This document shows, in pieces, positions 1-64,000 of a DNA stretch of 64,000 bases. A program made the position numbers and the translations under genes. This DNA comes from an uncultured Nitrospirales bacterium (GTDB lineage: Bacteria; Nitrospirota; Nitrospiria; Nitrospirales; UBA8639), in the NCBI GenBank assembly GCA_951812745.1, contig OX638327.1, positions 1,663,914 through 1,727,913 of the forward strand, in the 5' to 3' direction. The notes under the pieces are model-generated. The model did not search any database. It was not told the DNA's origin and saw only the letters and a program-made list of their open reading frames with translations. How positions within the stretch are numbered: position 1 is the stretch's first letter; every line of letters begins with the position of its first letter.

Positions 1-1
1 G

Positions 2-328
2 GAACTTCACAAGAGAGGCTTTAGGTTTCGCAAGCACCTCAAAGAGTTGCCTGGCCAGCCGGACGTCGTTTTTACTAAGGCCAAGGTGGCCGTTTTTATC
101 GACGGCGACTTTTGGCACGGTTACAGGTTCCCAACATGGGAACACAAGGTTTCGGCTTTCTGGAAAACGAAAATTTCTAAAAACCGAGAAAGGGATGCAA
201 GAAATCACCGTCGGCTCCGTGATATGGGATGGAAAGTGATTCGTCTGTGGCAGCACGACCTGGAACGAGACTTTAGGGAGAGTATCGAAAAAGTTGTCTC
301 CTCACTGAAAATAGAGATTACTGAGTGA
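2..328 (+). CDS. vsr: Very short patch repair endonuclease (Vsr), 5'-truncated by window edge
   Basis: The reading frame is open from base 2 and lacks its beginning, which lies left of the window. Vsr nicks beside T:G mismatches that arise when 5-methylcytosine deaminates, so it normally accompanies a cytosine-5 DNA methyltransferase. The visible part carries the family core: LPGQPD, whose last residue matches the catalytic Asp (D51 of E. coli Vsr), then DFWHGY, a KISKNRERD helix and GWKVIRLW. The structural zinc ligands of E. coli Vsr are not seen: the HGCFWHHHHC stretch is DGDFWHGYRF here, with no Cys. The methyltransferase partner would be expected upstream, outside the window. A DUF3883 gene follows 95 bp downstream, suggesting a defence or restriction island. 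The family call is firm; activity is uncertain because of the altered metal site. Confidence 0.85.
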   Translation, partial: ELHKRGFRFRKHLKELPGQPDVVFTKAKVAVFIDGDFWHGYRFPTWEHKVSAFWKTKISKNRERDARNHRRLRDMGWKVIRLWQHDLERDFRESIEKVVSSLKIEITE

Positions 329-423
329 TTGCAAACAATTAGTTGAGTGCCAAGACACCTAAGCTCGGCGAACTGACAGACAATTGAGGACGCGACACTA
401 TGGCAAGTACCGGCTGATAGCAA

Positions 424-1281
424 ATGGCGCGGAATTGGTCCTACAGCGAAATCAATGCCATCGTCGGAGATTACTTCGATATGCTCAGATATGAGCAGGC
501 AGGAAGGGTTTTCAATAAGACCGAGCACCGGCGTGTCCTCATGAAAACAATTGGTCGTTCCGAGGGATCGATCGATCGCAAACATATGAATATCAGTGCG
601 GTCATGGTTGCCCTAGGCCTGCCTTACATTGACGGGTACAAGCCATATACAAATTACCAGAAGGCGCTGTTTGAGGCGGTTGAAGCCCGCCTCGGCAAGG
701 ATCATGATCTTCATGCACTTCTGACTGGGGAAGCCGTAGATGCAGTGCGCGCACCATTGGAAACCCTGGTCGGGCCTAAACTGGTCTTCGACGATGCACC
801 GCCGCCACGTGAGCCGTCGGAACAGAATGTACCTGAAGATATTGACCGTATTGTCCGCAGGTTCGAACCACCAGCCGAGCGTGATGCCCGGAATCGGCAA
901 CTCGGAAAAGCTGGCGAAGCGTTTGTCTTCGAGGTAGAAAGGCGACGTCTCAACGAGCTTGGCCGGAAAGACTTATCCGACCGTGTCCACTGGGTTGCCA
1001 GGGATGAAGGCGATGGCTATGGATATGACATCCTGTCGTTCGATGGAATCGGCGACGATGCCGAGCGAGAGCGCTGGCTGGAGATCAAGACGACGAATGG
1101 TCCTAGGACTACCCCTTTTTTCATCACCAAGAATGAGTTGTGCGTCTCCGAGGAACGCCCCGATGTCTTTAGGCTCGTCAGGCTATACGATTTCCAGCGG
1201 CAGGTGCGAGCCTACTGCCTGAAGCCACCTCTGGATGAACAAGTTTGGCTTTCGCCGACGATCTACAGGGCGTCTCTTTAG
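424..1281 (+). CDS. DUF3883 domain protein (PD-(D/E)xK-like), defence-associated
   Basis: 285 aa. The C-terminal half (about 155-270) matches DUF3883. GEAFVFE (E165), EGDGYGYDIL (D202) and LEIKTT (E220, K222) give the spaced E, D, ExK residues of a PD-(D/E)xK nuclease-like fold, followed by PFFITKNEL. The N-terminal 100 residues look like a helical domain found at the front of many restriction-associated proteins (NWSYSEINAIV, GYKPYTNYQ). DUF3883 proteins usually occur in restriction or phage-defence loci, often next to helicases or methylases. The vsr gene just upstream agrees with that. The substrate is unknown; the likely role is DNA recognition or cleavage (inference). The ATG at 424 has only a weak ribosome site. 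Confidence 0.75.
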   Translation: MARNWSYSEINAIVGDYFDMLRYEQAGRVFNKTEHRRVLMKTIGRSEGSIDRKHMNISAVMVALGLPYIDGYKPYTNYQKALFEAVEARLGKDHDLHALLTGEAVDAVRAPLETLVGPKLVFDDAPPPREPSEQNVPEDIDRIVRRFEPPAERDARNRQLGKAGEAFVFEVERRRLNELGRKDLSDRVHWVARDEGDGYGYDILSFDGIGDDAERERWLEIKTTNGPRTTPFFITKNELCVSEERPDVFRLVRLYDFQRQVRAYCLKPPLDEQVWLSPTIYRASL

Positions 1282-1330
1282 ATCCTACCCCCTAAATGAC
1301 AGGGGAGGGTTCCTTTAACCGGCCGGTGGC

Positions 1331-1744
1331 CTAGTGCCCTTCTTTTACCAGGTTCTTGTTCCATTCGGGGATTTCGACGACGAGGTTGGTTGAGCCGTCG
1401 GGGACGCATTGGCAGGCCAGGCGGGATTGCAGCGTGATGGCAGGGGCTTCGTCCAACTGGTCCAATTCGTCGTCCGTGGCTTCATTGCACGTATCCAACC
1501 CTTCCTTCACAACGACGTGACAGGTCGAACAGGCGCAGACGCCGCCGCAGGCATGCTCGACGTCGAGGCCCGCGCCCATCGCAATGTCCAACAGGCTGCC
1601 CGGTTGGCCGGTTGGGCCGTACGGGATTTTATTTGGGTCCACTTGGACCTCAAGGGTTTCGTCCGGCAAACGAAAGGTCACGCTGAACGATTCCGTGGCT
1701 GTTTTGACTTCGACTTGTTCGATATATGGATTACTGCCTCCCAT
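1331..1744 (-). CDS. fdx: ISC-type [2Fe-2S] ferredoxin
   Basis: 137 aa. Adrenodoxin-type ferredoxin, the electron donor of ISC iron-sulfur assembly. Cluster ligands are C66, C72, C75 (ACGGVCACSTCH) and C111 (SRLACQC), in the C-x5-C-x2-C...C spacing of this class; C70 and C113 are extra. The fold starts near residue 15 (FSVTFRLPDETL). It lies divergently from iscR with about 215 bp between the starts. In E. coli fdx sits inside the isc operon after hscA, so here it has been moved to the other strand and probably shares a regulatory region with iscR. An alternative role as a general low-potential ferredoxin is possible, but position and sequence favour ISC. Confidence 0.88.
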   Translation of the reverse strand: MGGSNPYIEQVEVKTATESFSVTFRLPDETLEVQVDPNKIPYGPTGQPGSLLDIAMGAGLDVEHACGGVCACSTCHVVVKEGLDTCNEATDDELDQLDEAPAITLQSRLACQCVPDGSTNLVVEIPEWNKNLVKEGH

Positions 1745-1837
1745 CTGATCTCCTTTTTCCCTCAGCTAGGGAAAGATAAATTGAAGAATTACGATGTATT
1801 TTCAATAAGATAGATGATACAATGACTTTCCGGTTCG

Positions 1838-1928
1838 ATCTCCGACTGTTTTTATCTCCGACTAGAATACTCTTGACTAGGACGGAATGTCAATGCTAGG
1901 ATTTGCTCCGATGGTTTCGGTCGGAGAT
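1838..1928. promoter_or_regulatory. Three copies of ATCTCCGAC in the fdx/iscR divergent promoter region
   Basis: ATCTCCGACT occurs at 1838-1847 and again at 1854-1863, exactly 16 bp apart on the same strand. A third copy, ATCTCCGACC, lies on the opposite strand at 1919-1928. The first two are just upstream of the proposed iscR promoter and the third is downstream of it, a layout expected for an autoregulatory operator. It is not the textbook E. coli IscR type 1 sequence. Assigning it to this IscR is inference. Confidence 0.45.
1873..1902 (+). promoter_or_regulatory. Candidate sigma70 promoter of iscR operon
   Basis: TTGACT (1873-1878) and TAGGAT (1897-1902) with an 18-bp spacer, placed about 58 bp before the proposed iscR start. 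The -35 is near consensus and the -10 is moderate. It lies between the ATCTCCGAC repeats. Confidence 0.45.
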
Positions 1929-1959
1929 TCATTCGCTCCACGTTTTTTGTGAGGGGTTC

Positions 1960-2442
1960 GTGCTGAAATTTTCGAAAAGAGCCGATTATGCCTTGCTGTC
2001 GCTTCAGTACATGGCCAGGGTCCAAAGCGGCATCGATGCCCACCCGCGTGTGGTGAATACCAAGGAGATTGCCGAAGAGCATAATATCCCCGTGGAATTG
2101 TTGGCGAAAGTGCTTCAGACCCTGGCCAGGCATCAACTGATCGAAAGTCATCATAACGGACCCAAGGGCGGCTACGCGTTGGGGCGGGAGCCCAAAGACA
2201 TTACCCTGGCGCAAGTGCTGGAAGCCATCGAAGGTCCCCTGGGCTTGACGGATTGTTCTCATGAAAAAGACGACCATTCCCAGTGCGAGCAGATGAATCA
2301 CTGCAATATTCGTACGCCGCTGTTCAAAATCCAGGAAAGTATCTTTCAATTGCTGAACAGCATGTCTATCGAGGATTTATTGGTTGAGGAAACACCCGTG
2401 ATTATCGTCGAATCTTTAAAGCCACAAGGAGTACCGTCATGA
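1960..2442 (+). CDS. iscR: Rrf2-family regulator IscR
   Basis: About 160 aa. Rrf2-type winged-helix repressor that senses Fe-S status and controls the ISC operon. The family N-terminus ([18 protein letters not shown]) is complete if translation begins at GTG 1960; the frame is open further upstream but that extension does not resemble the family. [10 protein letters not shown] is the wing. Three Cys lie in LTDCS, SQCEQ and NHCNI, spaced C-x9-C-x5-C (E. coli IscR is C-x5-C-x5-C), and probably bind the cluster. The stop overlaps the iscS ATG (ATGA). As first gene of the operon it probably autoregulates. NsrR or RsrR identity is less likely given the neighbours. Confidence 0.87.
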
Positions 2443-3653
2443 AGTTACCCATTTATATGGACAACCATTCGACCACGCCCTGCGACCCTCGCGTGGTGGA
2501 TGCGATGCTCCCGTATTTCACCGAAAAGTTCGGCAATTCCGCGAGCCGGAACCATTCCTTCGGTTGGGAAGCCGAAGAGGGTGTGGATCAGGCGCGCAAA
2601 CATATTGCCAATCTCATTCACGCCGACGCCAAGGAGATCGTGTTCACGAGCGGAGCCACCGAGTCCGATAACCTGGCGCTGAAAGGCGTGGTCGAGATGT
2701 ATAAGGAGAAAGGTGATCACATCATCACCACGTCGACCGAACACCGCGCGGTGATCGATGCGGCGAAATCATTGGAGAAAAAAGGCGTCAAGGTGACGTA
2801 CCTGCCCGTGGACAAGGCCGGCCGGGTCGATCCGGACGACGTGCGGAACGCCATCACGGATAAAACCATTTTGATTTCGATCATGCTGGCAAATAATGAA
2901 ATCGGCACGATTCATCCCATCGCGGAGATCGGCAGGATCGCGAAGGAAAAGGGTGTGCTCTTTCATTGCGACGCCACGCAAGGGGTGGGGAAAATCCCGG
3001 TGGACGTCCAGGAACTGGGTGTCGACCTGATGTCGTTTACCGCGCACAAGATTTACGGACCCAAGGGCATCGGGGCGTTGTACGTGCGCCGGAAAGCGCC
3101 GCGCGTCCGGTTGGCGCCGATGATCGACGGGGGCGGGCATGAGCGCGGTATGCGGTCGGGTACGCTTCCGGTCCCGCTCGTGGTCGGGTTCGGGAAAGCC
3201 ATCGAGTTATGCGCGCAGGAGATGCCGGAGGAGTCCGTTCGCACGATGGCCCTTCGTGACCGCCTGCAGGACGGCATCATGGGTGCGATGGAAGAAGTCT
3301 ATCTCAACGGACACCCGACGGAGCGTCTCCCGGGGAACCTGAACATCAGTTTCGCGTACGTCGAAGGGGAAGCCTTGTTGATGGGGGTCAAGGAAATCGC
3401 CCTGTCGTCGGGATCGGCTTGCACGTCGGCCACCCTTGAGCCATCATACGTTCTTCGTGCCTTGGGGGTCGGGTCCGATCTGGCGCATTCCTCGATCCGG
3501 TTCGGCATCGGTCGATTTACGACGCCGGAAGAAGTAGAATATACCATCGACCGGATGATCAAGGCGGTCAATCACCTTCGCGAAATGTCGCCCCTCTATG
3601 AAATGGCAAAGGAAGGCGTTGACCTCAAGACGGTTCAATGGGCGGTGCACTGA
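2439..3653 (+). CDS. iscS: Cysteine desulfurase IscS
   Basis: 404 aa, the usual IscS length. PLP enzyme that removes sulfur from cysteine and passes it as persulfide to IscU. PLP-binding Lys is K204 in [12 protein letters not shown]. The active-site Cys is C328 in [10 protein letters not shown], the same number as in E. coli IscS. H102 (STEHRAV) stacks on the cofactor in the family. The start codon overlaps the iscR stop (ATGA) and is preceded by AAGGAG, so iscR and iscS are translationally coupled. It is followed by iscU after 59 bp. Confidence 0.96.
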
Positions 3654-3712
3654 GCAGGCAGGCAAGGCATACACGGTCTTTATAAATTTCCGCGTACAAG
3701 GAGGGTGGTATC

Positions 3713-4126
3713 ATGGCATACAGTGAAAAAGTGATCGACCATTACAACAATCCTCGCAACATGGGGTCGTTCAAGAAAGAAGAAGACGGCGTGGGGACCG
3801 GCATCGTCGGAGCCCCCGAATGCGGCGACGTGATGAAATTGCAGATCAAAGTGGAAAACGACACGATCGTGGATGCGAAATTCAAAACCTTCGGGTGCGG
3901 GTCGGCGATTGCCAGTTCCAGTTTGGCCACGGAGTGGTTGAAGGGCAAAACCGTGGATCAAGCGGGACAGATCAAGAATACCGAGATCGTGCAGGAGTTG
4001 AACCTTCCCCCGGTCAAAATCCACTGTTCCGTGTTGGCGGAAGACGCGATCAAAGCCGCCTTGAACGATTACAAAAAGAAAGCGGACACGGAGGGCGAGA
4101 CCGCAGAGGCGGCCACGCCTGCCTGA
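3713..4126 (+). CDS. iscU: Fe-S cluster scaffold protein IscU
   Basis: 137 aa. Scaffold on which [2Fe-2S] clusters are built from IscS sulfur. Ligand residues C37, D39, C62 and C105 are present (PECGDVM, FGCGSA, IHCSV). The LPPVK motif bound by HscA is at 98-102, directly before HC. The C-terminal tail (KKADTEGETAEAATPA) is about 10 residues longer than in E. coli and acidic. A strong AAGGAGG site lies upstream. The iscA gene follows closely. Confidence 0.96.
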   Translation: MAYSEKVIDHYNNPRNMGSFKKEEDGVGTGIVGAPECGDVMKLQIKVENDTIVDAKFKTFGCGSAIASSSLATEWLKGKTVDQAGQIKNTEIVQELNLPPVKIHCSVLAEDAIKAALNDYKKKADTEGETAEAATPA

Positions 4127-4152
4127 CCCGCTGAAGTGCAAGGAGCGCAGTG

Positions 4153-4524
4153 ATGGAGACGACACACACGACGGAATCCTCACCGGCCACGCAGACCCCT
4201 CTCGTCACGCTCACGGACGCGGCGGTTGTCGAAGTGAAACGGCTCATGGACGTGCAGGATCTGACCGAAGGCGGCCTGCGTCTGGGCGTCAAAGGGGGAG
4301 GGTGTTCCGGGTTGAGTTATACGATCAATTTCGACGAGAAAATCGGCGAGTTCGATACGGTGTGCGAACAGGACAGCGTGAAAGTCATCGTCGATGCGAA
4401 GAGCGCCATTTATCTGGAAGGCATGCAGCTCGACTATCAAAAGGATATGGTCAGCGGGGGATTCAAATTTATCAATCCCAACGCGTCCAAGACCTGTGGG
4501 TGCGGAGAATCATTTTCGGCGTAA
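4153..4524 (+). CDS. iscA: A-type Fe-S carrier IscA
   Basis: 123 aa from ATG 4153. A GTG at 4150 is in frame, but the AAGGAG at 4139-4144 is better spaced for the ATG. A-type carriers accept clusters and deliver them to apoproteins, especially [4Fe-4S] enzymes. The three conserved Cys are C51 (GGGCSGL), C115 and C117 (TCGCG). The N-terminal 15 residues are Thr/Ser-rich and not conserved. Lying between iscU and hscB supports iscA rather than erpA. Confidence 0.93.
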   Translation: METTHTTESSPATQTPLVTLTDAAVVEVKRLMDVQDLTEGGLRLGVKGGGCSGLSYTINFDEKIGEFDTVCEQDSVKVIVDAKSAIYLEGMQLDYQKDMVSGGFKFINPNASKTCGCGESFSA

Positions 4525-4610
4525 CACGTCGAACGGGGTTGCGTGACAATCGGGGAGCAAGCCGTCGGGCATGGTGAAGTCCTACCATGCCCGTTGTGCG
4601 AGAGAGGGAG

Positions 4611-5372
4611 ATGAGCGAACACACCCATCAACCGGAATCGGGACGGGCCCGCGAGTTGCCGATGGCCCGCAGCATGTGCTGGCATTGTCAATCCGAAATG
4701 ACCGGCGAGTATTTTTGCGGCCGGTGCGTCAAGGTGCAACCGCTCTCCAAGGAACTCGACTATTTTACCTGCCTGAACCTGCCCCGCAAACTGAACCTCG
4801 ACGAACAGGCGCTTGAGGAAACCTTCTACGCCTTGAGCCGGAGCTTTCATCCCGACTATTACGCGACGAAAGACGAAGGGGAAAAGGCGATCAGTCTCGG
4901 CAACACGGCGTTATTGAACACGGCGTATCGAACGTTGAAAGACCCCGTGCAACGAGCGGAGTACCTGATTCGTCTGGAAGCGGGGTCGGCCAAGGATATT
5001 CGGAACTCCCCTCCGGCCGACTTGTTCGATGAAATCCTGGAACTGCAGGAGGATTTGGACGAGTTTCGGTCTTTGTCCGCCGGGGAGTCCGACGAACGCC
5101 GGCAGGAGCTCCTGGAGAAGTTGCAAGCCGACCGCCGGACGCTCGAAGCGCGAAAAGCGCAAATGGAAGATCGCCTGCGGGAGCAGTTCAGCCGGTGGGA
5201 CGCCCTGCCGACCGAAGCCGAAGGTGAGGCCACCGTCCGGTCGCAGAAAGACGCGGTGCTCGCGGGCATGCAGGAAATTTTATCGAACCGCACGTATGTG
5301 AAGAATATCGTGAATGATCTGGTGGCGGCGACCAGCCCCACCGCCGAACCCGGAAGGAGTGCATGGCATTGA
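4611..5372 (+). CDS. hscB: Co-chaperone HscB with N-terminal zinc-finger extension
   Basis: 253 aa from ATG 4611, chosen because a purine-rich GAGAGGGAG precedes it; ATG 4587 is an in-frame alternative. J-domain co-chaperone that presents IscU to HscA. The HPD triad is at 80-82 (RSFHPDYY) and the C-terminal three-helix IscU-binding region follows. It differs from E. coli HscB (171 aa) in having a Cys4 knuckle, C23/C26 and C36/C39 (CWHC...CGRC), before the J-domain, as in eukaryotic HSC20. The region 135-210 (about EILELQEDLDEFR onward) is strongly charged and longer than usual. The end overlaps the hscA start by 10 bp. Confidence 0.9.
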   Translation: MSEHTHQPESGRARELPMARSMCWHCQSEMTGEYFCGRCVKVQPLSKELDYFTCLNLPRKLNLDEQALEETFYALSRSFHPDYYATKDEGEKAISLGNTALLNTAYRTLKDPVQRAEYLIRLEAGSAKDIRNSPPADLFDEILELQEDLDEFRSLSAGESDERRQELLEKLQADRRTLEARKAQMEDRLREQFSRWDALPTEAEGEATVRSQKDAVLAGMQEILSNRTYVKNIVNDLVAATSPTAEPGRSAWH

Positions 5373-7186
5373 TCGTCGGCATTGACCTCGGAACGACGAA
5401 TTCATTGGTCGCCTACATGGCCGGCGACGGCCCGCAGGTCATATCCGGAACGCGCGGCCAGGCCAAAGTGCCCTCGATCGTCGGCCTCACGGACAATGGT
5501 CTCCTGGTCGGAGATCCCGCCAAGGAATATCTCGTCCGCGATCCGTCCCGAACGATTTATTCCGTGAAGCGGTTCATGGGGAAAGCCATCGCGGACGTGG
5601 CGGAAGAATTGAAATATTTCCCGTATGCCTTGCAGGAAAAAGGCGGCGTGATTCGCATCCAGGTCGGGGAGAAAACCTATTCGCCCCCGCAAATCTCCGC
5701 CATGATTTTGAAGGAACTCAAGCTGCGGGCGGAAGCGCACCTGGGTGAGGAAATTACCAAAGCCGTCATTACGGTCCCGGCGTATTTCAACGACAGCCAG
5801 CGACAGGCGACGAAAGACGCCGGCCTCATTGCGGGCCTGGAAGTGCTGCGCATCATCAATGAACCCACGGCGGCGTCCTTGGCCTATGGGCTGCAACAGA
5901 ACACGCAGGGGTGCGTGGCCGTTTATGACCTCGGCGGCGGCACCTTCGACATCTCCATCCTGAAACTCAAGGATGGCATCTTCGAGGTGCTGGCGACCAA
6001 CGGGAATACGCATCTCGGCGGGGATGATTTCGACCGGCGGCTGGTGGACGAGGTCATACGGGACATCGACACCCGGCACGGCGTGAAAGTGGAAGATTCG
6101 CCGGAACTGATGCAAATGGTTCGGCTCGAAGCCGAGAAAACCAAAATTCGATTGTCGGACGAGCCGCAGGCTCTTATGGTTTTCTCCCTTCCGGACGGAA
6201 AAGGCACCTATGAACGAACGTGGTCACGTGATGAATTCGAGGCCCTGGTCCTGGACCTGGTCGAACACACCATGACCCCTTGTCGCCGCGCGTTGAGCGA
6301 CGCGGGCCTGGAGACCGGTCAAATCGACGAAGTGGTGTTGGTGGGCGGCAGTACCCGGATGCCGGTGATTCGATCGCGCGTGCAGGAGTTGTTCGGGAAG
6401 ACGCCCCATTGTGACCTGAATCCCGATGAAGTGGTGGCGCTGGGGGCAGCGGTTCAGGCCGGCATTCTGGCCGGGGAGAACAAGGACATGCTCCTGCTCG
6501 ACGTGACCCCGTTGTCCCTGGGCATTGAAACCATGGGCAACGTCGTGAGCATTCTGATCCGCCGGAATACGACCATCCCGACGAGCGCCAAGGAAATGTT
6601 CACCACCTACGTGGACGGCCAAACCGGCGTGGACATTCACGTGCTGCAAGGCGAACGCGAACTGGTGAAGGACAACAGAAGCCTGGCACGATTTCAGCTC
6701 AAGCTCCCGCCGTTGCCCGCGGCCGTGCCTCGCGTTGAAGTCACGTTTCTGATCGACGCGAACGGCATTCTCAACGTCACGGCGTCGGATATCCGGACCG
6801 GCGAATCGCAATCCGTTCAAGTCAAACCCTCTTACGGGCTGACGGATGACGAAGTCGAAACGATGATTCGGGAATCATTCCAATTCGCGGCGGAAGATAT
6901 CAAGGCGCGTCAGGTGATCGAGGCGAGGACGGAGGCCGATGCCATCATCATGGCCACCGAGAAGGCGCTGCAACGGGGAACGGACCTGATCCCGGCGGAA
7001 GAAATCGAGTCCATTCATCACGCGATCGAGGCATTGCGCGTCGCCAAGGCTCAAGAGGACCATCGACAGATCCGGGCCGGGATTGCCGACATGGAAAAAG
7101 TGACGCACCACCTGGCCGAAGTCCTGATGGATGCCACGCTCAAAGAAGCGCTCGAAAGCAAAAAACTGTCTGAAGTCACTGATTGA
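5363..7186 (+). CDS. hscA: Hsp70-type chaperone HscA
   Basis: 607 aa, typical for HscA (616 in E. coli). Specialised Hsp70 that uses ATP to drive cluster release from IscU by binding its LPPVK motif. GIDLGTTNS near residue 6 is the first phosphate loop; VYDLGGGTFD and VLVGGSTRMP are the other nucleotide-binding signatures. The linker LLLLDVTPLSLGIE leads into the substrate domain. GGAAGGAG sits just ahead of the ATG, inside the end of hscB, so the two are coupled. Confidence 0.95.
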   Translation: MALIVGIDLGTTNSLVAYMAGDGPQVISGTRGQAKVPSIVGLTDNGLLVGDPAKEYLVRDPSRTIYSVKRFMGKAIADVAEELKYFPYALQEKGGVIRIQVGEKTYSPPQISAMILKELKLRAEAHLGEEITKAVITVPAYFNDSQRQATKDAGLIAGLEVLRIINEPTAASLAYGLQQNTQGCVAVYDLGGGTFDISILKLKDGIFEVLATNGNTHLGGDDFDRRLVDEVIRDIDTRHGVKVEDSPELMQMVRLEAEKTKIRLSDEPQALMVFSLPDGKGTYERTWSRDEFEALVLDLVEHTMTPCRRALSDAGLETGQIDEVVLVGGSTRMPVIRSRVQELFGKTPHCDLNPDEVVALGAAVQAGILAGENKDMLLLDVTPLSLGIETMGNVVSILIRRNTTIPTSAKEMFTTYVDGQTGVDIHVLQGERELVKDNRSLARFQLKLPPLPAAVPRVEVTFLIDANGILNVTASDIRTGESQSVQVKPSYGLTDDEVETMIRESFQFAAEDIKARQVIEARTEADAIIMATEKALQRGTDLIPAEEIESIHHAIEALRVAKAQEDHRQIRAGIADMEKVTHHLAEVLMDATLKEALESKKLSEVTD

Positions 7187-7216
7187 GCGGGCGACGACAC
7201 GCCCGGGGAGCACGGT

Positions 7217-7432
7217 ATGTCTCAAGAATTAACGTGGGATATGGCCGAAGACATCGCGATTCGGCTTCACGAAGAACATCCGGATCTGGATCCGCTGACG
7301 GTCCGCTTCACCGACCTGCACGCGTGGATCGTGGCGTGGCCGGAATTCACGGATGACCCCAAGGGTTCCGACGAAAAAAAACTCGAAGCCATTCAAATGG
7401 CCTGGCACGAAGAATACCAGGACGCGCAATAG
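7217..7432 (+). CDS. iscX: ISC-associated protein IscX (3' end duplicated 900 bp downstream)
   Basis: 71 aa, full length. IscX is a small acidic helical protein that binds IscS and iron and modulates desulfurase activity. The LTWDMAEDIAIRLHEEHPDLDP start and WHEEYQD end are diagnostic. It is the last gene of the isc operon. Its 3' part, from about codon 40 to beyond the stop, occurs again at 8238-8355 on the far side of higBA. This gene is intact; the other copy has no 5' part. Confidence 0.92.
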   Translation: MSQELTWDMAEDIAIRLHEEHPDLDPLTVRFTDLHAWIVAWPEFTDDPKGSDEKKLEAIQMAWHEEYQDAQ

Positions 7433-7458
7433 CCGCAGGCTCCCCTCTGTCCTGAGAT
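7338..7458 (+). repeat. Direct repeat, left copy (iscX 3' end)
   Basis: The core 7338-7432 aligns without gaps to 8238-8332, an offset of exactly 900 bp, with 88 of 95 bases identical. Weaker similarity continues about 14 bp upstream and 25 bp beyond the stop codon (CCGCAG, then GTCCTGA in both). The two copies flank the higBA pair. Confidence 0.9.
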
Positions 7459-7545
7459 ACAATGACTCCGTCGGCGAACCGGCCGCCAGTATCACACACG
7501 AGAAAAAGTCTTGCAGCGTGAACGGTACTACCGTACACTCATGAT

Positions 7546-7836
7546 ATGGTTGTTCGCTCTGTCCGGCACCGGGGCTTGCGTCGCCTGATCGAGGAAGATA
7601 ACCCTGGGCTCCTGCGGCATGACTTGGTCGACCGTGTGCGTAAGATCTTGACGGCACTGATCCTGGCTGAAGAATTGGACAACTTTATTGCCGATGCACC
7701 TCGTGGCTGGCGCGTTCACCGGCTCTCAGGCGACCGGCAAGACGAATGGAGCGTTTCGGTATCCGGCAATTGGCGGATCACTTTTGTAGAAGAGGGCGGC
7801 TACATCGACCGCTTGAACTTGGAGGATTACCATTGA
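7546..7836 (+). CDS. higB: HigB-like RelE-family toxin
   Basis: 96 aa. RelE/HigB fold mRNA endonuclease toxin. Family features are FRHRGL-like VRHRGLRRL at the start, a GWRVHRLSGDR stretch, then WSVSVSGNWRITF and a terminal NLEDYH. It would cleave mRNA on the ribosome when its antitoxin is degraded. The stop codon overlaps the next start (TGATG), so toxin precedes antitoxin as in HigBA systems. The pair lies between the two iscX 3'-end copies, which marks it as acquired. Confidence 0.88.
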   Translation: MVVRSVRHRGLRRLIEEDNPGLLRHDLVDRVRKILTALILAEELDNFIADAPRGWRVHRLSGDRQDEWSVSVSGNWRITFVEEGGYIDRLNLEDYH

Positions 7837-8141
7837 TGGCTACCAACGGCATCAAAGTAAACATGACCCCTTCCCATCCAGGGGACTTCATCCGCACGGA
7901 GATTATCGAAGAGCTAGGGCTGACTGTCACGAGGGCGGCCGAGATTCTGGGCGTTCGCCGGGCGACGCTTTCGGACCTGCTGAACGGCAACGCCGCGCTC
8001 TCCCCGGAGATGGCATTGCGTATTGAGAAGGCCTTTGACGTGAGCATGGACATGCTGCTGCGTATGCAGGCTTGGTACGACGCTTCGCAAATGCGGGCTC
8101 GCGCAAGCGAGATCGCCGTCCAGCGATACGAGCCCGCCTAG
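7836..8141 (+). CDS. higA: HigA-like XRE-family antitoxin
   Basis: 101 aa from ATG 7836, which overlaps the toxin stop; GGAGG at 7821-7825 supports this start. The helix-turn-helix is at about 25-65 (LTVTRAAEILGVRRATLSDL). MTPSHPGDFIRTEI is the classic HigA N-terminus. It neutralises HigB and, with it, represses the operon. Confidence 0.9.
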   Translation: MATNGIKVNMTPSHPGDFIRTEIIEELGLTVTRAAEILGVRRATLSDLLNGNAALSPEMALRIEKAFDVSMDMLLRMQAWYDASQMRARASEIAVQRYEPA

Positions 8142-8237
8142 TGCTGGCCACGCGATGCGCTCGAACATGGATTGGGTCAGTGTCTCGACCACGATGATGC
8201 CCTTGCTACGGTCCGAGGAAAGTATGGATTGATGGCA

Positions 8238-8355
8238 GGCCGGAATTCACGGATGATCCCAAGGGATCCAACGAACAAAAGCTCGAAGCCATTCAGATGG
8301 CCTGGCACGAAGAATATCAGGACGCGCAATAGCCGCAGGGTGCCTCCGTCCTGAA
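8238..8355 (+). pseudogene. iscX 3'-end fragment (right copy of direct repeat)
   Basis: In frame this encodes PEFTDDPKGSNEQKLEAI and then QMAWHEEYQDAQ with a stop at 8330-8332, the last 30 or so residues of IscX. Upstream there is no start region, so it cannot make IscX. Of seven differences from the intact copy over 95 bp, five are synonymous and two change amino acids (D to N, K to Q). That pattern suggests the copies diverged while both were parts of working iscX genes, rather than decaying after a local duplication. Confidence 0.85.
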
Positions 8356-8537
8356 ACAGGCCACCCTTCTCCCTCATCGAACTGACATCGGCGTTTCCCA
8401 AGGAAGCGAAGCGGCACGGCGTAGAGTCCGTTGCCAAAACTCACGCGGGTCGCTCTATCGTTCAGGACCACGCCTCCGGTGAATCGTCTGCCCGTCGCCG
8501 ACAAGAAACCGACGACTGTTTGTGCAACGAAATGGGA

Positions 8538-9026
8538 TTACGGTTCAACTTGAGGCAGCGGTATCCACTGTGAAAAACAGGCGGCCTGCCCTTGGGTGGT
8601 TCCGTGGTCATCCAGAACGTTCCAGACCGTGGCCTGTTTCACGAGAAACCGGCGGCCCGTTCGTGAAATGCGTATCCCCTGGTAGTCGGTAATGAACCCC
8701 TGCGTGGCCGCTCGGTTGAGCATCCGGGCCCGCTCGGTTTGATTCAAGGGTTCCGCGGTTAATCGTGAAGGGGTCGCGGTAAATTCCTCCCAGGTCATTT
8801 CCCACAAGGCGAGGGCCTGTCGATTGCCGTAATTGAGGATGGGGTCTTCCGCGTTGGTGTGGGAGGCCACCACAAACGGCGAAACATAGAGCCGTTCGCT
8901 TTGCCCCTCAATCGTGCCCGTCCGGTCGATGAGTTCGTGCTTCAACCAGAACGCATAGCTGTCCAACAGCCAGCGAATCCAGGTGAGGTCCATGGGAGGC
9001 AGCCGTTCTGGAAAACCCGTGTTCAT
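8538..9026 (-). CDS. MEKHLA domain protein
   Basis: About 162 aa from ATG 9026; ATG 9092 would overlap aroK and lacks a ribosome site. The MEKHLA (PAS-like) domain covers nearly the whole protein: WLLDSYAFWL near the start, YVSPFVVASH, EDPILNYGNRQALALWEMTWEEFTA in family spacing, RMLNRA, GIRISRTGRRF and a VWNVLDDHG end. Single-domain MEKHLA proteins are common in cyanobacteria and other bacteria, but their function is not established. It lies directly after aroK on the same strand and may be co-transcribed with aroE-aroK. No ligand-binding residue can be assigned. Confidence 0.78.
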   Translation of the reverse strand: MNTGFPERLPPMDLTWIRWLLDSYAFWLKHELIDRTGTIEGQSERLYVSPFVVASHTNAEDPILNYGNRQALALWEMTWEEFTATPSRLTAEPLNQTERARMLNRAATQGFITDYQGIRISRTGRRFLVKQATVWNVLDDHGTTQGQAACFSQWIPLPQVEP

Positions 9027-9072
9027 GCGTCTTTTCGATACGGACGCCCCAAGATGGGGTGAGAAGGAGCAA

Positions 9073-9594
9073 TCACCGTGGTGGGCGGGCAATGGTCAGA
9101 ATGTGAGAGGCGATCTCTTCTGGCGAGAGGTCGTCGGTTGCAATGGTATGATCGGCCACTGCCTGATATTTCGGCGTCCGCTCGGTCAGGACTTCCTGAA
9201 TTTCCTCGACAAACGTCTTCCCGGCCGTCAGCGCCGGGCGTTGCGTGTCGTCTTCGATCCGCCGGGTAATCGTCGAGACCGTGGCGGTCAACCAAAACAC
9301 CAGGCCATTGGGCTTCAACGCTTCCATGTTCTCCGGTCGAAGGATAATCCCTCCGCCTGAATCAATGACCAGACAATCCTGTTCTTTGAGAGCGAGGCAC
9401 ACTTCCGTTTCGAGATCGCGAAAGTGCTCCCATCCTTCACCGGAGACGATGTCCGGGATTTTCTTTTGTGCTTTTTCGACGATTTGTGCGTCCGTGGAAA
9501 CCGCCCTCCACCCGAGTCGCGTTGCGAGGAGTTCCGCCACGGTGCTTTTTCCCGTTCCTCGATAACCGATGAGCACCAGATTCATGGCCCTCAC
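9073..9594 (-). CDS. aroK: Shikimate kinase
   Basis: About 173 aa; ATG 9585 (MNLVLIGYRGTGKS) is an equally good start. Phosphorylates shikimate with ATP, the fifth step of the chorismate pathway, in the cytoplasm. The P-loop GYRGTGKST is near residue 10, STDAQI carries the Mg/shikimate Asp, FRDLE holds the shikimate Arg, and DSGGGII is the Walker B-like loop. RPALT is the lid. The start lies at the aroE stop, so aroE and aroK are consecutive pathway genes in one operon. Confidence 0.92.
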   Translation of the reverse strand: MRAMNLVLIGYRGTGKSTVAELLATRLGWRAVSTDAQIVEKAQKKIPDIVSGEGWEHFRDLETEVCLALKEQDCLVIDSGGGIILRPENMEALKPNGLVFWLTATVSTITRRIEDDTQRPALTAGKTFVEEIQEVLTERTPKYQAVADHTIATDDLSPEEIASHILTIARPPR

Positions 9595-9628
9595 CCTTGC
9601 CCTCTCCCGGGGGGAGAGGGAGAACTAG
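9588..9628. repeat. CCCTCACCC...CTCTCCC palindromic element
   Basis: An imperfect hairpin element (CTCTCCCggggGGAGAG core). It resembles an element at 44077-44117 (CCCTCTCCCC ttga GGGAGAGGG followed by CTGGGGTGAGGG) and a weaker one at about 49453-49490. Here it overlaps the aroE 3' end and the aroK start. Confidence 0.6.
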
Positions 9629-10490
9629 AGGGAGATCTTGAAAATTGGGACTCCAGGACCTGACGCATGACGGGGACCGGTGCGGGTTGGCCCGTCCACA
9701 GCTCGAATTGGGCGACGGCCTGATGCAGGAACATTTCCAAGCCACGGATCGTGGGGCACCCGACCTCCCGCGCCTCCTTCAGCAAGCGCGTGTCCAAGGG
9801 GTTGTAGACGATATCCATGACCGTCAGGTCAGGATGGAAAAAGCGTTGGGGCACACAGGTCTGTTCGGTGTGGGGATCCATCCCCACGGGGGTGCAGTGG
9901 ATCATGACCTGCGCCTGGGCCAGGGCCGGCTCCAGTGTGTTCGCATCGAGCGGATGATCTTCAATGTGAAGCGTCGTGCCTTCGCGAAGATTGCGGGCCA
10001 GGGTGCGGCGTTCCTCCTCTTCGATCCCAAGTATCGTCAGCCGGCCAGCGGGGGTTGTAAGCGCGAGCCCGAACGCAATGGCCCTCGCGGCTCCGCCGGA
10101 TCCGATCACGACCACCTGTTTCCCGGCGAGGTCGACGCCTGCGTGTTGTAACGCCAGGAGGGCCCCGGAGGCGTCCGTATTATATCCGGATAGGGTGTTG
10201 TCCGATTTCACGATGGTATTGACGGCCCCGATGTGCCGGGCCGTGGGATCGATCGTATCCAGGTGGGCCATGACCGACACCTTATGGGGAATCGTGACGC
10301 TGAATCCTCTGAGGTTCCCTAACGCGCGGATTCCGTGAAGGGCATGGGGTACGTCTTCGACGGGAAACGCCAGGTACACATAATTCAGCCCCAAGTGTCG
10401 AAACGCGGCATTGTGAATGGCCGGGGAAAGTGAGTGTTTCACGGGATGGCCGAGGACGCCGCACAATTGCGTATCGGTATTGATTTCCAT
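9591..10490 (-). CDS. aroE: Shikimate dehydrogenase
   Basis: 299 aa, a little longer than usual (about 270-285). Reduces 3-dehydroshikimate to shikimate with NADPH. GHPVKHSLSPAIHN near residue 14 binds shikimate, VTIPHK holds the catalytic Lys, NTDASG follows, and VIGSGGAARA is the dinucleotide loop. DIVYNPLDTRLL and GLEMFLHQAVAQFELWTG are the conserved C-terminal motifs. The last 16 or so residues (SRSPSSSPSPPGRGQG) are low-complexity and come from the palindromic repeat at 9588-9628, so the gene seems to have been extended by repeat insertion. Confidence 0.92.
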   Translation of the reverse strand: MEINTDTQLCGVLGHPVKHSLSPAIHNAAFRHLGLNYVYLAFPVEDVPHALHGIRALGNLRGFSVTIPHKVSVMAHLDTIDPTARHIGAVNTIVKSDNTLSGYNTDASGALLALQHAGVDLAGKQVVVIGSGGAARAIAFGLALTTPAGRLTILGIEEEERRTLARNLREGTTLHIEDHPLDANTLEPALAQAQVMIHCTPVGMDPHTEQTCVPQRFFHPDLTVMDIVYNPLDTRLLKEAREVGCPTIRGLEMFLHQAVAQFELWTGQPAPVPVMRQVLESQFSRSPSSSPSPPGRGQG

Positions 10491-10651
10491 GAAGGCTCCT
10501 TCGCGTGTTGCAGAGCCGGGTTCCGGCCCGGTACATGCCTGATGCCGCGGAGTGTGTAGTTATCACATAATGACCGTCCCGGACTCAACGGCCCTGAATG
10601 GACGGGAAGGAAGGACTCACGATGGAGCAAAAGGCGAAACGAGGCAAGAAA

Positions 10652-12082
10652 TCAGAATGAGCGGGGTACGTCGAAATTCACGCGGAGATTCAATGAAACC
10701 ACGTGGATCGTGGTGTCCCATACGCCGTGGACCCGGTGATTGTCATTGTTAAGAATTCCACGTGACTGGTAGAAAATGCCCTGATAGGCCACGTCTACTC
10801 CTATGGCGGCCAACCCGAGACCATCCCGACCGGCCGCGCAAGGAATCACGCCAAGAAAGAGTCCCCCGCGTTGACACAAAAACCCGATTCCGGCGGAGTA
10901 GGAATGAGAATTGGAATCCGGAACGTCAGGCCTGAACGTCTGTTCCGGCACCGGGCTGTCGGCAAACACGTACCCGCCTCGAATGGCCACATCCCAGGAC
11001 GGTAACCAAGCCGGCTTGACGAATTTGTATTCGGTGCCGGCCATCACGACGTATGAGGTTTGCCAGTTTCGCGGGTTGGGAAGCACTGTGTCATCGGACA
11101 AGGTCACGTCAAGGTGATCGAACGAGGTCCAATCCGCGTAATCCACATCGATTTCCACCTTCCACTCGCGTCGGGCATTCCGTATGGGCCACACCGCAAG
11201 ACCGGCTGTGATGACTTGCGGCAGGTTCAGATCGGCCTTGGCTCCCGACACGAACCCCCGACTCTTGTTCAAAAACTGTCCCCTCAAGTTCAACGTCGCC
11301 TGGCTGCGAAAGACCAGCGCGACATTGACCAGGGGTTGCTCTCGCTCATTGCGAACAGGCGTAAAGAGCAACCCAACGTGATACCCAATGGCCGTATCCC
11401 GGCCGTTCAATTCGATTTCGTCGTCGGGTGCGAACGGAAACCCGGCGCGCGCCAGGTCTTCACCGGTTTGTTGCACTTCAACGTGACCCTCACCGAATGC
11501 GTCGGAGAACGTATAAATATCCAAACCGGCGCCAAGCGCGAACGAGGGGTGTACTCGGAAAGCGACGGTCGGGGTCACGTCCAGGATCGGGGCAGCCGAT
11601 CTGGTGAGGACCGGGGCGAGGCTGGAAGTACGGGGATAGTTCGTAACGTTACCAAAGGGGGAGTAGATTCCCAAGCCCAGCGTCAAAGATTCGAATGAAG
11701 GAGCCCCCACATCACCGAGCCTGGCAGTCACGAAGAAACTGCTCGGCGGAGGATTCGCAAAGGTACCGCCGAAATCACCTTCAATGGCCGGTCCCGAGGA
11801 TGGCCTGAAATCAATGTTCCCGTTCACGAGCAGCGTTCCTGCCGTCAGTTGAAGGCCCGGCAGATCCGTGATGGCCGCCGGGTTGAAGTGTACGGCTGAC
11901 GGGTCATCGGCTTGGGCGGCAAAGGCTCCGCCTTGAGCCGTAGCCGCCGCGCTTTGGTCCAGAATTCTGAAGCCTTCGCCAAAGGCCGGGAGAGAAACGC
12001 CCGCTGCCATGAGGAGCGCCGACAAGGCTCCAAGAAGTGGGGCAACCCAAGAAGGGTAGGGATGGCTGCTCTGCTGAATCAT
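10652..12082 (-). CDS. FadL/OmpP1/TodX-family outer-membrane transporter
   Basis: 476 aa. Outer-membrane beta-barrel for long-chain fatty acids or other hydrophobic compounds. A signal peptide (PLLGALSALLMAAGVSLPAFG) is followed by the FadL start GFRILDQSAAATAQGGAFAAQADDPSAVHFNPAAI, split by its plug NPA motif. The rest alternates strands and polar turns to a C-terminal NLRVNFDVPRSF ending in Phe, as barrel substrates of BAM do. It stands alone between aroE and a 415-bp intergenic region. The substrate cannot be read from sequence. Confidence 0.85.
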   Translation of the reverse strand: MIQQSSHPYPSWVAPLLGALSALLMAAGVSLPAFGEGFRILDQSAAATAQGGAFAAQADDPSAVHFNPAAITDLPGLQLTAGTLLVNGNIDFRPSSGPAIEGDFGGTFANPPPSSFFVTARLGDVGAPSFESLTLGLGIYSPFGNVTNYPRTSSLAPVLTRSAAPILDVTPTVAFRVHPSFALGAGLDIYTFSDAFGEGHVEVQQTGEDLARAGFPFAPDDEIELNGRDTAIGYHVGLLFTPVRNEREQPLVNVALVFRSQATLNLRGQFLNKSRGFVSGAKADLNLPQVITAGLAVWPIRNARREWKVEIDVDYADWTSFDHLDVTLSDDTVLPNPRNWQTSYVVMAGTEYKFVKPAWLPSWDVAIRGGYVFADSPVPEQTFRPDVPDSNSHSYSAGIGFLCQRGGLFLGVIPCAAGRDGLGLAAIGVDVAYQGIFYQSRGILNNDNHRVHGVWDTTIHVVSLNLRVNFDVPRSF

Positions 12083-12497
12083 GGCGAACGGTGGCGAGCA
12101 GATCGTTCAGACGGAATATGTTACTTTAGGGCAACGGGGTCAGCGAAGGCAAGACACGACAAGAGGCTGCAATCGAAAGACCGGGGAAAAGGCCAGGTGT
12201 ATTGTTGGAAGCCGTGCGGTTCAGTACAATAAGAATGATAGGCGTCGGGGTGCTTCCGGGGTCTGGTTCGGGACATGCCTCATGGGTCCACGAGGCCTCT
12301 CTGCATTTGTAGCTGCGGCATCCCGGGTCAAAGCCCGGGACAGGCCTTATGCCGCTAAGAGAGGCCGTTTGGACGAAAGTGCGATAAGGCATATCCCTGC
12401 CCCCGAGCCGGGATCGCGCAGCTACAGATACAAAAGAGAACGGAAAACGCCATAAGCCTGATCCGGCCGTGATCGGGGAAGGGCGCCGCTAGCGACG
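12083..12497. other. 415-bp intergenic region with nested palindrome
   Basis: No credible coding frame. It holds a nested inverted repeat at 12294-12366: GGCCTCTCT pairs with AGAGAGGCC, inside it GCGGCAT with ATGCCGC, and inside that TCCCGGG with CCCGGGA. A 15-base string GGACATGCCTCATGG (12271-12285) recurs exactly at 63026-63040. The porin promoter presumably lies near 12083-12200. Confidence 0.6.
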
Positions 12498-12896
12498 ATG
12501 ATCGTCAAAAAATTGCTACACACGCGCATGCGCGTCAGTGACATGGAAACCACCATCGCGTTTTATCGGGACGTGTTGGGGTTGGACGTGTTGGAACGGA
12601 AGGTCTCGCCGCGCGGATCGCATTTAGCCTTTCTGTCGGTTCCCAACAGCGATGAACTCATCGAACTGTGCAGTTTCCCGTCGAGTGGTCCCGTCAGTGT
12701 GCAGGAAGATCTGGTCCATCTCGCGTTTGAAGTCGAGGATCTTGATCAGGCGATCGAGCAGTTGAAAGCCAAGCAGGTTCCCATCACGGATGGCCCGACT
12801 CGAACGTCTTCGGGCAGCCGATTTATTTTCATTGACGCGCCGGATGGCTATGAAGTGGAGTTGATTGAACGACCGCCGGGTACGTTGACCGCATAG
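12498..12896 (+). CDS. VOC-superfamily protein, glyoxalase I-like
   Basis: 132 aa. Two beta-alpha-beta-beta-beta repeats of the vicinal oxygen chelate fold. The metal-ligand pattern of glyoxalase I is visible: His in LLHTRMRV, Glu in ELIELC, His in LVHLAFEV and Glu in GYEVELIE. FYRDVLGLDVLER is the typical repeat-1 helix and turn. It would isomerise the methylglyoxal hemithioacetal to lactoylglutathione, or act on another thiol adduct. Ends 12 bp before uvrC on the same strand. Confidence 0.82.
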   Translation: MIVKKLLHTRMRVSDMETTIAFYRDVLGLDVLERKVSPRGSHLAFLSVPNSDELIELCSFPSSGPVSVQEDLVHLAFEVEDLDQAIEQLKAKQVPITDGPTRTSSGSRFIFIDAPDGYEVELIERPPGTLTA

Positions 12897-12908
12897 CAGG
12901 CTTCATCC

Positions 12909-14603
12909 GTGACCAGCCTCGTCTCTTCCCTCGAATCCATTCTGTCGGACCTGCCCAATCAGCCCGGCGTGTACCTGCTGAAAAACAAGGGCGGGGAAAT
13001 CCTCTACATCGGGAAAGCCCGTGTTCTGGCGGACCGGGTACGCTCGTATTTTCAGAAAGGCAGCGACCCGAGCCCCAAGACCCGCGTGTTGACGGCCTTG
13101 GTTCAGGACATCGAAACGATCGTCACCGGATCCGAATTGGAGGCCCTCTTACTCGAAAGCAATCTGGTCAAACGCCATCGTCCCCGGTTCAACGTGGTGC
13201 TTCGCGATGACAAACATTATCCGTATCTCCGCCTGCCGGTGAAGGACAATTTTCCCCGTCTCTCAATTGTCCGTCGCGTGAAGAACGATGGGGCCCTGTA
13301 TTTTGGTCCCTACGTGCCGGCGGGTGCGCTTCGAGAAACCTTGAAAATCATCAAAAAAGTGTTTCCGCTGGCCACGTGCACGATCGACATCGATGGCACG
13401 GCCGACCGGGCCTGTTTGGAATTTGAAATCAAGCGGTGCATGGCACCCTGCACCGGCAACCAATCCCAAGAAGACTACCATCGCATCGTCAAACAGGTTC
13501 GCTGTTTTTTGGAGGGGCGGGACAAAGAATTGCTGGACGGGTTGCGAAAAGACATGGAAGCCGCCGCCGCCCACGAAGAATTTGAAGAGGCGGCCCGATT
13601 GCGGGATCGTATGACGAGTATCGCCAAGACCTTGCAGAAACAGCGCGTGGCGCAAATAGGGCCGGTGGATCAAGACGTGCTTGGCTTAGCCAGGCTGGGA
13701 CCGGCGGCGGATTTACAACTGTTATTTGTGCGCGGCGGCTTGTTGATCGGCCGCAAGGACTTTTTTTGGGCTGATACGCAAGGGGCTTCCGACGAGGAGT
13801 TGATTCGATCGGCTATCGAACAATTCTACAACAAGGAAACGAAGCCTCCGAAAGAACTGTTAGTGTCCGCAGTGCTGTCCGATCGGGAATTGCTTCAACG
13901 CTGGCTGAGTGAAAAGAAAGGCCGGCGGGTCCGGATCCTGATTCCCGCACGGGGAACAAAATGCCACCTGCTCCAATTGGCGCAAGAGAATGCCGCCGCG
14001 GCCATTGGGGAGCATGTGCGCAACGCGGCGGTGGAACACCAGGAAGCCGAAGCCTTGCAGCGTCTCCTCGGGTTGCCGAAGACGCCGAGTCGGGTGGAAG
14101 GGTTTGATATTTCCAATACCATGGGCACTCATTCCGTGGCCTCGATGGTCGTGTGGGAAGATGGAAAAATGAATAAATCGGATTACCGGCGATTTCGGAT
14201 CAAAACCGTCGAGGGGGCGAATGACTTTGCAAGCATGCAGGAAGTCGTCAAACGCCGGTATGGCGGAACTCTCGGCACCCAGCGCAACAAGGCGTTGCCG
14301 CTTCCCGATCTCATTCTGATCGATGGGGGAATCGGGCAGTTGGGAGCTGCCATGGACGCCTTGCGGGCTCTCGGCCTGGGCCACCTTTCCGTCATCGGAT
14401 TAGCCAAAGCCAAAGGGGACAAAGAAGAACGAATCTATTCGCCTGGGAATCATGAACCACTCATACTGTCTCCCACCTCGCACGCCTCGCGAGTCGTCCA
14501 ACGCATCCGGGACGAAGCGCATCGTTTCGCCGTCACCTACCATCGAAAACTCCGCGGCCAGGCCTTCGTGATGCCTCTGTCCAAATCCCCAAAACCCCGA
14601 TGA
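12909..14603 (+). CDS. uvrC: Excinuclease ABC subunit C, lacking the C-terminal HhH domain
   Basis: 564 aa, versus about 600-620 usually. UvrC makes both incisions in nucleotide excision repair. Present in order: GIY-YIG nuclease (QPGVYLLKNKGGEILYIGKAR, residues about 18-95), the Cys-rich linker (CLEFEIKRCMAPC), the UvrB-binding UVR motif (HEEFEEAARLRDRM), and the RNase H-like domain (VEGFDISNTMG, LILIDGGIGQL, DEAHRFAVTYHR). After that, UvrC normally continues into a tandem helix-hairpin-helix; here it ends with KLRGQAFVMPLSKSPKPR. No HhH-like peptide is encoded in the following bases in any frame I read. Confidence 0.93.
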   Translation: MTSLVSSLESILSDLPNQPGVYLLKNKGGEILYIGKARVLADRVRSYFQKGSDPSPKTRVLTALVQDIETIVTGSELEALLLESNLVKRHRPRFNVVLRDDKHYPYLRLPVKDNFPRLSIVRRVKNDGALYFGPYVPAGALRETLKIIKKVFPLATCTIDIDGTADRACLEFEIKRCMAPCTGNQSQEDYHRIVKQVRCFLEGRDKELLDGLRKDMEAAAAHEEFEEAARLRDRMTSIAKTLQKQRVAQIGPVDQDVLGLARLGPAADLQLLFVRGGLLIGRKDFFWADTQGASDEELIRSAIEQFYNKETKPPKELLVSAVLSDRELLQRWLSEKKGRRVRILIPARGTKCHLLQLAQENAAAAIGEHVRNAAVEHQEAEALQRLLGLPKTPSRVEGFDISNTMGTHSVASMVVWEDGKMNKSDYRRFRIKTVEGANDFASMQEVVKRRYGGTLGTQRNKALPLPDLILIDGGIGQLGAAMDALRALGLGHLSVIGLAKAKGDKEERIYSPGNHEPLILSPTSHASRVVQRIRDEAHRFAVTYHRKLRGQAFVMPLSKSPKPR

Positions 14604-14911
14604 GCACGTATTGTACGGATGGCAAGCATGAAACGGTGAAACATGAAAAGGGAAACGCCGCCAGCACGATTCCATACGACTTCATGATCAACGGCGGCTG
14701 CTCGTTTTACACCACTCTGCTCGATCAGGCATAATGTGGGGTCCATGCCCCCGACCGTTCACGGTGTCTCCGATCTCTACAAAGGGAAAAAGGTGCCATG
14801 AGGCCTGCCTCGGGCTGTGCCCAGGGCTGGCGCCCTACAAGGAGGCGGGGACACGCCTGATGGCGCTTCTTTCCGAACGCCACGTTTCTTGAGAACCGTG
14901 GCCAGGATACC
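14604..14911. other. 308-bp intergenic region
   Basis: No convincing gene. GGTGCCATGAGGCCTGCCTC near 14794-14815 and the GGGCTGGCGCCCTACAAGG stretch resemble fragments of the dispersed intergenic repeats seen elsewhere in the window. Confidence 0.4.
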
Positions 14912-15487
14912 ATGGAGATGAAAATAATGGGGGACGGCATGAGACTGTGCCTCGTTGGCTTGGCCGCGGGCATGTGGCTTTTTCCCATGCCCGTCTTGAG
15001 TCTGATGGGCGACCTGACCAACGATCCGGCCAAGGTAATCGAAAAATATCTATCATTGGATAAACGTGGAGCCCGGTTGACCGCGCCCTCATACGAAGCG
15101 GTCACGCCCTACGCGGCGTGGGAACAGGAAGAGCCGGTTTGGGAACGATTCGTGGTGATCCGCGACTATTCGATCATCGACGACGTCACGCAATGGGACA
15201 TCGTGAGCAGCACGGAAGCCCGCATTCCCGTCACCTTTCAGGTCCTCGGAGTCGTCCACCTGAAAACCGCCACGTTTGTTCCAGCGCCGCGGGAGGAAAG
15301 GTTTTCCATTCGCATCCGAGCCGTGGACAATTACTGGAAAATGGTCTCGCCGGTGTTTCCGCCCCACGTCGGCCGAAAACGCCTGGCGGATTTCGTGAAA
15401 GAAGCCATGCTCCATGAAGACAATGCCGACCGGGTCAAGACGTTGCGTAAGCTCAAGGATGATCTCGTCAAGGTCGGCCAATCATGA
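14912..15487 (+). CDS. Secreted protein of unknown function
   Basis: 191 aa from ATG 14912. ATG 14939 is an alternative that gives a cleaner signal peptide (MRLCLVGLAAGMWLFPMPVLS) and has GGGGGA just upstream. The mature part (about 165 aa) has no motif I recognise. It has a mixed alpha/beta look, with repeated short strands (VWERFVVIRDYSIIDD, RIPVTFQVLG, RFSIRIRAVDNYWKM) and a basic helical end. The stop overlaps the start of the phosphatase gene by 4 bp, so the two are co-transcribed. The fold could be an NTF2-like/SnoaL type (guess). Confidence 0.65.
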   Translation: MEMKIMGDGMRLCLVGLAAGMWLFPMPVLSLMGDLTNDPAKVIEKYLSLDKRGARLTAPSYEAVTPYAAWEQEEPVWERFVVIRDYSIIDDVTQWDIVSSTEARIPVTFQVLGVVHLKTATFVPAPREERFSIRIRAVDNYWKMVSPVFPPHVGRKRLADFVKEAMLHEDNADRVKTLRKLKDDLVKVGQS

Positions 15488-16149
15488 ATCACGGCCCGAT
15501 CGCGGATTCCGTTCGGTTAGTCATTTTTGATCTTGACGGGACCCTCATTGATTCCAAGCACGATATTGCCGCTTCAGTGAATCTCACGCTCAGAGATCTG
15601 GATTTACCGACGTTGCCCCCCGAACACATTTTTACCTTTGTGGGCGACGGGGTCAAACGGCTGTTGCGCTTGTCCGTGGGGGACGAAAATGAGGCACGCT
15701 ATGAACAATCGCTTCGGATCTTCCGCCGGCATTATCTGGCGCATTGTTTGGATCGCACCCAATTGTATCCCGGCCTGGACCGACTGTTCGATAAGCGGGA
15801 TACGCGCCTCAAAGCCCTGGCCACGAATAAATCGTTGGAATACACCTTGCGCGTGACCGAAGGCTTGAAGGTCAAAGAACAGTTTGCCGCGATCGAAGGC
15901 CCCCTCGATCAGTCTGATTTGAAACCCGATCCAGGCATGCTGTGGCGCATCCTGGAGCGTCTTGCGGTTCGACCGGAAGCGACCCTGCTCGTTGGCGACA
16001 GCACGAACGACGTGCGGGCCGCCCAAGCTGCCGGGGTGTCTGCCTGCGCGGTAGGCTACGGGTACGGCAATCGAGACAACGTGTTGGCCCTCAATCCAGA
16101 TTACTATTGTGAAAAGCCGAGCGATCTGCTCTCACTCTTGTTCGGATAA
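15484..16149 (+). CDS. gph: HAD phosphatase, phosphoglycolate phosphatase-like
   Basis: 221 aa. HAD-superfamily hydrolase with motif I FDLDGTLIDS (nucleophile Asp), motif II TNKS, motif III Lys in LKPDPG and motif IV LLVGDSTNDVRAA. The cap is the small helical type of Gph. It would dephosphorylate 2-phosphoglycolate from DNA repair, or a related substrate. ATG overlaps the preceding stop. A short hairpin follows the gene. Confidence 0.85.
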   Translation: MNHGPIADSVRLVIFDLDGTLIDSKHDIAASVNLTLRDLDLPTLPPEHIFTFVGDGVKRLLRLSVGDENEARYEQSLRIFRRHYLAHCLDRTQLYPGLDRLFDKRDTRLKALATNKSLEYTLRVTEGLKVKEQFAAIEGPLDQSDLKPDPGMLWRILERLAVRPEATLLVGDSTNDVRAAQAAGVSACAVGYGYGNRDNVLALNPDYYCEKPSDLLSLLFG

Positions 16150-16176
16150 GGGCTCTCCCAACAACGAGAGCCTTTC
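16149..16176 (+). terminator. Hairpin after gph
   Basis: GGCTCTC (16151-16157) pairs with GAGAGCC (16166-16172) around an 8-base loop, followed by TTT. The T run is short, so termination may be weak. Confidence 0.5.
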
Positions 16177-16463
16177 CGTCGCTAGGATCAGGGACAGGCA
16201 GGTTGCTCAGGATTGCCTGTGTAAACTTTCCCAAGCGATTCGTGGCCCGCGGGCGGTACACTTCTGTTCTTAGCAGGCCGTTTGATCACGGCCGTTTTGT
16301 CAAATCCATTTGACAGGCTTACCCCCTCGTCCGCTGTTGTTCATGATCTTTCGCTGCCTGGTCCTTTTTGAACAACTCATCAACGGCGAGAAAACCGTTC
16401 GTTCCCATCTTCCAGTATTTCTGGGAGGGAATAGGGCATTTTGCCGTTGAAAACCTTCAGGCG
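16177..16463. other. Intergenic region between converging genes
   Basis: About 290 bp between gph and the HEAT-repeat gene. I see no gene here. TGACAGGC and GGCCGTTT-rich stretches are present, without clear structure. Confidence 0.4.
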
Positions 16464-17825
16464 TTAGCCCGCTTTGGGCGGAAGAGAGAGGATACGTGCA
16501 ATGGCGCCCGCTGCCGTGGCTCGTACGGCTTCGTTCTGATCGTTCATGAGCGTTTTGAGACGGGGGACCAGTTCTCGTCCACCCACCCTGCCCAATGACC
16601 TGGCGGCTGAAATTCGAGGTTTCGGCACGGGGTCGTTGAGCAGGAGCAATAAAGGCCCCACCACGTCGCGGGCACGGCCATGACCCAATGCTTTCGCCAC
16701 GGAGGAACGCAGGCCCGGATTCTGTTGCCCCATCAATTCCCGCACCGTTCCGGCCACGACGCTGAACGGACTGCTCAACTGCAGCAAGCCCGCCACCGCC
16801 GCAGCCCGCACGCCCATATTGCGATCCTGCAAGGCTTTCATCAATGGAGAAACCGCCCGTTCGGCCTTGAGTTTCCCCAACGTCACGGCAGCCACGCTTC
16901 GGACGGCCGGGACAGGGTCGGCCAGCGCCTTGATCAGAAAGGGAACGCCTTCGGCTGAACCGAGTTTCCCCAGCGAGGCCGCCGCTGCCGCGCGAATCGA
17001 CGGCTGTTTATCACGAAGCCCCTGTTCGAGAAAAGGCAGCCCTTTGGGATCCCCGATTTCCCCGAGCATCCGTAGCGCCGCCCCTCGTTCATAACCCTCC
17101 GGCACGCTGGTCGCCGATTCAACGGTTTGCCAGTGTTCCATCTGCCCGAGTCGATACAACGCCGCGGCAGCCGCAACCTGCACGACCCGTTGCTCATCCT
17201 TGAGCAAAGGACCGATGAGAGGAATCGTCTCGGAATCTCCCCACTGGCCCAAGGCCTTCAAGACCGTGACCCTGACCAATCCCGCCTGATCCCTGAGCGC
17301 GCCGCGAAAACTCTCCGATTGCCGTCCGGCCGGAAACTTCCCGATGCCCTCGGCAACCAACACCCGGATCATGCCTGACCCGTCGCTGAGCCCGTCCTGA
17401 AAATACGGGACAACCTCGTCGGAAGGTATTTCCTTTAATGCCGAATAGGCAGCCCCTCTCACCTGCTCACGCATATCCGCCCTGAAGGGCAGAATACTCT
17501 GGACGGCCAGTTCTCGAAGAAGCCCTTCGTCTTCTCTCTTCCCGACGAATTGGTCATAGACCTCGATGCCTTCCGCAGTTTTTCCAAGCCGTGCCAAACT
17601 CAGCATCTTGAAACGAAAAGCTGCCCGCCGCCAACGCGCATCGCCGAGGAGAGATTCAACGAGTTCTACGGTCCGCTGAAAATCGGCCTGTTCGAACGCC
17701 CGTTCGGCAAGGCCAAGCCTCTCTTCGGGAGACGTTTGGCCCGCAACCGTACCGCCAAGCAACACCACGCCACAGGCCGCCGCCACAAAAAACGCTCCCC
17801 ATATTCCCATGGGCTTATCCCTCAT
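16464..17825 (-). CDS. Secreted HEAT-repeat protein
   Basis: 453 aa. An N-terminal signal segment (IWGAFFVAAACGVVLLGGTVAGQ) precedes a TPR-like helical pair (ERAFEQADFQRTVELVESLL). From about residue 120 on there are nine or ten HEAT/PBS-lyase repeats of about 31 residues, each with the V(R/Q)xxAAxALGxxG pattern, e.g. SIRAAAAASLGKLGS and AVRSVAAVTLGKLKA. Such solenoids are protein-binding scaffolds. It is the last gene of a four-gene operon headed by two cupredoxin-like genes; its start lies 11 bp inside the preceding gene. The role is unknown; perhaps it holds the periplasmic copper proteins together (speculative). Confidence 0.8.
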   Translation of the reverse strand: MRDKPMGIWGAFFVAAACGVVLLGGTVAGQTSPEERLGLAERAFEQADFQRTVELVESLLGDARWRRAAFRFKMLSLARLGKTAEGIEVYDQFVGKREDEGLLRELAVQSILPFRADMREQVRGAAYSALKEIPSDEVVPYFQDGLSDGSGMIRVLVAEGIGKFPAGRQSESFRGALRDQAGLVRVTVLKALGQWGDSETIPLIGPLLKDEQRVVQVAAAAALYRLGQMEHWQTVESATSVPEGYERGAALRMLGEIGDPKGLPFLEQGLRDKQPSIRAAAAASLGKLGSAEGVPFLIKALADPVPAVRSVAAVTLGKLKAERAVSPLMKALQDRNMGVRAAAVAGLLQLSSPFSVVAGTVRELMGQQNPGLRSSVAKALGHGRARDVVGPLLLLLNDPVPKPRISAARSLGRVGGRELVPRLKTLMNDQNEAVRATAAGAIARILSLPPKAG

Positions 17826-18477
17826 CCGCCTGCTTTTCGGTGGCTTGGAACGTGCGATACCCCAACGGGGTTTCGAAAAAATAATCCGGTTGCTGCGAGA
17901 GAATGACTCGCCCGTATTCCACCGACCAATCCCGATCCTGACTCACGAGCTTTAGCAGCAACTGTCGCGCCTCATCGATCCATTGATAATACGTCTCCCG
18001 GCGATCGTGGCGATCCACCACCACTTCATACAACGTGGCTTCCTGGTCGCCGACCATGGCATCGCCGATCCGGGATCGGGACACTTCCCCGTCCAACGTC
18101 ACGGCAAGAGGAAGTACGTAGTCCAGGGTCAAGGGAACCTCCATCACCAGACGGCGTTGGGACAGGATGTACCACACCTGCTGTTTGTCCAGCCGGACGA
18201 TCGTGACCGTGGCATAGCCCAAATCCGTTTTGATCCCTCCCCGATGTTCGATCCGGTAGCGATTCCCTTTCACGAACAATTGAGCGTGTGAGGTTTTCCC
18301 GCCGGTCCGCCACGTCAGACGGGCCGAAAATTCCAGAGCTCCCGAATCCCGTGATGCCCGAACCCCTGTACCGTAAGCATGAATATCGGAAAGGGGCAAG
18401 AGGAACATGTAAAACAGAAAAACGGGAAGGAGCCGAGACCACCCGGATCGGGTTGAACGGAAGACCATGACCACCAT
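17815..18477 (-). CDS. LolA-like periplasmic protein
   Basis: 220 aa. A hydrophobic signal segment (LLPVFLFYMFLLPLSDIHAYG) is followed by an antiparallel beta-sheet pattern reminiscent of the LolA/LolB or DUF4412 fold: LEFSARLTWRTGG, AQLFVKGNRYRIEHR, KQQVWYILSQRRLVMEVP, ATLYEVVVD, RQLLLKLVSQD. Such folds bind lipid or lipoprotein acyl chains. The start is 3 bp after the preceding stop and the end overlaps the HEAT gene, so it is firmly in the operon. The fold assignment is from pattern only. Confidence 0.65.
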   Translation of the reverse strand: MVVMVFRSTRSGWSRLLPVFLFYMFLLPLSDIHAYGTGVRASRDSGALEFSARLTWRTGGKTSHAQLFVKGNRYRIEHRGGIKTDLGYATVTIVRLDKQQVWYILSQRRLVMEVPLTLDYVLPLAVTLDGEVSRSRIGDAMVGDQEATLYEVVVDRHDRRETYYQWIDEARQLLLKLVSQDRDWSVEYGRVILSQQPDYFFETPLGYRTFQATEKQADEG

Positions 18478-18480
18478 GAG

Positions 18481-19389
18481 TTACTGGCGCTCGAGAAGGG
18501 GCTCGATCGTAAATTCCCGGCCCAAGGCCGCGGGGGTGAACCGGGGAGGCGTCCGAACCGTGAGCGCCGTCTTTCGTCGTCCCGGCGAAGGCAACTGGAA
18601 ATCGACCGTCATGTTCCCGGCCGGCTCGATGGTCACTTGCTTCTTGATGACCTGCTTGATGCCGGGATGCCACGCCCGCAGATCATACGTCCCGGGGGGG
18701 ACGTCTTCCATGGAAAATTGCCCGTTCTTGTTAGTCAGCACGTAGTACGGATTGTCCACGGCAATGGCCCAGCTTTGCATATACGCGTGAAATCCACATT
18801 GCATGGCGAACGTCCGGCGCTTTTTGCTCAACTGGAATTGCCGGACCAACGATTCTCCGGGTCTGTGATCATGGGTCGCGTGCAGGTCGCCGCGATGATG
18901 ACGGCGGTTGAAGGGCAGCGGCGAATTGAACAGCACCCGGGTCCCCATGGCGGTCGAGGTCTCGTAGGCCTGGATGTCATGCATCACGGGATCCATATTC
19001 ACCACTTCGATGCCATGCCCGCTGCGCACCACGGTCGTAAAGGGCGAAAAGCGACAATCCCGCGCTTCGACCCGCGGGACGGAAAGCGAAAACGGTTTGC
19101 CTTCCGTGACCCCCTCCAACAACACGACCACGTTCATGACCCGGCCCTGCTCGTTCACCAGAAAATCGCGAAGGAGTCGCCACCCGTTCCCGTTGGAGAT
19201 CCGTCCGCAATATTCGGGATCCGGGAAGATGACCAGGTTATACGCCTTCGGATCCGGCACCGCTCCCGAAAGGGTAACCGTTCCGCGAACCGTTCCGCCT
19301 CCGTCAATCTCTTTGACCTTATATCCCCAAACAGAGGAAACCGGGATCGAGAGGATGAGGCACAAGCCGGTTATCAGAAAAAACTGCAT
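18481..19389 (-). CDS. Secreted cupredoxin-like / carboxypeptidase-regulatory-like protein A
   Basis: 302 aa from ATG 19389, with GGAG 5 bp upstream; a TTG at 19392 is less likely. Signal peptide FFLITGLCLILSIPVSSVWG. A first beta domain begins GGTVRGTVTLSGAVP and includes C61 (YCGRIS). Then comes a cupredoxin-like segment with H137 (MDPVMHDIQAYE) and C198, H201 and M204 (MQCGFHAYMQSW). An Ig-like CarboxypepD_reg segment (NGQFSMEDVPPGTYDLRAWHPG) ends the protein. H...C-x2-H-x2-M is a plausible type 1 copper site. Paralogue of the next gene upstream in the operon. MauL-like plastocyanin/methylamine-utilisation relatives are the nearest known family. Confidence 0.72.
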   Translation of the reverse strand: MQFFLITGLCLILSIPVSSVWGYKVKEIDGGGTVRGTVTLSGAVPDPKAYNLVIFPDPEYCGRISNGNGWRLLRDFLVNEQGRVMNVVVLLEGVTEGKPFSLSVPRVEARDCRFSPFTTVVRSGHGIEVVNMDPVMHDIQAYETSTAMGTRVLFNSPLPFNRRHHRGDLHATHDHRPGESLVRQFQLSKKRRTFAMQCGFHAYMQSWAIAVDNPYYVLTNKNGQFSMEDVPPGTYDLRAWHPGIKQVIKKQVTIEPAGNMTVDFQLPSPGRRKTALTVRTPPRFTPAALGREFTIEPLLERQ

Positions 19390-19404
19390 CAATGCTCCAA
19401 ACCG

Positions 19405-20316
19405 TCAGGGCTGCTGCAGCCTGATCGACGGAATAATTTCCACGCCCTCTCCCAGCAACTCCAGGCCGAAGTGGGGGTTCTCCTGCATTTCATGCACGCT
19501 TCTTCGCTCTTTCACGGATTCATACCGGAAGTCGTGGCTGACCGTACCGTTGGCGGGAACGGTAATTTTCTGCTCCAGGTATTTTTTCATGCCGGCATGC
19601 CAGACCGTCAACGTATACTCGCCCGGAGGCACGTCCGTCAGTTCAAACCGCCCGTCTTCCTTGGTAATGGCATAATAAGGATTCTTGACCACCACGCCCC
19701 AGGAGAACATATAGGGATGGAACCCGCATTGCATGACGAAAAGGTTGCGTCCTTTCCTCAGATGAACTTTCTGAATCATGGGTCTGCCCGGCAAATGCTT
19801 ATGACTGTGCAACATGCCCAAGACCTTGTGAAACGGATTCATGGGCAAGGGTCGATTAAACAGCACCCTGGCGCCGCGCGCCCGGGCGGTTTCGTATCCC
19901 TGGATATCGTGCTCAACGGGGTCCATATTGATCACCGTAATTTCATCCTGGTCGCGCAACACGTTCACGAAAGGCAGGAAATCGCAGTCCATGGCCTCGA
20001 TCAGCACTTTGGGCACACCGAACGGCTTCCCTTGTTCAATCCCGGTGAGCATGACGACCGCGTCTTTGAGGCTGCCGTCCGGACCGATGATGAAATCTTC
20101 CACGATCCGCCATCCCGTGCCCGTGGAAATTCGTCCACAATACACCGCGTCCGGGATCGTCACCAAATTAAAGGCCATTGGACGCGGCTTCTCCCCGGCG
20201 ATCGTCACGTGCCCGTTGATGGTTCCCCCGTTCGTGACTGATATCTCCTCATACGCCCATCCCGGAGACACAAACAACCCCAAGACCAGGCACAACATCC
20301 ACGTCCGCACTGCCAT
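19405..20316 (-). CDS. Secreted cupredoxin-like / carboxypeptidase-regulatory-like protein B
   Basis: 303 aa from ATG 20316, chosen because GGGAGG precedes it by 6 bp; the frame is open about 70 bp further. Signal peptide VRTWMLCLVLGLFVSPGWA. It has the same architecture as protein A, with about half the residues identical around the key motifs: C60 (YCGRIS), C111 (MDCDFLPF), H136 (DPVEHDIQGYE), and C197, H200, M203 (MQCGFHPYMFSW), then a C-terminal CarboxypepD_reg-like segment (DGRFELTDVPPGEYTL). A His-rich insert HSHKH lies at 170-174. It is the first gene of the operon and sits just downstream of the giant oxidase gene and its terminator. Confidence 0.72.
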   Translation of the reverse strand: MAVRTWMLCLVLGLFVSPGWAYEEISVTNGGTINGHVTIAGEKPRPMAFNLVTIPDAVYCGRISTGTGWRIVEDFIIGPDGSLKDAVVMLTGIEQGKPFGVPKVLIEAMDCDFLPFVNVLRDQDEITVINMDPVEHDIQGYETARARGARVLFNRPLPMNPFHKVLGMLHSHKHLPGRPMIQKVHLRKGRNLFVMQCGFHPYMFSWGVVVKNPYYAITKEDGRFELTDVPPGEYTLTVWHAGMKKYLEQKITVPANGTVSHDFRYESVKERRSVHEMQENPHFGLELLGEGVEIIPSIRLQQP

Positions 20317-20390
20317 GAATTCCTCCCTTGACCTTCGATCAATGCCTCTCGTTTGGTGCATCAAAAACCAACGGCTACCCATCAATGCTT

Positions 20391-20430
20391 ATGGAAAAAA
20401 AACGGGGAAGCCGAGATCCGGCTTCCCCGC
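20391..20430 (-). terminator. Rho-independent terminator of the giant oxidase gene
   Basis: On the minus strand CGGGGAAGCCGG pairs with CGGCTTCCCCG (plus 20403-20429, 4-base loop), followed by a run of eight or more T (plus-strand A run at 20394-20402). It isolates the oxidase transcript from the cupredoxin operon, which then needs its own promoter in the 75 bp that remain. Confidence 0.88.
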
Positions 20431-20462
20431 CCTTTCCATCCGCTCGCGTACCCAACCACGTA

Positions 20463-23400
20463 TTATTTGAACGAGATGGGACGAACGCTGCCTCGTTCAG
20501 GTTGAACATCCTTGGCTTCCTTGACTCCCGGGGAAGCCCCGCTCAGCGGGAGAATTCGCTGATCGTTTTTGGACAGCACGCGGAAATAGCCCCATTGCCC
20601 GGACTGGGAATACGGCAAGCGCGCGTTGCTATACACGTAATCTCCCGGCATGGAATACGGGCCACCGGCCGAGGAAATAAACGCGTCGATCCCCTCGGAC
20701 CCTGAAAATTCCACGACGCTGATTTGGTCGGCACCTTCCATGAACGGCTCGATGGGCCATTCATGTTTTTCCAGCGTGAACATGCCGTTCTGTTCGTTGC
20801 TGGCGCCAAACACGTGGATCCGAACCGGATCGCCGGCATGGGCCTCGATAATCGGCGTCGCCGGTTCATTCGGTTCATCCACGTTACAGGGTTGGAACAT
20901 CCGGCCTAACGAACATCCCTGTTCTTCACGATACAGATAGGGTTCGTTCCGGTAATTGACCCCGACCAACCCGGCCACGTTTTGGACGTACGGCATAAAG
21001 CTCGTGCCGATGATATTGTCTTCATCCTGGAAGAACAGGGCCACGTCGCGATAATTGGCCCGATGCTCATTTCCGGGGACTGTCCGATCGACGATCACGT
21101 CGGCGATCCAACTGTTCTTCTCGGAAATGTCGGCCCCGGTCTTCGGATCACGATACTGCGAACCCTTGGGACCGATCACGATCCCGCCGAACAACCCGTT
21201 CCGCGGGTTCATGGCCACGTTACCCCAATCCCACACCAGGGATTGCGTTTCCCCGACGGCCGCATCGGCATAATAGGTATAGGTCCGGCTTTCTCCGGGA
21301 GCCAAGGTTTGATCTCCCGGATTATTCCCCAGGTTCACACCCTGAGAATCCTTGGGATCGAACGCCAGGGAGAAGGCCGAGAACGAAGCCCGGCTCTCTT
21401 TCATCTTGTTGGTGAGTTTCACCTTCAGACAATCACCCACGTTGGCCCGCAAGGTCAGCGGCATGGGCTGGAACTCTCCGGAGACCTTCGCTACTTCCTC
21501 TTCCAAGACGTAGATCTTGGCATCCGGGTTGCGAACTTCGATGGTCCGTTCAAAGTCCACTTCGATGGGTTCCTCCACGTTGGGATTGAACGCCATCTGT
21601 GGATAATCGATCGCCACCACGTTGAAATTCTTTACCGGGGCATCGGCGGGACACAACGGCAACTGCTTCTTGAGGCCCGGTCCGCCAAACGCCGCGTTCG
21701 GCAACGGTTTCAAATCCGGCACTTCCTTATCCAAGACCCGGATCAAACCCCACGAGCCTTCGGACAGCTTCGAGCTCCGGCCGTTGAAATACATGTAATC
21801 CCCGGGTTGAAGTCTGGTCCCGCCGGCCTGAGGTACCACCAGGTCGTACCGTTCGGCAATGCCGATGTGAATGGAATTCTTCCGGTTGGCGTCACCGGCA
21901 TAGCGTTCGGTCAGGAAGTTATGACCGGACACGGTAAAGACGTTACTCTCGTTCATGGTCACGTCGATCAGCCGGAAGACGATGGAATCACCCAGGTACG
22001 CCCGCAACGTGACCGTACTCGGATCCCCGTGCGTACCGCTACTGAACAACTGCGAGGTTTCCGGGTTGTTGGCCAACCGTTGCGCAAAGGGTTCGGCCCG
22101 GAAATTCAAGGCGCCACCCGTGGTATGCGTCCCTCCGTTGAGGAACGGCATCGGCGTCATTTTGATCAGCTCGTTCGCCGGCATTTGGAACGACACGGTT
22201 CGTCCGGCCTCCAACGCCACTTCCACGGGCTGACCCGGAGGATTCCCGGCCGTCACCACGTTGACCGTATGCGGAACCGTATCCATGATTTGCACCATCA
22301 ATTCACGGAAACTCCCGCTCACTCCATAGCCCACGGGCTCCACCGTATGAATATCCATCACCGGACCGGTCCGTTTGGCCTCACCGGTGGACGGATCATG
22401 CCAGGTCGAACCGAACGGCTCGATCAGGAACGAACACACCGCGCCATGGGGCCACGTCGTCCCGCCGAACGCGTGGTCATGACAGAACACGGACCCCACG
22501 TCGGCATCCGCCCAAAAGCGTTGCCGCACGAATTCCACGGTCACGATGTCCCCGACCGGATGATCATGCTCCAATGGGGTCTTGAAGGTGAGAGTCTGCG
22601 ACCCACCACTCGGCGCCGCTTCTCCCCCGCCGGCACCGGGCACTTGTAATTGCTGCCCCACGGAAATCATGTCGGCGTTCGCCAGGCCGTTCAAGCTGAC
22701 CAGGGAGGCTACGTCGGTGCCGTGCTGCATGGCGATCCCGCCGAGGGTGTCCCCGGGGTTCACCGTATACATGCCACCGCCGCCCGCCGAGGCGGATTCG
22801 CCGGAACTCCCGATGGCGACGATACGCTTCACTTCCTTACCTGCAACGTTATCCGCCCCAACCAGAATCACCGTGCCGACGTGATACTGCTTGGCGTTCG
22901 TCACGTGAATCGTCCGGTCACCCTTGCCGGCCGCCTTGGTGAATTTCGCGTTCATGGGCAACGGTAACCCCTTCTCCTTTTTCTTTTCGAATAGGGTAAA
23001 GGGCCGCACGGACTGCTCATACGAAAATCCTGAAATCACCCCGTCGGACGCCTGGTTATCGAACTGCACGAAATGGAAGTGCGTGTTGATCTTCGAAGAT
23101 TGGAAATTCGTAAAGTCGTCGTCCGGCCACTCGCTGGTCAACATCCAATCCATACAATCGTAAATATTGGCGCGGAAGACCAACGGCACCTTCAAATCAT
23201 TATTGTTCCGAATCGCTTCCTCTTCTTCGTGTACCACGTACAACAACCCGTTCGGATCGACCACGGGCGGCTGATCGCCCTGGGCCGCGGACAACTCGAT
23301 CGGGAGCTTGATGAAGTGGATGTTGTACTCCTGGGAACCCGCCCGGTCCGGACACAGGCTCCACCGCCCGTTTTCACCCGGCTTCGCCGGCTTCACGGAC

Positions 23401-25592
23401 GGCTGGCCGTCTTCATCCAGATGGATCATTTCCAGCCACGGGGCAGGATTCCGGTCCGGAGCAAACGGCACCCGTTTGCCGAAATGAGGCGTCAGCCACG
23501 GCCACGCGACTTTGCCCGTTGTCGGCTCGAACCAGATGGGCCGCCGTTTTCCGGCTTCATAGCCCTGCCATTCCGGATGATATTTGGGATTCTCGGTCGT
23601 GCTTTCCTTTTCACTCATCGCACGGTCGCCGTCCCAGACCCAATCGATCACGGTCGCGTCATACGACTTGAGCTGGCCGATCTCGTCTTCCGTATGACCG
23701 GGAAGACCTCGGGTCACTAATTGCATTTCGACCCAATCGTAAATCCGAACCACGGCCGGATCGGCGTTCCAATCGCTTTTTTGGCTGTTGTCGACCAGTT
23801 TGAACTTCTTCCCGAACCAATTCACGGTGGTACCCACCAATTGATCGGAAGTCACCGGACTGGCAATACGCCCGAGACGATCGGGCAACTCGCGAAGTGG
23901 AGCCATGACATCATTTTGAATGCCGGGCTCTTGCAGGGTATTGTAAACCCGCCAGTACCCCCACATGCCGGCCACATAATGGTGCGCCACGTGACAATGG
24001 AACAGAAAGTCACCGGCCAGATATTGACAGAGCCCGGACCCGCACTCGGTTTCCAGGTCCAGCGCTTCGGAGGGCCCGATCACTTCCACGTCCACCCGGT
24101 CCGTCTTGGCACGAATGAGCGGATACTTCACGGGTCCGTTCTGCCCCTTGTGCCACATCGGCATCTGATCCACCGCCCGCGGGCTTCGGGTCCACCGGAT
24201 GGCTCCGCCGTGCGGATGATGCGAATGGAACACTTCGGACCCGCCGTGAACCAGCCGGTACTTGGCGGGATCACCCAAATAACTCCGGGGAATCGTAGGA
24301 CCGGCGTCACCGAAGGTATAGGAACTGTAGGCCATGGATTCATCTTCAAAGCCGAAATACTCGTGTTGCACGTGCATATTGTTGATACCGAACGGTTCGC
24401 TTCGGTAGTTCAGCGCCCTGGCCCCTGGCCGGTAGGCATCGGTCAATGGATCGCGTTGCGGGAGGAAGTCTCCGTGTTTATTCACCGGCCGGAAGGCTTC
24501 ATCGCCCACTTCATGATAAATCAACACGAATTCCCGGAAATCCGGTCCCATGCCGTTTTGAATAATCGCTTGCCAGCCACTCGGCATCTCGGGAGCCGGA
24601 CCCGTTCCCAGCGGATCCAGATACTTCGACCCGGCCGGTTCGACCACAAACACCCCGAACAGACCCATCACGGTCAACTCACGATCATTACTGTAACTGT
24701 GGAACTGCCGGCCCCCTTCCTGGGTATCGGGATGGATATACCATTCCAGATCCACGGGTGTGGTTTCACAATTCTCTTCACATTCTTCATCGGGGCCATA
24801 GGCGATGGCATCCGGGTTCGTCGTCGTCGCGGGCTGGCCGGTTTTGCTCACCACCATGCTGGACCCGTTGACGTGAAGGCTGACGTCTTCACCGAATTCC
24901 AACTGGTTCCGCAGCGTGACTTTCACGCAATCGCCCTGGTTGCCGCGAATCACCAAGGGTTGGATGTATTGACCCTGGATCCCGTTCTTGACGCCACCGG
25001 GATTATGGTGTCCCTCTTCTTCACGCGCTTCCGCGTTCTTGGCTTCCTCTTCCCGGACGTTCTCGATATTCTCCGTCAGCACGTACATATAGCCGGGGTA
25101 GTAATCCAGCCACTGATTCAACGTGATTTCCACGTTGATGGCAGCAATATCGTAATGCTTCACCGGAGCCGCGGCCGGGCATTTTCCACCGCCCGTCATC
25201 GCGACCGGTTCGATGTCGCCATCGGAAGCCAACAGGTAGTTGCCTTTGCCGGCACCGTATTGATGCATCATGGACATGGTGTCGTAGCCACCCGTGGGTG
25301 ATTCAGCCATTTCTTCCTGCATTTGCTGCATCAACCGCTCATGCTGCTTCTCAACAAGCGCGGCGCGTTCGGCTCTCCCCTCTTGGGCATTTTCAACGAT
25401 GGTTTGCCCTTTGAGGCGTTCGGCCCACGCAGGGGACTGGTGATTCATCCCTGAGGTTTGGATCACTGATGCCGAATCGGAAACGTCGGATTCGGCGTTG
25501 GCAAGAGGAAGCACAAAGCACGCCAGGGCTATCAGGCTTCCCCCGGCCAGAAAAGCAAATCGCTTCATGGATAAAGGATTGAAATAAAACAT
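20463..25592 (-). CDS. Giant three-module multicopper oxidase with embedded LysM domain
   Basis: 1709 aa. ATG 25592 has AAGGAGG 8 bp upstream; a signal peptide follows (KRFAFLAGGSLIALACFVLPLANA). Three modules each begin with a CPxxA segment, at C138, C747 and C1314 (CPAAAPVKHYDI, CPDRAGSQEYNI, CPADAPVKNFNV), then a conserved PLVxRxNxxDC stretch. Module 1 has H456-x2-H459-x-H461 (FHSHHPHG) and H532-C533-H534-x3-H538-x4-M543, the canonical last-domain copper motifs. Module 2 has H838-F-H840 (THFHFVQF...DG) and H1038-D-H1040 (FCHDHAF), the canonical first-domain motifs. Module 3 has no such motif. A LysM domain (YTVNPGDTLGGIA) sits at about 942-985 inside module 2. The length and six-cupredoxin look recall ceruloplasmin or MnxG-type manganese oxidases. 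The substrate is unknown. Confidence 0.88.
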   Translation of the reverse strand: MFYFNPLSMKRFAFLAGGSLIALACFVLPLANAESDVSDSASVIQTSGMNHQSPAWAERLKGQTIVENAQEGRAERAALVEKQHERLMQQMQEEMAESPTGGYDTMSMMHQYGAGKGNYLLASDGDIEPVAMTGGGKCPAAAPVKHYDIAAINVEITLNQWLDYYPGYMYVLTENIENVREEEAKNAEAREEEGHHNPGGVKNGIQGQYIQPLVIRGNQGDCVKVTLRNQLEFGEDVSLHVNGSSMVVSKTGQPATTTNPDAIAYGPDEECEENCETTPVDLEWYIHPDTQEGGRQFHSYSNDRELTVMGLFGVFVVEPAGSKYLDPLGTGPAPEMPSGWQAIIQNGMGPDFREFVLIYHEVGDEAFRPVNKHGDFLPQRDPLTDAYRPGARALNYRSEPFGINNMHVQHEYFGFEDESMAYSSYTFGDAGPTIPRSYLGDPAKYRLVHGGSEVFHSHHPHGGAIRWTRSPRAVDQMPMWHKGQNGPVKYPLIRAKTDRVDVEVIGPSEALDLETECGSGLCQYLAGDFLFHCHVAHHYVAGMWGYWRVYNTLQEPGIQNDVMAPLRELPDRLGRIASPVTSDQLVGTTVNWFGKKFKLVDNSQKSDWNADPAVVRIYDWVEMQLVTRGLPGHTEDEIGQLKSYDATVIDWVWDGDRAMSEKESTTENPKYHPEWQGYEAGKRRPIWFEPTTGKVAWPWLTPHFGKRVPFAPDRNPAPWLEMIHLDEDGQPSVKPAKPGENGRWSLCPDRAGSQEYNIHFIKLPIELSAAQGDQPPVVDPNGLLYVVHEEEEAIRNNNDLKVPLVFRANIYDCMDWMLTSEWPDDDFTNFQSSKINTHFHFVQFDNQASDGVISGFSYEQSVRPFTLFEKKKEKGLPLPMNAKFTKAAGKGDRTIHVTNAKQYHVGTVILVGADNVAGKEVKRIVAIGSSGESASAGGGGMYTVNPGDTLGGIAMQHGTDVASLVSLNGLANADMISVGQQLQVPGAGGGEAAPSGGSQTLTFKTPLEHDHPVGDIVTVEFVRQRFWADADVGSVFCHDHAFGGTTWPHGAVCSFLIEPFGSTWHDPSTGEAKRTGPVMDIHTVEPVGYGVSGSFRELMVQIMDTVPHTVNVVTAGNPPGQPVEVALEAGRTVSFQMPANELIKMTPMPFLNGGTHTTGGALNFRAEPFAQRLANNPETSQLFSSGTHGDPSTVTLRAYLGDSIVFRLIDVTMNESNVFTVSGHNFLTERYAGDANRKNSIHIGIAERYDLVVPQAGGTRLQPGDYMYFNGRSSKLSEGSWGLIRVLDKEVPDLKPLPNAAFGGPGLKKQLPLCPADAPVKNFNVVAIDYPQMAFNPNVEEPIEVDFERTIEVRNPDAKIYVLEEEVAKVSGEFQPMPLTLRANVGDCLKVKLTNKMKESRASFSAFSLAFDPKDSQGVNLGNNPGDQTLAPGESRTYTYYADAAVGETQSLVWDWGNVAMNPRNGLFGGIVIGPKGSQYRDPKTGADISEKNSWIADVIVDRTVPGNEHRANYRDVALFFQDEDNIIGTSFMPYVQNVAGLVGVNYRNEPYLYREEQGCSLGRMFQPCNVDEPNEPATPIIEAHAGDPVRIHVFGASNEQNGMFTLEKHEWPIEPFMEGADQISVVEFSGSEGIDAFISSAGGPYSMPGDYVYSNARLPYSQSGQWGYFRVLSKNDQRILPLSGASPGVKEAKDVQPERGSVRPISFK

Positions 25593-25778
25593 GGAACCGC
25601 CTCCTTCAGAAAGTAAACTCTAGCTCTAGGCAGGAAAATGTGCGCAATGGTCGCATACTACTCCCTATGGTAACAGAAGAAAATAACGTTACTGAAAACA
25701 ACCCGGAAGTGTCAAGAGTGCCGGGCCGGAGAAACCGAGGTGAGAAATCGGCGGGCGCAAGAAACCGGACGCGGGTCC
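25593..25778 (-). promoter_or_regulatory. Promoter region of the giant oxidase
   Basis: 186 bp. On the minus strand an exact TTGACA lies at plus 25714-25719, but the 17-18 bp-spaced -10 (TAACGT) is poor. An inverted repeat GGTAAC / GTTAC flanks an A-rich stretch at plus 25668-25694 and could be an operator. No known metal-regulator box is recognised. Confidence 0.3.
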
Positions 25779-26642
25779 CTACCCTGCCTCCTGTCCCGTT
25801 TCGGACAAAATACAACGCTCAAAGGCCTCGCTCACCGCTTGCGTCACCGTTCCCGGCACGTGGTCTCCCACCGGAACGCCGTTCAGCGTGGAAACCGGCA
25901 ACACCTCGATCGTCGTGCCGATCAGAAACAGTTCATCGGCCCGGGTCAATTCCTCCTGAGGGACATCCCGTTCATCGACCACGATGCCGTTTTTTCTCGC
26001 CAAATCCAACACCACGGCCCGGGTGACGCCGGCCAACAATTGATCACTCAACGGGGGGGTGATGATTTTTCCGTCTCTGACCAAGCACACGTTACTGGAA
26101 CAACCTTCCGTCACCAACCCGTCCTTCACCAGAATCGCCTCCATGGCGCCGGCATCGCGTGCTTCCTGTTTGGCCAGGACATTGGCAAGCAAATTCAAAC
26201 TCTTGATCGAGCACCGGCCCCACCGGAGATCGGGCAGGGTGACGGCCGGAATGCCTTGTCGTTGAAGAGCGACGTCAGACTCCGGGATTTCCCGAAACGT
26301 CATCACCACCGTGGGCTTCGCCGTACTGGGGAAAAGATGGGCTCGCGGAGCCACTCCGCGGGTCAACTGGATGTACACCAGGCACGCGGCATACCGGCTC
26401 CGGTGAACGCCTTCCCGGATCAACGCCTCCCACTCGGTTCGAGAGATGGGGATCGGAATGGAAACCGCCTTGGCGCTCGACTCCAATCGCAACAGGTGGT
26501 CGTAAAGCCGGAAAGGCACACCGCCGTAGGTGCGCACGACTTCATAGACGCCGTCACCGAACTGAAAACCTCGATCCTCGATCGAGATCGTCGCCTGTTC
26601 AAGCGGAGAATACTGCCCGTTGACGTATGCGATATTGGGCAT
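25779..26642 (-). CDS. dat: Class IV aminotransferase, D-amino-acid transaminase-like
   Basis: 287 aa. PLP enzyme of fold type IV; converts D-alanine and 2-oxoglutarate to pyruvate and D-glutamate, or acts on branched-chain substrates. FGDGVYEVVRTYGG (residues 28-41) is closer to D-amino-acid transaminase than to IlvE. The PLP Lys is K147 (CSIKSLN). Late motifs are VTEGCSSNV and the phosphate-binding FLIGTTIEVLPV. D-glutamate would feed peptidoglycan synthesis. It follows the I42-like gene by 14 bp, so the Rieske, I42-like and transaminase genes seem to form one unit. Confidence 0.85.
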   Translation of the reverse strand: MPNIAYVNGQYSPLEQATISIEDRGFQFGDGVYEVVRTYGGVPFRLYDHLLRLESSAKAVSIPIPISRTEWEALIREGVHRSRYAACLVYIQLTRGVAPRAHLFPSTAKPTVVMTFREIPESDVALQRQGIPAVTLPDLRWGRCSIKSLNLLANVLAKQEARDAGAMEAILVKDGLVTEGCSSNVCLVRDGKIITPPLSDQLLAGVTRAVVLDLARKNGIVVDERDVPQEELTRADELFLIGTTIEVLPVSTLNGVPVGDHVPGTVTQAVSEAFERCILSETGQEAG

Positions 26643-26656
26643 AGGGCTAACACACG

Positions 26657-26983
26657 TTATGAACCCGGCTCCTGCACGTGGACCAGGAATACGCGCCGCG
26701 CTTCGGCCGTAAATTTCCAGGCCATCCGTTTCTGAAATTCCAGCCGGTGCGTTCCGGGTTGGAGTGGCTCGAATTCGAATTGACGCTTGCCCGAATCAAC
26801 CGCATTATTGCTGGTGGTCCGGAAAAACTCATCCCCCGTCAGCACGAGTTGACTCGGGTCATACGTCGGCACCCACTGCTCACCCCGCGTCCGATCTTCC
26901 CACAGATTAACGGCCAACGGTTTGCCGACCGTCGCATAGAGCGGTTTACAATCGGACCGTTCTTCATCCATCATGCTGTCCAT
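26657..26983 (-). CDS. Small protein resembling chagasin-type (I42) protease inhibitors
   Basis: 108 aa, no signal peptide seen. PLAVNLWEDRTRGEQWVPTY, DPSQLVLTGDEFFR, RQFEFEPLQPGTHRLEFQKRMAW is an all-beta pattern with the loops of inhibitor family I42 (chagasin): a first loop ending in a W, a G-x-x-x-L/F pair and an R-x-W near the end. The usual NPTTGY loop is not present, so the inhibitor function is doubtful. ATG lies 3 bp after the Rieske stop; the two are coupled. Confidence 0.5.
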   Translation of the reverse strand: MDSMMDEERSDCKPLYATVGKPLAVNLWEDRTRGEQWVPTYDPSQLVLTGDEFFRTTSNNAVDSGKRQFEFEPLQPGTHRLEFQKRMAWKFTAEARRVFLVHVQEPGS

Positions 26984-26986
26984 AAT

Positions 26987-27349
26987 CTAGAAATCCCTGC
27001 ACGTGGAACTGACGAAAATCTCACCATCCTGCACCCGCACGTCATAGGTCGCGACACACTGCCCGCCTCCATCCGTCCCAAACCCGTTTCGCACGTCAAA
27101 TTGGAGATCATGCCACGGACATCCTATCACGTACCCTTTCAACTTGCCTTTATGAAGCGGCCCCCCCTTGTGCGGGCAGATATTATTGATCGCAAAAAAC
27201 GTCCCGGACACGTTAAACAAGGCAATGGTCTTACCCTTGACCTTCACGGCTTTTGATTTACCGGGAGGAACATCGTCCGCCTTGCCGATGGGCACGAAAT
27301 CGTCCGGTGATTGAGCTTCCATGGTATTAAGGGGCTGTCCCAGTGACAA
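26987..27349 (-). CDS. Rieske [2Fe-2S] protein, NirD/BphF-like
   Basis: About 120 aa. Soluble one-domain Rieske protein with no membrane anchor. Cluster ligands are in CPHKGG (C-x-H) and CPWHDLQFD (C-x2-H). This is the type found as small subunit of assimilatory nitrite reductase or as a dioxygenase ferredoxin; no reductase gene is adjacent. Start is ambiguous: TTG 27349 has GGGAGG 7 bp upstream, whereas ATG 27322 (MEAQSPDDF) has none. Its partner is unknown. Confidence 0.85.
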   Translation of the reverse strand: MSLGQPLNTMEAQSPDDFVPIGKADDVPPGKSKAVKVKGKTIALFNVSGTFFAINNICPHKGGPLHKGKLKGYVIGCPWHDLQFDVRNGFGTDGGGQCVATYDVRVQDGEIFVSSTCRDF

Positions 27350-27386
27350 ACGCAAGCCTCCCTTCCGTCAAGTTCCTTTTGACATT

Positions 27387-27896
27387 CTACAACCGCAAGG
27401 CAAAAACAAGTTCCTGGCCCAAGGAGACTTGGGCCCGATCGACAAATCCGCTGTTCGCCTCGATCAGATACCGGGCCCGTTCAGGGGGCGGTCCATACCA
27501 CTCGCAAGGGTCGCTCGCACACGGAACCGCGGTTTCGACGACATGAACCACGTGCTTGCTTTCATTCACCCAGATCAAATCCACGTTGAACTGGTACTGT
27601 TTCGTCCAGACCTTATGAAGACCGGACTCCTCGAACAGAAGAATGATGCCCCGATCCTCCGGCAGCGTCTCCCGGAACGCCAACCCGAACAACAACTTTT
27701 CCGGAGTCTCGGCCACCTCAGCCTGAAGCTTGCTCCCGCTGGGGAACCGGACCTCGATGATTTCCGTTCCTTTGGGAGCATTAAACATCAACGCCCCCGA
27801 GATCAACAACAGCGCCATCAGCACCAGAAACACAATACGCTTTCTGTTCGGGGTCAACGGAGCTTCTGCCGCGGCACGAGTCTTTTTTGAACCCAT
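27387..27896 (-). CDS. DUF192 family protein, membrane-anchored
   Basis: 169 aa. One N-terminal membrane segment (IVFLVLMALLLISGALMF, about 20-38) anchors a DUF192 domain in the periplasm. Family motifs: EVAETPEKLLFGLAFRETLPEDRGIILLFE and VDLIWVNESKHVVHVVE, then YLIEANSGFVDR. DUF192 function is not established. It lies upstream of the Rieske gene on the same strand with about 40 bp between. Confidence 0.85.
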   Translation of the reverse strand: MGSKKTRAAAEAPLTPNRKRIVFLVLMALLLISGALMFNAPKGTEIIEVRFPSGSKLQAEVAETPEKLLFGLAFRETLPEDRGIILLFEESGLHKVWTKQYQFNVDLIWVNESKHVVHVVETAVPCASDPCEWYGPPPERARYLIEANSGFVDRAQVSLGQELVFALRL

Positions 27897-28137
27897 AGGC
27901 CCTTACAATCTTTCCTCCCCGCCCCTTCCTGCTGCTTTTCCTGCTGCCATTCCAAGCAAAGCGAGGAATCTCCAGTCATTATAGCCGCGCGGGGCCGAAA
28001 CCCCGCGAACCCTGCTCCCTGATATAGCAGGCCCTCGAAACAGATGTCCAACGCAAAAATGATGGTCCCAGCAGAGTCTTACCGGCATCCCTCTCTCTCA
28101 CAGAAACTCCGCATCACACCATTTACCATTTGTCCCA

Positions 28138-28143
28138 TATAAT
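28138..28143 (+). promoter_or_regulatory. Perfect -10 box upstream of the 28209 gene
   Basis: TATAAT, 66 bp before the start of the small secreted protein. No good -35 lies 16-18 bp upstream. The rest of the 312-bp gap (27897-28208) is the divergent promoter region between the DUF192 gene and this one, with no gene seen. Confidence 0.45.
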
Positions 28144-28208
28144 TTATAGTGTCACATAGAGACTTCTCAAACTGCCCCCCCATCACCTTCGACCAGGAGG
28201 ATCTCGCC

Positions 28209-28556
28209 ATGAAGAAAAGAGCGCTCAGAGTCTTCTTCATTGCAGGCATGGCCCTGTCCCTCTCGTTTTCCATTTCGACAGGCACGTCATCCGCGGTCAT
28301 GCCCATCACCATCGACCATTTTGTCGCCAACCTCTTTCCCGAGGCCAGTCACTATCATTGGGTGGTGAACGCCGCCAAAAAGGAAACGCAACGGGAAATC
28401 ATCGTCGACGTCAACACCTTCGTCATGCAAAAGGAAGGGGCGACGCCTACGGAAGACCGATTCTTACTGCTGTTTCTCGATGGGCAGATTTTTGCCGCCC
28501 AGAATATCCCCCTCAATGCAATAGTCGACTGCGGGCCGGATGAAGAAAAAGTGTAA
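28209..28556 (+). CDS. Small secreted protein of unknown function
   Basis: 115 aa from ATG 28209, which has CAGGAGG 9 bp upstream. Signal peptide MKKRALRVFFIAGMALSLSFSISTGTSSA. The mature 85 residues (ITIDHFVANLFPEASHYHWVVN, then ETQREIIVDVNTFV) contain HYHW and end with an acidic DCGPDEEKV. No family recognised. A strong terminator follows, and a cupredoxin-like gene converges from the other side. Confidence 0.7.
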   Translation: MKKRALRVFFIAGMALSLSFSISTGTSSAVMPITIDHFVANLFPEASHYHWVVNAAKKETQREIIVDVNTFVMQKEGATPTEDRFLLLFLDGQIFAAQNIPLNAIVDCGPDEEKV

Positions 28557-28590
28557 GGCCCTGAGATCAGCCGGCAGGATATCAGACGTA

Positions 28591-28628
28591 AAAAAGCCCC
28601 GTTCCGTGAATATGGAACGGGGCTTTTT
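28591..28628. terminator. Bidirectional rho-independent terminator
   Basis: A perfect 15-bp stem: AAAAAGCCCCGTTCC at 28591-28605 and its complement at 28614-28628, with an 8-base loop. A runs on one side and T runs on the other let it work in both directions between the converging genes. Confidence 0.95.
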
Positions 28629-28653
28629 TTGCCCACAAACCGAGGATTTGCTT

Positions 28654-29148
28654 TTACTTAAAGATCACGAGACTCGAAGCAAGATGAGCCGCATGAAGCT
28701 GACATTTGACCTTCATGTTCCTAGCGGCCGTGACAAATGTCAGATCGCTCATGGGAATACCGATATACTTGGTTTCCCCAGCCTTCAGGACAAGCTTGAC
28801 TTGCATTGATGTGGGACCGGCAAAAGCCGAATCGGCAGAAAGGCTGAATCCATGGTCACCATCCAGGGCATTGGTGACTTTGATTAAAATAGGCTGACCT
28901 CTCCGACCTAAAGTTCCCTGGTTTCTCAGATCCAAAATGGCAGTTCCGGGATACCAAGCTTTTTTTCCACCAATCATTAAAGCGGTGTACTCGAGGTCGA
29001 CATCAAGATGTTTAAAGGGTTGCCCAACGACAGACCCGGTTTCGAGATCGCCGGTTGTGAAGCCACCGGACTGCAAGGCAAGGGCGACCGAAGAACCGGC
29101 TGCCACCAGAATGAGACTTAAAAGGACGGATAGAAGCACCTTGTGCAT
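28654..29148 (-). CDS. Small periplasmic cupredoxin-like protein
   Basis: 164 aa. Signal peptide VLLSVLLSLILVAAGSSVALA. The mature protein has the cupredoxin order: a hydrophobic strand pair (PILIKVTNALDGDHGF with H99), a long loop (VLKAGETKYIGIPM), and the ligand loop C149-x2-H152-x2-H155 (VKCQLHAAHLASSLVIF). C-x2-H-x2-H replaces the C...H...M of classical type 1 sites, so the copper centre may be unusual or red. GAGGAGG precedes the ATG. Third secreted copper-protein candidate within 9 kb of the giant oxidase. Confidence 0.75.
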   Translation of the reverse strand: MHKVLLSVLLSLILVAAGSSVALALQSGGFTTGDLETGSVVGQPFKHLDVDLEYTALMIGGKKAWYPGTAILDLRNQGTLGRRGQPILIKVTNALDGDHGFSLSADSAFAGPTSMQVKLVLKAGETKYIGIPMSDLTFVTAARNMKVKCQLHAAHLASSLVIFK

Positions 29149-29592
29149 TGCCTACCTCCTCACTATAAAAATGACGTTAATAAAAAGTGCCGCCAAAAAA
29201 CTCAAGGCCACTCACGTTTTCCAAGAATCCCACTTGTCTGCACCACGTTCTTGCGAAGTGAATCCGACTTATAGCACATGCCGCAATAGGACGCAAGGCT
29301 GTTTTTGAGGTGAATCTTGAGGGGGAATATACCAGAATCATGAAGGCAAGGGAATAGGCCGGTCAATGCTCCGGTTCCCGCGTCCCTGGAAGAAGCGAGC
29401 TTGCTCCGGCCCCTGTCCTCGACGTTTGTCCTCGACGCCTGTCCTCGACGTTTTTAATCGAGGATCTAATCGAGGATCCAGGATCTTTTATTATTCTGTA
29501 TTCGTAGCCGCGCCATCCCTGCTCGGGGGCAGGGACAGGACTCATGGCGCCGACACTGCGGCCCGGAGAAGACGCAGGAGTAGAAAGGGTCG

Positions 29593-29618
29593 GTCGGCTT
29601 AGCGTAGTGTAATCCGAC
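29593..29618. repeat. GTCGGNTTA...TAANCCGAC hairpin, copy 1
   Basis: GTCGGCTTA / TAATCCGAC with an 8-base loop. Sister copies at 29667-29694 and 42984-43009. Confidence 0.75.
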
Positions 29619-29666
29619 AGATGTGTCGCCCAGATGCAGAGTACGGTGTGGGGACAAGCGAAGATT

Positions 29667-29694
29667 GTCGGGTTACGCCTTCGGCTAACCCGAC
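29667..29694. repeat. GTCGGNTTA...TAANCCGAC hairpin, copy 2
   Basis: GTCGGGTTA (29667-29675) pairs perfectly with TAACCCGAC (29686-29694); CTACG follows as in copy 3. Confidence 0.8.
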
Positions 29695-29833
29695 CTACGG
29701 TCTTATCAGGGGAGAGAGGGGCTCTGCAGTCCCCCCGATAAGGGGATTGAGGGGGTTGTCTGACAACGGCGGGGCACCGGGGCACAGAAGGAAGCCGTGG
29801 AAATGGGCAACGAATGACTGAACACAGACAAGA

Positions 29834-31831
29834 ATGACCAGAAAAAAATCGAAAGCTACGCGACACCGGTCTCCCCCCTCCCCCCCGCAGCGAATTGCCG
29901 TGTCGCCAAGAGAACCACCCCGACACGAGCTACCGGCATCGCGCGAAATTCTGCTGCGGGGAGCAGGACCACTGGCGTTGTGTCTGCTGGTCGTCGTCAG
30001 CTATTTTCCCGCATTTTCGGCCGGCTTTCTGTGGGACGACCCCATATGGACCAGTTCCGAGGCAATTCGACTTTGGTCCGGCCTGTGGGACATCTGGTTC
30101 GTTCCGCCGTTTATCAAACAGGAAAATCACTATTGGCCGGTCGTGTACACGACGCTGTGGCTGGAGCACAAGCTGTGGGGATTCGATCCGGCCGGCTACC
30201 ACGTCATCAACGTGCTGTTACACGCGGTCAACACGCTGCTGCTGTGGCGGCTCATGCTGCGCCTGGAGATTCAGGGCGCGTGGCTCGTGGCGGCGGTGTT
30301 CGCGGTGCATCCGCTGCATGTCGAGTCGGTGGCCTGGGTGATCGAAATCAAGGATCTTCTGTCCGGTTTTTTCTACCTTGCCGCGGTGCTCACCTACCTG
30401 CGCTTCGTCGCAGAGCGACGCCGCGCGCATTTCGTTTGGGCGTTGGCGCTGTTCGGACTGGGACTTCTGAGCAAGTCCATCGTCGTCACGTTGCCCGTAT
30501 CGCTGCTGCTCTGGCATTGGTGGAAGCAGGGCCGCGTGACCGGGTCCGACATATCGAGCGTGCTGCCGTTCTTCGTACTGGCGGTGGGCATCACGGCGCT
30601 CGATTTGGCGTTCTTGACGCGCTTCGAGGGATGGGTCTCGTACGACTATTCGTTTGTCGAGCGGGTGCTGATCGCGGCGCGCGCCCTGTGGTTCTACGCG
30701 GGCAAGCTCCTGTGGCCGACCGATTTGAGCGTGCTGTACCCACGTTGGGAGGTGCACGCCGCGGATCCGCTGGCCTGGGGATACGTCGTCGCTTGCTTGG
30801 CGGTAGCGGCGTTGTTGTGGCTCGGCCGCCGATGGGTGGGTCGCGGACCGCTGACCGGCGCGCTGTTCTTCGCGGTCACGCTGTCGCCAGTGCTCGGCTT
30901 CGTGGACTTTAGCTTCATGCGTCTTTCCCTGGTTGCGGACCGATTTCAATACCTGGCCGGGATCGGGGTGCTCGGTGTTCTCATCGGGCTTGGCGTCTGC
31001 GGCGCGGGCAAGCTGCCGAAGACGCTGAGAAGGGGGGGCTGGGTCCTGGCGATGGGCTTGTTGGTGGTGTTGGGAACGGTCACTTGGCGCCAAGCGGAAA
31101 TCTACCGGGACGTAGAAACTTTCAACCGCCATATCATCTCGTTCAACCCGCAGGCGGAGGCCCCGTACCGCAGCCTTGGCGATACCTATCACGAGCAAGG
31201 GCGTCTGGACGAAGCCGTGGCCGCATACCGTTCCGCCCTGGAGCGATCCCGCAATCGGCGGGATTCTCTGTATCTGCACAAAAGCATCGGATCCGTGTTC
31301 CGGGATCAGGGACGCCTGAAGGAAGCCGATAAACACTATGCACTCGCCTTGCAGATCGATCCGGACTCCATACAGGTGTGGAGTCGTTTGGCGCTGTTAC
31401 GCGCCATGCAGCAACGTTACCCGGAGGCCCTCGAACTGTATCGGGCCGTGCTGCGCTCCGATCCCGAATATCCGGGCACGCACAGCAACATGGGCCGCAT
31501 CTTCTACAGCCAGGGACGATTACAAGAAGCTGATGAGCACTATCGGCGCGCGTTGCAGATCGATCCGCGCGACGCGGACGCGCTGAATAATCTGGCGGCG
31601 CTGCGGGTCAGGCAGAAGCGTTACCCGGAGGCCCTCGAACTGTATCGAACCGTGCTGCGGATCGATCCCGAACATTCGAATATACACTACAACATGGGCG
31701 TGACGTACCTTGAAATGGGCAGGCCCGCGGACGCCATTCGAATCCTGGATCGGGCGCTTGCCGTCAATCCCGCCGACAAAAAGATGCACGCCCTGCGGAC
31801 AAACGCACAGCAGATTCTACAGCGCAACTAA
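29834..31831 (+). CDS. TMTC-like membrane protein with C-terminal TPRs
   Basis: 665 aa. Residues about 40-410 hold roughly ten membrane helices in GT-C glycosyltransferase style. An early luminal FLWDDPIW gives the acidic DD pair, followed by HYWPVVYTTLW and HVINVLLHAVNTLLLW, then VHPLHVESVAWVIEIKD, all typical of the TMTC/PMT-like group. Residues about 435-660 are six TPRs (e.g. AEAPYRSLGDTYHEQGRLDEAVAAYRSAL). It may transfer a sugar from a polyprenyl carrier to a periplasmic protein. Base composition is GC-richer than its neighbours and it stands alone between long gaps, so it may be an acquired gene. Confidence 0.75.
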   Translation: MTRKKSKATRHRSPPSPPQRIAVSPREPPRHELPASREILLRGAGPLALCLLVVVSYFPAFSAGFLWDDPIWTSSEAIRLWSGLWDIWFVPPFIKQENHYWPVVYTTLWLEHKLWGFDPAGYHVINVLLHAVNTLLLWRLMLRLEIQGAWLVAAVFAVHPLHVESVAWVIEIKDLLSGFFYLAAVLTYLRFVAERRRAHFVWALALFGLGLLSKSIVVTLPVSLLLWHWWKQGRVTGSDISSVLPFFVLAVGITALDLAFLTRFEGWVSYDYSFVERVLIAARALWFYAGKLLWPTDLSVLYPRWEVHAADPLAWGYVVACLAVAALLWLGRRWVGRGPLTGALFFAVTLSPVLGFVDFSFMRLSLVADRFQYLAGIGVLGVLIGLGVCGAGKLPKTLRRGGWVLAMGLLVVLGTVTWRQAEIYRDVETFNRHIISFNPQAEAPYRSLGDTYHEQGRLDEAVAAYRSALERSRNRRDSLYLHKSIGSVFRDQGRLKEADKHYALALQIDPDSIQVWSRLALLRAMQQRYPEALELYRAVLRSDPEYPGTHSNMGRIFYSQGRLQEADEHYRRALQIDPRDADALNNLAALRVRQKRYPEALELYRTVLRIDPEHSNIHYNMGVTYLEMGRPADAIRILDRALAVNPADKKMHALRTNAQQILQRN

Positions 31832-32128
31832 AACGGTGCCGGAATAGTGCCAAGAGTCCGTTCCCACTTACCTAAGCTAAGACCGTCGAACGCACTGCCA
31901 CTTGGAAATCTGCAAGGACGCAACAGGTTCTAAAAATCCGCCGGCAGGGACTGCTCTCCGCGCTTGAGAAGACCATTTTCCCCACGTCAAACAACGATTT
32001 GCCGTCTTCCGGACAAGCCGACCTTGACCGGCAGTCACTTGCCCTTTGACTTTTCCCTTGCATCCTCCCTTTCCCCGAAGTAAAGTGAAGGCGTGCTAAA
32101 CGTTGCGTCGAGTCGCGGTGCGGCAGCC
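31832..32128. other. Intergenic region
   Basis: About 300 bp with no gene seen. TTGACTTTTCCCTTGCATCC near 32047 includes a TTGACT that could be a -35 for the next gene. Confidence 0.35.
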
Positions 32129-33142
32129 ATGCGAGTCCTCCTCCCCGTTGCCCTGAACTTGATCTTCTCCCTCATCCTGCCTCTGACGGAAATGCTGCCG
32201 AAGGCTGCGGCCTTTTCCATCGAACAACCGAAAAACGGCAGCAGTCACTCTTCAAATGAACGCGTTGCCGTGGCCCTCGACTTGGGGGCGGTCACAGGCA
32301 TTACCAAAGTCAGGTTCTATTGGTACGGGGAACAGGAAGACATGCTCAAGGCATTCGTCGAGGAAAAGTTGGCCGGAATCGCCACGGCCCCGCCGTTCGG
32401 AGCGAACCTGCGTCCGCCTCCAGCCGCCACGGGGCTCTACCGCCTGCTGGCCGTGGCCGAACAGGAAAACCGGCAAACCGACGACGAAGAATGGGCGGTC
32501 TTCGACGAAGTGCTCCTCACCATCCAACCCCACGGCTCGTTGGAAGAAATCGATTTTCAAACGGACAAACCCTTGAAATTCGGGCGGGCGAGCGCCGTGC
32601 GGGTCTATGATCAACTGGATTTTCTGGGAAAGATGATCAACCTTCCCGTGGTGGGACGGTATTCGGACGGCGCCATACGAACGATTCGTAGCGCAGCCGC
32701 GGGGACGACCTATCACGTGGACGATGAAACCGTGATCACCATCAACGAGAACGGACGGCTCCGGCTGGTGGGCAACGGCACCACGACGGTGACCGTGAAA
32801 AATGGCGGGATCGAAAAAAAGCTGGATGTCCTCGTGGAAGTCAATACCGAACCAAACCAGCCACCCGTGGGGGACCCGGGTCCCACCCAGAACGTGTATT
32901 CAGGCGAGACGGTCGTCCTCAACGGCCTCAAAAGCTATGACCCGGAAGGCGGCTCCTTGCAATATTCCTGGTCGCAAATTCGAGGCAGCAAAATCGCCCT
33001 GCTGGATCCCGATTCGGCCAAAGCCCGCTTTTTCGCGCCGTTCGTCGTCGAACCCCGTCTCTTTCGCTTTTCCCTCAGGGTCACGGACGTCCAGGGGGCC
33101 GACAGCGAACCCACCGTGGTCGATATCGTCGTGGAACCTTAG
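32129..33142 (+). CDS. Secreted protein with BIG2-like and PKD-like domains
   Basis: 337 aa from ATG 32129, which starts a signal peptide (MRVLLPVALNLIFSLILPL); a GTG at 32093 is in frame but poorly placed. Residues about 30-180 form a beta-rich domain (VRFYWYGEQEDMLKAFVEE). About 185-240 resembles a bacterial Ig-like BIG2 domain (YHVDDETVITINENGRLRLV, GNGTTTVTVKNGG). The last 90 residues are a PKD/K319-like domain (GETVVLNGLKSYDPEGGSLQYSWSQ, FRFSLRVTDVQGADS). Such domains mediate surface adhesion or display. It converges with the DUF151 gene with a 2-bp gap. Confidence 0.7.
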   Translation: MRVLLPVALNLIFSLILPLTEMLPKAAAFSIEQPKNGSSHSSNERVAVALDLGAVTGITKVRFYWYGEQEDMLKAFVEEKLAGIATAPPFGANLRPPPAATGLYRLLAVAEQENRQTDDEEWAVFDEVLLTIQPHGSLEEIDFQTDKPLKFGRASAVRVYDQLDFLGKMINLPVVGRYSDGAIRTIRSAAAGTTYHVDDETVITINENGRLRLVGNGTTTVTVKNGGIEKKLDVLVEVNTEPNQPPVGDPGPTQNVYSGETVVLNGLKSYDPEGGSLQYSWSQIRGSKIALLDPDSAKARFFAPFVVEPRLFRFSLRVTDVQGADSEPTVVDIVVEP

Positions 33143-33144
33143 CG

Positions 33145-33639
33145 TCACAAGACAATTTGCCCGTCTTTCGGCTCCTCCCCTTTTCGGGCTTTTTCCAACA
33201 GCGCTTCTTCGACAAATATGGGCGTGCCGAAATGAATCGCCAAGGCAATTCCATCTGAAGAACGACAATCAAAGACTTTGGTTTGACCACCGACGGCCAT
33301 CAACAACTCGCCGAAATAGACCTGTTTTTTCAAGCTGATCCGGACTTCCACGACCGTCATGCCGTAGGCCTGCAAAATGGTGTGCATGAGATCGTGAGAC
33401 AACGGGCGAAGTGATTTTTCCCCGGTCAACGCCCCCTGAATGGACCCCGCCACCGTCGGGTCCACGAAAATGGGGATCACGGACTCCCGTGCCGTCAATA
33501 ACACGACGGGCCCTACCTCCGACCAAACGACTTTCACGTTTTCCACTTTGACTTGCCCGGATGGAGCGAGGGTTTGCGCCTGAACCTGGAAGGCGCCGAT
33601 TGCCAAACATCCGACAAAAAGAAACAGGAGATGTCGCAT
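33145..33639 (-). CDS. Bifunctional nuclease-like DUF151 protein, exported
   Basis: 164 aa from ATG 33639, with AAAGGAG upstream. The frame is open far further back but that part is unrelated. Signal peptide RHLLFLFVGCLAIGAFQVQA. The domain is DUF151/BFN: VVLLTARESVIPIFVDPTVAGSI, PLSHDLMHTILQAYG, VYFGELLM and DCRSSDGIALAIHFGTPIFVEEALLEKA in family order. DUF151 proteins have been reported to have RNase and DNase activity in plants and are structurally defined in Thermotoga. Export to the periplasm is unusual for a nuclease-like domain of this kind. Confidence 0.8.
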   Translation of the reverse strand: MRHLLFLFVGCLAIGAFQVQAQTLAPSGQVKVENVKVVWSEVGPVVLLTARESVIPIFVDPTVAGSIQGALTGEKSLRPLSHDLMHTILQAYGMTVVEVRISLKKQVYFGELLMAVGGQTKVFDCRSSDGIALAIHFGTPIFVEEALLEKARKGEEPKDGQIVL

Positions 33640-33703
33640 AACTGGCTCCTTTAGTGGGACCTCTGCTCCCCGATTAGAGGTCCCCTGGTATTTCGTGCAC
33701 GTA

Positions 33704-34342
33704 TTATCCCGCCACAAACGGGTTATACTCCTGTTCGAGTCCGATCTGTGTCGCCGGGCCGTGTCCCGGAATGACGCGCGTGGCAGGATCCAGGGAAAAC
33801 AGTCGCTCCCGGATGGAAGACTGGATGGCACGCGCGTCGCCTCCCCACAAATCCGTTCGTCCGATCCCGCCACGAAACAGGGTATCGCCCGACAGGAGCA
33901 ACTGTTGGCCGGCAACATAAAAACTGAGCGACCCGGGCGTATGTCCCGGCGTATGTAACGCCTGTGCGGAGACGTTCCCGAATGACACTGTCTCCCCATC
34001 CTGAATCCAACAATCCGGATCCGGTGCGGGGATATACGGTACCCCAAAGGCCTGGCATTGAACGTCAAGCATCTTCCACAACGCCTCGTCATGGGGGTGT
34101 AAACACATCGGCGCCCGGGTGGCTTTCTGAATGTCACCGGAGGCCAAAAAGTGATCAAAATGGGCGTGGGTGTGCAAAATCCGAACGACTGTCAGCCCGA
34201 GACGCCGCACTTCGGCAAGCAGTTGCTCAGGATTCCCTCCCGGATCGACAATGACCGCCTCACTGGATTCCGGGTCCCCTAAAATGGAACAATTACACCC
34301 GAGGGGAGGAACCGCAACGGTTTTTAGAATAATATGCTGCAC
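33704..34342 (-). CDS. Metallo-beta-lactamase-fold hydrolase, glyoxalase II-like
   Basis: 212 aa from GTG 34342 (VQHIILKTVAVPPLGCNCSIL), with GGGAAG about 9 bp upstream; upstream in-frame codons do not match the family. Metal motif HTHAHFDHF (H-x-H-x-D-H), then HTPGHTPGS, LLSGDTLFRGGIGRTD and VIPGHGPAT. This is the small hydroxyacylglutathione-hydrolase-like type. It would cleave thioesters such as lactoylglutathione and could work with the VOC protein at 12498. Confidence 0.87.
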   Translation of the reverse strand: MQHIILKTVAVPPLGCNCSILGDPESSEAVIVDPGGNPEQLLAEVRRLGLTVVRILHTHAHFDHFLASGDIQKATRAPMCLHPHDEALWKMLDVQCQAFGVPYIPAPDPDCWIQDGETVSFGNVSAQALHTPGHTPGSLSFYVAGQQLLLSGDTLFRGGIGRTDLWGGDARAIQSSIRERLFSLDPATRVIPGHGPATQIGLEQEYNPFVAG

Positions 34343-34437
34343 AAATCGTCTTCCCTTGGCTGGCGCGTAGTCGCCGCCGGATTTGCATTCGCCTTTGAAG
34401 GCTCCTACAATCAAAATCAACGGAGGCGGGCTTTGCT

Positions 34438-35481
34438 GTGAAGTGTAACATGTTCTCTTTGGCGAAAGCGCCCACAAGAAGCTGGCACCCTGTTGTGATG
34501 TTTGAGCGGCCAAGCCTATCAACGCTAAGCCGTCATTTGATCCGGGGTTCCCTCATAAGCCTGGCCTGGGTCCTATTGACCGGATGCCCGCCCGACAACA
34601 CGCCCCTGATCGAGGAAAACGAACGGCTCAAAAAACAAATCGTTAAACAAGAGAGCTTGATGACGACCCTTCAAGAAGGAAACCGGGTCCTGCAGGAACA
34701 GATCGATCGGCTCAATCAGGAGCTTCGGGAGAACGAGGACGAGTTTGCGAAACAACTCGAACGCGCGCAACAAACCGGCCAAGGCCTTTCCACTGAAAAA
34801 CAAAACCTCCTTCAACAAGTCGCGGCCGTCACCGCCAAGAATCGGAAACTGCACGCGGAAACCCAAAAACTGCGCAAGCGATTCGAACGCGCGCAACAAA
34901 CCGGTCAGGGCCTCTCCACCGAAAAACAGGACCTCCTTCAACAAATCGCGGCCTTAACGCAAGAAAACCGGAAACTGCAGGCAGACGGTCAAAAATTCAA
35001 AAACGATGCCCAATGGTTGCGCAAGCAACGAGAACTTGTTCGGCAAGCCCTTCAAGCCAACAACCAGACGGCGAAGGCGAAAACGCTGTCATACAAATTG
35101 CCGGACGTGACCAAAGCTGCCTTACAGGCCTTGGCGAACAATGGGTACACGTTGATGGCGAAAATGGAAACCGACCAGAAATCGGTGTTTATCACGGAAC
35201 GAAAAACCTCACCCTCGGCCTCGCTCGAGGTCCCCGGTTACCGGAACCAATACCTGATGGAATTGGAAGCGCGACCCGACAACGAAACCGCCTTGAAGGT
35301 CAAGGCCGAGTATGAAGAGATGACCCCGGGGGGAACCATCATCGAGGTTGGCGAAGAAGAAGTCACGGAGATCGAACGTCGGTTGATTCAGGTCATTCGG
35401 CGAATCCTTGATCATCCGGAAGAAAGAACCGCGCCCAAGGCTATCGACCAACAACCGGAGGACTCCGCGGAGGACTCCTAG
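34438..35481 (+). CDS. Coiled-coil lipoprotein with 42-residue tandem repeat
   Basis: 347 aa from GTG 34438 (GGAGG 11 bp upstream); ATG 34498 is an alternative giving a normal-length signal. The lipobox LLTGC is at 46-50. Residues about 55-205 are coiled coil rich in E, K, Q and L. Inside it RAQQTGQGLSTEKQ occurs twice, 42 residues apart (126 bp, from 34759 and 34885). The C-terminal 110 residues form a small alpha/beta domain (YKLPDVTKAALQALANNGYTLMAKM ... ERRLIQVIRRIL). Probably an outer-membrane-attached periplasmic spacer; function unknown. Confidence 0.72.
   Translation: MKCNMFSLAKAPTRSWHPVVMFERPSLSTLSRHLIRGSLISLAWVLLTGCPPDNTPLIEENERLKKQIVKQESLMTTLQEGNRVLQEQIDRLNQELRENEDEFAKQLERAQQTGQGLSTEKQNLLQQVAAVTAKNRKLHAETQKLRKRFERAQQTGQGLSTEKQDLLQQIAALTQENRKLQADGQKFKNDAQWLRKQRELVRQALQANNQTAKAKTLSYKLPDVTKAALQALANNGYTLMAKMETDQKSVFITERKTSPSASLEVPGYRNQYLMELEARPDNETALKVKAEYEEMTPGGTIIEVGEEEVTEIERRLIQVIRRILDHPEERTAPKAIDQQPEDSAEDS
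34759..35010 (+). repeat. Two tandem 126-bp coding repeats
   Basis: Unit 1 34759-34884 and unit 2 34885-35010, both starting GAACGCGCGCAACAAACCGG. The first two-thirds are about 85-90% identical and the last third has diverged. In frame, 42 residues per unit. Confidence 0.85.
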
Positions 35482-35618
35482 ACCCCTTGGCCCGGATCTC
35501 TCCCGCCTTGGGGAGAGGAAGGAAGGCGCCAGACGGCCTGTCTCTGTCTTCGTAGGGGACGACCTACGTGCCGTCCCCGCGTCTTCACGGACGACGAAAA
35601 GAGCAAAGACCCTGGATC

Positions 35619-35668
35619 CTCGATTAAGAATAGCCTGTCCCTGACGTTCTTAATCAGGGATCGAGGAT
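35619..35668 (+). repeat. GATTAARAATAGCCTG palindrome, copy A
   Basis: GATTAAGAATAGCCTG...GACGTTCTTAATC with flanking TCG/CGA arms: an imperfect hairpin whose arms are GATTAAGAA and TTCTTAATC. The same element occurs inverted at 62867-62914, and part of it near 29450. Confidence 0.75.
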
Positions 35669-35733
35669 GACAGAAGAAGAGGTTATTGATACGAAATTCC
35701 GGTTCTTGTAACGCGCTGGAGCAGGAGAGAAAA

Positions 35734-37179
35734 TCACAAAGGCGAGCGGGACGCAACAGTCAAACTGTGCCCCGCCCTGAGGTAGGCATCGATCCCGGCA
35801 GCGGCCTTGCGGCCCTCTGCAATGGCCCAGACGATCAGCGAGGCCCCGCGTTTGGTATCCCCGGCGGCAAAGATGCCCTCTTTGCCGGTCATGAAATTCC
35901 GGTCCACCGCCACGTTCCCACGAGCGTCGTACTCCACGCCCAAGCTATCCAGCAGTCCGTTCTTGACGGGTCCGGTGAAGCCCATGGCCAGGAGAACCAA
36001 ATCGACCCCCATCTGGAATTCCGTGCCGGGGACCGTGATGAACTTGCCACCCTCAAACGAGATTCGATGAGCGTGCAGCTTGCTGATGTGGCCGTTGTCA
36101 CCGGAGAACTTCGTGGTCGAGACGCTCCACTGCCGGTCGCAGCCTTCTTCATGGGCATGGGAGGTACGAAGCTGCATGGGCCACAAGGGCCACGGCGTGG
36201 ACTCCGCACGATCAGGAGGCGGCTCCGGCAACAGCTCAAACTGATGAACCGACTTGCACCCTTGACGATGCGCAGTCCCCAAACAGTCGGATCCGGTGTC
36301 ACCACCACCGATAATCACCACCCGTTTGTCTTTGGCGGTGATCTGTTCGACCGGCAGGCTGTCCCCGGCATTCATCTGGTTCTGTTGGATGAGATACTCC
36401 ATGGCAAAGTGGATCCCGTTCATGTCACGACCGGGCACCGGCAAATCACGCGGCTGTTCAGCCCCCAGCGCCAGACATACCGCATCGAACCGCCGACTCA
36501 GGTCGTCTCCCGTGACGTCCACGCCGACGGTCACGTTGGTTTCGAACTTCACGCCTTCCGCGATCATCTGGTCCAACCGCCGGTCGATGACCCATTTTTC
36601 CATCTTGAAATCCGGAATGCCGTAGCGCAGCAACCCGCCGAGACGGTCCGCTTTTTCGTACACGGTGACACTGTGTCCCCCCCGGGCCAATTGTTGAGCC
36701 GCGGCCAGGCCCGCGGGGCCCGACCCGACAATCGCCACGGACTTACCTGTTTTGGCCACCGGCATGACCGGTTCGATCCACTGTTCGTCGAACCCGCGGT
36801 CGATGATGTTCCATTCAATGACGCGGATGGAGACGGGATCGGCATTGATCCCCAGCACGCAAGCCGATTCGCACGGCGCCGGGCACAGGCGACCGGTAAA
36901 TTCGGGAAAATTATTCGTCGAATGGAGCGCCTTCAGGGCGTCCTTCCACCGGCCACGATGCACCATATCATTCCATTCGGGAATCAGGTTGATCACCGGG
37001 CATCCGGTGTTACTCTGACAAAACGGCACCCCGCAATCCATGCACCGCCCACCCTGGTTGCGCAGTTTCTCCTCGGGAAACGGTTCATACATTTCCTTCC
37101 AATCCAACACCCGCAGTTCGACCGAACGCCGGGGCGGCGTTTCTCTCGCAAAGTGCATAAACCCGCGGGGATCAGCCAT
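35734..37179 (-). CDS. gltD: Glutamate synthase (NADPH) small subunit
   Basis: About 481 aa from ATG 37179, inside the gltB end (8-bp overlap), with AGAGGTGGG upstream. FAD/NADPH subunit that passes electrons to GltB. The N-terminal Cys cluster region GGRCMDCGVPFCQSNTGCP and CPAPCESAC hold two [4Fe-4S] clusters. VAIVGSGPAGLAAA is the FAD site, VVIIGGGDTGSDC the NADPH site, and GIFAAGDTKRGASLIVWAIAEGR the final FAD motif. It is full length. Confidence 0.95.
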   Translation of the reverse strand: MADPRGFMHFARETPPRRSVELRVLDWKEMYEPFPEEKLRNQGGRCMDCGVPFCQSNTGCPVINLIPEWNDMVHRGRWKDALKALHSTNNFPEFTGRLCPAPCESACVLGINADPVSIRVIEWNIIDRGFDEQWIEPVMPVAKTGKSVAIVGSGPAGLAAAQQLARGGHSVTVYEKADRLGGLLRYGIPDFKMEKWVIDRRLDQMIAEGVKFETNVTVGVDVTGDDLSRRFDAVCLALGAEQPRDLPVPGRDMNGIHFAMEYLIQQNQMNAGDSLPVEQITAKDKRVVIIGGGDTGSDCLGTAHRQGCKSVHQFELLPEPPPDRAESTPWPLWPMQLRTSHAHEEGCDRQWSVSTTKFSGDNGHISKLHAHRISFEGGKFITVPGTEFQMGVDLVLLAMGFTGPVKNGLLDSLGVEYDARGNVAVDRNFMTGKEGIFAAGDTKRGASLIVWAIAEGRKAAAGIDAYLRAGHSLTVASRSPL

Positions 37180-40100
37180 GGACACCCACCTCTTGCTCCC
37201 GGATTCCTTTTTTCATCGCCGCTTTGCGTTCCGCCAGGACGCGCTTGTAATCCAACGGCATCACCTTGACAAAGTGGCGAAGCATCATCTGCCAGGAATC
37301 CAGTATCGTCCGGGCCCTGCGGCTGCCCGTATGGCGCGCATGATTCTCGATCATGGTCTTCAGGGTTTGCACGTCCGCGGGCTCCACGACCTTTTCCAAT
37401 TCCACCATCCCGAGGTTACACCGGGACTCGAATTTCCCGTCCTCGTTCCAGACGTAGGCTTCACCACCCGACATCCCGGCGGCAAAGTTGCGGCCGGTTT
37501 TGCCCAGCACCACCACCACGCCCCCGGTCATGTACTCGCACCCGTGATCCCCGGTTCCCTCGATCACCGTGCGGACGCCGCTGTTTCTCACCGCAAACCG
37601 TTCACCGGCCGTCCCATAAAAATAACATTCGCCGCGAGTGGCCCCGTACAGTGACGTGTTGCCGATCAGAATCGTGTTTTCGGGCTGGAACGTGGCGCCT
37701 TGGGGCGGGGTCACGATGATCTTGCCGCCGGAGAGCCCCTTCCCCAGGTAGTCGTTCGACTCGCCTTCGAGACGAAGCGTGATGCCCTTCCCCAAAAAGG
37801 CGCCGAACGATTGGCCGGCGGACCCCTTGAAGTTGATGGTAATGGTATCTTCGGGCAACCCTTCTTCACCGTATTTCCGGGCGATACGACTGGACAGAAT
37901 CGTTCCGGTCGTCCGGTCGGTGTTACGGATCGGCAAATCCAGGGTCACCTTTTCCCGCCGTTCGATGGCCCGCTCACACAGTCGCACCAACTGCACGTCC
38001 AACACTTTATTCAACCCGTGATCTTGCGGTTGAACGTTGTAGGTCGCCACCTCGGACCCGACGTCCGGCTTCCACAGCAGGGGCGAGAGATCCAATCCGC
38101 TCGCCTTCCAATGGTCGATGGCTTTTTGCACTCGCAATTTGTCACTGCGGCCGATCATCTCCGGAAACGTGCGGAACCCGAGTTGCGCCATCAACCGCCG
38201 CACCTCCTCCGCCACGAAGAAGAAGAAATTCACCACGTGCTCCGGTTGGCCCGCGAACCGTTTGCGGAGTTCGGGATCCTGGGTCGCGACTCCGACCGGG
38301 CAGGTGTTGAGATGACATTTCCGCATCATGATGCAGCCTTCGACAATCAACGGCGCGGTGGAAAATCCGAACTCCTCGGCCCCGAGCAACGCCGCCACCA
38401 CGACGTCGCGGCCGGTTTTCATCTGTCCGTCGGTTTCGACTTTGATGCGTCCCCGCAGGTCGTTGAGAACGAGGGTTTGATGGGTTTCCGCCAGGCCCAA
38501 CTCCCAGGGAACCCCGGCATATTTGATCGACGACAGGGGAGACGCCCCGGTGCCGCCGGCATCGCCACTGATCAACACCTTATCGGCGTGCGCTTTGGAC
38601 ACCCCCGCGGCCACCGTGCCCACGCCGACTTCCGCGACCAGCTTCACGGACACGTCCGCGTCGGTATTCGAGTTTTTTAAATCGAAAATGAGCTGGGCCA
38701 GATCTTCGATCGAATAAATGTCATGATGCGGCGGCGGGGAGATGAGTCCCACGCCGGGCGTGGAGAACCGCATCCTGGCAATGACTTCGTCCACCTTATG
38801 ACCGGGCAACTGGCCGCCTTCTCCGGGTTTGGCTCCCTGCGCCATTTTGATTTGCAGTTCTTTGGCATTGACCAGATAATTCGCCGTGACCCCGAACCGG
38901 CCGGAGGCCACCTGTTTGATGTACGAACTCTTCGAATCGCCATTCGGCAACGGGATAAAGCGTTCCTGATCTTCCCCTCCCTCACCCGTGTTACTCTTGG
39001 CTCCGATCCGGTTCATCGCGATCGCGAGCGTTTCATGGGCTTCCTTACTGATGGCCCCATAGGACATCGCGCCGGTGGTAAACCGCTTCACGATTTCCCG
39101 GGCGGGTTCCACTTCTTCCAACGGCAGAGGATCCGGGAGAAATTTGAAATCAAACAGACCGCGCAAATTCGAACGCCGTTGGGTTTCGTCATTTACCAGT
39201 TGGGCATAGGCTTCGTAGGTCCCGGGATCGTTGGTACGGGTCGCGTGCTGCAGCGTGTAGATGGTCTCCGGATTCCAATTGTGATGCTCGCCCTGGATGC
39301 GATAATGAATCTCGCTGCCGAAGTCCAACTGCCGAATGGGAACCGGTTCATACGCGGCCTGATGACGCCGCAGGGTTTCTTCGGCAAGTTCCCGTATGCC
39401 CATCCCCTGAACGCGTGAGGGCGTGCCCGTGAAGTACCGGTTCACGAGTTCCTCATTCAGCCCGACGGCTTCGAAGATCTGCGCGCCGCAATAGGACTGC
39501 ACCGTGGAAATCCCCATTTTCGAAAAGATCTTGAGCAGGCCCTTGTTGACGGCCTTGATGAATTTTCCCGACGCGGTCTCCGCGTCGATGCCTTCCGGCA
39601 AATAGCCTTCGCGTTCCAGGTCCTTGTAGGTTTCAAAGACGAGATACGGATTGACCACGCCGGCGCCGTATCCGATCAAACACGCAAAATGATGCGTGTC
39701 TCGCGGCTCGCCGGTCTCGAGAATCAGGCCGACTTCCGTTCGCGTGGCCTCACGCACCAAATGGTGGTGCACTGCGGCAATGCCCAACAAGCTGGGAATC
39801 GCCGCCCACTCCTCGTCCCCCCCGCGATCACTCAGGATCAAGAACTTAAAGCCCTGTTTAATGGCCCTGGATGCCTCCTGGCACAGTTGGTCCACGGCCG
39901 CCCCCAATCCATCAGGTCCGTCGGCCACGCGGAACAACAGGGGCAACGTCTGGCTGACGAAATGGGGATCTTCGATCTCCCGGATCTTTTGCAACTGGGC
40001 GTTCGTCAGAATCGGCTGCTGGACCTTGATCCGGCGACAGGCCTCCGGCGTCTCGGCCGACAGATTGGGTTTCGGTCCGATATTCGTGACCAGCGACATG

Positions 40101-41728
40101 ACCAACTGTTCCCGGATGGGATCGATAGGGGGATTCGTCACTTGGGCAAAGAGCTGTTTGAAATATTTGGGCAACAGAAGCGGCCGATTGGACAGCACCG
40201 CCAAGGGGGTATCCGTGCCCATGGACGAAACGGGCTCTTCACCGTTGATCCCCATCGGCGACAACACCATCTTGATTTCCTCGATGGTATAGCCGAATAC
40301 CTGCTGTCGTTGGCGGAGAGTCGGATGATCCGGTTGAGGCACACTCAACGGTTCAGGCAGCTCATCCAACGACACCCGATACTGGGTCACCCAGGAGCGA
40401 TAAGGCTTACGCCCGACCATTTCCGCCTTGATTTCCTCGTCGTCGATGATGCGGCCCCGCACCGTATCCACTAAGAACATGCGCCCAGGTTGGAGCCGCC
40501 CTTTTTCACGAATGTTCTTCACGTCGGTCGGCAAGACTCCGGCCTCGGACGCCAGGACCACCAGATCATCCGTGGTCACTTGATACCGGCAGGGCCGTAA
40601 TCCGTTCCGGTCCAACGTGGCTCCGATCAGTTTGCCGTCCGTAAACGCGACGGCCGCCGGACCGTCCCAGGGCTCCATCATCGCGGCGTGATATTCGTAG
40701 AAGCCCCGCCTGTTCAGATCTATGTGCGGGTTCCCGACCCACGGTTCAGGAATCAACATCATCATGGCATGAGGCAGGGACCTGCCGGCCATCACGAGAA
40801 ATTCCACCGCATTATCCAGGCATGCCGAATCGCTCTGTTCCTCATAGACAATGGGGTAAAGTTTTTCGAGATCGTCACCGAACAGGTCGGACGCCAAGCG
40901 CCCCTGACGCGCGCGCATCCAATTGACGTTCCCGCGCAACGTATTAATTTCGCCGTTGTGCACCATGTACCGATAGGGATGCGCCAACGACCAGGTGGGG
41001 AACGTATTCGTGCTGAAACGGGAATGCACGAGCGCCAGGGCCGAGACCATGCTGGCATCAGCCAGGTCCGGGAAAAAACAGCCGAGTTGCTCCGGCAACA
41101 GCATGCCTTTATAGACGATGGTATTGGAGGACAGGCTGCAGATATAGACTCGACCGCGTTCCACCAACGCGGACTCGCGAATCGCCCGGGCTATGCGTTT
41201 CCGAACGACGTACAACTTCCGTTCAAACTGGGCCTCGTTCAGGATATCGCGTGCAATGAAAAACTGTCGGATGTGAGGAAGGGTCTTTTGGGCCAGCGTA
41301 CCGACGTATTCGAGTTTCACCGGCACATCGCGCCATCCCAAAAACCGCAGCCCCTCTTCACGAATGATTGATTCGAAGAGGCCTTCACATTGCTGGCGAA
41401 GCGGTTCATCCTGCGGCAGGAACACCATGCCCACCCCATAGCCACCCGACTCGGGCAGGTGCAGGCCGACGTCCTGACAGGCGCGCCTGAAAAATTCATG
41501 GGATATTTGCAGAAGAATGCCCGCGCCGTCGCCGGTACACGGATCGCAACCCTGTGCCCCGCGATGATACAAATTCTTCAAGACATCCAACGATTTTTCG
41601 ACGATTTCGTGCGACTTGTGCCCTTTGATGTTGACGACAAAGCCGATGCCGCAACCGTCCTTCTCGAATCGCGGGTCATAGAGTCCCTGTTTGGGGGGTA
41701 GTCCGTATGGGGGTCGTTGGTGACTCAT
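37172..41728 (-). CDS. gltB: Glutamate synthase large subunit
   Basis: About 1518 aa from ATG 41728; a TTG at 41785 is an upstream alternative. Converts glutamine and 2-oxoglutarate to two glutamates. The glutaminase nucleophile is the Cys in EKDGCGIGF, near residue 28, exposed after propeptide removal. GYGAGVVNPYLVFET and the central domain follow; the FMN domain holds SPPPHHDIYSIEDLAQLI and GDAGGTGASPLSSIK. The [3Fe-4S] Cys are in CIMMRKCHLNTCPVG. The GXGXG beta-helix end includes GEAYVWNEDG. Forms an operon with gltD. Confidence 0.95.
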   Translation of the reverse strand: MSHQRPPYGLPPKQGLYDPRFEKDGCGIGFVVNIKGHKSHEIVEKSLDVLKNLYHRGAQGCDPCTGDGAGILLQISHEFFRRACQDVGLHLPESGGYGVGMVFLPQDEPLRQQCEGLFESIIREEGLRFLGWRDVPVKLEYVGTLAQKTLPHIRQFFIARDILNEAQFERKLYVVRKRIARAIRESALVERGRVYICSLSSNTIVYKGMLLPEQLGCFFPDLADASMVSALALVHSRFSTNTFPTWSLAHPYRYMVHNGEINTLRGNVNWMRARQGRLASDLFGDDLEKLYPIVYEEQSDSACLDNAVEFLVMAGRSLPHAMMMLIPEPWVGNPHIDLNRRGFYEYHAAMMEPWDGPAAVAFTDGKLIGATLDRNGLRPCRYQVTTDDLVVLASEAGVLPTDVKNIREKGRLQPGRMFLVDTVRGRIIDDEEIKAEMVGRKPYRSWVTQYRVSLDELPEPLSVPQPDHPTLRQRQQVFGYTIEEIKMVLSPMGINGEEPVSSMGTDTPLAVLSNRPLLLPKYFKQLFAQVTNPPIDPIREQLVMSLVTNIGPKPNLSAETPEACRRIKVQQPILTNAQLQKIREIEDPHFVSQTLPLLFRVADGPDGLGAAVDQLCQEASRAIKQGFKFLILSDRGGDEEWAAIPSLLGIAAVHHHLVREATRTEVGLILETGEPRDTHHFACLIGYGAGVVNPYLVFETYKDLEREGYLPEGIDAETASGKFIKAVNKGLLKIFSKMGISTVQSYCGAQIFEAVGLNEELVNRYFTGTPSRVQGMGIRELAEETLRRHQAAYEPVPIRQLDFGSEIHYRIQGEHHNWNPETIYTLQHATRTNDPGTYEAYAQLVNDETQRRSNLRGLFDFKFLPDPLPLEEVEPAREIVKRFTTGAMSYGAISKEAHETLAIAMNRIGAKSNTGEGGEDQERFIPLPNGDSKSSYIKQVASGRFGVTANYLVNAKELQIKMAQGAKPGEGGQLPGHKVDEVIARMRFSTPGVGLISPPPHHDIYSIEDLAQLIFDLKNSNTDADVSVKLVAEVGVGTVAAGVSKAHADKVLISGDAGGTGASPLSSIKYAGVPWELGLAETHQTLVLNDLRGRIKVETDGQMKTGRDVVVAALLGAEEFGFSTAPLIVEGCIMMRKCHLNTCPVGVATQDPELRKRFAGQPEHVVNFFFFVAEEVRRLMAQLGFRTFPEMIGRSDKLRVQKAIDHWKASGLDLSPLLWKPDVGSEVATYNVQPQDHGLNKVLDVQLVRLCERAIERREKVTLDLPIRNTDRTTGTILSSRIARKYGEEGLPEDTITINFKGSAGQSFGAFLGKGITLRLEGESNDYLGKGLSGGKIIVTPPQGATFQPENTILIGNTSLYGATRGECYFYGTAGERFAVRNSGVRTVIEGTGDHGCEYMTGGVVVVLGKTGRNFAAGMSGGEAYVWNEDGKFESRCNLGMVELEKVVEPADVQTLKTMIENHARHTGSRRARTILDSWQMMLRHFVKVMPLDYKRVLAERKAAMKKGIREQEVGVHG

Positions 41729-41953
41729 ATTAAAATTAGGGGCTCGTCTCACAAACGTCGAGTCAGGCGCCTCTTGCTTGCTCAACCCCGCCTCATTTCG
41801 CCTGACTTAGGAACCGAAGAAGGAAATCCGAGGAGCAACGGAGACAAGATGGAAATCTACTGGATACGGGAAAAAAGTGTCAAGACAGCCTCCAGGACGG
41901 ACACCGCCCCTACAATCTTGACAAAGACCGGACCCTCACATAGGATCGCCGAA

Positions 41954-42961
41954 ATGAGCAATGGACAACCAGCCATTCAAAATTCCCTGACGATGGAGGA
42001 GGTATGGGACCTGTATCGCCAGGACCTTGAAGAAATTGAATCGCACATTCGTCGCAACCTCAATTCCGAAGCTCCGCTCATTAACGAAATTGCCGCCCAC
42101 ATTCTTGAAGGGGGCGGCAAACGCATTCGTCCTCTCCTGTTGAGTCTCTGTTCGCGACTCACGGGCTACATCCCCAACAACGACCTGGTTCTCGGCAGCC
42201 TCATCGAATTCATCCATACGGCGACCCTGCTCCATGACGACGTGCTGGATGAAGCGGCTCTTCGCCGCGGGCGACCGACGGCTCGACGCCTTTGGGGCAA
42301 TCGGGCCAGCATTCTGGCCGGTGACTACCTGTACTCACGGGCGATGCATCATATTGCCGCGTTTAAGAACCACGAAGTCAATGATGCCATGGCCCTGGCC
42401 TGCAAGAGATTGGCGGAAGGAGAAATTCTTCAATTGTGCGCCAACCGGCAACCGCTGCTGTCCGAATCGGAGTATCTACGGATTGTCGAATACAAAACCG
42501 GCGCCTTGTTGGCAGCCGCGTGCAAGGTGGGCGGTCTGATGGGGGGAGTCTCTCCACTTCAAGCGGAAGCGTTGTATCGATTCGGGTTAAACCTGGGTAT
42601 TGCCTTTCAATTGGCCGACGACTGGCTCGATTACACGGCCGATGAAAAGAACCTTGGGAAAGCCCTCGGACAAGACTTGATGCAGGGGATGGTCACCCTG
42701 CCGCTGATCCACGGGTTGCCGTGTCTGCAGGCCGACAACCGGCGGAGCCTGGTCGCCAAAATCGAACGCAACACCGTTGAAGAAGAGGATTTGCTTCAAC
42801 TCACCGCACACATGCACCAGCATGGATCGTTGCGATACACTAGGGCTCGTTCACGGGAATACATCGAGACCGCTCTCTCGAATCTCACCACCTTTGAAGA
42901 TTCCACTGCCAAGCGTGCTCTCATCGTCGTGGCCGATTACATGGTCAACCGAGACAGCTGA
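41954..42961 (+). CDS. ispB: Long-chain polyprenyl diphosphate synthase
   Basis: 335 aa from ATG 41954. Adds isopentenyl units to an allylic diphosphate, giving the quinone side chain or a related C40-C50 product. First Asp-rich motif LLHDDVLDEAALRRGRPTA, second DDWLDYTADEKNLGKALGQDL, with GGGKRIRPLL before. The exact chain length cannot be read. Transcribed divergently from gltB; the 225-bp gap contains no gene. Confidence 0.9.
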   Translation: MSNGQPAIQNSLTMEEVWDLYRQDLEEIESHIRRNLNSEAPLINEIAAHILEGGGKRIRPLLLSLCSRLTGYIPNNDLVLGSLIEFIHTATLLHDDVLDEAALRRGRPTARRLWGNRASILAGDYLYSRAMHHIAAFKNHEVNDAMALACKRLAEGEILQLCANRQPLLSESEYLRIVEYKTGALLAAACKVGGLMGGVSPLQAEALYRFGLNLGIAFQLADDWLDYTADEKNLGKALGQDLMQGMVTLPLIHGLPCLQADNRRSLVAKIERNTVEEEDLLQLTAHMHQHGSLRYTRARSREYIETALSNLTTFEDSTAKRALIVVADYMVNRDS

Positions 42962-42983
42962 GGCGTTTTAAGCGGTTGGGATT

Positions 42984-43009
42984 GTCGGATTACGCTGCGC
43001 TAATCCGAC
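42984..43009. repeat. GTCGGNTTA...TAANCCGAC hairpin, copy 3
   Basis: GTCGGATTA (42984-42992) and TAATCCGAC (43001-43009), 8-base loop, followed by CTAC. It lies between converging genes and could act as a transcript end in both directions. Confidence 0.8.
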
Positions 43010-43024
43010 CTACCCCTCGCTTCC

Positions 43025-44008
43025 TTACGACGTCGCGGCAAGCGGAGCTTTATCCCGGAGCACGGCCAGAAAGACGAGCCCGATCAGAATCCAGAGGAGT
43101 TCGCGGATCCGGCGGATCAGGGCAAAAGTGATCCCCGTCAGCTCGCCGTACCCCAAGGCCACCAATAAGAAAAGATAGCCGCCTTCCTGCGCCCCCAGCC
43201 CCCCGGGAACGAACGACACGCTTCCCTTGATCAGCACCGCAATCGCGGCGATGGACAACGACGACAGCCAGCCGACCTCCGCTCCCAGGAAATAGAGGAT
43301 CGCATACACTTCGAACAGTTCCGTCAACCACGCAACAAAGTGGACACCCAGTGACAACAGAAACGTCCGACGGCGCTGCCGGTAAAAGGTTCGAATCGTT
43401 TGATCCAACTCCAACAACTGCGGGCGGGCGGCCTCCAGTCGTCGAGACCGAATCCTGCACGTGTCGGCCACCGTCAACAGCCCCATTCCAATTCCATAGC
43501 GCTGGAGAATGAGAAACAGGAAGACGCCAAAGCCAAGCAGACCCAGGCTGACGACAGCAAGCAGGACGTTGTACTCGCCCGCCCCTACAAGCCACAACGT
43601 CACGCCCAATCCCAACAACATGAAGAGGATCTGGGCAATAACCATGATGGTCTTGGCCGTCACCACGGATGCCAACCCTTCGACCATGGGGACCTCATAG
43701 CGTGTCAGCAGGTACGCCTTCACGGGCTCGCCGCCGAGCATCGCCGTCGGGGTCGTGACGTTAATGGCTTCCCCGGCCATCCTCACCATGAACAACCGGA
43801 CAAACCCCACCCGTCTCGCCCACTGCCCCAGGGTCAGAAACCATCCATACGTATCGAGCAGATACACCACCAGGAGTGGGGTAAGAACGATACAGAAAGC
43901 GACAAAGCCGACGTGCTCCATCGTCTCCCAGACCTGGAACAGGCCGATGTGCCAGAGCAACCCGCCCAAGACCACGAGACCCACGGCAAGAAGCAACCAT
44001 CGAATCAT
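43025..44008 (-). CDS. Flippase-like membrane protein (LPG synthase TM / UPF0104 family)
   Basis: 327 aa, about eight membrane helices. Family signature AGEAINVTTPTAMLGGEPVKAYLL (about 80-103), TAKTIMVIAQ and SVSFVPGGLGAQEGGYLFLLVALG near the end. Relatives include AglD, the membrane half of MprF and HpnL of hopanoid loci; they are thought to move lipids or lipid-linked compounds. The following gene on the same strand side (upstream, 44158-45630) is a CDP-alcohol transferase, so a shared lipid pathway is plausible. Confidence 0.82.
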   Translation of the reverse strand: MIRWLLLAVGLVVLGGLLWHIGLFQVWETMEHVGFVAFCIVLTPLLVVYLLDTYGWFLTLGQWARRVGFVRLFMVRMAGEAINVTTPTAMLGGEPVKAYLLTRYEVPMVEGLASVVTAKTIMVIAQILFMLLGLGVTLWLVGAGEYNVLLAVVSLGLLGFGVFLFLILQRYGIGMGLLTVADTCRIRSRRLEAARPQLLELDQTIRTFYRQRRRTFLLSLGVHFVAWLTELFEVYAILYFLGAEVGWLSSLSIAAIAVLIKGSVSFVPGGLGAQEGGYLFLLVALGYGELTGITFALIRRIRELLWILIGLVFLAVLRDKAPLAATS

Positions 44009-44076
44009 GGGATGAATTCAGTAGACATGGGAGAAAGAATGTTCATTGGTCACTCATTCGGTGACAATTCAAACTC

Positions 44077-44117
44077 CCTCTCCCCTTGAGGGAGAGGGCT
44101 GGGGTGAGGGGGAAAAA
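44077..44117. repeat. CCCTCTCCCC...GGGAGAGGG palindromic element
   Basis: CTCCCTCTCCCC TTGA GGGAGAGGG then CTGGGGTGAGGG. Same family as 9588-9628. Confidence 0.7.
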
Positions 44118-44157
44118 GGACGTGCCGATTCGACCGGGAGAACGCCTCAAGCACCGG

Positions 44158-45630
44158 TCAGGATCGCTGAAAGGCCACCACTCGATACAGGCTCCAGGCC
44201 ATCATGAGCGCAAACACACCTGTCCCTGCGGCCACGAGCCACAAAAACCATGGCAGCACGCCAACACAGGCACATGCCAGCACCACAATGGAAAAATCCC
44301 GATTGGCCACACGCTCAAGGATAAAATCGAAACGGGTTCGGTAGGTTTGACGCAAGCGTCGCCAATACAAGGCGTTGGTTTTCAGCGACTTGACCAGATT
44401 CACGCACCACAGAGAAAACCCGGTTGAGACCACCGCAATCGCGCCTAAGAGCAGCGGAAGGTAGCCGGAGTGCACGGGACTTTCCTGGTACGTTCCCCAG
44501 GCAATTCCCGCAAAGACGGCCATGTGCACGATATTGTCCGAGACAAGGTCCAACTCCTGTCCCAACCGGGATTCCGCAAAGGTGAGCCGCGCCACTTCTC
44601 CATCGCAACAATCCATAATCACCGCGAGTTGAAACAGGAAAGCCCCAAGAATACCCGACCGATACGAGCCCATGGCAAAACATGCCGCACCCATGAGGCC
44701 GAGGACCATCGACAACAGGGTAATGATATTGGGAGAGAATCCCAGTTTCATAAACAGCCGGCTTAACGGCCTGGATACCCTCCGATTCACGTAGCGATCC
44801 ATAAATCCATCGAGGGTGCCTTTCACGCTTTGCAAGGAACGGAACAACGTGCGTTCCGCTTTCTGGAGTCCACCGGGCCCTCGGGCGTCCTGATAGCCAT
44901 GGGACGAAGCAGACAGGGTTTGCACGACACCTTCCGCAGCCGCCTGCTCCAACGCCAACCGGATCGGACTCGTTTCCGGAGTGCTCCAGGTACCGGATAT
45001 CCCCAATAACCTGGCCGGCAAGACGACTAGATCCGCGGCCCGGGCGAAACCCTTGCCTTCTTCAAACCCCACGTGTTCCATCCTGCTGCTCTCCCGGTCA
45101 CAAAAGACGACTCGTGCGACGGGCCCGCCCGTATGAGGATCAGCCCGCATCACCACGCCCGGATTTCCACTCCACCCGTATTCACCCGGCCGGCCCACGG
45201 CCACCACGGCCTGTCCCTCTTGCCCTTCCTCCCTTAGCGACTCAATCAACGATGACGAGAAGACCATGTGACAACCGAGAATGAGACACGATCCCTTCAT
45301 CTCACTCCCCAGGATTGCCCACGTCTGAGGATCTGATGGAGGAAATTCCCGAATAGGCAGCCAACGAATCGCCACGTGAAGACGATGATCGCCGTGAATC
45401 AGCGAGCGAAGCGGTTGTTCCTCCTGACCCACCAACGTCAGAATCTGTGAAATCCCGGCATGCTGAAGGGTAAACACGGCTCGTTGAAAGAGCGTCATCC
45501 CACCGACGCGGGTCAACGCCCCGACGGAGAAATGAGCGTCCCCGCCCACCAAGTCAAAGAGACCTGACGAAGCGAGGACGATGGCCGTATCGATGGTGCC
45601 GATTTCAGATTTGTTGAGTGTTCCGTCCAT
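44158..45630 (-). CDS. Nucleotidyltransferase-CDP-alcohol phosphatidyltransferase fusion
   Basis: 490 aa. The N-terminal 240 residues look like a GT-A nucleotidyltransferase (IVLASSGLFDLVGG, GGMTLFQRAVFTLQHAGI, CLILGCHMVFSSSLI), although the usual GxGxR loop is replaced. The C-terminal half is a CDP-alcohol transferase with DCCDGEVARLTFAESRLGQELDLVSDN, carrying the D-x2-D-G-x2-A-R...G-x3-D-x3-D metal motif, and five or six membrane helices. This two-domain layout is that of IPCT-DIPPS, which makes CDP-inositol and joins it to inositol phosphate. Thus it may build an inositol- or alcohol-linked phospholipid or compatible solute. Substrate unproven. Confidence 0.82.
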   Translation of the reverse strand: MDGTLNKSEIGTIDTAIVLASSGLFDLVGGDAHFSVGALTRVGGMTLFQRAVFTLQHAGISQILTLVGQEEQPLRSLIHGDHRLHVAIRWLPIREFPPSDPQTWAILGSEMKGSCLILGCHMVFSSSLIESLREEGQEGQAVVAVGRPGEYGWSGNPGVVMRADPHTGGPVARVVFCDRESSRMEHVGFEEGKGFARAADLVVLPARLLGISGTWSTPETSPIRLALEQAAAEGVVQTLSASSHGYQDARGPGGLQKAERTLFRSLQSVKGTLDGFMDRYVNRRVSRPLSRLFMKLGFSPNIITLLSMVLGLMGAACFAMGSYRSGILGAFLFQLAVIMDCCDGEVARLTFAESRLGQELDLVSDNIVHMAVFAGIAWGTYQESPVHSGYLPLLLGAIAVVSTGFSLWCVNLVKSLKTNALYWRRLRQTYRTRFDFILERVANRDFSIVVLACACVGVLPWFLWLVAAGTGVFALMMAWSLYRVVAFQRS

Positions 45631-45888
45631 AGGCGCCAGCTCGGCTATCCTCGCGTCATCCCTGTACGTATTCTCTCATGCGCTGACAATGCCCAAGCCA
45701 ACCGCTGCTCTTGCAACGTGGTCTCCCATGTGCGTCCCGAACATAACATGCCCGATTCCACAAAGAAAGGGATGGGACTGCTGCATGGATCGCGGCCGCG
45801 CTCGGCTGCCCCGGGGCCAACACTTCTACGGCACAAACCCCTCGGACTCATCCCACACCCCCTTGGCAAATCCTTGCTCCCTCCGCCC

Positions 45889-48255
45889 CTAGTCGATGTC
45901 GACAGGCTGGTCGAGTTGATCGAGCTCGTAGAAATCCAAGGGCTCGACCGGGCGGCGGCTGGGCCGTTGGGGAATCGTTCCGTCCGCAAAGACTTCCATC
46001 GTGGTGCCTTTTGAGGGTTCATCGACAAGCGTGCCGGTTTCTTGATCGACCTCGACGAATTGAATCCCCTCAGGAACCGAGAAAATCAGGACCGGGAGGA
46101 GTTTGAGTGCCTCGGTCATGAAGGCTGTCCAGATAGGCAGGGCGGCATGGGCGCCGGACTCCACTTTTCCGAGCGTCTCCACGCTGTCGAATCCGACCCA
46201 GACGCCGGCAACGAGATTCGGCGCATAGCCGACGAACCACGCGTCGCGGTAGCTGTTGGTGGTGCCGGTTTTGCCGGCCAGGGGGCGCCCGATCGAGCGG
46301 GCGCGTCTGCCCGTTCCGCTCTGAATGACGTCCATCATCATGTGGGTAATCAAATAGGCCGTTTCTTTGGGGACCACTTGCGCGGGTTCGAACACGTGTT
46401 GCTCCAGGATGTGGTCATGCTGATCTTTGATCAGGGAAATGGTATAGGGTTGCAACGCCAGTCCTTGGTTGGCAAACACCCCATACGTCGCGGTGAGCTC
46501 TTGAAGCGTCACGCCCGAGGAGCCAAGCGCCAACGACAGGTCCGGGCTTAAGGAGCTTCGAATACCGAGTGCGCGTGAAAACCGGATGACGCGGGGAACG
46601 CCGATCTGTTCGAGCAAGCGGACCGTGGCCGCGTTTCTGGAATGGCGTAAGGCTTCACGCAACGTGATCGGGCCGAAAAAGCGTTTTTCATAGTTTTCCG
46701 GTTTCCAGGTTTTTCCGGGCTCTTCCTCCTCGTACACCACGGGAGCATCGAGAATGAGCGTGGCGGGCGTCAATCCTTGATCGATAGCCGTGGCATAAAT
46801 AATCGGTTTAAATGCAGACCCGGGTTGCCGGATGGCCAGTAAGGCGCGATTGAACTGACTCCGTTCGAAATTGTATCCGCCGACCATCGCTCGAATCGCG
46901 CCGGTCCTGGGATCGATCGCAATCAACGCGCCTTCGACCAGGGGGGTCTGATCCAGCCGGAACCGGATCGTATCGTTGCGGGTCGATTTCAACGAGACTT
47001 CAATCACGTCGCCCGGTTCGACCAATTGCCGCGCCGAAACAACGGGAGTCACCTCCGCGTCGGTGACGGACGCGCCTTCGGAAAGCCGGCGCTCGGCCCA
47101 GAGCATATCCGGTAAGGTGATGGTGCCGACCAGATCGTGTGCCAGGACCGTCACGTCCTCTTCCGAGACGGTCACGACGCGGCCTTCCATGATTTCCCCA
47201 AACGCAGGGAAAGTCGCGGGCAGTTCTTCTGGCAGCGTTCCCGGCGGCTCCTCATGACGGAGTGGACCGCGCCAGCCCTGTCGTTTATCGAGGGCACGCA
47301 GTCCATTCCTGATGGCCTGCTCGGCCAGACGTTGCATCTGAATGTTCAAGGTGGTGGACACCTGGAGCCCCCCTTTATACGCCATGGCTTCTCCGTATTC
47401 GTTGACCAGGTGTTGGCGAACGTCTTCGAGAAAATACGGCGCCACGCGTTCAAAGGCTTGACGAGTAAAGGCCAGTGGGGTCTCGCTCGCCTCCCGGGCG
47501 AGGGACTCCGTCAGAAAGCCGGCCTGGACCATCCGTCCCAGCACGTGTTCCTGGCGTTTCTTTGCGAGGCCGTATTTTTTGTAGGGAGAATAGGTATTTG
47601 GGGCCTTTAGCAGTCCGGCGAGAAAGGCCGACTCGGGCAGATCCAATTCGGATAACGCTTTCCCGAAATACGTTAAGGACGCGGTGCCCACCCCATAGGC
47701 CCCATGGCCGAAGTAGATCTGGTTGAGATACATCTCCAGAATTTGGTTTTTCGTCAGAATAAATTCCATTTTCAGGGCAAGGAAGAGTTCCCGTATTTTA
47801 CGCTGGAAGGTCCGCTCCGGGGTGAGGAAAAGGGATCTCGCCAGTTGCTGGGTGATCGTACTGGCGCCTTCAACTTTTCCCCCACGCTTGAAATTCGTCC
47901 ATGCGGCTCGAAGAATCCCCCAGACGTCCAACCCCGGGTGCTCAAAAAATCGGGTATCTTCCACCGCAATGACGGCGTCGATCAAATGCTGGGGTACGTC
48001 ACGAAGGGGCGTCAAAATTCTGCGTTCCACGTAGAATTGTCCGATGACTTGGCGGTTGTCCGCGTGTACCTTAGTAATCAGGCTCGGCTGGTAATCACGG
48101 AGCCCCCCGAGCGAGGGGAGTCCGGTTGCCATATGCCAAACCGCCGCCGCCGTTCCCCCGACCGCCAGGCCGCCGACAATCAAGACGGGCCACAGGAAGT
48201 GCTTGGTCAGACCGCTGGGTTCCGAAACGGGCAGACGAGACCGCAACGTGCGCAT
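45889..48255 (-). CDS. mrcA: Class A penicillin-binding protein (PBP1A-like)
   Basis: 788 aa. Bifunctional peptidoglycan glycosyltransferase and transpeptidase anchored by one N-terminal helix (WPVLIVGGLAVGGTAAAVW). Glycosyltransferase motifs: AVEDTRFFEHPGLD, GGKVEGASTITQQLARSLFL and RKIRELFLALKMEF. Transpeptidase motifs: the S-x-x-K in PGSAFKPI, S-x-N in SRNAAT and K-T-G in GKTGTTNSYRDAWF. Full length for the family. Divergent from the peroxiredoxin gene; the 258-bp gap after it (45631-45888) has no gene. Confidence 0.93.
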   Translation of the reverse strand: MRTLRSRLPVSEPSGLTKHFLWPVLIVGGLAVGGTAAAVWHMATGLPSLGGLRDYQPSLITKVHADNRQVIGQFYVERRILTPLRDVPQHLIDAVIAVEDTRFFEHPGLDVWGILRAAWTNFKRGGKVEGASTITQQLARSLFLTPERTFQRKIRELFLALKMEFILTKNQILEMYLNQIYFGHGAYGVGTASLTYFGKALSELDLPESAFLAGLLKAPNTYSPYKKYGLAKKRQEHVLGRMVQAGFLTESLAREASETPLAFTRQAFERVAPYFLEDVRQHLVNEYGEAMAYKGGLQVSTTLNIQMQRLAEQAIRNGLRALDKRQGWRGPLRHEEPPGTLPEELPATFPAFGEIMEGRVVTVSEEDVTVLAHDLVGTITLPDMLWAERRLSEGASVTDAEVTPVVSARQLVEPGDVIEVSLKSTRNDTIRFRLDQTPLVEGALIAIDPRTGAIRAMVGGYNFERSQFNRALLAIRQPGSAFKPIIYATAIDQGLTPATLILDAPVVYEEEEPGKTWKPENYEKRFFGPITLREALRHSRNAATVRLLEQIGVPRVIRFSRALGIRSSLSPDLSLALGSSGVTLQELTATYGVFANQGLALQPYTISLIKDQHDHILEQHVFEPAQVVPKETAYLITHMMMDVIQSGTGRRARSIGRPLAGKTGTTNSYRDAWFVGYAPNLVAGVWVGFDSVETLGKVESGAHAALPIWTAFMTEALKLLPVLIFSVPEGIQFVEVDQETGTLVDEPSKGTTMEVFADGTIPQRPSRRPVEPLDFYELDQLDQPVDID

Positions 48256-48523
48256 GATCAGATCCTCTAGTGGATAAGGCGTATAGCCAAGACGATACCC
48301 TTGGTTGAGGCAAAAGACAAGCTCTCTTGCGGCCGCTTTTCCAGTAGCGGCTTCTACCGCATCGATTGTGTGGTGAGCCGGGAATTTCTCATGGAGCCCC
48401 GGGCCTTTTGCCTGGTTGACAAACTTTGAAAAGGCGTGCTACGAAAAACGTCCTGCAAACGAAAAGGTCTCGAGTTCCACCACATTCCATCATCCATCAC
48501 GAATGCAAGAAGGAGGCTGTTTC

Positions 48524-48994
48524 ATGTCTGATGTTGCTTCAGAAATAAAAGTGGGCGACGCTGCTCCCGATTTCACCCTGAAGAATCAGGATGGTAACGA
48601 AGTCACGTTAAGCAGTTTTAAGGGTCAAAAGAACGTGGTCCTGGCGTTTTACCCCCTCGATTGGAGTCCGGTCTGTACGAATGAAAACAAATGTTTGACG
48701 GACGACTTCCCGAGCTTCTCCGATGCGAACGCCGAACTTCTCGGTATCAGCACGGACAGCTTCTTTTCGCATAAGGCCTGGGCCGACTCCCTCGACCTGA
48801 AACACACCCTATTGGCCGATATGCATCGGACGGTCTGCAAGTCGTATGGCTTATATTTTCCGGATCTCAATTGTTCCAAACGAGCCACGGTGATTGTGGA
48901 TAAGGGAGGCAACGTGGCCTACGTCAAAGTGCAGGAAATCAAAACGGCTCGGGATGACCAGGAAATTCTGGCAGCCTTGAAAAAGCTGAACTGA
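48524..48994 (+). CDS. Thiol peroxidase of the AhpC/TSA family
   Basis: 156 aa from ATG 48524, with AAGGAGG 7 bp upstream. Reduces peroxides with a cysteine thiol. The peroxidatic Cys is in [17 protein letters not shown] (P-x-x-x-T/S-x-x-C form); C in NENKC is near it and CKSYG and NCSK follow. Closest to the 1-Cys/AhpE-like type. The following thioredoxin-fold gene, 85 bp downstream, may regenerate it. Confidence 0.88.
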
Positions 48995-49079
48995 CAGCAG
49001 CGTCATAGCGCGTTGAAGGGGGACTCCACGAACAGGGGATCCCCCTTGATTTTTGACGAACGGGAAAGGGATAGCCACG

Positions 49080-49415
49080 ATGGCCGGAACCGTCGAAGAC
49101 GTCACGGACGACAATTACAAAGCATTCAAAGACGCCCAAGCGACCGTGGTCGCCTATGGCATTGCCGCCTGCGAACCCTGTGCGGCCTATGATCCCGTCC
49201 TGGCAGAGGTCGCTCGGAAACTGCCCTCCGTTCGCATTGGAAAGGCCAAGATGCACGTGCCGGGCCGGTGCCGGGAAATCAAGAAACAGCACCAGTTCGC
49301 AACCTATCCCACCACGCATCTCTATTCGCGAGGGAATTTACTGCTGACCCGCGAAGGCAAAGTTGAAGAAGATGAACTGATGACCCTCATTAAAGATTAC
49401 CTGCCCACGGTCTGA
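49080..49415 (+). CDS. Thioredoxin-fold protein
   Basis: 111 aa from ATG 49080; an earlier in-frame start at 49053 is less likely. Thioredoxin fold with a C-x-x-C in AACEPCAAYDPV, near residue 32, and a cis-Pro loop FATYPTTHLY. CEPC differs from the usual CGPC. Follows the peroxiredoxin gene on the same strand and is a good candidate reductant for it. Confidence 0.82.
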   Translation: MAGTVEDVTDDNYKAFKDAQATVVAYGIAACEPCAAYDPVLAEVARKLPSVRIGKAKMHVPGRCREIKKQHQFATYPTTHLYSRGNLLLTREGKVEEDELMTLIKDYLPTV

Positions 49416-49656
49416 ACCTCAGCCCACATCCGCAATCAAGACCAACCTTCATTCCCTCTCCCTGATGGAGCGGGGCAACGATGGGGAACGGCTCCGTCCC
49501 TGCTCGCAGGCAAGGGCATGCTCGTTATTTGTCACAGGAGCAGGTCTCTCCTTTGTGGCAGGTGGAAGAAGGGAACGGGACACAGGGCCGTCGGGGGTGC
49601 GCGGAACGTCCACAGGAAGGCAACGGAGGGCAAACGCATGAATGCCGATTTGCTCA

Positions 49657-52248
49657 TCACTCGTACCGTAACCCGTCGGCAATCGCGCCATCGGTGGCCC
49701 AGCGCGCCGGAAGATACCCGGCGAGCAGCCCTGTGATTCCTGCGACGAGCACGGCTTCCAGGATGGTCTTGAGGGGAACGGTCAGGTGAATGGTCCAACC
49801 AAAGGACTGTTTGTTGATCACGCTGATCAGCAAGGTGGCGAGCAGGAGCCCGGCCAGTAACCCGAGGCCCAACCCCAACGTGCCCAGGCAGAGCGATTCG
49901 CGCACCACCAGCCCTTGCACTTGCCGGCGACTGGCGCCAATCGCGCGAACCGTCGCCAACTCCCGTTGGCGTTCGACCACGGTCGTCAAGAGCGTATTGA
50001 TAATCCCCAGGAGGCCAACGATCACCGTGACGAGTTCCAGCCCATAGGTCAACCGAAAGGTCCGATCAAAAATTTCAAGAATGTGCGCCCTGAGTTCCTT
50101 GTTGCTGATGATCGACACCGGCAGGAGCGGGCCGAGCGCCGTGTTCAAATCGCCTCGCACGCGTTCGTCGCCGGCGTTTGGTTCGAGGTAAATCGCCAAT
50201 ACCGTTGCCGTACGATCACCCCACCATTGTTCATAGAGCGACCGGTCCAGCACGATCTTTCCGCCGTCCGTGGCGTAATCGTAAAAGACTCCGACCACGG
50301 GAAAATCCTTTTGCCCGGCATCGGTCGGCAAAGACAGCACGTCACCCGCGTTGACCCCGAGCCGATGGGCCAACACTTCCGAAATCACCACACCCTGTTC
50401 TTCAATGGCTTGGCGAAGCCGGCGGGACGAATCGTCCTCCACGAACAGGTACCGGCTCCGTTCCGCGTGAAGGGCCAGATCGCGTGCCACGACGTAGGCC
50501 TGGGCGGAGCCCACTTGCATGCGTATCTGACGGTAGGGATCCACGGCTGCCACGCCCGGCACCGCCCTGGCACGCTGAACCATTTCAGGTGACATGCGAA
50601 AGACGTTCTCATGCGGGTCGGCTTCCAGTCCTTCTTCATGTGGCGTCACCACCAGATCCGCCATGAGGGTCTGGTCGATCCATCGCTCAACGGTATCCCG
50701 GAAACTTTCGATCATCACCCCCACCCCCACGACGATGGCCATGCCTACCATAAAAGCCGACAGCGTGACGCTGTTTCGACCGGGAGCCCGGGCAATCTGA
50801 TCCACGGCCAGGCGGGTCATGGACCCCGACGATGGAGTGAAGCCTGTCCTTGAGAATCGGGGAACGGGCGCCAGACTCAGCAGGTGAATGCCCAGCGGCG
50901 CAAGCAGCGTGCATCCCAGAAGAACACAAAACGCCGCGGCATATCCAAAAACGGGAAGGCCATTCACCGGACCGGGCAAGGAGAGCAACCCCGCCAAACC
51001 CAAGACCCCCACGGCCAGGATGGTCCATCGGCCATGATGATGACGCGTGGTTTCATATTGTCCGGGCGCGATGGCCAGCGCCGGGGCGGTTCGACTCGCC
51101 TCCAGGCACGGGGCCAACGCCCCGATCACGGACAACGACAGGCCCAAGAAGCAGCCTTCCAACAGCACGGGCAGGGTGAACGGCAGGTCTCCCATTGTCG
51201 CGACTCCATAGAGTTCGGAGACCGTTTCCCGTTCGAGCCCGACCAGCCAATGGGCCAACCCACTCCCGAACACGGCTCCCAGACCTCCGCCAACGGTCCC
51301 GACGATGATCGCTTCACCCAGAAACAACAGGGCAATGTGTCTCCGAACCATGCCGATCGCTCGCAGGATGCCGATCTCTCGTCGATATTGGACCACGGAA
51401 AATCCTACGGCGTTATAGACCAAAAACACGCCGACAAAAAGCCCAACCATACTGAGTGTGGCGAGATTCAGTTGAAACGCGGTGAGCATCCGCTGCACCT
51501 GTGCGTCGCGCTGGGACGGACGAGTCACTAGGACGGACGGGCCCAGACGTGCCTGCAGTTCCTGAATCACGCGATCCACGGACACACCCGGGGACGTCAC
51601 CAGGTCCACCCCATCGAGCCGACCGAGTCGTCTCAATTGCACCTGGGCGGCGGCAATATCCATAAGGGCCATGGAATGCCATCGCGTTTCATCGTCGGTA
51701 AAGGTCAACACCCGGTTGACGGTGGCCTCGAATTGATGTGACCCGAGATGGACCGTCACAGGATCACCTCGGGCCACGCCCAAGCTGGTCGCCAACTCGT
51801 GATCCACAAAGATCGCTTCCAGGCTAAGCAGGGGATCCAGCGAGAAGTCCTCTTGACCGGAAGATTGCCGCATGCCCGTCTCTTCACCGAGTACCTCCAA
51901 CAGGTCCAGGCCCCACACCATGCTAGCGCGGGTGACCCCGTCGCTCGTTTCGAGGGTGACGGATTGGGAAACGTACGGATGGACCGCTTGGACGTCAGGG
52001 TGCAGGCGAATCCGTTCGATGAGGGGTTCATCGATTCGACGTTCCGCCCCTGCGATATGAATCGTCGCCTCTCCCACGACCTGAGTGACCGCTCGCTGAA
52101 ACGATTCAAAGACGGTTTGATTCGCCAGGTCGATGGCAAGGGCGGCTGCCACGCCAACGCCGACCCCGACCACGGTGAGCGCGGTTCTGAACGGCCGGCT
52201 CGTCACATGGTTGAAGGCCAGCAGTCCCAACAAGATTAGCCGAGCCAA
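49657..52248 (-). CDS. ABC transporter permease, FtsX/MacB-like, two permease domains
   Basis: 863 aa. Two FtsX-type permease domains, each with a periplasmic MacB-like domain. The first helix is RTALTVVGVGVGVAAALAI; FtsX loops VQYRREIGILRAIGMVRRHI and VVERQRELATVRAIGASRRQV mark both halves. Such proteins move lipids or peptides outward or act as mechanotransmitters. The matching ATPase is probably the gene at 54696, about 2.5 kb away beyond the CDF and DHODH genes. DHODH-CDF lie between the halves, which is an unusual gene order. Confidence 0.85.
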   Translation of the reverse strand: MARLILLGLLAFNHVTSRPFRTALTVVGVGVGVAAALAIDLANQTVFESFQRAVTQVVGEATIHIAGAERRIDEPLIERIRLHPDVQAVHPYVSQSVTLETSDGVTRASMVWGLDLLEVLGEETGMRQSSGQEDFSLDPLLSLEAIFVDHELATSLGVARGDPVTVHLGSHQFEATVNRVLTFTDDETRWHSMALMDIAAAQVQLRRLGRLDGVDLVTSPGVSVDRVIQELQARLGPSVLVTRPSQRDAQVQRMLTAFQLNLATLSMVGLFVGVFLVYNAVGFSVVQYRREIGILRAIGMVRRHIALLFLGEAIIVGTVGGGLGAVFGSGLAHWLVGLERETVSELYGVATMGDLPFTLPVLLEGCFLGLSLSVIGALAPCLEASRTAPALAIAPGQYETTRHHHGRWTILAVGVLGLAGLLSLPGPVNGLPVFGYAAAFCVLLGCTLLAPLGIHLLSLAPVPRFSRTGFTPSSGSMTRLAVDQIARAPGRNSVTLSAFMVGMAIVVGVGVMIESFRDTVERWIDQTLMADLVVTPHEEGLEADPHENVFRMSPEMVQRARAVPGVAAVDPYRQIRMQVGSAQAYVVARDLALHAERSRYLFVEDDSSRRLRQAIEEQGVVISEVLAHRLGVNAGDVLSLPTDAGQKDFPVVGVFYDYATDGGKIVLDRSLYEQWWGDRTATVLAIYLEPNAGDERVRGDLNTALGPLLPVSIISNKELRAHILEIFDRTFRLTYGLELVTVIVGLLGIINTLLTTVVERQRELATVRAIGASRRQVQGLVVRESLCLGTLGLGLGLLAGLLLATLLISVINKQSFGWTIHLTVPLKTILEAVLVAGITGLLAGYLPARWATDGAIADGLRYE

Positions 52249-52309
52249 TAACTGTTGTCTCCCAAAATCCAGTTATGGTAGTTTACGACCACTTCAATCG
52301 ACGAAGGCA

Positions 52310-52627
52310 ATGCCGAAAAACGCGCGTGGGTTTCTGATGGCCAAAGTCAAGTCCGTGTCTCGAGAGAACAAAGGCAATTCGAAAGAAAAACCCGGAGAAG
52401 TTCTCTCGCTGACTGCCCGTCAAAAGGAAATTCTGCGCCTCGTGGCCCAAGGGCACACGAATCGGGAAATCGGCGAACAACTCGATATCAGCGTCCGGAC
52501 GGTTGAAGTCCACCGGTTTAATCTGATGCGGCGCCTCCGCGTGCGAAACGTGGCCCAACTCCTCAGACAAGCGATGCTCTTGCGTCTTATCCCGAAACAT
52601 ACCGTTCCCGCCAGTAAAGCCCACTGA
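52310..52627 (+). CDS. Small LuxR-type HTH regulator
   Basis: 105 aa from ATG 52310. The GerE/LuxR DNA-binding domain covers residues about 30-95: LTARQKEILRLVAQGHTNREIGEQLDISVRTVEVHRFNLMRRL. There is no receiver or other sensor domain, so it is a stand-alone DNA binder like GerE. The N-terminal 28 residues are basic. Divergent from the permease (62 bp between starts), which it may regulate. Confidence 0.83.
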   Translation: MPKNARGFLMAKVKSVSRENKGNSKEKPGEVLSLTARQKEILRLVAQGHTNREIGEQLDISVRTVEVHRFNLMRRLRVRNVAQLLRQAMLLRLIPKHTVPASKAH

Positions 52628-52794
52628 CCGGAATATTCCATCGCCTTCTTCAAAACAATCCAGACGACGTCACGTCCTCCCGCCGTTTTCCGCTGTTTGG
52701 ACATTCTTGTTCACAACCGACAAACCACGGACGTACGGCCCGGGGGAGCCGAGTTGGCATAGCCCCATGAGACGGCTGGGGTGGGGATAGCCCG

Positions 52795-53736
52795 TCACCG
52801 CAGTTGCTCGACGACGTTTGCCGGGCATGCATGCACCTCGATGGCGATATGGACCAGACCGAGGTTTTCGGGAATGCGATCCTTATATTGCCCGGGCGTT
52901 AGAGGATCGTGCGCCACGATGGCGATGACCACGGAATAGATATTCGGACCGATCGACCACAGATGGAGGTCGGTGACCTGGCTGTCGTCATCCTGTTCAA
53001 TACTGTTCCTGATCCTGTCCCGGATGCTTTTCGGACCTTGCTTGTCGAGCAAAATTCCGCTGGTGGTTCGCAGCAAGCCGAGCGACCAACTGGAAACGAG
53101 GATGGCACCAATAATTCCCACCGCCGGATCCATCCACATGAATCCCAGGTATTTCGCGCAGAGCAAGGCCACAATGGCCAGAAGGGACGTGAGCGCATCA
53201 GCCAGCACGTGCAAATAGGCGGCCTTCAGGTTGTGGTCGTGGTGGTGCGCGTGATGGGAGTCGTCGTGATCGTGGTGGTCGTCCACCCGGAGGATGAAGA
53301 CGCTGGCGCCGTTGACCGCCAACCCGACGACAGCCACGAGAATGGCTTGATCGACGATGATGGGCACCGGGTGCAGAAGCCGGCCCACGCTCTCCCACGC
53401 CATCAGGAGGGCGAACAAGGCCAGCAGGATCGCACCGGTGAACCCGCCCAGGGCGTTGACCTTCCCCGCGCCGAAGCTGAAATCCTCGTCATACGCGTGG
53501 CGGCGCGCATAGACGTACGCGAAGACGTTGAGGCTGAGGGCCCCGGCGTGCGACGCCATGTGCAGGCCATCGGCTAATAACGCCATGGATCCCGTCAGGA
53601 CGCCAGCGATGATCTCCACGACCATCATGGTGCCGGTCACGACAATGACGATCAGCGTCCGCCGTTCCCCCGGACGTTTCAGTTCCTGTCCGAACGTATG
53701 GCTGTGTTGCCAGGTATGAAGATCGTCGGCATGCAT
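52795..53736 (-). CDS. CDF-family divalent metal exporter, DmeF-like
   Basis: 313 aa, six membrane helices. MADDLHTWQHSHTF-like N-terminal His cluster, then MALLADGLHMASHAGALSL with the H-x3-D-type metal site of DmeF (DGLHMASHAG instead of the classical HxxxD). A His-rich loop HHDHDDSHHAHHHDHN lies between helices 4 and 5, and HVLADALTSLLA gives the second site. DmeF exports cobalt and nickel with some zinc. It lies 24 bp after the DHODH stop in the same transcript. Confidence 0.87.
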   Translation of the reverse strand: MHADDLHTWQHSHTFGQELKRPGERRTLIVIVVTGTMMVVEIIAGVLTGSMALLADGLHMASHAGALSLNVFAYVYARRHAYDEDFSFGAGKVNALGGFTGAILLALFALLMAWESVGRLLHPVPIIVDQAILVAVVGLAVNGASVFILRVDDHHDHDDSHHAHHHDHNLKAAYLHVLADALTSLLAIVALLCAKYLGFMWMDPAVGIIGAILVSSWSLGLLRTTSGILLDKQGPKSIRDRIRNSIEQDDDSQVTDLHLWSIGPNIYSVVIAIVAHDPLTPGQYKDRIPENLGLVHIAIEVHACPANVVEQLR

Positions 53737-53760
53737 GCTTCCGTCGTTCTCGAGGCCGCC

Positions 53761-54687
53761 TCAGAGTTCCCGCAACGTGCCGCGACAGTCCGAGAGAGAG
53801 GCGTAGCCTTTTCGTTGCAAGAGTTCGCTGAGTTCCTGTTCCAACCGTTGAAAGACCCCGACCCCTTCGTCAACGAGGGCCGTTCCGATTTGCACGGCCG
53901 ACGCCCCGCATAACACATGTTCGAATACGTCCGTGCCCGAGACGATCCCCCCTGTCCCGATGATGGGCATCCGACCGTCGAATAGCTTCCAGAAGGCCCG
54001 CACGTTGGCCAAGGCCACGGGCTTGATCATGGTGCCGCCCAGGCCGCCGAACCCGCCCTTGGGCCTGATCACCACGCGTTCCTCGTCCGGATCGACGACC
54101 AGGCCGTTTCCCACGGAATTGATGACCGACAGAAAGTCGACGCCGACGTCCTGCAACATCCGGGCCGCGGCTTCATGGTGCACCGGATCGAAATACGGCG
54201 GAAGCTTGACGCCCATCGGCACGGTGACGATGTCCTTCAGTTCCAGGAGTAACGCGCGGGAGGCCTCCACGTCATAGCCGATTTGCGGCCTTCCGTGGAT
54301 ATTCGGGCAGGAGAGATTGACTTCGATCAGATCGGGGGAAACGGCTGTGATCGCTCGAGCCGCTTCGAGAAAATCCGGCGGGCTGAGCCCGGCGATGCTG
54401 GCAATAATAGGCTTTTCAAACCGTCGAAGCTCCGGAATGATTCTGGCATAGGCCGGATAGCCGAGATTGGGAAGCCCCATGGAATTGATGGAGCCTGCGG
54501 GAAAGCTGTAATACCGGGGCTCCGGGTTGCCTTGCCGGAACGCCGGGGTCATGGATTTGGTCACGATCGCCCCGCTCCGGCACTCGCCCAGGGCTTCCAG
54601 TTCTTCCCGGGTCACGCACAAGGCCCCCGAGGCATTCATCAGGCAGGATGAGAACCGTACGTCGGCAATCGCGGTCGAAAGGTCCAC
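53761..54687 (-). CDS. pyrD: Dihydroorotate dehydrogenase, class 1
   Basis: 308 aa from GTG 54687, preceded by GGTAGGA; upstream in-frame ATG codons do not match the family. Oxidises dihydroorotate to orotate in pyrimidine synthesis. MNASGALC, SMTPAFRQGNPEPRYY, SINSMGLPNLG and the catalytic Cys in EVNLSCPN identify class 1A (soluble, fumarate-linked). GGTMIKPVAL and IIGTGGIVSGTDVFEHVLCGA bind FMN. The active-site base being Cys rules out the Ser-type class 2. Confidence 0.9.
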   Translation of the reverse strand: MDLSTAIADVRFSSCLMNASGALCVTREELEALGECRSGAIVTKSMTPAFRQGNPEPRYYSFPAGSINSMGLPNLGYPAYARIIPELRRFEKPIIASIAGLSPPDFLEAARAITAVSPDLIEVNLSCPNIHGRPQIGYDVEASRALLLELKDIVTVPMGVKLPPYFDPVHHEAAARMLQDVGVDFLSVINSVGNGLVVDPDEERVVIRPKGGFGGLGGTMIKPVALANVRAFWKLFDGRMPIIGTGGIVSGTDVFEHVLCGASAVQIGTALVDEGVGVFQRLEQELSELLQRKGYASLSDCRGTLREL

Positions 54688-54695
54688 GGACGATC

Positions 54696-55430
54696 CTACC
54701 TTTTCTCCGGGGCATCTGCTCTGGCAGAGGACCGGTGATGCAGTTGCCCATCGCACAGGTCGTACACGTGATCGGCACCTTGCGCCGCTGATGCGGAATG
54801 CGTGACCAACAGCACCGTGTGGGATTCTTCTTTTGACACGTGCCGAATAAGCCCCACGATCTCTTTAGCGGTCTGAGAATCAAGATTGCCCGTCGGTTCG
54901 TCCGCCAACAAGATGCGCGGTCGATGGACGAGCGCACGAGCCAGGGCCACGCGTTGTTGCTCTCCTCCTGATAATTCCGAAGGCCGATGGCCAGCCCGGT
55001 GTTGCACCCCCACCCGCTCGAGCGTCTCCCCGACGCGTTGCCGAATGACGGGTGAAGACATCTTCTGAAGCCGTAACGGCAACCCGACGTTTTCGGCGGC
55101 CGTCAACCCAGGCACTAAATGGAACGCTTGGAAGACCATGCCGATCGACTCACGTCGATATCTGGTCCAGTCAGCATCGGTAAATCCACGGGTGGATCGG
55201 CCATCAAGCCACACGTCACCGGCGGTCACGGTGTCGAGACCCGCGATCAAATTCAGAAGCGTGCTTTTCCCGCTTCCACTCGGCCCCATGATCACACAAA
55301 ATGCTCCGGAGGCCACGTGGAGGTGCGCGTCCCGCAGGACGGACACCGTGACGCTTCCCCGTTCATAGACTTTGCAGACGTGATCCAAGGTGACCGTCGA
55401 CACCGATACCCCTCTCGACACGTCGAGCAT
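54696..55430 (-). CDS. ABC transporter ATP-binding protein, LolD/MacB-like
   Basis: 244 aa. Walker A GPSGSGKST, Q-loop FQAFHLVPGLTAAENV, signature LSGGEQQRVALARAL, Walker B RILLADEPTGNLDSQ and a switch His in LLVTHSASA. This type pairs with FtsX/MacB-like permeases, so the 49657 protein is the likely partner. It is 8 bp upstream of the DHODH gene on the same strand. Confidence 0.9.
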   Translation of the reverse strand: MLDVSRGVSVSTVTLDHVCKVYERGSVTVSVLRDAHLHVASGAFCVIMGPSGSGKSTLLNLIAGLDTVTAGDVWLDGRSTRGFTDADWTRYRRESIGMVFQAFHLVPGLTAAENVGLPLRLQKMSSPVIRQRVGETLERVGVQHRAGHRPSELSGGEQQRVALARALVHRPRILLADEPTGNLDSQTAKEIVGLIRHVSKEESHTVLLVTHSASAAQGADHVYDLCDGQLHHRSSARADAPEKR

Positions 55431-55561
55431 GTGAAGGCGACCTTGTCATGACGATTCCCTATAGCACATGATGGAAACGTCCAACAACACGAGTTGACGG
55501 GGTGTGCGGTGTTTCCGGGGGTTTTCCCGAAATTTGCGCTCTCTCCCGTGGCAGGGGAACC

Positions 55562-56302
55562 ATGACCGCTCGATTGCTTCGCCGACTCCTCCACACGGTG
55601 TTTCCCATGCATTGTCGTACGTGCGACCATGCCCTCGACGACGACCCCATTCCCTTTTTTTGTCAACGCTGCTGGAACCATATTACGCCGATCCTTTCAC
55701 CGAGTTGCCCACGCTGTGCGTATCCCTTTCCTTCTCCGCATGCGCTGTCTCATAGTCCCGAACACGTGTGCGGTTCCTGTCGAAAGCACCCGCCGGCCTA
55801 TCACCGGGCTTGGACGCCTTATGCCTATCAATCCCCATTGAAGGAAGCCATCGGGTTGGTGAAGTACCGCGGCAAGACTCAATTGGCGCCGGCGCTCGCT
55901 CGACTGATCGCCCAAACCACCCCTGCGCCGACGAACGTCGATGCGATGATCGCCGTCCCGTTGCACCCCGATCGACTCCGGGAACGGGAATTCAATCAGG
56001 CGCTCCTGTTAGCCTACCATTTGGGTAAACACTGGCATCTTCCCGTGCTCACCGACGTGCTCAGGCGGACGAAACCCACCCCTCCCCAAACGTCCCTCAC
56101 GCGACGCGAGCGTTTGAGAAATCTTCGAAAATGCTTTGTCGTGGCGTCCCCCGTGGCGGTTGAGGGGAAAACCCTGTTGCTCGTGGATGACGTGTTCACC
56201 ACGGGCACCACGGTCAATGAATGCGCCAAGGCGCTGAGAAAAGCCGGCGCGCAGGCCGTTTACGTTCAGACCCTGGCTAGAATGGTCGCCCATGGACATT
56301 GA
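55562..56302 (+). CDS. comF: ComF-family phosphoribosyltransferase-like protein
   Basis: 246 aa from ATG 55562, with CAGGGGA upstream. N-terminal zinc-knuckle Cys pairs (MHCRTC, FCQRCW, CPRC, CGSC) precede a phosphoribosyltransferase domain. Its PRPP loop is LLLVDDVFTTGTTVNEC and its early part is RLREREFNQALLL. ComF aids uptake or handling of transforming DNA in competent bacteria. No other competence gene is next to it. Confidence 0.87.
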   Translation: MTARLLRRLLHTVFPMHCRTCDHALDDDPIPFFCQRCWNHITPILSPSCPRCAYPFPSPHALSHSPEHVCGSCRKHPPAYHRAWTPYAYQSPLKEAIGLVKYRGKTQLAPALARLIAQTTPAPTNVDAMIAVPLHPDRLREREFNQALLLAYHLGKHWHLPVLTDVLRRTKPTPPQTSLTRRERLRNLRKCFVVASPVAVEGKTLLLVDDVFTTGTTVNECAKALRKAGAQAVYVQTLARMVAHGH

Positions 56303-56322
56303 GCCGGCGCGAAAAGAACTAC

Positions 56323-56351
56323 TTGACTTTCTAGATGGTTTTCTCTAGTCT
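56323..56351 (+). promoter_or_regulatory. Candidate sigma70 promoter of mraZ
   Basis: TTGACT (56323-56328) and TAGTCT (56346-56351) with a 17-bp spacer, in the 99-bp gap upstream of mraZ. Confidence 0.5.
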
Positions 56352-56401
56352 AAACACCTGAGAGTCGTGCCCGTATCGGGTCTCTGTAAAGGGAGAACGC
56401 C

Positions 56402-56842
56402 ATGTTTGCCGGACAATATCACTGTAAACTGGACGACAAGGGTCGCTTCATCGTCCCGACCCCCTTGCGCGAGCAATTGGAGTCGGAGGGCGACCGCGTG
56501 ATTTTCGTCAAGGGGCAGGACCTGCCGTTGTCGGCCTACTCGGTGCAAGAATGGGAAAAAGTCCTCGCGCGCGTCAAAAACACGTTCGATGAAGATCAAA
56601 GCCGGCTCTTCATGCACGTCGTCGTGGCAGAAGCCGCGTCGTCCGAAATCGACAAGACGGGCAGAGTGCTCATTCCCGGGCGGCTGAGAAAAGTCATTCC
56701 GCTGGAAGACGACCTGGAAATCGTGGTCGTGGGCATGTTTCACCGGCTGGAAATTTGGAATCCTTCCGAATGGCGTCGCTATCTGATGAAGCATGATGAG
56801 CAATTGGAAGACAACCTCGGGAAAATGCTCAATCTGCTTTAG
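56402..56842 (+). CDS. mraZ: Transcriptional regulator MraZ
   Basis: 146 aa, typical. Double SpoVT/AbrB-like fold: MFAGQYHCKLDDKGRFIVPTPLR begins the first and SSEIDKTGRVLIPGRLRKVI the second, both with the D-K-G-R loop. MraZ normally heads and represses the dcw cell-division cluster by binding repeats in its own promoter. Here mraW and ftsL do not follow; a RusA-like gene does. It may be a second copy or a relocated gene. GAACGCC with AAGGGAG upstream serves as ribosome site. Confidence 0.92.
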   Translation: MFAGQYHCKLDDKGRFIVPTPLREQLESEGDRVIFVKGQDLPLSAYSVQEWEKVLARVKNTFDEDQSRLFMHVVVAEAASSEIDKTGRVLIPGRLRKVIPLEDDLEIVVVGMFHRLEIWNPSEWRRYLMKHDEQLEDNLGKMLNLL

Positions 56843-56908
56843 GTCCCCGGTGACCACCCGTTCCAAGCGCCCGGACGAATTTCTTTAAACACCCCGCGAA
56901 CCGTACCC

Positions 56909-57583
56909 GTGCCCTTATCGGATCAACCGGGAAGCCTTCCTCAAGACGTTGTGAAAAACAGTCGCGGGAAAACAACCAGGGCGCCCGGCGTCGCCATCGC
57001 CCAACTTGCACGGGACACCGCCATTAACGCTTCGTCCGGATCTCGCAAGAAACACACGTGGCCTCGTCTCTCCACCGAAGCCTTCGTGCAGGCAACGCGT
57101 TTCTCCCTGACCGACGACGCCCTTTCGATCACCCTGCCCATTCCGCCCAGCATCAACCGGCAATATGCCACGGTCAACGGACGCCGGGTGCTGTCGGCAA
57201 CGGGGCGTCGCTACAAAGGGACGGTCGGCCAATTGCTCATGACTGCCGGTTCTTCCTCCGGGTGGCGCGCCTTTTTGCGGAAGGCCCAAGAACACGGCTT
57301 GTCACTGACGATCCGTTTTTACTTTCCGACACTGTTGCGGCGGGATCTTGACGGTGGGCTTAAAATCGCTCAAGACGCCTTGTGTGAAGCCATGGGCCTC
57401 AACGACAATCGCATTATGGAAATCCACCTGTATAAGACCCTGGATCGCGACAATCCCCGACTCGAATGTACACTGGCCCTGGCGAGTCCCCTGAGTCCGG
57501 AGATTCGCAAATCCTCCCGGCGCTCCAGCCGATCCGTCCCAACCCTCCTTCGTAAAGCTCGGTCCCTGAACCGTCCGCGTTAA
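56909..57583 (+). CDS. RusA-like Holliday junction resolvase
   Basis: About 224 aa from GTG 56909; the start is uncertain because the first 75 residues are unlike RusA. The domain begins SITLPIPPSINRQYATVNGRR, continues to YKGTVGQL and has RRDLDGGLKIAQDALCEAMGLNDNRIMEI, giving two close Asp, a Lys and a later Asp as in the RusA catalytic set. RusA cuts four-way junctions and is mostly phage-derived. A basic C-terminal tail (KSSRRSSRSVPTLLRKARSL) is extra. It follows mraZ by 66 bp. Confidence 0.78.
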   Translation: MPLSDQPGSLPQDVVKNSRGKTTRAPGVAIAQLARDTAINASSGSRKKHTWPRLSTEAFVQATRFSLTDDALSITLPIPPSINRQYATVNGRRVLSATGRRYKGTVGQLLMTAGSSSGWRAFLRKAQEHGLSLTIRFYFPTLLRRDLDGGLKIAQDALCEAMGLNDNRIMEIHLYKTLDRDNPRLECTLALASPLSPEIRKSSRRSSRSVPTLLRKARSLNRPR

Positions 57584-57690
57584 TCCCCATCCGTTTCCCA
57601 TCCCTTGCTTTTCGTACGTGCTCCTTGGTATGCAGTTGTCCACACCGTCAGGACGATGCGTCCTCACTTTCAGCATGGAGCACACCGGGC

Positions 57691-58770
57691 ATGCGTAGCT
57701 CATTATCCAAGTTCATCGGTCTCGTTCTATTAGGGACCTGTTACGTTTCGGAACCCATTTCCGCCGAGCGGATTCTCTTCAACCCGCAGCAGAAGTTGCA
57801 GCTTCAACAGGTCGAGACCATTGTCATCAAGGCGGTCGCACTGACGGAAAAAGGGTTGGTCGATCCGACTCTTATGGAGAAAGCGGTGGCTGAACGGCTG
57901 ACCGCCACCGGGTTCACGATCATTGCGACGGAGAATGAGCCGCACGACGTCGTGCTGAAAGTGAAGTGTGAGGAACGAAAATCCTGGAGGGGTGTCAGGA
58001 AATCCGATGGAGAGATGCAGCAGCCGGGGGCGCCTTCTCGAAATTGGAAAGGACCGGCCTGCCAGCTCAGCTACTTCTTCGACGGCCAGAAGGGGCCCTG
58101 GCAGTATGAAGTACGCACCACGTTCGACAATGCGTGGGAAGCGGCCCGAGCCAACGGGCACAAGGACTCCGGCCAATTCGCGTTGCAGCACCTCGGACAG
58201 GCGTTGCGGGACAGTGATTTCCCGCTTGACCTTGCAGCGGAATGGAAACAGGCCGAGCGCCTCTCTTCTCTTTTAACCGATCCCAAGACCGACAAGGGGA
58301 CAAGGCGCAAAATTCTCTCGCTCGCCGGCCACATGCCCGGAGATACCATGCTGCACGCCCTTCAACGGATCAGAGCCGAGGCCGAATACGCCGCCCCCGC
58401 TACGCTCGCCTTGGGGTTCATGGGTGAACCGGCCATTCCGACCCTCATGGATCTCTTGTCCGATCCATCGGTGGACATACAAGCCGCGGCGGCGGAAGCG
58501 CTCGGGGAAATCGGAGCCCACAGCGGCAACGTCCAAATCCTGCCGCCTCTCCTGGCCAAGATGGAGGCACCCGACGTTCATCTCCGTGTCCAGACGGAAA
58601 TCGTGAGAGCCATCGGGAAAACGCCGGACCTGCGGTCGCTCGAACCGCTTGAACAGTTCGCCCTCAAGGTGTGGACCGCCCGTTCAGACGATCCACTCAT
58701 GCAGGAACTCCGTGAAGCCGTGGATTGGAGCATGTGGCAGATCAACCCCACCGCTCACACCGACGAGTAG
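57691..58770 (+). CDS. Secreted HEAT-repeat protein
   Basis: 359 aa from ATG 57691, which begins a signal peptide (MRSSLSKFIGLVLLGTCYVS). Residues about 30-170 are a beta-rich domain (VETIVIKAVALTEKGLVDP ... WQYEVRTTFDNAWEA). From about 200 on there are four HEAT/PBS repeats (APATLALGFMGEPAIPTLMDL, DIQAAAAEALGEIGA). It resembles the HEAT protein at 16464 only in repeat type. Function unknown. Confidence 0.7.
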   Translation: MRSSLSKFIGLVLLGTCYVSEPISAERILFNPQQKLQLQQVETIVIKAVALTEKGLVDPTLMEKAVAERLTATGFTIIATENEPHDVVLKVKCEERKSWRGVRKSDGEMQQPGAPSRNWKGPACQLSYFFDGQKGPWQYEVRTTFDNAWEAARANGHKDSGQFALQHLGQALRDSDFPLDLAAEWKQAERLSSLLTDPKTDKGTRRKILSLAGHMPGDTMLHALQRIRAEAEYAAPATLALGFMGEPAIPTLMDLLSDPSVDIQAAAAEALGEIGAHSGNVQILPPLLAKMEAPDVHLRVQTEIVRAIGKTPDLRSLEPLEQFALKVWTARSDDPLMQELREAVDWSMWQINPTAHTDE

Positions 58771-58828
58771 GCCCGGGTTTCGGCGGGCGTGGAATAAATA
58801 CTGTGAATTTTATACTTTCTCTTGATTT

Positions 58829-58846
58829 TATAAGTATTTACTTATA
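58829..58846. promoter_or_regulatory. Palindromic candidate operator upstream of the second toxin-antitoxin pair
   Basis: TATAAGT (58829-58835) and its complement ACTTATA (58840-58846) with a 4-base centre, inside an AT-rich stretch (58795-58855) that also supplies the promoter. Position about 20 bp before the toxin gene fits autorepression by the XRE antitoxin; that is inference. Confidence 0.5.
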
Positions 58847-58863
58847 TCATTCTAAGCGAGGCT

Positions 58864-59226
58864 GTGGAATACAAAGAGAGAAAGCCTGTTCTTTGGTTGG
58901 GAGATTCCCGGAAACAGGTGCAATCTTTTCCACAACCGGTCCGGCAAGACATTGGGGCGGCGCTTTATGATGTGCAATTGGGAATCACCCCTCCCTTGGC
59001 CAAGTCATTGAAGGGGGTTGGAAGTGGAGTTTTTGAAATTGTCACAAGGTTTGACACAAACACCTACCGAACGGTGTACGCGGTTCAACTGGGGAAGCAT
59101 GTGTATGTGCTGCATGCTTTCCAGAAAAAATCGCCGACAGGGCAAAAGACGGCGAAAAAAGATCTGGAATTGATTGAACGACGGTACAAGGAAGCGATGC
59201 AGTTGGCAAAGGAGAACCGATCATGA
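58864..59226 (+). CDS. Gp49-like RelE/HigB-family toxin
   Basis: 120 aa from GTG 58864. Phage-derived Gp49-like family of RelE fold toxins: KPVLWLGDSRKQVQSFPQPVRQDIGAALYDVQLG, SLKGVGSGVFEIVTRFDTNTYRTVYAV, YVLHAFQKKSPTGQKTAKKDLELIERR. Ribosome-dependent mRNA cleavage is expected. It overlaps the antitoxin by 4 bp (ATGA). Surrounding AT content is higher than the region average. Confidence 0.88.
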   Translation: MEYKERKPVLWLGDSRKQVQSFPQPVRQDIGAALYDVQLGITPPLAKSLKGVGSGVFEIVTRFDTNTYRTVYAVQLGKHVYVLHAFQKKSPTGQKTAKKDLELIERRYKEAMQLAKENRS

Positions 59227-59552
59227 AGCCGAACCCCAAAATCGAGTTTGAAGAAAGTTCGGGAAATGTCTTTGCCGATCTGGGTCTGGACCATCCTGAA
59301 GAACTGCTCACCCGAGCCCAGCTTGGGCATTCGGTGAGAATGATCCTTGAAAAACGGAATCTGAAACAACGGGAAATCGGAAAACTGCTGGGTATCAAAC
59401 AGCCCGAAGTGTCCAACCTGATGAATGGACGCTACACGCTCTTTTCTCAGGAACGGTTGTTTGGCTTTCTCAATAAATTGGACCGCAAAGTCACGGTGAA
59501 AGTCACTCCCCGCCGTAGCGGAGAAAAACCACAAGAGGTCTTTTTTGCCTGA
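59223..59552 (+). CDS. XRE-family antitoxin
   Basis: 109 aa. HTH at about 40-75 (LEKRNLKQREIGKLLGIKQPEVSNLMNGRY), with the C-terminal VTVKVTPRRSGEK tail usual for the HigA2-like partners of Gp49 toxins. Neutralises the preceding toxin and represses the pair. It ends 13 bp before the tRNA gene. Confidence 0.9.
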   Translation: MKPNPKIEFEESSGNVFADLGLDHPEELLTRAQLGHSVRMILEKRNLKQREIGKLLGIKQPEVSNLMNGRYTLFSQERLFGFLNKLDRKVTVKVTPRRSGEKPQEVFFA

Positions 59553-59565
59553 AACACGGATAAAA

Positions 59566-59641
59566 TGGCGCGCCCGAGAGGAGTCGAACCTCTAACCTTT
59601 TGATCCGTAGTCAAATGCTCTATCCATTGAGCTACGGGCGC
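59566..59641 (-). tRNA. tRNA-Arg (anticodon ACG)
   Basis: 76 nt with encoded CCA. On the minus strand: acceptor GCGCCCG pairs with CGGGCGC, D arm GCTC/GAGC, anticodon stem TTTGA/TCAAA around loop CTACGGA (anticodon ACG), T arm AGAGG/CCTCT with TTCGACT. Discriminator G. The A34 should be edited to inosine. No genomic island boundary is visible beside it. Confidence 0.96.
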
Positions 59642-59769
59642 GATACCTGGCCGTTTGGGTTCCCGGGAAGAGTCGATTCCGGGCAACCCATTCTTACAAG
59701 TCCCTGCGGAGCCGGTCAACTCGGCCGTTCAGGTGAACACCGATGCTCCGTTGGATGACCGCAACGCTC

Positions 59770-61098
59770 TCAGACAACAGAGGCGAGTGAGGGCACAGGG
59801 GTCCCGAAAAGCGTGGAGGCCGAGGCGTCCTCAACCTTGATCGTGATGCGATCTCCGAGGGCGAGCGGGGTTACGTCCTTGTCCCAGACCACGGTGACGT
59901 TGCTTTCCGTGTGACCCATCCATTGATGAGAAGATTTCTTGGCGTTGCCTTCCACCAGCACGTCCACCTCCGTTCCGATCAACTGCCGGTTTTTCCCGGC
60001 GGAAATGGTTCGCTGGAGTTCCACCAACCGCGTGACCCGTTCCGATTTGACGGCCTCGGAAACGTCGTCGGGAAATTTCCTGTAGGCGATGGTATTCTTT
60101 CGTTCCGAATATTTGAAGATATAGGCCGATTGAAATTCGATCTCCCGCACCAACTCATAGGTTTCGAGAAATTCCTCGTGGGTCTCGGTGCAAAAACCCG
60201 CGATGATGTCCGTGCTGAGGGCAATGTCGCCCTGCCTCCGGATTTCAGCCGCCAAAGCCTCATAGCCGGCCCGCGTGTACGACCGTCCCATCAGGTCGAG
60301 GATGCGGTCGCTTCCCGCTTGGAGGGGAAGATGAATCTGCCGGCACACGTTCGGGTGATGCGCCACCACCTCTATGAGGGCTGGCGGAAAATCCTTGGGG
60401 TGCGGGGACGTGAAGCGGACGCGTTCGATTCCGGGGATATCGGCCACATCCGACAGGAGCCGGGCGAACGTCACGTTTTCGCTCTGATAGGAATTGACGT
60501 TTTGCCCAAGAAGCGTGATCTGTTTGTACCCTTGAGCCGCAAGGGCGTGCGCTTCTTCGAGAATCCCCTGCGCGGGACGGGACCGTTCCCGCCCACGGGT
60601 ATAGGGCACCACGCAGAAACTGCAAAAATTATCACAGCCCCGCATGATGGCAATCCAGGCGTTGACCCCGGGCATGCGCTCGGGAAGAATCGCTTCATAT
60701 GTTTCGTATTCCGACAAATCCACGGCCATCGACCGTTCTCGGCGTTCCAGGGCCTTCGTCAGGAGGTCCGGCAGTTGTCGATAGGAATCCGGCCCCGCGA
60801 GCACGTCGATGACGGGGTGCGATTCCATCAATTCCTTTTTGAGATTCTGGGCCATACACCCCAGGACGCCGATCACCAGGTCCCGTGACTGCTTCATCGC
60901 TTTCCATTCGGCCAAATGGCCGTAGACCCGGTTATGGGCGTTTTCCCGGATGGCGCAGGTATTCATCAACACCACGTCGGCCTGCTCGGGGAACGGCGTG
61001 AACACGAACCCGCGCTCTTTCAACAGCGACCGCACCAATTCGGTATCATATTCATTCATCTGACAGCCGAACGTTTGAACGTAGACGCGATGGGACAT
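59770..61098 (-). CDS. miaB: tRNA-2-methylthio-N6-dimethylallyladenosine synthase MiaB
   Basis: 442 aa. Radical SAM methylthiotransferase that modifies A37 of UNN-reading tRNAs. N-terminal MTTase domain Cys in TFGCQMNEYD, NTCAIRENA and GVLGCMAQ bind the auxiliary cluster. The radical SAM site is CDNFCSFCVVPYTRGRERSR (C-x3-C-x2-C). A TRAM domain closes the protein (about 375-440). The length matches E. coli MiaB (474) minus an N-terminal tail. Confidence 0.95.
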   Translation of the reverse strand: MSHRVYVQTFGCQMNEYDTELVRSLLKERGFVFTPFPEQADVVLMNTCAIRENAHNRVYGHLAEWKAMKQSRDLVIGVLGCMAQNLKKELMESHPVIDVLAGPDSYRQLPDLLTKALERRERSMAVDLSEYETYEAILPERMPGVNAWIAIMRGCDNFCSFCVVPYTRGRERSRPAQGILEEAHALAAQGYKQITLLGQNVNSYQSENVTFARLLSDVADIPGIERVRFTSPHPKDFPPALIEVVAHHPNVCRQIHLPLQAGSDRILDLMGRSYTRAGYEALAAEIRRQGDIALSTDIIAGFCTETHEEFLETYELVREIEFQSAYIFKYSERKNTIAYRKFPDDVSEAVKSERVTRLVELQRTISAGKNRQLIGTEVDVLVEGNAKKSSHQWMGHTESNVTVVWDKDVTPLALGDRITIKVEDASASTLFGTPVPSLASVV

Positions 61099-61137
61099 TG
61101 AGAACCTCTCGAGCCGTGGCTTCCCTTCCGGCCTTCG

Positions 61138-62520
61138 TTACGCGGGCAACGGGCCCACGGCTTCTTTTTCAAAGGACTGAAACACCGGAATCGGGACTCT
61201 TCCGGGCCGCGGGGTATCCGCGTCCGCCAATTTCCCCAGGGCCGCGTGTTCCATGACCCCGGTCAACCTGACCCGCCGTAGCTGATTGGCCAACGAGCCG
61301 GACGAGGCGACGCTCACCCGTATGAAATTATCCGTCAGGCCGGTCCATAATCCATCCTTGCCGACTGATTCGAACAACACCTGACAATCCCGGTCCAGAA
61401 ATTGTTGATAGAACCGCGCCCGCTTGCTCCGGGAGAGCTCCGACAGCCGTTGGTTCCGAATTTTGATCTCTGCGTGAGGCACGGGATGGCCCAGCCGGGC
61501 GGCCGGCGTCCCCGGTCGAGCGGAATAACTGAAGACATGAGCATAGGCCAACGGCAGGTCCCGGACCAGTTCACAGGTCGCGGCAAACTGGTCATCCGTT
61601 TCCCCGGGAAATCCCACAAGCACGTCGGTCCCCACGCACACATCCGGGATCTTTTGCACGGCGCGTTCCACCCAGGCCCGGTACTCTTTCACGGAGTAAC
61701 GACGGTTCATGGCCGACAGGATCCCGTCATGCCCGCTCTGCAAGGGCACGTGCAGGAACCGGCACAACTTCCGGGAGGTGCTCATATATTGGAGGAGCGC
61801 GTCGGGGATGGTCGTCGGCTCGATGGACGAAATGCGGATGCGGGCCAAACCGGGAATGGCTTCCAACCGTTGGATCAGGTCGAGAATCCCTCCGGAACCA
61901 TTCGCGAAGCGCCCGATGTTCACTCCGGTCAGGACCAGTTCCCTGTGCCCCCGTTCCACGAGTCGTTCGGCCTCTCGAACCGCGTCGTCAGACAACCGGC
62001 TTCGCTCACGTCCCCTGGCAAACGGGATCAGACAAAAGGAACACATGAAATTGCAGCCGTCCTGAATTTTCAAATTGGCTCGCGTCGTTGCGTATTCCCC
62101 CACCCCATCCTGAACAAAATCTTCCCGGCTCATCGATCCCGAATGCCTGACGAAGGTCAATGAGCGTTTTTGAACGTGCGACATCTCTTCCAAGTAGTCC
62201 GGCAGCAACATTTTGTATTGGTTGCCCAACACGAGATCCACCCCCGGCAGGTGCTGCAAGGTGTTGAGCCCGGTTTGCGCATAGCATCCCGTCACCGCGA
62301 CGAACGCCTGCGGAGAGTGGCGCAACGTCCGGCGAATGACCCTCCGGCAATCGGCCTCGGCGTTCTCCGTCACGCTGCACGTATTCAGGACGAGCAGATC
62401 GGTCGGCTCTCCATAGGCCACCTTTTGGTAACCCATTCTCGTGAACCGGTCGGTCAGGACAGCGGTCTCCGATTGATTGAGACGACATCCGGCCGTGTAA
62501 AATGCGACTTTTTTCTTCAT
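61138..62520 (-). CDS. mtaB: tRNA (N6-threonylcarbamoyladenosine-C2)-methylthiotransferase MtaB
   Basis: 460 aa from ATG 62520 (MKKKVAFYTAGCRLNQSE); an ATG at 62550 adds 10 unlikely residues. Second methylthiotransferase, acting on t6A37. Auxiliary cluster Cys are in TAGCRLNQ, NTCSVTENAEADCRR and TGCYAQ; radical SAM Cys in GCNFMCSFCLIPFARGRERSR (C-x3-C-x2-C). A Pro-rich C-terminal tail replaces a clear TRAM. Lies 39 bp upstream of miaB on the same strand; a common transcript is likely. Confidence 0.92.
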   Translation of the reverse strand: MKKKVAFYTAGCRLNQSETAVLTDRFTRMGYQKVAYGEPTDLLVLNTCSVTENAEADCRRVIRRTLRHSPQAFVAVTGCYAQTGLNTLQHLPGVDLVLGNQYKMLLPDYLEEMSHVQKRSLTFVRHSGSMSREDFVQDGVGEYATTRANLKIQDGCNFMCSFCLIPFARGRERSRLSDDAVREAERLVERGHRELVLTGVNIGRFANGSGGILDLIQRLEAIPGLARIRISSIEPTTIPDALLQYMSTSRKLCRFLHVPLQSGHDGILSAMNRRYSVKEYRAWVERAVQKIPDVCVGTDVLVGFPGETDDQFAATCELVRDLPLAYAHVFSYSARPGTPAARLGHPVPHAEIKIRNQRLSELSRSKRARFYQQFLDRDCQVLFESVGKDGLWTGLTDNFIRVSVASSGSLANQLRRVRLTGVMEHAALGKLADADTPRPGRVPIPVFQSFEKEAVGPLPA

Positions 62521-62550
62521 GAGTCCAGGGTCCCGTGCAAGGAGGCCCAT

Positions 62551-63244
62551 TATAGAGAACCCGCCCTCAGACCCACAACCGCCGACTGTTTCTGCGCCGA
62601 TACCCCGTGACGTAGAGGGTCCCTTCTGTCATTGGTATGAAAATAGCCATCTGGTTCCCCTCCTTTGTTGTACTGTCCCGTGTGATTGCCTAGACTCGTC
62701 TGCTATTATGCGCGGCATCGAGTATGTGCAACATAGGAGGCCAGGGGGGTTCAGTAGGGGCGGACCTGCGTGTCCGCCCTCCCTTCTTGTGGGCAGATCC
62801 TCATTCTGTCAACGCCTGTCCTGAGCCTGTCGAAGGAAATGACTGAACATTTACAATTTCCCGACCCCCGATTAAAAACGTCGCGGGCAGGCTATTTTTA
62901 ATCGGGAATCCAGGGTTCTGTCTCCGCGTGTCTTTACGAATAGAGGGGCAAAAGAGAAAAACATGGATCCCCGCTAAAAACCGCGAGGATGACAGGAAAG
63001 GAGACTGCGGGCCGCCCCCGAGCACGGACATGCCTCATGGCGCCGTCCTCTGTGCTATCTCCATCACGATGCAAGCCCTCAGCGGTTGACACCAAGGGCG
63101 GCGTGTGCGCTAATAACCCCGCAAGAAAAGCCTGGTCCGCAAGTGTAACCATCCCCAACCACGGCCACTTCGCCAAACCTGCGCCGGTGGATTATGGCTG
63201 GCACAAGCTCTAGCGCGGCGGGACTATGATAAGAAGGTGAGCCC
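62551..63244. other. 694-bp intergenic region with several dispersed repeats
   Basis: No supported gene. In order: CCTGAGCCTGTCGAAGG (62819-62835), a widely scattered bacterial repeat; the inverted copy B of the GATTAARAATAGCCTG palindrome (62867-62914); and GGACATGCCTCATGG (63026-63040), exact match to 12271-12285. Confidence 0.65.
62867..62914 (-). repeat. GATTAARAATAGCCTG palindrome, copy B (inverted)
   Basis: Read on the minus strand: GATTAAAAATAGCCTG, CCCGC, GACGTTTTTAATCGGG. This matches copy A (35619-35668) at nearly every position of the two arms and the GCCTG core. Confidence 0.75.
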
Positions 63245-63472
63245 ATAAATTGGCGAGACCACATTACCATTGATCCTGAAATCTGCCATGGAAGGGCCTG
63301 CATCACCGGCACCCGAGTCCTGGTGACGACGGTCCTCGACAATTTAGCGGCCGGTCTGAAGTCGGAGGAAATCATGAGAAGCTACCCGTCGATCACCCGA
63401 GAGTCTATCCAGGCGGCGGTATACTATGCCGCGGAGTTGGCAAGCGAACGGGTAGTTTCACTGTCAGAGTAG
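63245..63472 (+). CDS. DUF433 antitoxin with apparent ATA start codon
   Basis: 75 aa. The frame reads, after the first codon, NWRDHITIDPEICHGRACITG, TRVLVTTVLDNL, SEEIMRSYPSITRESI and ends VVSLSE. This is a complete DUF433 protein. Members normally start MNW, and here the codon before NWRD is ATA (63245-63247). There is no ATG, GTG or TTG between the upstream in-frame TAA (63230-63232) and NWRD; AAGGTGAG lies just upstream. So either ATA is used or the ATG was lost. DUF433 partners with DUF5615, which follows after 9 bp. Confidence 0.85.
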   Translation: MNWRDHITIDPEICHGRACITGTRVLVTTVLDNLAAGLKSEEIMRSYPSITRESIQAAVYYAAELASERVVSLSE

Positions 63473-63481
63473 GACATTCCG

Positions 63482-63835
63482 TTGCGATTCAAGCTGGACG
63501 AGAACCTGCCGGTCGAACTGGCAGATTTGTTCCGCAAGGCCGGCCATGACGCAGTGACGGTTCTCGACCAAGGACTCGGCGGAGCGAGAGATCCCGATCT
63601 CGCATCAGCCTGCGTCCGCGAGGGCCGAGTCATCGTCACGTTCGACACGGACTTTTCAGACATCAGGACGTACCCACCCGGTGCGTATTCCGGGCTTGTC
63701 GTATTTCGACTCAATAGCCAAGCGCGTGATCACGTTTTGGGAATCGGAACGCGGTTTCTCCGGGCGCTGCCCGGTGCCGGACTCGACGGTCAACCATGGA
63801 TCGTAGAAGAGTCGCGCATTCGAGTGCGTGAGTGA
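63482..63835 (+). CDS. DUF5615 PIN-like toxin
   Basis: 117 aa from TTG 63482. PIN-like (Mut7-C-type) nuclease family: FKLDENLPVELADLFRKAGHDAVTV with the first Asp, LDQGLGGARDPDLASACVREGRVIVTFDTDFSDIRTYPPG with the acidic TFDTDF motif. The DUF433-DUF5615 pair is a VapBC-like toxin-antitoxin system. A TTG start and a 9-bp gap from the antitoxin suggest low, coupled translation. Confidence 0.88.
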   Translation: MRFKLDENLPVELADLFRKAGHDAVTVLDQGLGGARDPDLASACVREGRVIVTFDTDFSDIRTYPPGAYSGLVVFRLNSQARDHVLGIGTRFLRALPGAGLDGQPWIVEESRIRVRE

Positions 63836-63935
63836 GAGAAAGCGCACCAGCGAAGCGGCATTCGAGACCGTCATCAAAACGCATCTCCTGGCTAAGCGTC
63901 AATCACAAAAACAAATTGCCGAGGGGAACAGTTAG
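63828..63935 (+). pseudogene. Possible remnant of an HsdR-type protein N-terminus
   Basis: GTG 63828 overlaps the DUF5615 stop. The 35-residue frame reads SERKRTSEAAFETVIKTHLLAKR, interrupted here for length, then QSQKQIAEGNS and a stop. The first 20 residues look like the start of type I restriction endonuclease subunits (SEAAFETVIEAHLL...). The rest is lost. It could instead be a chance small frame. Confidence 0.4.
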
Positions 63936-63942
63936 GAGTACA

Positions 63943-64000
63943 ATGGACAGAAGAGGTCGCGCGAGCGGCTGCTCGACCTCTCTTCTTGATGGAAGGTGCC
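63943..64000 (+). CDS. Possible 5' end of a gene running off the window
   Basis: ATG 63943 follows TAGGAG by 4-5 bp and the frame (MDRRGRASGCSTSLLDG) is open to the window end. Only 19 codons are visible, they contain a strong inverted repeat, and no family can be named. Confidence 0.2.
   Translation, partial: MDRRGRASGCSTSLLDGRC
63949..63985. repeat. Strong inverted repeat at the right edge
   Basis: AGAGGTCG (63952-63959) pairs with CGACCTCT (63974-63981) and the inner GCGAGC with GCTCG, giving a hairpin with a 4-base GGCT loop. It may terminate the toxin-antitoxin transcript; the T content after it is modest. Confidence 0.5.

Follow-up and report, generated by a model that had tools for sequence, protein, structure and literature searches.

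Gene block and transcription units

We focused on a block of five genes in the window, by which we mean the whole 64,000-nucleotide stretch of DNA analyzed here, taken from a genome of 2.35 Mb in one contig. The nearest named loci include ones from Nitrospira sp. bin75 and other Nitrospirales MAGs, suggesting that the organism is a member of GTDB genus bin75, which comprises mostly sponge-associated nitrite oxidizers (PMC11812461). Read in the direction of transcription, the block encodes a giant multicopper oxidase (MCO), two cupredoxin-like proteins (referred to as A and B here), a LolA-like protein, and a HEAT-repeat protein, all on the minus strand (Table 1). The translations of all five start with signal-peptide-like N termini. 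The coordinates bear out the genes and spacings given in a first-pass annotation of this DNA, with 15 bp between A and B, 3 bp between B and the LolA-like gene, and an 11-bp overlap between the LolA-like and HEAT genes. Elsewhere in the window (positions 1331 to 7186), IscR/IscS/IscU-like and HscA-like chaperone genes have, judged from translations only, the look of an iron-sulfur cluster assembly locus.

Table 1 Features of the MCO-cupredoxin block (window positions)
Feature	Position	Strand	Description
HEAT-repeat protein	16464..17825	-	453 aa, periplasmic; Pfam HEAT_2 1e-50
LolA/LolB/RseB-fold protein	17815..18477	-	220 aa, secreted; structure model and fold matches
Cupredoxin B	18481..19389	-	302 aa, ATG start, secreted
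Cupredoxin A	19405..20316	-	303 aa, ATG start, secreted; C-terminal CarboxypepD-reg segment
Intrinsic terminator between MCO and A	20395..20429 (about)	-	9-bp G+C-rich stem and T8; kept in relatives
Giant MCO (multicopper oxidase, MnxG-like)	20463..25592	-	1709 aa

The first-pass annotation had also given the MCO gene a terminator of its own and read the oxidase and the genes behind it as separate but adjacent transcripts. The hairpin and its T8 run are present behind the MCO gene; a simple terminator scan of the window did not list this hairpin, probably because G-U pairs extend its stem into the T run. The feature is general, since a stable hairpin with a T run follows 74 of 80 MCO genes. 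It also follows 33 of 42 genes for a third cupredoxin, S3, that lies farther downstream in relatives, and just 0 to 1 percent of the genes for A, B, the LolA-like protein, the HEAT protein, and DsbH (a type of thioredoxin-domain protein found in the unit in relatives). Given that terminators stand after MCO and S3 and are scarce in between, the MCO gene and the A-to-S3 unit look like separate transcripts throughout the class, as the annotation had proposed for this locus.

Proteins of the block

The giant MCO carries the four H-x-H copper motifs of multicopper oxidases, including HCHxxxHxxxxM, at residues 456 (HSHHPHG), 532 (HCHVAHHYVAGM), 838 (HFHF), and 1038 (HDHA), and each of them is kept in 53 or 54 of 54 long homologs. 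The protein is homologous to MnxG (9bxa; E value, 3.5e-73), the large MCO of the Bacillus Mn(II) oxidase MnxEFG. It differs from MnxG in scoring 120.7 bits against the MnxG equivalog model (NCBIfam NF041487), far below the cutoff of 3100, and in having a LysM domain inserted at residues 942 to 985, a stretch that is absent from many paralogs.

Both cupredoxin-like proteins contain the ligands that the first-pass annotation had pointed out, a His and a C-x2-H-x2-M loop (H136, C197, H200, and M203 in A; H137, C198, H201, and M204 in B). The annotation would have given up its reading had these residues varied, but among 152 A/B homologs collected from 80 named loci, the loop is kept in all 152 and the first ligand His, in its context, in 149. 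FGE/SUMF1 proteins adjoining some MCO copies were excluded from the alignments. S3 is a third member of the family, with the loop in 42 of 42 sequences; in the window genome it is encoded away from the A/B block. On the basis of this ligand set, A and B probably bind copper.

A Pfam scan of A and B gave no cupredoxin domain by sequence, so the fold assignment comes from a structure model. B was modeled with AlphaFold2 (mean pLDDT, 78.5), and residues of about 103 to 211 of the model align with cupredoxins, plastocyanins and amicyanins being among the best matches (Z of about 10 to 10.8; likewise found with Foldseek), so that B has the predicted beta-sandwich of the type 1 class, and both A and B have the His/Cys/His/Met ligands of a type 1 cupredoxin. 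The model also matches carboxypeptidase N and a chain of the Kuenenia hydrazine dehydrogenase complex within the range of about 30 to 269. Since only ∼80 aligned residues are spread over this range, the model suggests that a CarboxypepD-reg/transthyretin-like domain (about 32 to 269) is split by the cupredoxin, which sits within it. When the N-terminal strands were joined to the C-terminal part of B, the full Pfam profile range was covered, with a score only ∼3 bits above that of the C-terminal part alone, a result that agrees with nesting but does not decide the matter. A and B are thus like the amicyanin/plastocyanin class in predicted fold and in the loop, which has amicyanin spacing, but they are about 300 amino acids long, their cupredoxin is apparently nested in another domain, and that cupredoxin part lacks sequence matches in the PDB: a search with B found none, and one with the B family profile matched CarboxypepD-reg-like regions only.

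The model of the 220-amino-acid protein resembles LolA, LolB, and RseB (Z of about 9 to 12). This protein belongs to no Pfam family and has no LolA match in Pfam or NCBIfam, and its relatives give weak Pfam matches to DUF4412 and MucB_RseB. The label "LolA-like" from the first-pass annotation thus holds for the fold but not for the sequence family. Matches of its profile to OspA were weak and were discarded. Judged from position and fold, the LolA-fold, HEAT, and DsbH proteins are most likely maturation factors for exported copper proteins.

Linkage of the cupredoxins to the MCO

Among 296 Nitrospirota genomes, we found 114 with the MCO and 118 with the A/B family. All 114 genomes with the MCO, each from the window's own class, also carry the A/B family; in the remaining four, where no MCO was found, the family is represented by one weak match each. 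Co-occurrence of this kind partly reflects shared ancestry, and synteny is the stronger evidence for the link. In the 80 named loci, which were picked by similarity to A/B and not to the MCO, the MCO gene lies upstream on the same strand in 65 of 65 informative cases, within 3.5 kb in 63 of them and farther away, after an inserted gene or stretch, in the other two. Downstream of the cupredoxins, the HEAT gene is present in 71 of 73 informative loci. This shows that the link between MCO and cupredoxin genes is real and that the arrangement is kept across the whole class. Gene neighborhood and phylogenetic co-occurrence, the two computational checks that the first-pass annotation had proposed, therefore both speak for its pairing of operon and oxidase, and operon homologs regularly lacking an oxidase, which it had named as counterevidence, were not seen in the Nitrospirota genomes and loci searched.

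The two cupredoxins have different duplication histories. For 28 of the 51 secondary MCO copies, the gene that follows immediately is of the A type. In our tree, B forms one supported clade (SH-aLRT, 99), and the cupredoxins behind secondary MCO copies all fall outside it, some of them grouping with A, which shows that A travels with the MCO. Hence, A has been co-duplicated with the MCO and stays with the duplicates even away from bd-like oxidase genes, while B has remained next to the genes for the LolA-fold and HEAT proteins. A reading in which the unit has nothing to do with the MCO was dropped, being contradicted by synteny and by this co-duplication.

These results bear on two alternatives for the role of A and B. 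If they were metallochaperones loading copper into the MCO, assisted in assembly by the LolA-fold, HEAT, and DsbH proteins, one would understand the A-type gene directly behind many MCO copies as well as the DsbH gene and the other maturation-like neighbors in relatives. We nevertheless consider this unlikely, since no A gene adjoins 23 of the 51 secondary MCO copies and since A and B have the full His/Cys/His/Met set in a predicted cupredoxin fold, an arrangement typical of electron carriers and not of exchange-type chaperones. By analogy with MnxG, whose activity requires two copper-binding partners encoded beside it, MnxE and MnxF (PMC5622069), A and B could instead be stable accessory subunits. 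The homology of the MCO to MnxG, the position of predicted copper-binding proteins next to it, and the co-duplication of the A-MCO pair are consistent with this notion, which we find doubtful all the same: MnxE and MnxF are proteins of about 12 kDa with no known homologs (PMC5622069), as opposed to cupredoxins of about 300 amino acids, and the conserved terminators that part the MCO from A argue against simple co-expression in a fixed ratio.

Several secondary MCO groups (loci L146 to L149, L166 to L173, and L178 to L182) have no cupredoxin directly downstream, so the requirement for a partner may vary among MCO paralogs. A further A-family gene in the window genome (395109 to 395906; loci L126, L127, and L130) shows up as a pair of distinct matches, one of them containing an internal TAG, and could be degraded. 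In locus L021 (7043 to 8110), an A-like cupredoxin gene without an MCO lies beside HEAT-repeat and peptide deformylase genes, and L131 is similar. Sigma-54 activator genes occur near the secondary MCO loci L026, L028, and L031.

A larger cluster with bd-like oxidases

In relatives, the gene order is MCO, A, B, LolA-fold protein, HEAT protein, DsbH (missing in some), S3, methyltransferase, DUF420 protein, and membrane protein, followed by a bd-like oxidase, a DUF3047-type protein, two FGE-like proteins, a second bd-like oxidase, and cytochromes c. In many of them, the unit thus runs on to two bd-like oxidases, two cytochromes c, and an alternative NxrC. The genes from HEAT to S3 are contiguous with a bd-like gene in 10 of 12 relatives inspected, and in 31 of 50 named loci, S3 follows shortly after HEAT. 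The cluster is split in the window genome: its second half, from DsbH to an NxrC-like protein with an EB_dh domain, lies at about 471 to 489 kb, about 1.2 Mb away, and includes two bd-like genes and two cytochromes c, the gene content of the bd-like_3/4-alternative NxrC cluster. The two halves are also apart in several relatives. This amends the first-pass annotation, in that the window block is the upstream portion, displaced here, of a conserved cluster of greater extent. FGE/SUMF1-like genes, often paired, are found beside bd-like oxidase genes and some secondary MCO copies (loci L035, L038, L040, and L133 to L141).

The first-pass annotation had not recognized the combination as a described pathway. 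Part of it has been described, namely, NXR-associated clusters with an MnxG-like MCO, two cupredoxin-like proteins, which may or may not correspond to A, B, or S3, and a bd-like oxidase (PMC3578206). The published bd-like_3/4 cluster of Nitrospira, Nitrospina, and anammox bacteria has the same downstream genes as found here, its bd-like oxidases are reported to lack quinol-binding residues, and it has been tied to nitrite oxidation (PMC3578206, PMC6606698, PMC8026999). Resolved here in addition are the transcription segments, the third cupredoxin, the LolA-fold, HEAT, and DsbH genes, and the co-duplication of A with the MCO, and the window genome differs in its split. In "Ca. Nitrosymbion coscinodermae," a sponge symbiont of genus bin75, there is no cbb3 oxidase, but four oxidases of the bd-like kind are present (PMC11812461).

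For the MCO itself, oxidation of Mn(II) to Mn(III) as a defense against reactive oxygen has been proposed (PMC3578206), in which case the cupredoxins would be peripheral or take part in stress-linked redox cycling. The MnxG similarity and the conserved copper motifs agree with this proposal, but the substrate of the MCO cannot be read from its sequence, and the association of the unit with bd-like oxidases and NxrC in relatives is more in keeping with respiration. We regard this reading of MCO and cupredoxins as highly unlikely.

Proposed role of the cupredoxins

How electrons from nitrite reach oxygen in Nitrospira, via uncharacterized bd-like oxidases, is a long-standing open question. We see an even chance that A, B, and S3 are periplasmic type 1 copper electron carriers of a conserved Nitrospiria oxidase/MCO module. 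Besides the giant MCO, this module includes, in genomes with a contiguous cluster, a pair of bd-like (OR-N/CydAA'-type) oxidases, a pair of cytochromes c, and an alternative NxrC. Electrons of high potential, derived from nitrite, would pass from NxrC via cytochrome c to the cupredoxins and on to a bd-like oxidase and/or the type 1 copper of the MCO. A would be the MCO-facing partner and B part of the LolA-fold/HEAT unit, whose proteins, together with DsbH, would help to fold and load exported copper proteins. Electron transfer itself, the way it runs, and the partners involved are putative, and so are the roles suggested in the first-pass annotation, namely, electron carriage or copper supply by the pair and assembly by the LolA-like and HEAT proteins. 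We favor this carrier model because the type 1 site is complete and conserved, because the genes cluster with oxidases reported to lack quinol-binding residues, and because three cupredoxins recur.

Counting against the carrier model are the separation of the cluster halves in the window genome and several relatives and the fact that S3 stands near HEAT in only 31 of 50 loci. The A copies that accompany MCO duplicates away from bd-like genes favor an MCO-specific role, and MCOs usually need no additional carrier to oxidize a substrate and reduce O2. For OR-N oxidases, cytochrome c has been reported to be the likely electron donor (PMC10839748); with cytochromes c encoded in the same cluster, that step may do without cupredoxins, and the carrier model stays a proposal. 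Given that the arrangement is class-wide and often joined to genes of oxygen-reducing enzymes, the three syntenic cupredoxins, tied to the MCO and often to bd-like oxidases and the alternative NxrC, are good candidates in this little-understood electron wiring, whether they fill the place of the missing carriers or act as partners of the MCO. A bolder variant, which we consider quite unlikely, would see the giant MCO as an O2 reductase of the periplasm, soluble and copper-only, that receives its electrons from cupredoxin A, that is, a second, heme-free terminal oxidase branch in nitrite oxidizers.
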